Below are positions 1 to 27,545 of a DNA stretch of 27,545 nt, one piece after another (within the stretch, counting starts at the first letter, position 1; the number at the start of each line of letters is the position of its first letter). The notes beneath the pieces were generated by a model. The model searched no databases, was not told the origin of the DNA, and was given only the letters and a program-made list of their open reading frames with translations. The position numbers were made by a program, and so were the translations under genes. Source of the stretch: a virus. The stretch covers positions 1 to 27,545 of the IMG/VR virus record IMGVR_UViG_3300009154_003029; one strand, 5' to 3'.

Positions 1-78
1 ATGACTGCAACTACTCTTTTTACAAATGGTAGCAATACTGTTTATGTAATACCCACAACTCAAAACTTTTACACATAA
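1..78 (+). CDS. 25-aa ORF or 3' end of an upstream virion gene
   Basis: The frame is open from the first base and ends in TAA at 76-78, sharing its last A with the ATG of the next gene (TAATG overlap). The peptide is short, Thr/Asn/Tyr-rich and unlike any family I recognise. The window begins exactly at an ATG, so it cannot be decided whether this is a complete 25-aa peptide or the end of a longer protein. Its base composition is AT-rich, like the following gene and unlike the GC-rich rest. Confidence 0.35.
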   Translation: MTATTLFTNGSNTVYVIPTTQNFYT

Positions 79-878
79 TGCAAACTTTTTTTCAGATAGA
101 TTCAGATGGTTTGCTTACTCAAGCTATTCAGGTAGATGATTCTGATTGTTTGGATGGAAATGATAATTTTTCTAAATCTATAGGATCTAAATATTGTCAA
201 AGTCTGCTTGGTGGAGAATGGGTTTGCTTTATTGAAAAAGAAAATCCTTTTGTTTATCCCGCTGTTGGGATGTTTTATTTGAATGGGAATTTATATAAAG
301 ACAAAGAAAACATAGGAATTTCTCCAAAACCGACAACATTTCTTAACCTTCCAAACAAAACAAGTTATCTTGTTTTATTGAGAAATGCCACTTCCTTATT
401 TACTAATCTAATATCACAAACGTATTTTGGAGGGGCAAGAAGGCAAGACCTTCCATATTCAAATACTCCTATTGGAGATATTCATGCAATTGTTAGAAAT
501 CCAATAGATCGTTTTGTTTCTTCATACGCATTAAATTTATGTTCTATTCAGGATAAAATGACGCAGGATGAGTTCATTGATTGGCTAATCAATCAAAATC
601 CAAGTTCGCTAGATCGTCATTTTAAGCCACAGACAACAACAATTGGTGATACAAACGGAGTGATATACCACGATTTTTCCAAAGATTTGAATCCTTTGGC
701 AACAATATTCGGATTGGAAACTCCATTGCCTGTCGTTAATTCAACTGATCCGTCCACCAAGCCAGTTCTTACCGATGAGCAGATCACAAAACTCCAAGCG
801 TATTACGCTTCAGACGTTGATCTTTACAATCAGGTAAAATCAGGAACTGGATCTATCTCCGTTTCTTTCAAGCAATGA
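78..878 (+). CDS. Tail-like domain fused to a sulfotransferase-like domain
   Basis: This 266-aa protein appears to have two parts. Residues 1-85 are short beta-type segments around GGEWVCF and resemble the small domains common in phage tail-associated proteins (weak resemblance). Residues 95-255 look like the Sulfotransfer_2 family, which moves sulfate from PAPS to sugars. VRNPIDRFVSSY at 139-150 fits the 3'-phosphate-binding motif, DRHFKPQ at 179-185 fits the D-H-W-x-P-Q motif, and YYASDVDLY at 242-250 fits the conserved C-terminal end. The 5'-phosphosulfate loop, perhaps LRNATSLFTNL at 101-111, is poorly conserved, so activity is uncertain. The gene is strikingly AT-rich against its neighbours, suggesting recent acquisition. 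It overlaps the next gene by ATGA. Inference: it may sulfate virion or host-surface glycans; a plain tail protein is the alternative. Confidence 0.6.
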   Translation: MQTFFQIDSDGLLTQAIQVDDSDCLDGNDNFSKSIGSKYCQSLLGGEWVCFIEKENPFVYPAVGMFYLNGNLYKDKENIGISPKPTTFLNLPNKTSYLVLLRNATSLFTNLISQTYFGGARRQDLPYSNTPIGDIHAIVRNPIDRFVSSYALNLCSIQDKMTQDEFIDWLINQNPSSLDRHFKPQTTTIGDTNGVIYHDFSKDLNPLATIFGLETPLPVVNSTDPSTKPVLTDEQITKLQAYYASDVDLYNQVKSGTGSISVSFKQ

Positions 879-1102
879 AAAAACTCCTAGCCGACCTCTG
901 GCTCCTCATCAAAGCGTATCCAATCGCTAAAGCCCGTGTATTAGCTCACAACGAGAGCAAATACATCGGCACAGTTAGGATGCAGATCGCCTACAACGAG
1001 ACCCGCACCGAGCTGGTCAAGCGCGGAATCCTGGAAGAGGCCCAAATCACCGGCGCGGTGGTCATGGTGGCGGTGGGGCTGGCCTATCTGCTCAATCGCT
1101 GA
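875..1102 (+). CDS. Small C-terminally anchored membrane protein
   Basis: This 75-aa protein starts with ATG overlapping the previous stop (ATGA), which implies translational coupling. A basic amphipathic N-terminus is followed by a helical middle and one hydrophobic segment near the C-terminus (ITGAVVMVAVGLAYLL, about residues 58-73). I do not recognise the family. Its position before the lysis module and its single membrane segment allow an accessory lysis or envelope role, but nothing in the sequence proves it. Base composition shifts from AT-rich to GC-rich within this gene, marking the edge of the AT-rich block. Confidence 0.6.
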   Translation: MKKLLADLWLLIKAYPIAKARVLAHNESKYIGTVRMQIAYNETRTELVKRGILEEAQITGAVVMVAVGLAYLLNR

Positions 1103-1136
1103 CTCAGGTCTCGGGGTTCAGGTCTCTCGGCCCATT

Positions 1137-1181
1137 TCCCCCATTAAGCTGGACCTGCCGGTGTCGTATCCTCGCCGCATG
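1137..1181 (+). promoter_or_regulatory. Late promoter copy 1, leaderless type
   Basis: This is the first of three near-identical 45-bp elements. It reads TCCCCCATTAAGCT, then a variable stretch, then CGGTGTC, then a -10-like TATCCT. The -35-like TTAAGC (1144-1149) and TATCCT (1167-1172) are separated by exactly 17 bp. Counting seven bases from the -10 puts +1 on the A of the ATG at 1179, so a transcript would be leaderless. Two TCAGGTCTC direct repeats lie upstream (1104-1112 and 1118-1126). Promoter activity is inferred from the threefold conservation and spacing. Confidence 0.6.
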
Positions 1182-1457
1182 AACGTCTACTCCCAGATGA
1201 AGTCGTCGGGCATCGGCTCCGTCGTCACCAATGCCTCGACGCCTACCGCCCTGGCTGCCCAAATCGCCACCCGCGTGATCGTTTCCAACACGGCCACGGG
1301 TGCTGTCCCCGTCACGGTGACCCAGTCCGGATCCTCGGCTGGGATCACGATCCCGGCCAACGCGGTCTTCACTTTCAATGGTATCCGCGATGCTTCGGTC
1401 CTCTCCGTCCAGGCTTCATCCGGCACGCCCACCGTCTCCTACCGCTGGGAACATTAA
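1179..1457 (+). CDS. Small beta-rich virion protein (decoration or tail type)
   Basis: This 92-aa protein is rich in Val, Thr, Ser and Ala in alternating patterns (RVIVSNTATGAVPVTVTQ, AVFTFNGIRDASVLSVQA), as expected for a beta-sandwich structural or decoration protein. I recognise no specific family. An in-frame GTG at 1161 would add six residues but lies inside the promoter-like element. The ATG at 1179 coincides with the predicted transcription start, so I prefer a leaderless start there. No Shine-Dalgarno sequence is present for either choice. The lysis genes follow within 10 bp. Confidence 0.6.
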   Translation: MNVYSQMKSSGIGSVVTNASTPTALAAQIATRVIVSNTATGAVPVTVTQSGSSAGITIPANAVFTFNGIRDASVLSVQASSGTPTVSYRWEH

Positions 1458-1464
1458 TTCCCTG

Positions 1465-1692
1465 ATGAGCGCCGATGAGGTCTCAGCGCTAAGGGAGGAC
1501 ATCGCGACCCTCCGCGCCATCGTGGAGGAGCGGGCGCGCTCGGCCTCGGGCAATGCAGCCATGCTCAAGACGATCGGTGCCGCAGTGCTGATCCAGATCG
1601 TCATGTCGGTCTACATCGCCGGGCAGAAGACGCAGATGCTCGACAGGCTTCAACAGGATGTGGTCGCCATCCAAAAACGACTCGACAAATGA
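1465..1692 (+). CDS. XhlA-like membrane coiled-coil protein (lysis module)
   Basis: This 75-aa protein has an N-terminal heptad-like helix (SALREDIATLRAIVEE), one transmembrane segment (about residues 34-53, IGAAVLIQIVMSVYIAG) and a second coiled coil (MLDRLQQDVVAIQKRL). Short coiled-coil/TM proteins of this architecture (hemolysin XhlA type) sit beside holins and endolysins. The ATG is immediately preceded by a CCCTG context without an SD. The stop overlaps the next gene by ATGA, so it is probably co-translated with the spanin. An i-spanin-like role is an alternative. The architecture is seen directly; the function comes from context. Confidence 0.6.
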   Translation: MSADEVSALREDIATLRAIVEERARSASGNAAMLKTIGAAVLIQIVMSVYIAGQKTQMLDRLQQDVVAIQKRLDK

Positions 1693-2267
1693 GGCTCTTC
1701 CTTCTCTCCCTTCTTGGCCTAGTCACCGGGTGCGCGTCGCACCCGAAGATGCCGCAGACCTTCACCCCTCCGGCAGTCTCGGGAGTTGCGGCACCGGTCC
1801 AGCGCACCCGCATGGAGGTCAGCACGGCGACAGCCGACCTCGAGAAGCTGGCACCCCATGTCGATGAGGATGGGAAGATCCAACTGGCCGCGCTGAGAGA
1901 GTCACTCCGCTCTGCCAAGACCGCCAGTGAGCAAGCACAGGCAGGACTCATCGCCTATGCCACCCAGGTCGATGCCCAGACCAAGTCACTGAATGCCGCC
2001 GTCGAGGATCGCAATGCCGCCGTGGCCGCCTCCGAGAAGTGGCACTTGCAGGCTCACAACAATGCCCGCGAGCGGGATGTCATCCTGATCCTCTTTGCGG
2101 CCGCCGTCTCCTTCTGGATCGGCACCATGGTTGCCGGTGAGATCCTGAGGAACTTTCCAGCCCCCTGGTCCTTCCTTGCCGCCGGGGGTCTCTACCTCGG
2201 GGTCGGGATCGCCGCCTACTCGGCCGGGCGATTCCTCCTGCACGCGGCCAGCCGTTTGATCCCATAG
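1689..2267 (+). CDS. Unimolecular-spanin-like lipoprotein with C-terminal TM segments
   Basis: This 192-aa protein begins with a lipoprotein signal (MRLFLLSLLGLVTGCAS, lipobox LVTGC, lipidated Cys at residue 15). A long Ala/Glu/Lys-rich coiled coil follows at about residues 45-125, then two strongly hydrophobic segments near the C-terminus (about 130-150 and 160-180). A lipid-anchored N-terminus joined by a coiled coil to inner-membrane helices is the layout of u-spanins, which fuse inner and outer membranes in the last step of lysis of Gram-negative hosts. T1 gp11 has one C-terminal TM, so the second is a variation. It overlaps the preceding gene by ATGA and precedes the holin and endolysin. 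It implies a diderm host. Confidence 0.65.
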   Translation: MRLFLLSLLGLVTGCASHPKMPQTFTPPAVSGVAAPVQRTRMEVSTATADLEKLAPHVDEDGKIQLAALRESLRSAKTASEQAQAGLIAYATQVDAQTKSLNAAVEDRNAAVAASEKWHLQAHNNARERDVILILFAAAVSFWIGTMVAGEILRNFPAPWSFLAAGGLYLGVGIAAYSAGRFLLHAASRLIP

Positions 2268-2295
2268 GGGAAAAGGATGAAACCCGAAACCTGAA

Positions 2296-2541
2296 ATGAC
2301 CGAATGGATCAAGCGAGTGCTTTCGGAAGCTAACGCCACGCCTTCCAGCGTGCGGGTGGCCCTGCTCTGCATCGTGTCGGTGATTGTGGGTGTGGTGATC
2401 TACTGCGTGGTGCGTCACATCCTGACCCATGAGCCCTTCGATCTCGGGCCCAACCTGACCAACCTCCTCTCGGTCACGATTGGCTCCCTTTCCGCTGCGA
2501 AGTTGGGAAGCAAGTTTGGAGAGCAGCCCCCTCAGTCCTAA
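2296..2541 (+). CDS. Holin-like small membrane protein
   Basis: This 81-aa protein has a charged N-terminus (MTEWIKRVLSEANATPSSVR), a long hydrophobic helix (VALLCIVSVIVGVVIYCVV, residues 21-39), a polar loop and a second weaker hydrophobic stretch (NLTNLLSVTIGSLSAAKLG) ending in a K/F/E-type tail. This matches small phage holin-like proteins found just before endolysin genes. The start lies within a GAAACCC/GAAACCT/GAAATGA heptamer run (2279-2299) and has no SD. Its position between the spanin and the GH108 endolysin supports timing of lysis through inner-membrane holes. Confidence 0.65.
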   Translation: MTEWIKRVLSEANATPSSVRVALLCIVSVIVGVVIYCVVRHILTHEPFDLGPNLTNLLSVTIGSLSAAKLGSKFGEQPPQS

Positions 2542-2580
2542 TAGCCTAACAACCTTCAGCCCTCAGCCTTTCCCCCTCCC

Positions 2581-3153
2581 ATGACAATCGCCGAGATCAT
2601 CGCCGCCGCCGCCGACCAGACGGCCAACTTCCGCAAGGCTCTCGCATGGGTGCTCAAGGCCGAATGCGAGTTCCTGCATGACGGGGTGACGATCCGCAAC
2701 GAGAACGTGGCCGGAGATGCCGGTGGGCTGACCTTTGCCGGGATCGATCAGCGATCCCACCCTGAGTTCAACTACGCGGCCCCCCTTCCTCATGAGGTCG
2801 CTCAGACCTATCTCCATGCCTACTGGCAGCCACTCCGCTGCTCGGAGCTCCCGCCGCCACTCGCCATTGTCCTCTTTGCCCAGGGGGTGAATCAGGGGGT
2901 GGGGGCCGTTGCCCGGATGGTCCAGCTGGCCCTCAATGATTACGGATCGCACCTGACCATCGATGGCGACATCGGCACCAATACCTTGCAGGCAGCCTTG
3001 AAGGTGCCCGATAGCGACGGCCTTGCCATGGCGTTCCTGGCCAAGTCCCGCCGCCGTTACCTTGAGCGGGTGGCCGAGCGGCCCGACCAGGAGAAGTTCC
3101 TCCATGGGTGGCTGGCCCGGATCGACGCCCTCAAACGGGAAATCGCGGCCTGA
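2581..3153 (+). CDS. Endolysin, GH108 lysozyme with C-terminal PG-binding domain
   Basis: This 190-aa protein matches the GH108 muramidase layout. A helical N-terminus leads to KAECEF, where E28 aligns with the catalytic Glu of the family's EGG-type motif. It continues as NVAGDAGGLTFAGIDQR, the equivalent of the family's D-x-GG-x-T-x-x-GI segment. Residues about 95-180 resemble the peptidoglycan-binding domain paired with GH108 (LTIDGDIGTNTLQAAL). It should cleave the glycan backbone of peptidoglycan after holin opening. No signal peptide is visible. The length is typical. The ATG is preceded by a C/T-rich tract and a CTTCAGC/CCTCAGC heptamer pair at 2554-2567, not by an SD. Confidence 0.85.
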   Translation: MTIAEIIAAAADQTANFRKALAWVLKAECEFLHDGVTIRNENVAGDAGGLTFAGIDQRSHPEFNYAAPLPHEVAQTYLHAYWQPLRCSELPPPLAIVLFAQGVNQGVGAVARMVQLALNDYGSHLTIDGDIGTNTLQAALKVPDSDGLAMAFLAKSRRRYLERVAERPDQEKFLHGWLARIDALKREIAA

Positions 3154-3177
3154 TTCCCATTTATCCCCTTCATCCCT

Positions 3178-5292
3178 GTGAGTAATTCCCCTCTCTCCTC
3201 CCCGATCGTCCGTGACGGCGACACCGCTTTCCTCGGCATTCAGTCCCGCCGCAACCCGCTGACCATTCCCTCCGGCTACCTTCAGGTCGCCCAGAATATC
3301 CGGCTCGATCGCGGCATTGCCCAGACCCGCAAGGGTGCCAAGCGCCTTGCGGCGGGCATCTCGGTGGGATCCACGCCGGTGACGGTCCCCTTCACTCTTC
3401 ATGGCGGGGATCCGGTGACCTCGATCACTCAGTCCTCCAATGTGGCCACGGTCACGACTGCTTCGCCCCATGGACTAGGCTCCAATGGCTCGCAATTCTA
3501 TGTCGAGATCGCCGGAGTCACCGGTGCCACGGCCTCGGCCTACAATGGGAAATTCACGGTGACGATCACGGGTACTTCGACCTTCACCTACAATGTCTCG
3601 GGATCACCGGCCTCCAATCCTCCCGGGACAATCACCTGGGCATGGCCGCTCCTGCTCACCAACTACTCGGGCGGTCTCTTCGGTGCCGGGGTCTACTCCT
3701 CTCCCCGCTACGACTACGCCAACGAATACATCGTGCTTTGCGGGCCTTCGAGCGCCTACCTCTACCGTCAGGGTTCTAGCCTTCTGAGTCTGAGTTACCC
3801 CGTCACCCCGATCACCGAGCAGATCCTGCCCGGCGACATCGTCAATACCCTGCAGGCATTCGACCGCTTGTACCTTTTCCGCTGGCGGCCCTCCGACCTT
3901 CAGCAGAAGGTGACTTCCATCACCCAATCCAGCGGCACGGCCACGGTGACGACACCTGTTGCCCATGGTTACGCGGTCGGCGAGGTGGTCCGACTGTCGG
4001 GAAGTGACCAGAGCGGGTTCAATCTCGACGCGGTCATTGCCACGGTGCCGACCACCACGACCTTCACGGTGGCCGTGCCGAGTGCCACTTCGGCCAACAC
4101 TTCGACCAGTCTCTTTGCCCAGCGGGTGCAATTCCCGCTCGTCTGGGATGGGGTCACTTCCGAATTCGCCCGCGTCCCGACCGGAACCTCCCCACTCGGC
4201 CCGACCTATTCGCGGATGGTTTCCCCGACCAATGGCATCTGCGCCTACTATAACAATCAGGTCGTGATCTGCAACAGCCGCGACACCCTGCTCATCTCCG
4301 ACGTGCTCGATCCCGACACCTACGATCCGATGCTCAAGGGATTCCGGACTAATACGGGATCCAACGACTACTTGGTCGCCCTTCATCCTTATGCCAACCG
4401 CCAGCTTGTCGCTTTCCTTCGCAAAAGCATCTACCTCGGGACGCTTGTGCTGGCGGCGGATGGTGTCTCCATCGATACGGCCCAGTCCAGTCTTGAGCTC
4501 CTGACCAATGAGGTCGGGTGCGCGGCCAGGATGACGGTGGCCACGGCCGGAACCTACATTTATTTCCTAGCCGATCAGGGCGTCTACCGACTCGACAATA
4601 GCCAGATCGATCTGGCTCTGCGTGGCAACACGCTTCCGCTTTCCGAGCCGATTGCAGACATCTTCTCAACGATCAACCAATCGGCCGTGGGCACCTCCAA
4701 TGCGGTCTATTTCAACAACCGCTATTATCTGGCGGTCCCGACCGGCAATGCCACCTCGCCCAACACCCTGCTGATCTACAACCAGCTCAACGAGGCATGG
4801 GAATCGGTCGACACCAATCTCCCCGCCCTCGACCGGCTTGTGGTCAGTGATTACGGGACGACCCGCCGCCTCTTTGTAGCGTCGAATACCGGGGCGGTCT
4901 TTCTCCTCGAGGAGTATGACAGTTCCAGTGACGACACCGGCACCGGCAGTGCCCAAGCGACGGTCAGTGGCGTCATCACGACACGCCGCTACTTCTACGG
5001 ACAGCTTGCACGCAAGCGCCTGGGAAATGTGGCGGTCTCGGCCTACTTGCCTGCCGGAACCACAGTCGATGTGGCTGCGGTCACGACCGATCCGGACAAC
5101 ACGACCCACATTGCCACGGTCACCAACTCCGGGGTGGACAATGACTACACCATTCGCGCCCCGATCCGCCGTCCCGGCACCTACCTCGACCTGACCGTCA
5201 CCACCAGCGGTGGGCGGCCCACCATCCGAGCCGTCTCCGCCGACGCCACAATCCCGGCCGACACATCACGACTCGCACGCACCGAGTCGTGA
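3178..5292 (+). CDS. Large virion protein with Ig-like inserts (tail or neck)
   Basis: This 704-aa protein starts at a GTG preceded by a pyrimidine-rich tract. The N-terminus (DTAFLGIQSRRNPLTIPSG, then QNIRLDRGIAQTRKGAKRL) is typical of a family of phage virion proteins found with podovirus-like tails. Two copies of a module beginning VTSITQSS and continuing with TVTT...HG lie at about residues 81-155 and 244-305. These resemble the beta-sandwich inserts common in phage tails. The remainder alternates short beta strands (YLVALHPYANRQLVAFL, YIYFLADQGVYRL, YYLAVPTGN), suggesting a beta-propeller-like body. I expect a tail-tube, neck or hub component; the exact role is not readable. It is flanked downstream by GCTGAAG heptamers. 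Confidence 0.6.
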   Translation: MSNSPLSSPIVRDGDTAFLGIQSRRNPLTIPSGYLQVAQNIRLDRGIAQTRKGAKRLAAGISVGSTPVTVPFTLHGGDPVTSITQSSNVATVTTASPHGLGSNGSQFYVEIAGVTGATASAYNGKFTVTITGTSTFTYNVSGSPASNPPGTITWAWPLLLTNYSGGLFGAGVYSSPRYDYANEYIVLCGPSSAYLYRQGSSLLSLSYPVTPITEQILPGDIVNTLQAFDRLYLFRWRPSDLQQKVTSITQSSGTATVTTPVAHGYAVGEVVRLSGSDQSGFNLDAVIATVPTTTTFTVAVPSATSANTSTSLFAQRVQFPLVWDGVTSEFARVPTGTSPLGPTYSRMVSPTNGICAYYNNQVVICNSRDTLLISDVLDPDTYDPMLKGFRTNTGSNDYLVALHPYANRQLVAFLRKSIYLGTLVLAADGVSIDTAQSSLELLTNEVGCAARMTVATAGTYIYFLADQGVYRLDNSQIDLALRGNTLPLSEPIADIFSTINQSAVGTSNAVYFNNRYYLAVPTGNATSPNTLLIYNQLNEAWESVDTNLPALDRLVVSDYGTTRRLFVASNTGAVFLLEEYDSSSDDTGTGSAQATVSGVITTRRYFYGQLARKRLGNVAVSAYLPAGTTVDVAAVTTDPDNTTHIATVTNSGVDNDYTIRAPIRRPGTYLDLTVTTSGGRPTIRAVSADATIPADTSRLARTES

Positions 5293-5295
5293 TAG

Positions 5296-5316
5296 GCTGA
5301 AGGCTGAAAGCTCAGG
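5296..5316 (+). repeat. Heptamer tandem repeat, GCTGAAG type
   Basis: Three adjacent 7-bp units, GCTGAAG, GCTGAAA and GCTCAGG, start four bases after the stop codon of the large virion gene. They are the reverse complement of the CTTCAGC family seen at other spacers. They lie just upstream of promoter copy 2. Confidence 0.6.
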
Positions 5317-5337
5317 TCTCATCCCTCGCTCCTGAAT

Positions 5338-5382
5338 TCCCCCATTAAGCTGGGGGTGTCGGTGCCTTATCCTTCCTCCATG
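5338..5382 (+). promoter_or_regulatory. Late promoter copy 2, leaderless type
   Basis: Second copy of the 45-bp element: TCCCCCATTAAGCT, a variable stretch, CGGTGCC and TATCCT. TTAAGC (5345-5350) and TATCCT (5368-5373) are 17 bp apart, and an ATG begins at 5380, seven bases after the -10, exactly as in the other copies. A CTCAGGTCTC element lies upstream at 5311-5320, as at copy 1. The ATG opens a 16-codon leader that ends in the start codon of the tail-fibre gene. Confidence 0.6.
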
Positions 5383-5430
5383 TTGACGGGTTTCATCCTT
5401 CATCCTTCATCCTTCATCCTTTTCCCCTAA
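5380..5430 (+). CDS. Candidate 16-aa leaderless leader peptide
   Basis: The ATG at the predicted +1 of promoter copy 2 opens MLTGFILHPSSFILFP, which stops with TAA at 5428-5430 and shares its last A with the ATG of the tail-fibre gene (TAATG). Most of its codons are made of TTCATCC heptamers. Inference: ribosomes load on the leaderless ATG, translate the leader and re-initiate on the fibre gene. It is too short for family evidence. Confidence 0.35.
   Translation: MLTGFILHPSSFILFP
5392..5419 (+). repeat. Heptamer tandem repeat, TTCATCC x4
   Basis: Four perfect head-to-tail copies of TTCATCC run from 5392 to 5419, followed by a TTTTCCCC pyrimidine tract and the TAATG start of the tail-fibre gene. 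A sister array of the same unit is at 15043-15070, before another late gene. Confidence 0.9.
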
Positions 5431-6146
5431 TGGCCAACGTCACCCCCGGCTACACTTTCGTCAACAACGAGACCGTCACCCCTGCCAAACTCAATAACCT
5501 GGCGGACTTAGCCACCGTGACCGCGATTGTCAATGCCGACCTCGACGCGGCTGCAGCCATCGCCGACACCAAGTTGGCCACCATTGCCACCGCTGGGAAG
5601 GTTTCCAACAGCGCCACCACGGCCACCAGCGCCAACACGGCCTCGGCCATCGTGACACGGGATGCGAGCGGGAATTTCTCGGCGGGGACGATCACGGCCT
5701 CACTAAACGGGAATGCTACGAGCGCCACCACGGCCACCACGGCCACCACGGCCACCACGGCCACCACGGCATCCTCCTGTTCGGGCAATGCGGCCACCGC
5801 ATCGGCGGCTCAATCAACCTCCACGTTGGCAAAGATCACGGCCAATGCGTGGGCACGATTTGACGGGACGGGAACTGGCTCAGGAACTGTCACGCCGAGT
5901 TCGTTTGGATGTTCCGTTTCTCGTACAGCCACAGGCACGTTCACGGTGACATTCTCATCCGCCCAGCCGGATGCCTATTACAGCGTGATTGTCACTGGAG
6001 GAGTGGGGAACAACAGGCCGATTGTTTGGAACGTCTCAAGCCAGACGACCGCTTCGTTTGTAATTACGAGCTACGACGCAACAACTGCTGCCCCAACCGT
6101 ACGAGAAGGAGCGGCAGCTACCTCCTTTGTCGTTTTCGGAAACTGA
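5430..6146 (+). CDS. Tail fibre-like protein with low-complexity shaft
   Basis: This 238-aa protein has an N-terminal segment (TFVNNETVTPAKLNNLAD) and early region resembling phage tail-fibre N-terminal parts. Residues about 50-130 are dominated by Ala, Thr, Ser and Asn with repeated ATT units (SATTATTATT), the composition of a fibrous trimeric shaft. A beta-rich C-terminal domain at about 145-238 (FTVTFSSAQPDAYYSVIVTG) probably ends the fibre and may contact the receptor or the next fibre part. The ATG overlaps the leader peptide stop, and its own stop overlaps the next gene (TGATG). A 9-bp satellite underlies the shaft. Confidence 0.7.
   Translation: MANVTPGYTFVNNETVTPAKLNNLADLATVTAIVNADLDAAAAIADTKLATIATAGKVSNSATTATSANTASAIVTRDASGNFSAGTITASLNGNATSATTATTATTATTATTASSCSGNAATASAAQSTSTLAKITANAWARFDGTGTGSGTVTPSSFGCSVSRTATGTFTVTFSSAQPDAYYSVIVTGGVGNNRPIVWNVSSQTTASFVITSYDATTAAPTVREGAAATSFVVFGN
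5724..5768 (+). repeat. 9-bp satellite GCCACCACG x5 in the fibre gene
   Basis: Five perfect copies of GCCACCACG encode (A/T)TT units of the fibre shaft. Since 9 is a multiple of three, gain or loss of copies changes shaft length without a frameshift. A degenerate relative occurs around 5612-5640. Confidence 0.9.
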
Positions 6147-6541
6147 TGTTTGCATGGGAGACCGCACGCACATGGTGGGAGGAGCATTCGACCGAACCCT
6201 TCGAGACGCGGCTGGGTTGGCACTTCTCCTGTGGGCTGGTCTACTCCTCCCCGTCGGCCTTCCTGCTGGCCTCGGAGGTCTCGTGGGATCCGGTCTCTCG
6301 GGCAATCCTTCAGACTTCAGACTTCAGACTTCAGCCTTTGCACAACGCCTGGTTCCTCGAACTGGCCGTCTCTCAGGGAGCTCCGCTCTGCCTCTTCATG
6401 CAGATCGCACCGCGTCCGCACGACTGGATTCTCTTCCGGAGGAACAACGGGTTCAGAATCCATGCCTACCGCTGGGCTCGCATGGCCCGGCGACTAAAGT
6501 TCTCCCCAACTCCCATCTTCAGCCTTCAGCCTTCAGTCTAA
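6146..6541 (+). CDS. Trp-rich virion-region protein with in-frame heptamer insert
   Basis: This 131-aa protein starts at an ATG overlapping the fibre stop (TGATG). It is rich in Trp, Phe, Arg and His (MFAWETARTWWEEHSTEP, APRPHDWILFRRN, HAYRWARMARRLKF) and probably compact. I do not recognise the family; a fibre-associated, chaperone or assembly role is inferred from position only. The segment LQTSDFRLQ at about residues 55-63 is encoded by four CTTCAG(A/C) heptamers. The C-terminus (SPTPIFSLQPSV) is likewise made of heptamer repeats. The repeats thus invade the coding sequence. An alternative frame covering 6127-6549 gives a less protein-like sequence and was not chosen. Confidence 0.6.
   Translation: MFAWETARTWWEEHSTEPFETRLGWHFSCGLVYSSPSAFLLASEVSWDPVSRAILQTSDFRLQPLHNAWFLELAVSQGAPLCLFMQIAPRPHDWILFRRNNGFRIHAYRWARMARRLKFSPTPIFSLQPSV
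6308..6335 (+). repeat. Heptamer tandem repeat CTTCAGA/C x4, inside a gene
   Basis: Three copies of CTTCAGA and one CTTCAGC run head to tail inside the 131-aa gene, in the same orientation as the intergenic arrays. The flanking residues read as ordinary protein, which suggests the array was inserted or expanded in place. Confidence 0.9.
6517..6537 (+). repeat. Heptamer tandem repeat CTTCAGC x3
   Basis: CTTCAGC, CTTCAGC and CTTCAGT lie at the very end of the 131-aa gene, just before its stop and 16 bp before the next start codon. They belong to the same family as the arrays at 2554 and 8895. Confidence 0.85.
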
Positions 6542-6553
6542 CTACCTAAAATT

Positions 6554-7681
6554 ATGGGCGGACAATCAGGTTCAGCCGGACCAGCACCGGCACAAGCACA
6601 ACCCCTCGACTATGGGTCGATCATGAACGCGGCTATGCAGGCCGAGATCAAGGCCTATCCCCAGCTCGCCAAACAGCAACTCCAGTACAATCCGCTCTTT
6701 TCCCAGCAGGCACTCGGCCAGGTCAACAACGTGGCTGCCCTGCTTTCCGGTGATCCTTCCCAGCAGTACAACCTGACCCCCACCACGGTCACCACAGGCA
6801 ATGGCAAAAATGCCGTCACGACGACCACTCTGCAGGCCACTCCCACCGGAACCACCGCCGGGAACAGCTACACCCAGCGGGCCGACGATGTCATCAACCG
6901 GACGATGACTCAGGGCACGGGGGCCCTGATGGATACCGGGAACCGGATCAATGGTCTGGGCGATCTCTCCAATCTCGTCGCCCAGCAAGCCCAGCAACGG
7001 GCGCTGGCGGGTCCCACCTCGATCGAGCAGAACCTCTACGACCAGACGGCCAGCGATCTCGCCCTCGGATCACGGCTCAACCCCGAGGAGGAGCGGGCGG
7101 CCTCCCAACAGGCCTCTTCCGCATGGTCCTCACGCGGCCTGGGCACAGGCAGCTCTGCCGCCGCCGCCGATTTGCTCAACCGCTACCAGTACGGTCAGGC
7201 CCGACTCCAGCAGCGCCAGCAGGCCGCCGCCGGGGCCGATCAGCTCATGCAGTCGTCCATGAACAACCGTGCGACGACGGCGGGAAATCTCCTAGGCAAT
7301 ACGGCCAACATCTACGGTCAGGCCGGTGGCGCTTACCAAAATGCCGCGCAGCTCGGCTATGGAGGCGCTAGTGCCCTGGTCAATCTCGACCCGATGCAAC
7401 GCGCCCTTGGTGTCGGGGTCAATCTTGGCACCACGATCAACGGTCAGACCGGCCAGATGATCGGCAACACCTACAACAGCGCGCTCGACATGGCTGGAAA
7501 TGTCGCCTCCTTCAACACCAACATGGCCGCCAGCAATTACAACTCCTGGGCCAACAACAACGCCGCACTCGGTGCATCCAGAACCGCGGCCAATGGTCAG
7601 CTGATCGGCGGCCTCGGAGGGAGCGCCATGGGGGCGGCAGGAGCGCTGGGTGGGTCATTTATGATTGCCTCGGCTCTTTAA
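6554..7681 (+). CDS. Ejection-like internal virion protein, Gln/Ala-rich
   Basis: This 375-aa protein is rich in Gln, Ala, Asn and Gly. The N-terminus is Pro/Ala/Gln-rich (GSAGPAPAQAQPLDYGS). A long helical middle follows (QQRALAGPTSIEQNLYDQ and LLNRYQYGQARLQQRQQAA), then a Gly/Ala-rich hydrophobic C-terminus (LIGGLGGSAMGAAGALGGSF). Such composition and position match phage internal or DNA-ejection proteins that cross the host envelope at infection. It sits first in a row of such proteins, interrupted by an accessory pair. No SD precedes its ATG. Its stop overlaps the next ATG (TAATG). The specific family is not identified. Confidence 0.55.
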   Translation: MGGQSGSAGPAPAQAQPLDYGSIMNAAMQAEIKAYPQLAKQQLQYNPLFSQQALGQVNNVAALLSGDPSQQYNLTPTTVTTGNGKNAVTTTTLQATPTGTTAGNSYTQRADDVINRTMTQGTGALMDTGNRINGLGDLSNLVAQQAQQRALAGPTSIEQNLYDQTASDLALGSRLNPEEERAASQQASSAWSSRGLGTGSSAAAADLLNRYQYGQARLQQRQQAAAGADQLMQSSMNNRATTAGNLLGNTANIYGQAGGAYQNAAQLGYGGASALVNLDPMQRALGVGVNLGTTINGQTGQMIGNTYNSALDMAGNVASFNTNMAASNYNSWANNNAALGASRTAANGQLIGGLGGSAMGAAGALGGSFMIASAL

Positions 7682-8496
7682 TGTTCACTCATAAGTTGCA
7701 GCGGAGCCGGGAGCTGATCGCAGACTGGCTGCGGCACTACAAGAATCCCTGCATCCTCTGGTCGGGTGGTAAGGACTCGACGGTACTCCTCCACCTGATC
7801 CGCTCACTCGGCCACGACCTCCCGTGCGTGACTTGGCAAGAACCCTGGCAGCGCGGCCGCCTCTCCTACACCCAGAAGCTGGCCGCAGAATGGAATCTGA
7901 CCCTCTACGACTTTCCTCCCTCGGAGCTGGGCCTCAACCGGGGCAATGGCCGGATCGACATCATGCAGCGCTTCCAGCTCGGCAATTTCGCCATGTGGCT
8001 GGCCCGAGGCACGGAGGAACCCCGTGCCGGGGAGCCATTCCAGTGCGGGGTCGACTGGCTGAGTAGGCCGACCGGCGGGATGCAGTTCCCCTGGGATGCG
8101 GTCTTCCACGGGCAGAAATCCTCGGATGAGGATCCCTGCTCCGGAAAGGTGCCGCTGGCACTCGACATGATGACCCACCCGCTCTGTCCCTCGGCCCTCT
8201 ACCCGCTGCGGGAGTGGACGGATGCCGATGTCTTCACCTACTGCGAGATCCACAAGGTGCCGCTCGATCCGCTGCGCTATGGACGGGTCGATGGGGAGAT
8301 GGCGGTGCTCACCAATGAGAAGGTGGGAAACCCCGACTACTACCGCACCTGCACGGCCTGCCTCGATCCTGATCAGGCCGATGTGGTCTGGTGCCCTAAG
8401 CTGAAATGCCAGGTGAATAATGTGAGCGCCTCCGCGCCCTGGGTCCGCCTTGAGATGCCGCTTTGCGGGTACAGCGCAGGAAGGGCTGAAGGCTGA
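7681..8496 (+). CDS. PP-loop ATPase of the PAPS-reductase family
   Basis: This 271-aa protein carries the PP-loop SGGKDS at residues 28-33, the ATP-pyrophosphatase signature of the PAPS reductase/ATP sulfurylase/DndC superfamily. Further matches are the YPLREWTDADVFTYCEIHKVPLDP segment (residues about 176-199, family WxxxDVxxY) and a late Cys cluster (CTACLDP, then CPKLKC) that could hold a metal or Fe-S centre. Members adenylate or transfer sulfur chemistry; phage versions are common but mostly unassigned. It overlaps the preceding gene (TAATG) and faces the YkgJ-type gene six bases away. With the sulfotransferase-like gene it hints at a sulfur theme. Alternatives are assimilatory reductase, DNA or tRNA thiolation, or another adenylating reaction. 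Confidence 0.75.
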   Translation: MFTHKLQRSRELIADWLRHYKNPCILWSGGKDSTVLLHLIRSLGHDLPCVTWQEPWQRGRLSYTQKLAAEWNLTLYDFPPSELGLNRGNGRIDIMQRFQLGNFAMWLARGTEEPRAGEPFQCGVDWLSRPTGGMQFPWDAVFHGQKSSDEDPCSGKVPLALDMMTHPLCPSALYPLREWTDADVFTYCEIHKVPLDPLRYGRVDGEMAVLTNEKVGNPDYYRTCTACLDPDQADVVWCPKLKCQVNNVSASAPWVRLEMPLCGYSAGRAEG

Positions 8497-8498
8497 AG
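8485..8498 (+). repeat. Heptamer repeat GCTGAAG x2 at the end of the PP-loop gene
   Basis: Two copies of GCTGAAG cover the last codons and stop of the PP-loop gene. The CTTCAGC array at 8895-8929 is in the opposite sense, so the two arrays form inverted flanks around the minus-strand YkgJ-type gene. Confidence 0.7.
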
Positions 8499-8502
8499 GT
8501 CA

Positions 8503-8787
8503 TCAAGCGGGGAGCCCGGCACTAGCTCGTGCCTCAAGGCAGAGTAGTGAACCCGGCGTAAATGCCCTGCACGCGGCCGGTCTGGCCCCGTAAATCGAGC
8601 AGCCGGTCGAGACACCGACCTCTCCCGTCAGTGCCACGCACCGATTGCTCACCGTCCTGAGCAGTGGGTAATCCTCCCGAACCATCTCCGGGGGAATTCC
8701 CGCCGCATCACTCCGGTCACGCCTGAGCACCGGCCAGCTCCACTTGTGGGCACAGCAAGCCCCGCAGCTCTGGCAGTCGTAGATCAC
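8503..8787 (-). CDS. YkgJ-family cysteine-cluster protein
   Basis: This 94-aa protein (GTG start at 8787) begins MIYDCQSCGACC and continues with RCVAL, CSIYGARPAACRAFTPGS and CLEAR. That is the Cys pattern of the YkgJ/CxxCxxCC zinc/iron-chelating family: C5, C8, C11, C12, then C-x-IY-x-x-RP-x-x-CR. A longer in-frame start at 8904 would add 39 residues antisense to promoter copy 3 and would not look family-like, so the short form is preferred. It is the only minus-strand gene in the late region and converges with the PP-loop gene, with inverted heptamers on both sides. The role is unknown: metal or Fe-S binding with the PP-loop enzyme is plausible but unproven. Confidence 0.75.
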   Translation of the reverse strand: MIYDCQSCGACCAHKWSWPVLRRDRSDAAGIPPEMVREDYPLLRTVSNRCVALTGEVGVSTGCSIYGARPAACRAFTPGSLLCLEARASAGLPA

Positions 8788-8823
8788 CGGCAGTGTGTCC
8801 GCTCCAATGCCAACAATGTCAAG

Positions 8824-8868
8824 TCCCCCATTAAGCTCACCGCTTCGGTGTCCTATGCTCTCCCCATG
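8824..8868 (+). promoter_or_regulatory. Late promoter copy 3, leaderless type
   Basis: Third copy of the element: TCCCCCATTAAGCT, a variable stretch, TCGGTGTCC and TATGCT. TTAAGC (8831-8836) and TATGCT (8854-8859) are 17 bp apart, and an ATG at 8866 stands seven bases after the -10. It would restart transcription of ejection-protein genes beyond the convergent YkgJ-type gene. Confidence 0.6.
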
Positions 8869-8928
8869 CGGCATTCTTCTTCCGTGCTCTCCCCCTTCAG
8901 CCATCAGCCTTCAGCTTTCAGTCTTTAG
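8866..8928 (+). CDS. Candidate 20-aa leaderless leader peptide
   Basis: The ATG at the predicted +1 of promoter copy 3 opens a 20-codon frame (MRHSSSVLSP then SHQPSAFSL) ending in TAG at 8926-8928, 17 bp before the next gene. Its second half is encoded by CTTCAGC-type heptamers. It parallels the leader at 5380 but does not overlap the downstream start. No homology evidence is possible at this length. Confidence 0.3.
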   Translation: MRHSSSVLSPFSHQPSAFSL

Positions 8929-8929
8929 C
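8895..8929 (+). repeat. Degenerate heptamer array CTTCAGC x5
   Basis: Five head-to-tail heptamers: CTTCAGC, CATCAGC, CTTCAGC, TTTCAGT and CTTTAGC. They are followed by the pyrimidine tract CTCTTCTCCTTTTCCT and the ATG of the next gene at 8946. Confidence 0.8.
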
Positions 8930-8945
8930 CTCTTCTCCTTTTCCT

Positions 8946-9410
8946 ATGTTCGGCTACAACCCCACTGTCCAAGACCGCTCCGGCGAAATCCAAGCAGCTG
9001 GCAACCTGGAGGGCGCAAAAGCCCTCTCCCAAGGGCTGGGAGCTGGCATTAGTCAGGCGGGGCAAAGCATCTCTGGCGCCATGGACAAGATCAGCGCATT
9101 GCAGATGCAAGCCGCCTCGGCCGATGCAACCGTCGATCTGGCTCACAAGATGGGCATCATCGATTCGAAAGCGGTCGACATGATCCACGCGCTTCCATGG
9201 CAACAGAAAGTTACTATTGCTCCAAACATGATTCAAATGATCGGTCAGAAGACCACGGCCGACCATTACGCCATGATAATGGGTCTGGGTCAACAGAAGC
9301 TCAACAATGCATCCACGATCAAAAATACAGGCATCAGGCCATGGGACAGCACCTCGGCCCCGGGCGGGCTTGGCTCAGGTGGGGGTCTCTCCGACGATAA
9401 TTCCCAATAA
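8946..9410 (+). CDS. Small virion-region protein of the ejection cluster
   Basis: This 154-aa protein has a short N-terminus (MFGYNPTVQDRSGEIQAAGN), a Gly/Ala/Ser-rich amphipathic stretch (GLGAGISQAGQSISGAMDKI), a helical middle and a Gly/Ser-rich disordered C-terminus. I recognise no family. Composition and its position before two larger ejection-like proteins suggest an internal virion protein. The C/T-rich tract before its ATG replaces an SD. The next gene starts four bases after its stop. Confidence 0.5.
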   Translation: MFGYNPTVQDRSGEIQAAGNLEGAKALSQGLGAGISQAGQSISGAMDKISALQMQAASADATVDLAHKMGIIDSKAVDMIHALPWQQKVTIAPNMIQMIGQKTTADHYAMIMGLGQQKLNNASTIKNTGIRPWDSTSAPGGLGSGGGLSDDNSQ

Positions 9411-9413
9411 TCC

Positions 9414-10667
9414 ATGACCGCCGAGGAACTTGCCCTCATGGGCTACCAGCCCTCCATGGGATCGCCAAATCTGACTCAGGCCGCGGCCAATGTCTCCCCC
9501 GAAGATCTCCAGCAGTTCTATGCCATGTCTTCCGGGGCGGCCCCGTCTGCGCCTTCCCTGACTCCCGACCAGGTCGATCCCGCCCTGCTGGCCCAACTCA
9601 TGGGGACTCCGGCCCCGCAGGCCCAGATGGATCAGGTCAGTGCCAACCAGCTCGCCATGATGGGTGTGCCTCCTCCCAGTGATCCCAATGGCTTTACCAC
9701 GGGTCCAGATCAACCAGCAACGGCAGCCGACGGCTCCCCGCTCAACCTCCCACCCAACACCGGCGCGGCCAATACCTACGGCGGCGCTCCTGCGCCTGCG
9801 CAGGACTCTCCATCCGCATCTTCACAACCGCAGCAGCCCAAGCTCACCGACTGGCAACAATATCTTTCCGAGCGAGGGATCGGCCCGAACTCGGTGATCG
9901 ACATGGCTTCTCACAGGGAACTCCTGAAGGGGTTCAACGCCATGCAGATCAAGCGCATGGAGCAGCAGGACCCCGAGAAGCAGCTCAAGCTCCAGCAGCT
10001 CCAGCATGAGATCTCGACCCAGGGGATGAAGGACCAGAACTTGCAAGCCCAGACTGCCGAGAGTCAGTCCAAGGTGATCCAAGGAGAACTGGCAAAACAG
10101 AATGCCATGGATACGGCCACAGGCCAGATCGCCGAGCTCCAATCCCAGCGCGACAACTTGCAGGCCATCGCCAATCACCCGGCGCTCCCCTCGATGGTGG
10201 GGGCGGCCGGTCAATACAACCCCGGCATCACGGATCAACAGCGCAACCTCAAATCGTACTTCGACCAGATCGACGGCCAGAAGCTCATCGACGGCATCAA
10301 CAAGATCAAGAACGAGTCGGCCGTCCCCGGCAGCCCGCTCAACTTCCGCATCACCCAGCAGGAAGCCATGGCGGTCAAGGACTCCGTCAACCGGCTCAAG
10401 CGCTCCCAGTCGCCGGAAGACTACCGCGCCGCGATCTCCTCCTATTCCTCGATCCTCGACCGGGCCATCGCCGCCAAGCAGGCCCAGGTCGCCCGGATGC
10501 CTGGCGTCAATCAGGAGTTGCTCAAGCAATTCTCCTACACCCCGGCATCCCCTTCCGCCCCGACTGCTCCCTCCTCGGCTCCTGCATCCGCCCCCGTGAT
10601 CAAGACGATCCCTGGTCGCGGAACCTTCCAGTCGCTCGGAAACGGTCAGTGGAAGCAGATCCAGTAA
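9414..10667 (+). CDS. Coiled-coil ejection-like virion protein
   Basis: This 417-aa protein has three zones. Residues 1-140 are Pro/Ala/Gln-rich and flexible, with repeated short motifs (AEELALMG near residue 3, SANQLAMMG near 76). Residues about 150-360 are strongly helical (MQIKRMEQQDPEKQLKLQQL, AELQSQRDNLQAIANHP, DSVNRLKRSQSPEDYRAAI), probably a coiled-coil rod. Residues 375-417 end in a Pro/Ala linker and a small domain (GRGTFQSLGNGQWKQIQ). This fits internal or ejection proteins of short-tailed phages. The motif resemblance to the N-terminus of the next, 1454-aa protein suggests they share a partner. No enzymatic motif is seen. Confidence 0.55.
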   Translation: MTAEELALMGYQPSMGSPNLTQAAANVSPEDLQQFYAMSSGAAPSAPSLTPDQVDPALLAQLMGTPAPQAQMDQVSANQLAMMGVPPPSDPNGFTTGPDQPATAADGSPLNLPPNTGAANTYGGAPAPAQDSPSASSQPQQPKLTDWQQYLSERGIGPNSVIDMASHRELLKGFNAMQIKRMEQQDPEKQLKLQQLQHEISTQGMKDQNLQAQTAESQSKVIQGELAKQNAMDTATGQIAELQSQRDNLQAIANHPALPSMVGAAGQYNPGITDQQRNLKSYFDQIDGQKLIDGINKIKNESAVPGSPLNFRITQQEAMAVKDSVNRLKRSQSPEDYRAAISSYSSILDRAIAAKQAQVARMPGVNQELLKQFSYTPASPSAPTAPSSAPASAPVIKTIPGRGTFQSLGNGQWKQIQ

Positions 10668-10671
10668 GCCC

Positions 10672-13600
10672 ATGGCCATCGGCGACATCGTCAGCGATGC
10701 GGATCTGAATGCCATGGCCCCGGCTCCGGAGGCCCCACCCCGGCCTTCAGCCCCACCCGACGGCCCCACCTTCAGCGATGCCGAGATCTCGGCCATGGAG
10801 GATCAGTCCAAGGCTGCCGGTGACATCAATGACGCCTACGCGGCCACGGCTCCGGCCTCCCCGCTTGCTGGCCCCTCCTCCCCCAGTCCCTACGCCCCGA
10901 CCGGACTCGGTCCGACCCAGCCCAAGACCTTCTCCACCCAGGAACTCGACCACCTCGAGGCCGACTCGCTGAACGATCCCTCGGTCGATCTGACCCGCGA
11001 TCAGTGGGACTCGGCCATGGCCGCCCGCAAACGGCTCGGAGGGGGGTTCTGGTCATCGGCTGCTGGGAACATTGCCGGTGGCATCGGTGGACTCATTCAG
11101 ACCACCTACGGCGGCATCAAAGATCTGATGAACTATCCCAAGCCGACGGGGGATTCCAGCCAGGATGCCATCAATACGCTCGAACATGAAACGGCTGTGG
11201 CCAATTCTTGGCTTCAAGGTGTCCGCAATGCCGGGATGAATACCAAACTGCTCTACAAACAAGCCAAACAAGGATTTCAAGGCCTTGTTGATGGATCGGC
11301 CGATGCAGGACTGGTCAATGCCACACCCGAGCAGATCAAGGCCGGGGCCGATGCGGGCTACGGAAACTATCTCGATAACAATGCCTTCAAGCGGGAGATC
11401 GAACATCCCACCGTCAGCTCGGTTCCTCAGATTATTTCGCTGGCTGCTCCCGATGACTCCTCAGGTCAGCTTGTCCAGCAGGCTCTCGCCGCCTCCTTTA
11501 ACAATCCAGCCACGGCCCCGCTCAAGGATCTGACCGAGCTCTCGGCCATAGCTGCGGCCCCTGAGAACCAGATCGCCGGTGCGGCCGGTGCCCTGATCTC
11601 CAAGGTGCCAATCGGCAACATGGTCAAGTATGCCTCCGGCCGCGTGATGCAGGGCCTCGGTAACATGACCATCGTGGCCAATGATACCATCGACAATGTG
11701 GCCAAGGCCGCCATCGACCGGGTCAATGCCGTCATCCCCTCGGTCAAGATCGGCGACAAAATCTACGACGGGGCCGATGTGCTGGGAGCCGCCGGAACGG
11801 GGGCCCTCGGTCTGACAGGGTGGAGTGCCGCTTCCCATAATGAGGATGGGGGGAATCCCCTGTGGAGCGCCATGAAGCCGGTCCTCGGCTATCTCGCCCT
11901 GCGCAAGGGTGCCGCCGTCGTCCGCACAATCGGCCAAGGTGCTCAAGTCACCGGGACCATCCTGCGCGAGGCCTCCGATGTGATGGGACCTCTCCGCCAG
12001 GATGCCCTCGGTGCCATCGCGGCCAATCCCGCCATCCCCGCGGCCTACCGCACGGCGGCCGGTGATGCCGTGGCCACGGGTGGAACCGGTGCCATCGACT
12101 CGACTCCCTCCCGGATCGCCAACTCAACCTCCTATCCCGCCTGGGTGCGCCGACTCGCCGCCAAGGCCAACAATCCCATCCTGACCGGTGCCTCCCGAAT
12201 CACCGGATCAGCGGTCGAGGGTGGCATCGCCGGATCGCTCGCCATGCTCCCCCTGACCCTCGGTCAGGATGAGGAACAGGCCGGGGCCAATGTCGGGGCC
12301 GGATTCGGATTCGGAGCGGTCGGTGGTCTGGCTTCCCGTGTCCTGGGCAACTCGGCCCGCCAGCGCAATCAAGACATTGCCCGATTCCTCGCCGATACCC
12401 AGCTTGCCGGTGGTGACGTGTCCAAGGTGGCTCAGCTCCCGGCGGGTCGCCTCCAGAATCTCGCCGCCATCCAAGGCCTCCTCTCCCTCAAGGGAACCGA
12501 TGTCATCCCGCTCGGTGCCGCCGAGTTTGACAAGCAGGTCGGCACCGCCCTCTCCAATCAACCGGGCATCGCTCCCGCCGATGTGGTCCCCCTCGATGGC
12601 ACCGACTTCTCGGCCAATGTGGCGGCACTCGGTGGCCGTGGTGGCGCAGGATGGTTCGTCGATGGCACGCCAGGGCAACGTGCCCGTGTCTTCATCAACC
12701 TCGATGCGGCTCACCCAGCCGAGATCCACGAGGGGCTCGGCCATGCAATCCTCGCCTCCAATGTCATGGACGGCGCCCAGCGCTCGGACGCACGCAACTT
12801 CATCCAGCAGCTCTACGGCGATGACGGGATCGAGTCCCGCGCCCGCGAGTATGCGAAAGCGCAGGTCGAGGCCGAGGAGTCCTCGCTCCGCCAGCGTGCC
12901 GCCGCTGCCGGTCAACCTCTCCCCACCTTCCCGCCCCTCGAGGATCGGATCTCCCAACGTGTCCAGCAACTCTCCGACAATGGTCTCGCCGCCGGTGACG
13001 AGCATCCCCTTGACTGGGCACGGGATGAGGTCTTCGCCGAGCAGATGAATCAGGCCGGTGTCGACGTGAACTCGATCCGCAAGGGGCTCCCGGCCAATGT
13101 CGATCCCGACGCGGCCACCCGCTCGATCCTCGTTCACAATGCCAGGGCGCTTGCCGCCCAAGGGGTTTCGATCGATCCGCAAACCGGCAAGGTGACGGGA
13201 TCGCTTTCTTCGATCTTCCGTGACAATCCACTGGTCGGCTCCTCACCTGCCCTCTCCAAGCAGCTCGCCCGCTATGTCAGCTCCTACGACTCGTGGCTCA
13301 ACGGCATCGACCTCGGTGCCCGCAGGGTCGAGGGCACCCAGATCGCCCCCTCGGGATCGCCCTACGACATGGCGAGGTCGAACCTAGTCAACCTCCGCCC
13401 CGTCCCCGGGCGTCCGGGTGTCTTCGAAAACGACTTCCTGCGCAATGACAACGGGACGGTCACTTTCAAGTCCCAGGATGAGATCCGCCGCACCGACCAG
13501 CTTCGGAAGGATCAGCTCGCCGCCGCCGTCGGCACCGCCCTCCGACCCAAGAACGACCCGGTCCTCGGCCCGCGCATGGTGGACGGGAAGCGGGTCATCT

Positions 13601-15036
13601 CTGGCTCCCAACTCCCGGCCACAATGGGGGCACTCCAGCATTTCGGCCCATGGATCCAGTCGATTGCTAATACGTTCCGTAATGATGCCGGTCAGGGTGG
13701 CGTCTACCGGATGAAAGTCAACCGCGTCGGCACCGGGGAGACCGGAACCTACAAGGTGATCAACCTCGGCAACATCCGATCGATCACGAGGAACTTCTGG
13801 GAGCCCTTTGAGTACTCGGTCTCCTCCCAGGGCCATCTCCTCGCCCACACGATCGATGACTCGGCCGTCCAGCGGAATGTCCTCAAGGGGGTCAACGAGG
13901 GCCTACTCCCCCACCACAACAACGACGCGGCGGCCGTCCATCAGTCGCTGATGACCTACCTCTCCAACCACAAGCAGGGGCTCCCCTCGGAGAACGCCAT
14001 CGGGATCGGCAAGCGCAACGAGATCAATGCCCTGCTGACCTCCTTCTCCAAGAATCACCGCAACATCAACCCGCTGGCCGCCAACTTCGGCCCCCAGGGT
14101 GTCGTCCGCCGCCTCCGCATGGACCGCATCGAGGATATGAACCGCGTGGTCGACCAGGATAAGGGATCACCCACCTACGGCCAACCCCTGCAGGGATTCC
14201 ATTTCGACTATTTCAAGGTGAACAACAACATGATGCCGGATTTCTGGCACGGGTCACCGCATGATTTTGTTCAGTTTGACTCTAACAAGATTGGCACTGG
14301 GGAAGGAAATCAGACTTACGGCCACGGATTGTATGGTGCCGAAAATAGGTCAGTTGCCGAAGTCTATGGCCAACAAGTAAAAGGTCAGGAGCGTATCGAT
14401 GGAATCAATGCGAGAATGTCGGAGCTTTCCAAGATCATGGATCGCCAGCCAAGGGTTTTCGGAAAAGATGAATTTGCTACTCAGGAGGGACGAGATGCAA
14501 AAGCGGAGTATGATCGCCTGATGGAAGAGAAGCTGAAGCCCGGCAATATCTACAAGGCTCACTTCGACGCTGAACCTCATGAGCTTTTAGATTGGGATAA
14601 GCCGTTGAGCAAACAAAGTGATTTTGTAAAATCTCAACTAAAAGATTCCCCCGGGATGTTGTTTGCTGGTCCAGAGACTACAGGGCAAGCCATTTACAAT
14701 TTACTTGTGAATAATGGTAAAATTGCTCCTTATTATGAAATCCCCAAAGTTAGAGGCCGATATGCTTCTGATTATTTAGCCAGTAAAGGGATCAAAGGGA
14801 TTCAGTTTTTGGATCAGTTCTCAAGAAAAGAAAACAATTACAGGGTGGGTCTTGCGACTCCTAATGAATATGTGGTTTGGGGCCCGGATCGATCTGAGGT
14901 AAGTCCAAGATTCAATACACGAGAGGCGGCATTGAGTTGGCTTGATAACTATGATGCTCCTGGCACGCGAAACTTTGTCATCTTTGACGCCAAGCACGCC
15001 AAGGTTCTGGAGAAGAATGGGAAGCCTATTCAGTGA
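10672..15036 (+). CDS. 1454-aa polyvalent ejection-like protein ending in an ADP-ribosyltransferase-like domain
   Basis: The N-terminus is Pro/Ala-rich with repeated SDADLNAM/SDAEISAM/STQELDHL motifs. Gly/Ala-rich hydrophobic stretches (about residues 125-150 and 515-555) could enter membranes. HEGLGH at 686-691 recalls zincin motifs but has one residue too many. The C-terminal 270 residues resemble ART domains of phage polyvalent proteins: FWHGSP with H1193, YGHGLYG at 1216-1222, ELLDWDKP, then YLASKGIKGIQFLD and FVIFDAKH. These enzymes transfer ADP-ribose from NAD+ to host proteins. DNA from about 14230 to 15036 is more AT-rich than upstream, as if the domain was added later. Inference: delivered into the host with the DNA and modifies host targets. 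The assignment as an ejected virion protein rests on size, composition and position. Confidence 0.65.
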   Translation: MAIGDIVSDADLNAMAPAPEAPPRPSAPPDGPTFSDAEISAMEDQSKAAGDINDAYAATAPASPLAGPSSPSPYAPTGLGPTQPKTFSTQELDHLEADSLNDPSVDLTRDQWDSAMAARKRLGGGFWSSAAGNIAGGIGGLIQTTYGGIKDLMNYPKPTGDSSQDAINTLEHETAVANSWLQGVRNAGMNTKLLYKQAKQGFQGLVDGSADAGLVNATPEQIKAGADAGYGNYLDNNAFKREIEHPTVSSVPQIISLAAPDDSSGQLVQQALAASFNNPATAPLKDLTELSAIAAAPENQIAGAAGALISKVPIGNMVKYASGRVMQGLGNMTIVANDTIDNVAKAAIDRVNAVIPSVKIGDKIYDGADVLGAAGTGALGLTGWSAASHNEDGGNPLWSAMKPVLGYLALRKGAAVVRTIGQGAQVTGTILREASDVMGPLRQDALGAIAANPAIPAAYRTAAGDAVATGGTGAIDSTPSRIANSTSYPAWVRRLAAKANNPILTGASRITGSAVEGGIAGSLAMLPLTLGQDEEQAGANVGAGFGFGAVGGLASRVLGNSARQRNQDIARFLADTQLAGGDVSKVAQLPAGRLQNLAAIQGLLSLKGTDVIPLGAAEFDKQVGTALSNQPGIAPADVVPLDGTDFSANVAALGGRGGAGWFVDGTPGQRARVFINLDAAHPAEIHEGLGHAILASNVMDGAQRSDARNFIQQLYGDDGIESRAREYAKAQVEAEESSLRQRAAAAGQPLPTFPPLEDRISQRVQQLSDNGLAAGDEHPLDWARDEVFAEQMNQAGVDVNSIRKGLPANVDPDAATRSILVHNARALAAQGVSIDPQTGKVTGSLSSIFRDNPLVGSSPALSKQLARYVSSYDSWLNGIDLGARRVEGTQIAPSGSPYDMARSNLVNLRPVPGRPGVFENDFLRNDNGTVTFKSQDEIRRTDQLRKDQLAAAVGTALRPKNDPVLGPRMVDGKRVISGSQLPATMGALQHFGPWIQSIANTFRNDAGQGGVYRMKVNRVGTGETGTYKVINLGNIRSITRNFWEPFEYSVSSQGHLLAHTIDDSAVQRNVLKGVNEGLLPHHNNDAAAVHQSLMTYLSNHKQGLPSENAIGIGKRNEINALLTSFSKNHRNINPLAANFGPQGVVRRLRMDRIEDMNRVVDQDKGSPTYGQPLQGFHFDYFKVNNNMMPDFWHGSPHDFVQFDSNKIGTGEGNQTYGHGLYGAENRSVAEVYGQQVKGQERIDGINARMSELSKIMDRQPRVFGKDEFATQEGRDAKAEYDRLMEEKLKPGNIYKAHFDAEPHELLDWDKPLSKQSDFVKSQLKDSPGMLFAGPETTGQAIYNLLVNNGKIAPYYEIPKVRGRYASDYLASKGIKGIQFLDQFSRKENNYRVGLATPNEYVVWGPDRSEVSPRFNTREAALSWLDNYDAPGTRNFVIFDAKHAKVLEKNGKPIQ

Positions 15037-15042
15037 CCTAGT

Positions 15043-15070
15043 TTCATCATTCATCCTTCATCCTTCATAA
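15043..15070 (+). repeat. Heptamer tandem repeat TTCATCC x4
   Basis: TTCATCA, TTCATCC, TTCATCC and TTCATAA run from just after the stop of the 1454-aa gene up to the pyrimidine tract TTTTCCCCCTCTCCC before the next ATG. The unit and placement match the array at 5392-5419. Confidence 0.85.
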
Positions 15071-15085
15071 TTTTCCCCCTCTCCC

Positions 15086-16072
15086 ATGCCCCGCCCCCCA
15101 TCCCCCAAGTCTCTCCGCGGTGAGCTCGAGGCGGCATCTCTCACGGCCGAGCTCGCCCGGCTCAAGGAGCAACTCAAGGCCAGCGAGGCCTCCAAGGCCA
15201 AACTTGCCGCCACCCTCGACCGTCACCTCCACACGCCCAAGGCCCGTGCCGTTACCCCGGCCAATCCTACCCGCAGGGGAAAGGATGACATCGTCCGGGT
15301 CATCATCCCCGACACCCACGGGGCCAAGGTGGACAAGGGAGCTCTGGCCGCCTGCCTCGGCGACATCAAGGCCTTGGATCCGGATGAGGTCATCCTCCTG
15401 GGCGACCATGTCGACTGCGGGGGATTCCTAGCCCAGCATCATGTCATGGGATTCGTTGCGGAATCCGCCTACACCTACGAGGCCGACATCGCCGCCACCA
15501 ATGCCTTCCTCGATGCGTTGCAGGCCGCGGCACCCCGTGCGAGGGTGGAATACTGTGAGGGAAATCACGAACGACGGATCGAACAGTGGGCCATCACCCA
15601 GACACTCCGTAACTCGAAGGATGCGGAATTCCTGAGGCGGGCCTTTGCCCCCGAGTTCCTGCTCAAGCTGAAGGAGCGCGGCATCTCCTACTACCGGCAG
15701 GCTGAGTTCTACGATGACCTCCCACTCCCTGGCACGATCCGGAAGGGAAAGTGTTACTTCACCCACGGGACATCCACCTCCAAGCAGGCCACGACGGTGA
15801 CGCTGAACAACTTTGCCGGAAATGTGGTCTTCGGCCACACCCACCGGGAGCAGTCCTCCAGCGCGCGCCCGGTCCACACCGGCCAGATCAAGGCGTGGAA
15901 TCCCGGCTGTCTCTGTGAACTCCAACCCCTCTGGCAACATGGTAATCCCGTCTCGTGGACCCATGGCTGGGCCCTGCAACTGGCGAGCCGCTCGGGAGAG
16001 TTCCTCCACCTGAACATTCCGATCATCGGCGGCAAGTCGCTCCTGGGATCCCTCACCGGAAAGTTCTCATGA
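15086..16072 (+). CDS. Calcineurin-like metallophosphoesterase with coiled-coil N-terminus
   Basis: This 328-aa protein has a predicted coiled coil at residues 12-47 (RGELEAASLTAELARLKEQL) and a basic linker. The catalytic domain carries the metal-binding blocks of the calcineurin-like phosphoesterases: DTH (D76, H78), GDHVD (106-110), GNHE (159-162), H227 and GHTH (250-253). All expected ligands are present, so it is probably active on a phosphomonoester or phosphodiester. The substrate cannot be read. It is the last large gene of the late operon, preceded by a heptamer array and a C/T tract and followed by an ATGA overlap. It might be an end-processing nuclease or a nucleotide phosphatase. 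Confidence 0.8.
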   Translation: MPRPPSPKSLRGELEAASLTAELARLKEQLKASEASKAKLAATLDRHLHTPKARAVTPANPTRRGKDDIVRVIIPDTHGAKVDKGALAACLGDIKALDPDEVILLGDHVDCGGFLAQHHVMGFVAESAYTYEADIAATNAFLDALQAAAPRARVEYCEGNHERRIEQWAITQTLRNSKDAEFLRRAFAPEFLLKLKERGISYYRQAEFYDDLPLPGTIRKGKCYFTHGTSTSKQATTVTLNNFAGNVVFGHTHREQSSSARPVHTGQIKAWNPGCLCELQPLWQHGNPVSWTHGWALQLASRSGEFLHLNIPIIGGKSLLGSLTGKFS

Positions 16073-16317
16073 AAGCAACAACAATAAAACCACCGCGCCT
16101 CGAGGAAGTCAGGGTCTATCAAAAGCCCGACACGGTGCCGCCGGGATGGTTCACCTCCAAGGTGCTCCAGGAGGAATGGAATCTCTGTGAATCCCAGACC
16201 CGTCGACTCATCCAGCACGCCCTCGCGGCAGGCAAGGCCTCGAGCAAGAAGTTCAAAATCGACACCGGCGGCTACACCCTGCGCGTCATAGCTCACTACC
16301 AGTTCAAGACCGGGTGA
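16069..16317 (+). CDS. Small winged-helix-like protein
   Basis: This 82-aa protein is coupled to the phosphoesterase by an ATGA overlap. The segment PPGWFTSKVLQEEWNLCESQ then TRRLIQHALAAGKASSKKF has the spacing of a helix-turn-helix with a basic recognition helix. The C-terminal beta-like part (IDTGGYTLRVIAHYQF) could be a wing. I recognise this only as a general pattern in small phage proteins, so DNA binding is inferred. It ends the late operon, two bases from the stop of the convergent minus-strand ORF. Confidence 0.5.
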   Translation: MKATTIKPPRLEEVRVYQKPDTVPPGWFTSKVLQEEWNLCESQTRRLIQHALAAGKASSKKFKIDTGGYTLRVIAHYQFKTG

Positions 16318-16318
16318 T

Positions 16319-16501
16319 TTAATGGGCAAGATCCCTCCCCTTGGAGGGTATGAGGGTTCGAGTCCCTCTCCGGCGCATGGCGTCGAGCTTCTTTCTGATT
16401 CGCTGGCACTGGATCAAGAGATGCCTTCGTTGTTTCTCCAACTCTTCCAATTCTGCGAGCAAGAATTGAACCGCGGGGTCTTTTGTATTGAGTCGATTCA
16501 T
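16319..16501 (-). CDS. 60-aa coiled-coil ORF downstream of integrase
   Basis: An ATG at 16501 lies one base after the integrase stop. The N-terminal two thirds form a clear amphipathic coiled coil (VQFLLAELEELEKQRRHLL). The last 18 residues (RRRGTRTLIPSKGRDLAH) are encoded by the antisense of the tRNA-like sequence, so this C-terminus may be accidental. It is plausibly a small integrase-linked gene that now reads through an att-like sequence. Confidence 0.45.
   Translation of the reverse strand: MNRLNTKDPAVQFLLAELEELEKQRRHLLIQCQRIRKKLDAMRRRGTRTLIPSKGRDLAH
16321..16377 (+). other. tRNA 3'-end-like sequence beside the integrase
   Basis: A perfect T-arm is visible: stem GAGGG (16352-16356), loop TTCGAGT (16357-16363) and stem CCCTC (16364-16368). 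It is followed by a G/C-rich acceptor-like strand TCCGGCG. Upstream, CCCTCC-CCTT-GGAGGG forms a 6-bp hairpin where an anticodon or variable arm would be. No matching 5' acceptor strand (CGCCGGA) is nearby, so it is not an intact tRNA. tRNA 3' ends beside integrase genes are commonly att sites, so it may be an old or alternative attachment site, or a terminator-like hairpin. Confidence 0.45.
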
Positions 16502-16502
16502 G

Positions 16503-17696
16503 TCAGGGGAGCCCGTAAATCTCGGCACGATCGCTGGCTGAGGCGGCGCTCTGTCCCTTCAGGTAGGTGGCGTAGTAGCGCTCGGTGGTCGTCACGCTGC
16601 GGTGACGCAGGAATCGCTGGGCGGCGTAGATGCCGTGCTTCGTCGCGACAATGGATCCGGCCCACTTCCGCAGCTCGTAGGAGACCTTCTGCCGGTCCTT
16701 GATGAATCTCTCGACGAAGCGGTTGATGTTCCTGTCGCAGACCTGGGCGCGCTCGGTCTTGTTCTTCCCCGGGCAGACGTACTCGGTGGTCGCCTCCTCC
16801 TTGTAGGGCTGCAGCTTCTCCCACAGATCATCCGGCACCTCGATCTCGCCGGTGATCGCCTCCTCGTAGTCGGCCCGGACCCGGAAGGTGCGCGAGAGCC
16901 GGGGCTTCCCATCCATGCCGTAGACGGTCCGCTCCTCGAAGTCGCTCCAGGTGGCCTTCTCCACCTCGCCATTGCGCAGCCCCAGCACGCTCATCATGGC
17001 GTATGGAATCCAGACGGCCTCCCTGATCTCCCAGAGCCGGTGCGCGGCGGCCTCCATGTCGATGACGGTCTGCCGGTCGAGCGGGACGAATCCGTCGACA
17101 TTCTTCTTCTTGAACCTCTTCTTGGCCCGAAAGCCGGTGAGCTCGGGCATGACGAGGTGCCGGTAGATGTCTGAGAAGTTCTCCTGGAGGACGCACCGCG
17201 CCTGTGTGATGGAGCTCTGGATGCTGTGGTCGGGGCGCCGTGGCTCTCCGGTCTCGGGATTGATCGCCCGGCACGCGGCCATGTACTTGCGGATGAGCTC
17301 CTCGGTGAGGATGGCGCCGGAGGTTGCGGGGTTGTACTCCTTCCCGGTGGCGGTGCTGACCAGCTCCTCGAGGCTCCCGGCATACTGACGGATGGATCGC
17401 GGGCTAAGTAGGGTCTGGGCTCCGCTCGTGCGGAAGGCCTCAAGGATCTCTCCCAACGTAGCAGTCCGCTTGGGAGCCACGACCTTCACCGCGGGCTTCC
17501 AGTCGTTCTTTTCAAGAGCATCAAGCTCCTTCTTGGCGCGTTCGACGGCTGCGGTTTTCTGGGTGGTGCGGAGGCTCTTCCAGATCGGTCGGGCATTCCG
17601 GGTGAGGCGGAGATAGAACTTGCCGCCGCGCTGCCAGAGGGTGTAGTTTTCGCCCCGATGATTCAGGATCGTATCAGTTTTGGTTGCAAGGCTCAT
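16503..17696 (-). CDS. int: Tyrosine integrase
   Basis: This 397-aa protein fits phage tyrosine recombinases: an N-terminal arm-binding and core-binding half, then a catalytic half. Box I Arg is R241 (GLRNGEV). Box II reads Y340-E-L-R343, with Tyr in place of the usual His of H-x-x-R. LRHRS supplies H365, and TERYY (374-375) holds the nucleophile Tyr. The basic segment GFRAKKRFKKK near 188-198 is unusual and could contact DNA. It should catalyse site-specific insertion and excision. The attP-like region lies directly upstream of its start, within about 280 bp. There is no SD before the ATG. Expression is on the minus strand, away from the early operon. Confidence 0.9.
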   Translation of the reverse strand: MSLATKTDTILNHRGENYTLWQRGGKFYLRLTRNARPIWKSLRTTQKTAAVERAKKELDALEKNDWKPAVKVVAPKRTATLGEILEAFRTSGAQTLLSPRSIRQYAGSLEELVSTATGKEYNPATSGAILTEELIRKYMAACRAINPETGEPRRPDHSIQSSITQARCVLQENFSDIYRHLVMPELTGFRAKKRFKKKNVDGFVPLDRQTVIDMEAAAHRLWEIREAVWIPYAMMSVLGLRNGEVEKATWSDFEERTVYGMDGKPRLSRTFRVRADYEEAITGEIEVPDDLWEKLQPYKEEATTEYVCPGKNKTERAQVCDRNINRFVERFIKDRQKVSYELRKWAGSIVATKHGIYAAQRFLRHRSVTTTERYYATYLKGQSAASASDRAEIYGLP

Positions 17697-17715
17697 GGGA
17701 TTTTACTCTGTGGGG

Positions 17716-17978
17716 TTGTAGCAATTTTGGGATTTTGCTGTGCGATTTGTGAGATGCTGACCAAATGCTACGTCTTTGCTACGTTTCTGGCAAGTGCTTC
17801 TTTGCTTCGTGTTGTGCGGTCTTGTATCGTAGCAACTGGGGTACAATCAGAGTGGAATCATCTGATGGTTGGATTTTACAGAGTATCGCCGCTTTAGCTC
17901 AGTCGGTAGAGCATCTCATTCGTAATTCCCTGTTCTCTTCTTTTGGGGGGTTGGTGATACGTTTCCTGCTACGTTTCC
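17716..17978. other. attP: arm-type repeats flanking a tRNA-Thr half
   Basis: Six copies of a GCTACG-type motif surround the tRNA half. Left side: TTGTAGCAA (17716-17724, inverted), TGCTACGT (17766-17773), TGCTACGTTTC (17777-17787) and TCGTAGCAA (17827-17835, inverted). Right side: GATACGTTTCC (17956-17966) and TGCTACGTTTCC (17967-17978). Repeated sites on both sides of a core are the layout of an attP, with P and P' arms bound by the N-terminal domain of the integrase. The integrase gene is adjacent. A TACAAT hexamer at 17842-17847 could be the -10 of a promoter for the rebuilt tRNA. Confidence 0.65.
17888..17926 (+). other. attP core: 5' half of tRNA-Thr(CGT)
   Basis: The sequence reads as a tRNA from the acceptor strand GCCGCTT through the D-arm (GCTCAGTCGGTAGAGC) and anticodon stem TCTCA to the anticodon loop TTCGTAA, anticodon CGT. 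After 17926 the match stops: the expected stem TGAGA is replaced by TTCCC. It is therefore a half tRNA, most likely the identity segment shared with the host attB. The phage would replace the 5' half of the host tRNA upon integration, which is less common than replacing the 3' end. Confidence 0.75.
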
Positions 17979-18542
17979 GCTCAGGCATCCGGGGTGTGAT
18001 CGCACCCAAAGACGCAGGTATCCGAGCAATGCGTGGGTGTCGATTCGTGCGTCCTTATCGAGGCCGGTGTCGCGCTTCCAGTCGATGGCTAACTGTTTCA
18101 TGCAGTCGCTAGTGAGTTGGTTGTGCAGCCAGGCATATTTGCCGAAGTTGTTGTAGTTCGCTGGTGGGGGGATTTCTTTATTTGCTTCCTTGGTCGTGGC
18201 CGTGGGTGCCCTTCTCGGGATCGGGGGCATGATGGGCAGGTTGTATGCTGGTGCTGAAACGGTGGCCATTTCTACAAGCGGATCGGCCTTCGGGGTGACG
18301 ATGGGCACTATTTCACCTCGAGGGGTGACGGTTGCACTGACGGTGGTGCCTGGCGCGGCCGTGACCCCTCCCCATGATCCGGATCGTGGCCCGGCATTCC
18401 AAACGGTGTAATTGTAGCCGTTATAAGTCGGGGTGATGACGGTGGTCTGGGGCCAGCTGTTGTTGCCGTAGGTGGTGATGGTCTGTGGCATCTGCGCAAC
18501 GGCTGCGCAGGTGCAGAGTAGGAGTGCGAGGAGAGTTTTCAT
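17916..18542 (-). CDS. Secreted protein of unknown function, lysogenic accessory
   Basis: This 208-aa protein starts at the ATG that follows the next upstream gene by an ATGA overlap. A classical signal peptide (MKTLLALLLCTCAAVAQ, cleavage after AVA) is followed by an Asn/Tyr/Thr/Pro-rich region (TITTYGNNSWPQTTVITPTY), a Pro-rich linker and a compact C-terminal part with Trp and Cys (YAWLHNQLTSDCMKQLAIDW). A longer start at 18596 would mask the signal. Its stop lies inside the tRNA half, so the C-terminus runs into attP and integration could change it. It could be a periplasmic or surface lysogenic-conversion factor; no family is recognised. Confidence 0.55.
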   Translation of the reverse strand: MKTLLALLLCTCAAVAQMPQTITTYGNNSWPQTTVITPTYNGYNYTVWNAGPRSGSWGGVTAAPGTTVSATVTPRGEIVPIVTPKADPLVEMATVSAPAYNLPIMPPIPRRAPTATTKEANKEIPPPANYNNFGKYAWLHNQLTSDCMKQLAIDWKRDTGLDKDARIDTHALLGYLRLWVRSHPGCLSGNVAGNVSPTPQKKRTGNYE

Positions 18543-18790
18543 TTGGTGTAGCGTTTGTCGTATTCCTTTTCGCTGACTGCCTCTGCTGCAGCCCAATACA
18601 TATTGCCGCTGAGGCCGTAGACAAGTTGCTGGATTTGTCCGGTCTGTGTGTTCAGCAGGTAGGTCTGGTGAATTTGATGATTAGGATGGATGACATCCAC
18701 GACTTGATATTTCCCTGTGTGATTCATTTCGGTGGTAATGAGCCATCCAAGGAATATGCCGATGGCTCCGAAAATAAGGTCTTTCTTCAT
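18539..18790 (-). CDS. Small membrane-anchored protein
   Basis: This 83-aa protein has an N-terminal membrane anchor (MKKDLIFGAIGIFLGWLIT) and a periplasmic-looking polar part with alternating beta strands (YQVVDVIHPNHQIHQTYLL, TGQIQQLVYGL). It overlaps the secreted protein by ATGA, so the two are co-translated and may act together at the envelope. I do not recognise it. Its position next to repressor, attP and integrase is typical of genes expressed in the lysogen, such as superinfection exclusion genes, but this is inference. Confidence 0.55.
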   Translation of the reverse strand: MKKDLIFGAIGIFLGWLITTEMNHTGKYQVVDVIHPNHQIHQTYLLNTQTGQIQQLVYGLSGNMYWAAAEAVSEKEYDKRYTK

Positions 18791-18851
18791 GTGATTTTGA
18801 AATGGATTAGCTTGTGATCTATCAGGTCGATGCTATATGTATAACGGCCAG

Positions 18852-19208
18852 TCAGGCTTTCGACCGCGATTTCTTGGTTTGCGGGGGCTCTTCAGCCACC
18901 CGTGCGGGTGGTAGCTCCATGGGTGTGGTCAAGTAGCCGTGGAGTGGGGTGCGCTTGAACTCTTGGGCCTCTCTCCAGGCATGAATAAGTGCCTCGCGCA
19001 TCCAGGTGGATCGGCTGATGCAGTCCCGGCGGGCAAGGTGGTCGATCCGGCTCACCAGGTCTTTCTCTATTGAGAAACCTACTTGTGTCGAATCTTTGCC
19101 CAGAACTCGCTTTTTTGGTTCTTTCACATCTTTACCATCGCACCTTTCAAAGACATTGAAAGTCTTTATTTTGTAACCTGTGAAAATCTGTGAAAGATTT
19201 TGTTGCAT
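18852..19208 (-). CDS. Ribbon-helix-helix regulator, candidate lysogeny repressor
   Basis: This 118-aa protein has an RHH domain at about residues 40-80: beta strand STQVGFSI, helix EKDLVSRIDHLARRD, turn, helix SRSTWMREALIHAWRE. A basic Pro-rich tail follows. RHH proteins bind DNA as dimers through the strand. The ATG at 19208 is chosen, but a GTG at 19127 would drop 27 poorly conserved residues and leave all operator-like repeats upstream. It diverges from a second RHH gene at 19255. That, and its place beside attP and integrase, suggests control of the early genes. Confidence 0.65.
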   Translation of the reverse strand: MQQNLSQIFTGYKIKTFNVFERCDGKDVKEPKKRVLGKDSTQVGFSIEKDLVSRIDHLARRDCISRSTWMREALIHAWREAQEFKRTPLHGYLTTPMELPPARVAEEPPQTKKSRSKA

Positions 19209-19231
19209 GATTCTGTGATAGTCTGTAAAAG
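19177..19231. promoter_or_regulatory. Tandem decamer operators between divergent RHH genes
   Basis: Two tandem pairs of a decamer are seen: CCTGTGAAAA with TCTGTGAAAG (19177-19196), and TCTGTGATAG with TCTGTAAAAG (19212-19231). Copies in each pair are exactly 10 bp apart, one helical turn, as expected for side-by-side RHH dimers. A palindrome CTTTCAA-AGACA-TTGAAAG lies next to them at 19144-19162. The pairs flank the start of the leftward RHH gene and precede the rightward operon. Confidence 0.6.
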
Positions 19232-19254
19232 GTTTCCAAGTAAGCAAAACCCTT

Positions 19255-19434
19255 ATGCCCAACACGACCACCATCGCGGCCTCCGGAGTCCCACAGGACC
19301 TAGTTCTGTGGCTCGACGAGCAGGCGAAACAACAATGCACCAACCGCTCGACGATCATTCGTCAGATCATCACTCAGCGCGTCGCTGGGGAGTCTGTTAA
19401 TGAGTCGCAAGAGTCCCAGAAGGAGGTCGCATGA
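19255..19434 (+). CDS. 59-aa ribbon-helix-helix protein, Cro/CII-like position
   Basis: The short protein (MPNTTTIAASGVPQDLVLWL, continuing DEQAKQQCTNRSTIIRQIIT) fits an RHH domain: an N-terminal strand, helix PQDLVLWLDEQAK, turn NRS and helix STIIRQIITQRV. It diverges from the other RHH gene and opens the rightward early operon, the position of a Cro- or antirepressor-type regulator. Its stop overlaps the next start (ATGA). There is no clear SD in front of its ATG. Confidence 0.6.
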   Translation: MPNTTTIAASGVPQDLVLWLDEQAKQQCTNRSTIIRQIITQRVAGESVNESQESQKEVA

Positions 19435-19532
19435 TCGCCCTGCTCCTCGCTGTCACCACCGCGGTGCTCTTCATCGGCCGTCAGGAATTCGCTGAGATGC
19501 TCGCTCTCCTAATCACCCGCTTCCGCCGTTAA
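19431..19532 (+). CDS. 33-aa single-span membrane peptide
   Basis: An ATGA overlap with the RHH gene and a strong SD (AAGGAGG about seven bases before the ATG) support this tiny gene. The peptide is hydrophobic (MIALLLAVTTAVLFIGRQEF) with a basic C-terminus (LLITRFRR), so a single membrane helix is likely. The role is unknown. Confidence 0.5.
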   Translation: MIALLLAVTTAVLFIGRQEFAEMLALLITRFRR

Positions 19533-19536
19533 TACC

Positions 19537-19779
19537 ATGCGCCGCGAGATCATTTCTCTCGAGATCAAGCGTGGCCGCTCTCGTCTCCTCCTCGAGAAGG
19601 TTGCTCCCGGTCCGCTGCTGGCCGCCCTGCATTCGGGCGTTTCTTTTTTTTATAAAATCACCGTCGACGGGTCGCTGAGGTGCATGACTTCCGATCGTGA
19701 TGAGGCCCGTGCTATCTGGCGCGGCTGTCATCGGTGGCTCGTCACCGGCCGGTCGTCAACCGCGGAGGTGCTGCCATGA
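19537..19779 (+). CDS. 80-aa early protein of unknown function
   Basis: It starts four bases after the previous stop and ends in an ATGA overlap. The N-terminus is basic (MRREIISLEIKRGRSRLLLE), followed by a beta-like part (VSFFYKITVDGSLRCMTSD) and a Trp-containing helix (EARAIWRGCHRWLVT). A T8 run falls in the SFFYK segment. I recognise no domain; a small basic DNA- or protein-binding role is possible. Its tight packing in the early operon supports that it is real. Confidence 0.5.
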   Translation: MRREIISLEIKRGRSRLLLEKVAPGPLLAALHSGVSFFYKITVDGSLRCMTSDRDEARAIWRGCHRWLVTGRSSTAEVLP

Positions 19780-19895
19780 AGTTCATCGCCCGCATCTGGC
19801 GCTGGTATCTCGGTGCCTGTGGTTATGTTAAGAAGCCATGCCCATTCTCAGGCTCTGAGCCGCGCATCCGTTCCACGGTAGGAGGTGGCAAATGA
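19776..19895 (+). CDS. 39-aa early peptide
   Basis: It is joined to both neighbours by ATGA overlaps and has a GGAGG upstream of the ATG. The peptide begins MKFIARIWRWYLGACGYVKK, an amphipathic/hydrophobic Trp-rich helix, then a Pro/Ser/Gly tail. Membrane association is possible. It is too short to assign. Confidence 0.45.
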   Translation: MKFIARIWRWYLGACGYVKKPCPFSGSEPRIRSTVGGGK

Positions 19896-20083
19896 GCGCC
19901 CAGGGTAAACCGGATCGCTGGGTTACGACACGAGAAGTTGCTAACCGGCTTTCCGTTCATATTCACACGGTTGCCAACTACATCAAGCGCGGCGAGTTCG
20001 GTCCGGTGCTTATTTTGTCCGCTAAGGACAAGCGGGTGAAGGAATCCGCGATCGAGGAATTCATCAACTCTCGCCTGGCATGA
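19892..20083 (+). CDS. HTH_17/MerR-like DNA-binding protein, excisionase-like
   Basis: This 63-aa protein has a typical MerR/excisionase-type helix-turn-helix: RWVTTREVANRLSVHIHTVA then NYIKRGEFGPVLIL, followed by a short helix (KESAIEEFINSRLA). Xis-type proteins of this size bend DNA at att sites, and HTH_17 proteins can also act as regulators. A strong SD (AGGAGG) precedes the ATG, and it overlaps both neighbours by ATGA. Given the integrase and attP within 2 kb, an excisionase role is a reasonable but unproven reading. Confidence 0.65.
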   Translation: MSAQGKPDRWVTTREVANRLSVHIHTVANYIKRGEFGPVLILSAKDKRVKESAIEEFINSRLA

Positions 20084-20160
20084 GTCACGAGTTCCTTCAG
20101 GCATCCCTTTACGCCGCCCTCTTCTTTTTTTTGGTGGGTATCTACAGGTCGAGAATGTGA
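20080..20160 (+). CDS. 26-aa membrane peptide
   Basis: An ATGA overlap upstream and a TGATG overlap downstream make it part of the coupled chain. The peptide MSHEFLQASLYAALFFFLVG then IYRSRM is one hydrophobic helix with a basic end. A T8 run encodes the FFF stretch. The role is unknown; it may serve mainly to couple translation. Confidence 0.4.
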   Translation: MSHEFLQASLYAALFFFLVGIYRSRM

Positions 20161-21008
20161 TGATTTCCAAAGAATCAAATCCGCCGCCTTCTCTTTTTTC
20201 TGAGGAGGAGATGGCATTGGAAAAGGTTGGATCTCCGGCTTTCACCGGAGCGTCTACTGGGGATCGTCTGCTGAGTCACCGGCCTGATCTCTACCGCATC
20301 ACGGTGCAGCTTCTCGGTCAGGGAACTGGCATCCGAGAGATCAAACGTCTCACCGGCCTGCACCACCGGACGATCGAAGCGGTGATGAACCGCGAGGGTT
20401 CCACTATTGACACACATAGAAAGGAACTAGGTGCACGTGCGTTGAAGGTGGCGGCGATGGGAGTCGAGCGCCTCGAGGAGATCATCGCTGATGGAGCAAT
20501 CAAGCCGGGAGAACTTTCGATGGCAGTCGGTATCCTGATCGACAAGGGACAGGTGCTCACTGGTGGCGTGACGGCCCGCGTCGAGAAGGTGGAGATCGCC
20601 CAGGTCGCCGCAGGACTCGAGCGGATGCTAGACGATCTCCCGGTGATCGATGCCGAGCTGGTCGAGGATGCTGCTGAGACCAATCCTGGTGGCGAGAATG
20701 TTCAGTCAATAGCGGCCCTCCTCGATGTCGATCCGGATGCCTGGATGCAGGAGATCGCCCAGGTCGATTCGGATCCTGTATGTGAAATCGTACCTGATCA
20801 ATTTGACATACAATCCCCATCAGCTGATGGGCAATCAGATGCTTCAGCAGTATCCGACTCTGTAGAAGCTGAAACTGCTACGCCTCCTGCTACGGAATTG
20901 TCCATTAAATCGCCCAGGAAAACCCCGGCATCGAAGTCGAAGGCCAGCCGAGCCAAGGAGGGGGGGAGGGGGTCCGCTGCGAAGCCGCGGCCCAGAAACC
21001 GCGACTGA
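20160..21008 (+). CDS. HTH protein with disordered basic tail
   Basis: The start chosen is the ATG overlapping the previous stop; a GTG one codon earlier is possible. This 282-aa protein has a helix-turn-helix at about residues 45-78 (YRITVQLLGQGTGIREIKRL, TGLHHRTIEAVMNR), then a helical region (ALKVAAMGVERLEEIIADGA) and an acidic middle. The last 60 residues are a Lys/Ser/Ala/Arg/Gly-rich, probably disordered tail. It could be a regulator, an origin-associated protein or a terminase-small-like protein; the HTH is the only firm observation. A G-rich run near 20959-20970 encodes the Gly-rich tail. Confidence 0.55.
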   Translation: MISKESNPPPSLFSEEEMALEKVGSPAFTGASTGDRLLSHRPDLYRITVQLLGQGTGIREIKRLTGLHHRTIEAVMNREGSTIDTHRKELGARALKVAAMGVERLEEIIADGAIKPGELSMAVGILIDKGQVLTGGVTARVEKVEIAQVAAGLERMLDDLPVIDAELVEDAAETNPGGENVQSIAALLDVDPDAWMQEIAQVDSDPVCEIVPDQFDIQSPSADGQSDASAVSDSVEAETATPPATELSIKSPRKTPASKSKASRAKEGGRGSAAKPRPRNRD

Positions 21009-21079
21009 TAGGACTCTCAGAAATTTTATTTCAATCGTTCCCCACCCATCCAGATCCAACCCACTTAACACACCACACC

Positions 21080-21640
21080 ATGACCAACGAAAACACACCC
21101 AAAAAAGAAGGGGGGGCGGCATCCGCACTCGCGTCCCTCTTTGGAAAAAAAACGCGGCCACAGGCCATCCTGAGCGTTCAGGATCCCTCCCAAGCATCCA
21201 CCCCTGCTTCATCACCTCAGCAATTTGAAAAAAAGAGCCCGGCGGAAGTGATCGGGCTCGGGATCACCTACAGCGAGGTCGGCGCGGCCGAGAAGCTCGG
21301 GATCACCGCCGAGGATGTCACATGGCTCCGCAAGGGTCTGCTTGAGGCTGGGAAGGACTACACCCGCGAGGCGGGATTTGTCCGGATCACCGCCGCTGGG
21401 ATGGCCAAGCTTGAGGCCCGGCTCGCCCAGGAGGACACCCTCATCGTGCAGAGCGCCCATGTGGTGAATCCTCGCCTCGTCCTGGCACGTCAGCCGGGGA
21501 ATGCCGACGTCATGCGGGTCCGGGTTGCTGATAATAGCCAGTGGTGCCGGGGGATGATCATGAGCGGATGCATGAAGGATCCCGAGGTGATCAAGTTTTG
21601 GAGCTGTACAGAGAGGCCACGTTTTAAGGGGAGGGCCTGA
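21080..21640 (+). CDS. 186-aa early protein of unknown function
   Basis: A Lys/Gly/Ala-rich disordered start (TPKKEGGAASALASLFGKK) is followed by a helical domain at about residues 60-120 (EVGAAEKLGITAEDVTWLRK, FVRITAAGMAKLEARLAQED) that looks like an HTH or wHTH. The C-terminus has conserved-looking Trp/Cys/Arg residues (NSQWCRGMIMSGCMKDPEVI, TERPRFKGR). I recognise the C-terminal pattern in other small phage proteins but not a named family. The 71-bp spacer before it shows no SD. The replication gene follows after three bases. Confidence 0.5.
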   Translation: MTNENTPKKEGGAASALASLFGKKTRPQAILSVQDPSQASTPASSPQQFEKKSPAEVIGLGITYSEVGAAEKLGITAEDVTWLRKGLLEAGKDYTREAGFVRITAAGMAKLEARLAQEDTLIVQSAHVVNPRLVLARQPGNADVMRVRVADNSQWCRGMIMSGCMKDPEVIKFWSCTERPRFKGRA

Positions 21641-21643
21641 TCA

Positions 21644-22558
21644 GTGCATTACTACAAATTCAACCTCAAGGACTACGCGGTAAGCACACCTCATCTCAGC
21701 AATGAGGAGGACCTTTGCTACCGCAGACTGATGGACCTTTATTACCTAAACGAGGCACCCCTAGCAGATGACAAGCAGATGCTTAGCAAGCGGTGCCGTC
21801 TGCCGGAGCAAACCATCAGTGCAGTTCTTCAAGAGTTCTTCAAATTGGAAGAAATCGGATGGATCCATGGCCGTTGTGATGAGGAAATCGCTGCTACCAA
21901 CCGTATTTCTGAGATGAAAAAAGAGGCTGGCAAAAGAGGCGGCAAAGCAACTGCCAAGCAGAAGCAAAGCAAAAGCAAGGCAGATGCTAAGCAGGTGCAA
22001 AGCACAGGCTCGGCACTTGCTTCCACCCATAACCCACTACCCAATATATCCCCTATAGTCCCCGGAGGGGACGAACAGACAGACCTGCTCGAGGAAAATC
22101 TCAGCCTTCACCGGGCCAAGATGCTCTTCAGGATGCGACCCTCGACCCAGCTCGACTCAAGCCAGATCCGTTCTTGGAAAAAAAACAAAGTGGCGGTCGA
22201 GAGCACTTCCGAAGGGGACTGGCTGCTGCTCGAGTGGTACTTTGCCCAGGGAGGCGAGGTGGCCGAGTATCGTCGGAGGGATCTCTCGACCCTTCTGAAC
22301 AACTGGAACGGAGAGATCCAGCGTGCCGCCGAAATCGCGAAAAAGAAGGGCGCAAATTTTGCAAAAAAAGAAAGGGCGGCGGATTCTGTTCCTGCCCGGT
22401 GGAGGGAGATCCTGGTCGATCGCTATCCGCAGAATTTCCCCGAGGGGATCACTGGGGCCAACTTCCCGAACAGCTTCAGCCTCCTGCCTGCCAGCGTGCA
22501 GGCCGAGATCCGCGAGCAATCAGGTAGCGAGGTTTCTGCAATCGAGGAGGCCGCATGA
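21644..22558 (+). CDS. DUF1376 (YdaU-type) replication initiation-like protein
   Basis: This 304-aa protein starts with GTG after a strong SD (AGGGGAGGG). MHYYKFNLKDYAVSTPHLSN, then EEDLCYRRLMDLYYLNEAPL and the AVLQEFF segment are the hallmarks of DUF1376, a winged-helix domain of phage replication initiators. A low-complexity linker at about residues 93-130 is encoded by an 11-bp iteron array. The C-terminal domain (residues about 140-304) is helical with Trp-rich segments and probably recruits the helicase. Gene order initiator, DUF551-like, DnaB resembles lambdoid O/P regions. The stop overlaps the next ATG. It is likely to open the origin that it encodes. Confidence 0.8.
   Translation: MHYYKFNLKDYAVSTPHLSNEEDLCYRRLMDLYYLNEAPLADDKQMLSKRCRLPEQTISAVLQEFFKLEEIGWIHGRCDEEIAATNRISEMKKEAGKRGGKATAKQKQSKSKADAKQVQSTGSALASTHNPLPNISPIVPGGDEQTDLLEENLSLHRAKMLFRMRPSTQLDSSQIRSWKKNKVAVESTSEGDWLLLEWYFAQGGEVAEYRRRDLSTLLNNWNGEIQRAAEIAKKKGANFAKKERAADSVPARWREILVDRYPQNFPEGITGANFPNSFSLLPASVQAEIREQSGSEVSAIEEAA
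21942..22018 (+). repeat. 11-bp iterons, candidate replication origin
   Basis: Six consecutive 11-bp units share GCNARGCANNN: GCAAAGCAACT, GCCAAGCAGAA, GCAAAGCAAAA, GCAAGGCAGAT, GCTAAGCAGGT and GCAAAGCACAG. A weaker seventh, GCTCGGCACTT, follows. The period of 11 is not a multiple of three, so the repetition is at DNA level, not protein level. Position inside the initiator gene, followed by an AT-richer stretch (AATATATCCCCTATAG near 22043-22058), matches the lambda O-gene origin plan. Confidence 0.7.
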
Positions 22559-22794
22559 TCACCGTTCGACTTGATGATCAACCAGGTATCGCCCCAGAGC
22601 GATCTGGAGTGAATTGGAGCACCGCTGACTCATGGCTTCCTGATCGTCCGATCTGCGTCCTGGCATGGGATGGTGAGGCGCATTTCATCGCCGTTTATGA
22701 GTCAGAGAAATGGTGGAATGCCCACCTCGATGAGGAGATCGATTCCGTGATAACTCACTGGTGCCATCTTCCCGAACCCGAGGAGGCCGCATGA
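22555..22794 (+). CDS. DUF551-like small protein
   Basis: This 79-aa protein starts at an ATGA overlap with a good SD (GAGGAGG). The order NWSTADSWLPDRPICVLAWD, a Trp-containing middle and the ending ITHWCHLPEPEE matches the DUF551 pattern of small phage proteins (W..LP...VLV...THW..LPEPP). Its function is unknown in the family. It sits between the initiator and the helicase and overlaps both, so it is expressed with replication genes. Confidence 0.7.
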   Translation: MITVRLDDQPGIAPERSGVNWSTADSWLPDRPICVLAWDGEAHFIAVYESEKWWNAHLDEEIDSVITHWCHLPEPEEAA

Positions 22795-24176
22795 GCGCCA
22801 ATCCCTTCGAGCGTCTGCCGAATCCGTCGCCCGAGCATGAGCGGATCGTCCTCTCCTGCATGATGCAGGACCCTGCGAACTGCATCCCCTCGGTCATCGA
22901 GTCCATCGGTCCCGATGCCTTCCGCGGGGGCGGTCACCGCGTCATCGTCGAGGCGATCCTCGAGCGATTCCACCAGCATCAGGGGTGCGACCTGATCGGC
23001 GTCCAGCAGCACCTCATCGACATGGGTCGGATCGAGGATGCGGGTGGCGTGGCGACACTCACCGAGATCGCCATGGCGGCGCCGACCGTCATGGATATGC
23101 CCCGCGCCCTGGACGAGGTGCGGAGGAAGTGGGCTCTCACCCGGATCTGGCAGACCGGCTACGACGCCGTCGCCCTCGCGGCGAACCACCAGGACGAGGG
23201 CAACCCCGACCAACTCCTCGACGATGTGGAGACCGCGTTCTTCAACTTGCGCGCCACCTTTGCCAAGCAGGACGAGCTGCTCAAGCCCGCTCGCGACTTC
23301 ATCGGGCAGGCCATCGACCAGTTCGAGCACGCCTACAAGGCCCGCGGCACTGGCGTGCTGGGGGTGCCGAGCGGATTCGTCGACCTCGACCGGATGTGCA
23401 ACGGGTTCAAGGGAGGCCAGCTCATCGTCCTGGCCGCGAGGCCGTCGATGGGTAAGAGCGCCCTGGCCATGAATATCCTCCAGCACGCCGCTGAGAAGGG
23501 ATTTGGCTCCGCGCTCTTTAGCCTTGAGATGAGCGGCATGGAGATGGCCCAGCGCATGATCTGCGCCTCGGCCGATGTCAGCCTCCAGCGGGTCAGGGAC
23601 GGCTTCCTCTCCAAGCAGGACTTCCCCCGGATCACCACGGCCGGGAGCCGGGTCTCCCAGCAGAATATCTGGATCGACGAGACCCCGAGTCTCTCGCTCT
23701 ACGCGCTGCGGGCCCGGGCGCGGAGGCTGAAGCTCCAGCACAAGATCGGCCTGATCGTGATCGACTACCTCCAGCTCATGCGCTGCCCCTCCAAGCGGGG
23801 CGATGCGAACCGGGCGCTCGAGATTGCCGACATCACCGGGGGGCTCAAGACCCTGGCCAAGGAGCTCGACATCCCCATCATCGCCCTGGCCCAGTTGAAT
23901 AGGGAAGCCGAGCGACGCGGCGAGCCGAAGCTCTCCGACCTCCGCGAGTCGGGGAGCATCGAGCAGGATGCCGACGTGGTGCTCCTGCTTAACCGGAACA
24001 AGGAGGATCCCTCCGAGCCGTCCAAGCTGATCGTGGCCAAGCAGCGCAACGGCCCTGTCGGCCCGATTGAGCTGATGTTTGACGGGGAAAAGACCCGCTT
24101 CCGTGACTGCACCGACCGGAAGTACTCAAACTCCGAAGAGCACCGCCAGAAGGGCTACACCAAGAAGGCCGCCTAA
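22791..24176 (+). CDS. dnaB: Replicative DNA helicase, DnaB-like
   Basis: This 461-aa protein has full DnaB layout. The N-terminal helical domain covers about residues 10-110 and the linker 110-180. The RecA-type ATPase carries Walker A ARPSMGKS (216-223), the SLEMS motif (244-248), Walker B LIVIDYLQLM (D325), ALAQLNREAERR as the H3-like block and DLRESGSIEQDADVV. A QRNGPVG segment near the end supplies the arginine-finger region. Length is normal for the family. It starts at an ATGA overlap with an SD (GAGGAGG). An upstream in-frame start at 22761 was rejected because it ignores the overlap and SD. It unwinds phage DNA after loading at the origin by the DUF1376 protein. Confidence 0.95.
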   Translation: MSANPFERLPNPSPEHERIVLSCMMQDPANCIPSVIESIGPDAFRGGGHRVIVEAILERFHQHQGCDLIGVQQHLIDMGRIEDAGGVATLTEIAMAAPTVMDMPRALDEVRRKWALTRIWQTGYDAVALAANHQDEGNPDQLLDDVETAFFNLRATFAKQDELLKPARDFIGQAIDQFEHAYKARGTGVLGVPSGFVDLDRMCNGFKGGQLIVLAARPSMGKSALAMNILQHAAEKGFGSALFSLEMSGMEMAQRMICASADVSLQRVRDGFLSKQDFPRITTAGSRVSQQNIWIDETPSLSLYALRARARRLKLQHKIGLIVIDYLQLMRCPSKRGDANRALEIADITGGLKTLAKELDIPIIALAQLNREAERRGEPKLSDLRESGSIEQDADVVLLLNRNKEDPSEPSKLIVAKQRNGPVGPIELMFDGEKTRFRDCTDRKYSNSEEHRQKGYTKKAA

Positions 24177-24182
24177 GCCTCC

Positions 24183-24455
24183 ATGAGCACCGACGCAAAA
24201 AAGCCACTCACCATTTCGAGGATCCTTCTCGGCCAGCCCTACGTCATCCATCAGCCGGACTCGGTCATGGTCCCGGCGGTGGATGTGCGGGTGCTGGCCG
24301 AGAACGGGGGGATGTTCAAGCGGACATTCCTAGCCTTCGGCCTGAGTAAGGAGCTCGTCCGCTCTGCCTGGGAACGCGAGCCCGAGAAGTTCCTCAAGGT
24401 CGAGCTCAACCAAATCTCTGCCCCAACTCCCGACTCCCAACTCCCAACTTCCTAA
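24183..24455 (+). CDS. 90-aa early protein with repeat-derived C-terminus
   Basis: It starts six bases after the helicase stop. A mixed beta/helix body (ISRILLGQPYVIHQPDSVMV and VPAVDVRVLAENGGMFKRTF, then FGLSKELVRSAWEREPEKFL) is unlike families I know. The last residues (SAPTPDSQLPTS) are encoded by four AACTCCC-type heptamers, so the C-terminus seems to be an extension created by the repeat. It may bind nucleotides or DNA, but no motif supports this. Confidence 0.5.
   Translation: MSTDAKKPLTISRILLGQPYVIHQPDSVMVPAVDVRVLAENGGMFKRTFLAFGLSKELVRSAWEREPEKFLKVELNQISAPTPDSQLPTS
24425..24452 (+). repeat. Heptamer tandem repeat AACTCCC x4
   Basis: AACTCCC, GACTCCC, AACTCCC and AACTTCC run head to tail at the end of the 90-aa gene, just before its stop and the start of the next gene. 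The unit differs from those in the late region but the length, copy number and position are the same. Confidence 0.85.
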
Positions 24456-24460
24456 TCCCC

Positions 24461-24658
24461 ATGACCTCCACCAATCCCCGCATGAATGGCAAGACCCTCC
24501 GGATGCTTCAGGCAGACGGCCCTGCCGAGATCTCCCACGGCGATGCCCGGCTCATGCGACTGGCCTGTGACAAGTGGCTCCGCGAGCGCGATCCCCAGTG
24601 GCGCGAGCCGAACAGCTTCTACTTCGGGTCCATCCGCCAAAAGAAACAAACCGCATGA
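24461..24658 (+). CDS. 65-aa basic early protein
   Basis: The gene starts five bases after the preceding stop and ends in an ATGA overlap. It is Arg/Lys-rich (MNGKTLRMLQADGPAEISHG, ARLMRLACDKWLRERDPQW). It is possibly a small DNA- or protein-binding factor. There is no recognisable family and no SD. Confidence 0.5.
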   Translation: MTSTNPRMNGKTLRMLQADGPAEISHGDARLMRLACDKWLRERDPQWREPNSFYFGSIRQKKQTA

Positions 24659-24948
24659 AAGACTACAACTCCAAGGAACCCCACAAGGAACCATCCAAGC
24701 AGCCATACAAAGAGGTGCTGGGCCGACCGGCCTTCTCAGCGGCACCGGCATCGTCGCCCCGTCCCGGCACCGCTGCGACGATCGACGCCATGCTCGACAA
24801 GATGGGCGAGCTCATCCGGACCCGCGATGCCTGGGCGAATCTGGCCAAGCTCCTGCTGATGAAGGGGGACTATCCAAAAAATGATCCAGAGCTTGTGAAA
24901 GCTTTCCGTGCCTGCTTTCCAGCCCCCGTTTCTCCGCCCTCAGCCTAA
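24655..24948 (+). CDS. 97-aa early protein, disordered start and helical C-terminus
   Basis: The N-terminal 40 residues are Lys/Pro/Ser-rich and probably disordered (KEPHKEPSKQPYKEVLGRPA). A helical part follows (IDAMLDKMGELIRTRDAWAN, then LAKLLLMKGDYPKNDPELV). The start is the ATG overlapping the preceding stop; an upstream in-frame start would antedate the coupling. The family is unknown; the gene is supported by the operon structure. Confidence 0.5.
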   Translation: MKDYNSKEPHKEPSKQPYKEVLGRPAFSAAPASSPRPGTAATIDAMLDKMGELIRTRDAWANLAKLLLMKGDYPKNDPELVKAFRACFPAPVSPPSA

Positions 24949-24954
24949 CGCACC

Positions 24955-25437
24955 ATGGAACTCATCGAGAACCCCATCCGATCCCTGACCATCGCCATGA
25001 TGGAGCAGGCGGTCGAGGACTACGTCACCCTCCGCGAGCTCGGCTGCGTGCGGGCTCAGGAGGTCGTGAAGGAGAAGTGGCGCTATCAGATCGGTCTCGA
25101 CTGGAGGTACAGCCCGCTCGGCTACCGGGCCCCGCGCATGGTGGCCGAGCTGATCGAGTTCCTGATGGGTCCCTACTTTGAGAAATTCTGCGACTACGTC
25201 TCGACCGATGCCGTCCACTGGCAGGCGTGGAAGTTCCGACAGCGTCTCGGACTGGTTCCCGGTGCGGTCACCCTCTTAACAAGGGCCGACCTCACATGGA
25301 TCATGACCCCCTCCCACATGAGGGAGCGCCAGCGCAATTCCGTCGACGGGAGCCAACTTGCCGAGATCCCGCTCTACAACACCGAAGAGAACGCCATCCC
25401 CGACCACGACCATGAACCTGACATTCAAGCCGCGTAA
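24955..25437 (+). CDS. 160-aa early protein of unknown function
   Basis: It begins after a six-base gap without an SD. The N-terminal part is helical (IRSLTIAMMEQAVEDYVTLR, ELGCVRAQEVVKEKWRYQI) with Trp and Tyr (LDWRYSPLGYRAPRMVAELI). A second helical part and an acidic His/Asp/Glu-rich C-terminus follow. No named family is recognised. Its end overlaps the kinase gene by 26 bases in another frame, a sign of compact packing. Confidence 0.5.
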   Translation: MELIENPIRSLTIAMMEQAVEDYVTLRELGCVRAQEVVKEKWRYQIGLDWRYSPLGYRAPRMVAELIEFLMGPYFEKFCDYVSTDAVHWQAWKFRQRLGLVPGAVTLLTRADLTWIMTPSHMRERQRNSVDGSQLAEIPLYNTEENAIPDHDHEPDIQAA

Positions 25438-26044
25438 GGAACCCCTCGGAGTGATCCACCCATTCCCCGACCTGAAAATGCCCGAATGGTCCGAGCACTG
25501 GCCAAGCGTGGTCGCCTTCATCGGCCCGGCAGGGTGCGGGAAGAGCACGGCTGCCGCCCACCTCGTCGAGCGCGGATACACCCTGCTCAAGTTCGCTCAC
25601 CCGATCAAGGAGATGCTCCGTGTGCTGGGACTCGAGGACCGGCACCTGGAGGGAGATCAGAAAGAAGTTTCCTGCGACCTGCTGGGAGGAGCCAGCCCGC
25701 GACGTGCCATGCAGACACTCGGCACCGAGTGGGGTCGCAAGCTGATCCACCCCGACATTTGGGTGAATGCCTGGATGAGGGAGGCTGTCTGGCGACTCCA
25801 GAATGGCCAAAGGCTTGTGATCGACGACCTCAGGTATCCGAACGAGCTCGACGCCGTGCTGCGTCTCGGCGGGTCGACGCTGCGGATCGTCAGGAAGGAT
25901 GTCCACCAGTGCGAGCAACACGACAGTGAGACCCAGCACATCATCAGCCAGCGGGTCATCGTGAATGACGGCAATCGCTCGGACTTCCTGACCAAGGTCA
26001 CCGCCGCGCTCGACTCACTCAACCCAACCCAACAAGCCGCATGA
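25412..26044 (+). CDS. Deoxynucleoside monophosphate kinase-like protein
   Basis: This 210-aa protein has a P-loop GPAGCGKST at residues 38-46. A helical lid-like region and RRAMQTLGTEWGRKLIHPDI follow, then the conserved DDLRYPNEL block, a hallmark of phage dNMP kinases (T4 gp1-like). These phosphorylate dGMP, dTMP or modified dNMPs to supply replication. The start is the ATG at 25412 inside the previous gene; an upstream in-frame start (25358) would extend further into it. The stop overlaps the next start by ATGA. It is soluble and likely expressed with the helicase. Substrate choice cannot be read. Confidence 0.75.
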   Translation: MNLTFKPRKEPLGVIHPFPDLKMPEWSEHWPSVVAFIGPAGCGKSTAAAHLVERGYTLLKFAHPIKEMLRVLGLEDRHLEGDQKEVSCDLLGGASPRRAMQTLGTEWGRKLIHPDIWVNAWMREAVWRLQNGQRLVIDDLRYPNELDAVLRLGGSTLRIVRKDVHQCEQHDSETQHIISQRVIVNDGNRSDFLTKVTAALDSLNPTQQAA

Positions 26045-26376
26045 GCAATACCGACAACAAGCTACAGAATGCCTACAAGGCTGCTGAGGAGAAGCGCAGG
26101 AGGGCGGCTCAATCAGCAAAGGATAAGCGGCGTCATGCCGCCATCACCCGTGACCGCGACACCATCCCGATGGACTTCGGGGGGTTCGACATCGTGAAGA
26201 ATCCCGGCACCTATGCCGAGGACCCGCTCTGGAAGCGCTACTGGAAGACCGAAGGTGTGAGGGCATTGAATGCCGACAACACGGTCATCACCGATGCCAT
26301 GGAGCGGTTCCGGTTGGCCTTCGAGCTTGGCTACATGGCGTGCCGAAAGCTCGAGAAGAAGGGAGAGGTAAAATGA
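26041..26376 (+). CDS. 111-aa basic early protein
   Basis: An ATGA overlap with the kinase gene defines the start. The N-terminal third is strongly basic and helical (YKAAEEKRRRAAQSAKDKRR). A middle part (FDIVKNPGTYAEDPLWKRYW) and a C-terminal helix (RFRLAFELGYMACRKLEKK) follow. Nucleic acid binding is likely from composition only. The stop overlaps the next ATG, with an SD (GGGAGAGG) in front. Confidence 0.55.
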   Translation: MSNTDNKLQNAYKAAEEKRRRAAQSAKDKRRHAAITRDRDTIPMDFGGFDIVKNPGTYAEDPLWKRYWKTEGVRALNADNTVITDAMERFRLAFELGYMACRKLEKKGEVK

Positions 26377-26549
26377 ACAACGAAACCAACAACGAGGTCG
26401 CAAGGCTCAAAGAGATGGTCATGGATGCTGCAAGGCGTGGCGACATGATGGCTGCTCATTGGAAAGAGCGAGCCGAGAAAGCCGAAGCACTCGTCAAACA
26501 GATCCACCACTACGCAGGGATAATCGAAGGATTCCAAAACCAAAAATGA
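26373..26549 (+). CDS. 58-aa coiled-coil protein with NEVARL motif
   Basis: The peptide MNNETNNEVARLKEMVMDAA is followed by a helix (HWKERAEKAEALVKQIHHYA). The NEVARL(K/R) segment is shared with the next two genes and is encoded by a nearly identical DNA stretch. It overlaps neighbours by ATGA on both sides. It is probably a small helical protein; the function is unknown. Confidence 0.55.
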   Translation: MNNETNNEVARLKEMVMDAARRGDMMAAHWKERAEKAEALVKQIHHYAGIIEGFQNQK

Positions 26550-26917
26550 AACAAACCGACACACCCTACAACGAGGTCGCAAGGCTCCGTAAACTCATGC
26601 GCGACTACATTGATTTCATTGATGAAAACATGGGTACAACCGCTGATTGGCCTATGGAAGCGGCATTCGATGACGAAACTACAGCGCAACGCCATTGCGA
26701 TCTACTGAACGCCATGAAGCGAGAAGTGAAACCAGAAGACATCAACTGATATGTACGGAATCCAAGACAAGATTAACCAAATCCTGCGAGGGGCAGAAAC
26801 CATTCGCAAGAATCAATCCATGCTAACTGCACAATCCGATTCAATAGAGCTTTATCACGCCCTATGTGACATGACCAAAGACCTGACCCAGAAAACCAAC
26901 GAGATCGCAAGGCTCCG
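26389..26917 (+). repeat. Dispersed 20-bp repeat in three adjacent genes
   Basis: ACAACGAGGTCGCAAGGCTC occurs identically at 26389-26408 and 26569-26588. AACGAGATCGCAAGGCTCCG at 26898-26917 differs from the second copy's AACGAGGTCGCAAGGCTCCG at one base. All three encode NE(V/I)ARL(K/R) in the same frame relation near the N-termini of their genes. Confidence 0.85.
26546..26749 (+). CDS. 67-aa protein with NEVARL motif
   Basis: It starts at an ATGA overlap and carries YNEVARLRKLMRDYIDFIDE near its N-terminus, then an acidic helical body (WPMEAAFDDETTAQRHCDLL). It shares the motif DNA with genes on either side. The family is not recognised. The next start lies one base after the stop. Confidence 0.55.
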   Translation: MKQTDTPYNEVARLRKLMRDYIDFIDENMGTTADWPMEAAFDDETTAQRHCDLLNAMKREVKPEDIN

Positions 26918-27545
26918 TGAGCTATGGCAGGAAACCGAGAATGTGCGGGATAGCTGGTGCGAGGCTTACACACAGGAGCGCGACAAAAACCAGAAGCTCC
27001 GATCCGCCGCACAAGCGGTCGTTGAACGCTGGGAAACGCCATTGTGGAAAGACGCAGAGCCAACCGCTTTAGTAATTTATCGACTCCGTGACGCACTAGC
27101 CCCCGCGCCAGAGGAGCCAGTCAACGAGTGCAGGTGCAACAATCCCTCAATCATCAAGGCATCTCATAATGGCAAAACATATGAACAATGTTCAAAGTGT
27201 GGGAAGAAGTTCAAGATCACAATGGAGGAGTGGTACAACGGCTTCTCCAAGATCAAAAGCACGGAACCAGCTAACCCGACTTGCGACAACACCACGCACA
27301 AGTTCAGCCATTGCGATTGCAAAGAACCCGTCAGTTTAGATCATGCACCGAAAATCTCCCATGAGGGGAATACCGATGCGAAGTTCAAACAACTGCATGA
27401 GGTCGCTTCAATCATAGTCGAATACATTGAAGATCCAGACCGCAGAAGTTACTATAGGTCGCAGATTCAGCAACTCACCCCAACGACAGAGGAAACTTCT
27501 AAAAAGGACACATCCACCGAAACCTGTCCTTCTCAAAAGGACAAC
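26751..27545 (+). CDS. Zinc-ribbon-containing early protein, cut by the window end
   Basis: The frame is open for 265 codons from ATG 26751 to the last base without a stop, so the gene is partial. Residues 1-60 are helical with NEIARLRELW (residues about 50-59). A long helix follows (YTQERDKNQKLRSAAQAVVE). Residues about 125-150 form a zinc-ribbon-like block: CRC then CSKCGKKFK. A second Cys/His set (CDNTTHKF, then HCDCKEP) lies about 40 residues later. It shares the motif DNA with the two preceding genes, suggesting that they are shuffled modules. The function is unknown; nucleic-acid or protein binding is likely. Confidence 0.6.
   Translation, partial: MYGIQDKINQILRGAETIRKNQSMLTAQSDSIELYHALCDMTKDLTQKTNEIARLRELWQETENVRDSWCEAYTQERDKNQKLRSAAQAVVERWETPLWKDAEPTALVIYRLRDALAPAPEEPVNECRCNNPSIIKASHNGKTYEQCSKCGKKFKITMEEWYNGFSKIKSTEPANPTCDNTTHKFSHCDCKEPVSLDHAPKISHEGNTDAKFKQLHEVASIIVEYIEDPDRRSYYRSQIQQLTPTTEETSKKDTSTETCPSQKDN

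Follow-up and report, generated by a model that had tools for sequence, protein, structure and literature searches.

Organization of the integrase locus

The window, i.e., the whole stretch of 27,545 nucleotides analyzed here (IMG/VR record IMGVR_UViG_3300009154_003029, positions 1 to 27,545), carries a tyrosine-recombinase integrase gene (int) whose start codon faces a putative phage attachment site (attP). The gene starts 191 bp from a tRNA-Thr(CGT) 5' half and is read divergently, away from this half. The locus comprises the following features.

16503-17696, minus strand: tyrosine-recombinase integrase, 397 aa (PHROG, Pfam, AlphaFold model)
17697-17978, no strand assigned: entire putative attP region (P arm, core, P' arm), uniting all component features
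17717-17724, minus strand: inverted arm-like site TTGCTACA, adjoining the int start; conserved in relative L002
17765-17793, minus strand: TTGCCA-17-TAGCAT, candidate promoter of int; the left arm sites overlap it, and L002 and L003 have kept the -35
17766-17783, plus strand: left arm sites in tandem, two copies of TGCTACG (17766 and 17777); offsets of about -123/-111 from the tRNA start, same in relatives
17828-17834, minus strand: single inverted arm site TGCTACG; conserved in L002, with one mismatch in L011
17846-17866, no strand assigned: second CAGAGT element, within the inverted repeat ATCAGAgtggaatcaTCTGAT; conserved in L003 and L011
17875-17887, plus strand: TTTACAGAGTATC, a CAGAGT element directly adjoining the tRNA 5' end; most relatives keep it at -13, and it is enriched about 30-fold at attP
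17888-17926, plus strand: tRNA-Thr(CGT) 5' half, nt 1-39; block in which attP and attB are identical, matching host tRNA genes exactly
17919-17925, plus strand: anticodon loop TTCGTAA (anticodon CGT at 17921-17923), proposed 7-bp overlap for strand exchange
17955-17973, plus strand: right tandem arm sites, TGATACG at 17955 and TGCTACG at 17967; offsets of +67/+79, conserved in relatives

The integrase was recognized by a PHROG integrase match (E value of 7.6e-18), by a match to PF00589 barely above the Pfam cut-off, and by an AlphaFold model (mean pLDDT of 79, pTM of 0.50) whose best PDB match is full-length lambda Int (1z1b/5j0n); the predicted fold is of the lambda-Int type. No match was obtained with the integrase profile among the sequences of solved structures, and tblastn retrieved no relatives from annotated phage genomes. 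The candidate promoter facing int is the sole promoter-like match within 17600-18100. Elsewhere in the window, a sulfotransferase-like gene (PF03567; 78-878, plus strand) might represent host-modifying cargo, and a 1,454-aa ORF (10672-15036, plus strand) has no PHROG match.

Positions 17888-17926 (GCCGCTTTAGCTCAGTCGGTAGAGCATCTCATTCGTAAT) correspond exactly to nt 1-39 of the intact tRNA-Thr(CGT) found in host genomes. The identity begins with the first base of the mature tRNA, runs through the 7-nt anticodon loop, and ends one base beyond it, at 17926, after which the host continues with GAGAGGG and the phage with TCCCTG; two extra bases (TC) in front of the mature start that match host genome G021 are a chance agreement. 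In the window, neither a tRNA 3' half nor, by ARAGORN, any tRNA was detected, and Rfam reported no known RNA family and no intron. The first-pass annotation had described a 39-bp tRNA 5' half that stops abruptly at the anticodon loop, lies next to an integrase, and is flanked by phage genes on both sides; the exact host match, the distance of 191 bp to int, and the neighboring genes bear it out in all three respects.

The same holds for its six GCTACG-type motifs in direct and inverted orientation, whose coordinates were correct to within 1 or 2 bases. Exact copies of TGCTACG are located at 17766, 17777, 17828 (inverted), and 17967, i.e., four compared with about 0.05 expected in that stretch, and two further sites at 17717 (inverted) and 17955 deviate by one mismatch. 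Scored as an 8-mer with at most one mismatch at 13 loci, the arm motif TTGCTACG is about 20 times denser at attP than elsewhere. The tandem pairs occupy their fixed offsets in relatives wherever the motif is recognizable, and a distant group (L006, L008, and L014) has kept the right tandem pair with a different motif, e.g., TTGCGTCGGATTTTGCGTCGG.

A second type of conserved element, CAGAGTAA, occurs twice, immediately 5' of the tRNA and about 31 bp farther out. L002 has retained the CAGAGT arm of the outer repeat without the full inverted repeat. At a guess, the CAGAGT elements could be the site of a regulator or a recombination directionality factor (RDF). A ribbon-helix-helix protein (RHH_1; 18852-19358, minus strand) is encoded close to attP and is a candidate for either role.

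Distribution of the half tRNA among related phages

Relatives were sampled as 16 IMG/VR contigs picked by their integrase alone (33 to 97% identity), and the sample is therefore unbiased towards the tRNA. The same tRNA half and the same arm geometry are present in 13 of them, at a distance of 150 to 239 bp from int, and the 13 halves vary in only two D-loop bases, at a position that also differs between hosts. An additional integrase relative in a MAG bears the half as well. In a separate pattern scan, 17 contigs proved to contain the half, and all of them lack an intact tRNA-Thr; since the scan demanded the 37 fixed positions, its hits are no evidence for the conservation of these positions, for which the integrase-based set counts.

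Next to int, the half was missing in three of the 16 contigs, the most distant ones (33 to 34%), and these relatives must use another target. L087, L088, and L089, with integrases 33 to 34% identical and without the tRNA-Thr half, have similar arm repeats (GGCTACAACTT) and a conserved core-like sequence, TCGCTGAATGACATTTTGC, that suggests a different target. In a tree of 18 integrases the tRNA-Thr users cluster, and the L004/L008/L014 group is placed beside two relatives lacking the half. The half may thus have been gained once and lost, or gained twice; either history would fit the tree, whose long branches make the deep joins unsafe.

Hosts and integrated forms

Of the 22 genomes in the family to which the MAG belongs, 12 have an intact matching tRNA-Thr(CGT) and one more has an interrupted copy; among the other 191 genomes of the same order there was none. 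The host family probably belongs to the Verrucomicrobiota. The EUB338-III site typical of this phylum is present in the full 16S rRNA gene of G017, the only one readable in the family, and in the 16S fragments of G166; because the signature comes from these two genomes and the G001 record has a conflicting title, the phylum is an indirect assignment. That record (L021, RFPR01000149.1) is titled Proteobacteria bacterium, perhaps in error, since a 16S signature of the Verrucomicrobiota type was read in a genome of the same family. The half tRNA provides a specific host link for phage contigs that are otherwise hostless.

The first-pass annotation had proposed a search for host tRNA-Thr(CGT) genes with prophage junctions, and both genes and junctions were found. 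Contig L012 is identical to the free phage L010 over 3,681 of 3,681 bp, from the phage interior to the tRNA start, and to host G021 over 103 of 103 bp across the tRNA half and the region upstream of the tRNA. These identities mark L012 as a natural attL, formed when the phage entered tRNA-Thr(CGT): the host promoter now precedes only half of its gene, and the phage resumes from the anticodon loop. A second tRNA-Thr attL is located at a contig end of MAG G012; beyond this, the search for further prophages in the host family yielded only weak integrase matches (G012 and G015). A natural attR of the tRNA-Thr phages was not recovered, and a scan of viral contigs for the tRNA 3' half gave no match; attL was thus found twice, and attR only for a tRNA-Lys homologue. 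A modelled attR, composed of the window and host sequence, is called tRNA-Thr(cgt) by ARAGORN, which makes no such call for attP or attL. The natural junctions all come from relatives, and no integration of this exact phage was observed.

The tRNA-Lys homologue resides in G166, where the neighbor of a distantly related integrase gene is an intact tRNA-Lys(CTT) with its 5' side towards int and with arm repeats in between. A displaced 38-nt 5' half of tRNA-Lys, followed by arm repeats, is situated 45 kb from the intact tRNA. Both ends, i.e., the displaced 5' half upstream and the intact tRNA at the far end, can accordingly be seen in G166, and the displaced half in L012. From this arrangement, the G166 integrase appears to use tRNA-Lys(CTT) in the same 5'-half mode. 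The sequence upstream of the displaced half (L066, contig C58 of G166, just above 89137) resembles the start of the neighboring related integrase gene, so tandem integrations seem to be stacked at one tRNA. The element also bears type I restriction-modification genes and a DRT4/DRT6-like reverse transcriptase (L072 and L073, contig C58, 45 to 85 kb), and by its gene content is a putative defence island moved by a 5'-mode integrase.

A phage-borne 5' half of a host tRNA at a probable attachment site

An adjacent tyrosine integrase, a tRNA identity ending by the anticodon loop, and flanking arm repeats occur together at 17697-17978. We conclude with high confidence (probability of about 0.93) that this region represents an intact attP, belonging to a temperate phage or to its unintegrated form, and that the phage contributes the 5' half of the host tRNA-Thr(CGT). 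The half itself, the host tRNA genes, the natural attL, the arms, the pattern across the clade, and the tRNA-Lys analogue carry this conclusion, and with them the original claim of an intact attP stands. The two findings named beforehand as speaking against it did not appear: attL holds only a half tRNA instead of an intact tRNA-Thr at both junctions, and the half is present in nearly all relatives.

According to the proposed mechanism, the lambda-Int-type recombinase would bind the tandem arm sites flanking the core. Strand exchange would take place where attP equals attB, in the anticodon loop of tRNA-Thr(CGT), a single gene in the host. The 7-bp overlap between the presumed cuts is placed at 17919-17925 on account of where the identity ends in 14 integrase-linked attPs and in the tRNA-Lys element of G166. 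Since the phage carries nt 1-39, integration would leave the host promoter with the orphan 5' half at attL and rebuild a complete tRNA-Thr from the phage 5' half and the host 3' half at attR, beside int; the predicted attR junction joins position 17926 to GAGAGGGTC.

Several other explanations of the half tRNA have to be weighed. Phages often bear tRNAs, and introns interrupt anticodon loops, so the half could in principle be the remnant of a decayed phage-encoded tRNA gene or part of an intron-split one; with no 3' half, no Rfam intron, and an identical breakpoint in every relative, this origin is very improbable, and it was rejected because the attL of L012 contradicts it. Hardly more credible is tRNA-dependent lysogeny as in mycobacteriophage Fionnbharth, in which a host tRNA is broken, likewise at the anticodon loop, and the phage brings a complete copy: the core measures 39 bp here versus about 10 bp there, the window has no tRNA, and the modelled attR is an intact tRNA.

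The half might also serve as a recombination core only, the rebuilt gene being barely transcribed and ACG being read by another tRNA-Thr. The promoter data favor this reading. Host tRNA-Thr copies have a TTGCC[A/T]-16-TAnnnT promoter at a fixed place, ending 14 to 20 nt before the tRNA, and none was found before the half in 14 phages, in nearly all of which the best plus-strand promoter candidates upstream of the half are no better than shuffled sequence. The TACAAT box at 17842, previously suggested as a replacement promoter, does exist, but no relative shares it (L002, L003, and L011 all lack it), and it was discarded in this role since it is missing even from the phage with a 97% identical integrase. 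The extent of the identity nevertheless makes a mere core unlikely, as it reaches the first mature tRNA base, over 30 bp away from the crossover, and the half is kept in all 13 half-bearing, integrase-selected IMG/VR phages, down to 34 to 37% integrase identity. A lambda-type core requires less than such a length beyond the crossover. The simplest reason for the long conserved identity would be selection on tRNA function.

In the favored reading of an attP that rebuilds the tRNA, the acceptor and D-arm parts have remained unchanged far from the crossover, which suggests that the rebuilt tRNA-Thr is in use and would accordingly have to be transcribed from phage DNA. An element that replaces the 5' half of a tRNA also replaces its promoter, and lysogeny could thereby alter tRNA supply. 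A more far-reaching, speculative and rather doubtful extension is that lysogeny places the single-copy host tRNA-Thr(CGT) under phage regulation, so that the decoding of ACG would depend on phage proteins at attR. If true, the conserved sigma-70 promoter is lost to the rebuilt tRNA, which instead follows arm sites and two operator-like CAGAGT elements and may also signal the state of the prophage. Many independent attPs, a matched pair of free phage and attL, and a clear native host promoter make the question of transcription directly testable in this clade.

Comparison with known integration systems

Classical tRNA-targeting lambdoid integrases share with the present system the lambda-Int-like fold, tandem arm sites, P and P' arms, and an overlap in the anticodon loop, but they carry the 3' half of the tRNA, which therefore keeps its own promoter. 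One such 3'-half example is P22 at E. coli thrW, which is also a tRNA-Thr(CGT).

The statement of the first-pass annotation that most tRNA-targeting phages carry the 3' end agrees with the Islander database, in which 3,760 of 3,919 islands have 3' and 159 have 5' tDNA fragments (PMC4383910). As in the present case, the 5' class is characterized by a displaced 5' fragment and an intact tRNA with an element-derived 5' part (PMC4383910); Islander was built from 2012 genomes, and its comparison with the clade, hosts, and tRNA-Thr(CGT) target described here is one of class description. In bacterial tRNAs rebuilt by elements, the original promoter drives expression with very few exceptions, according to a review, whereas the archaeal pTN3 integrases use a tRNA 5' half and part the rebuilt tRNA from its original promoter (PMC5495485, PMC8371274). 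The attP/attB identity of the pTN3 type in Thermococcales, a 41-bp 5' half of tRNA-Leu, resembles the one described here, but pTN3 is archaeal and its attP lies inside int, which is disrupted upon integration, while here attP is 191 bp outside and int stays whole (PMC5495485, PMC8371274). A suicidal integrase of the pTN3 type was dismissed for this location of attP. Mycobacteriophages with tRNA-dependent lysogeny have in common with the present phages a tyrosine integrase, a host tRNA target, and the need to secure tRNA supply, but in them lysogeny does not restore the target, and a complete tRNA is encoded by the phage (PMC10865867).

The 5'-half class is rare and, according to the cited literature, seldom met in bacteria. 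Compared by description with the classes in the literature, the present phages are a new clade of this rare but known class.
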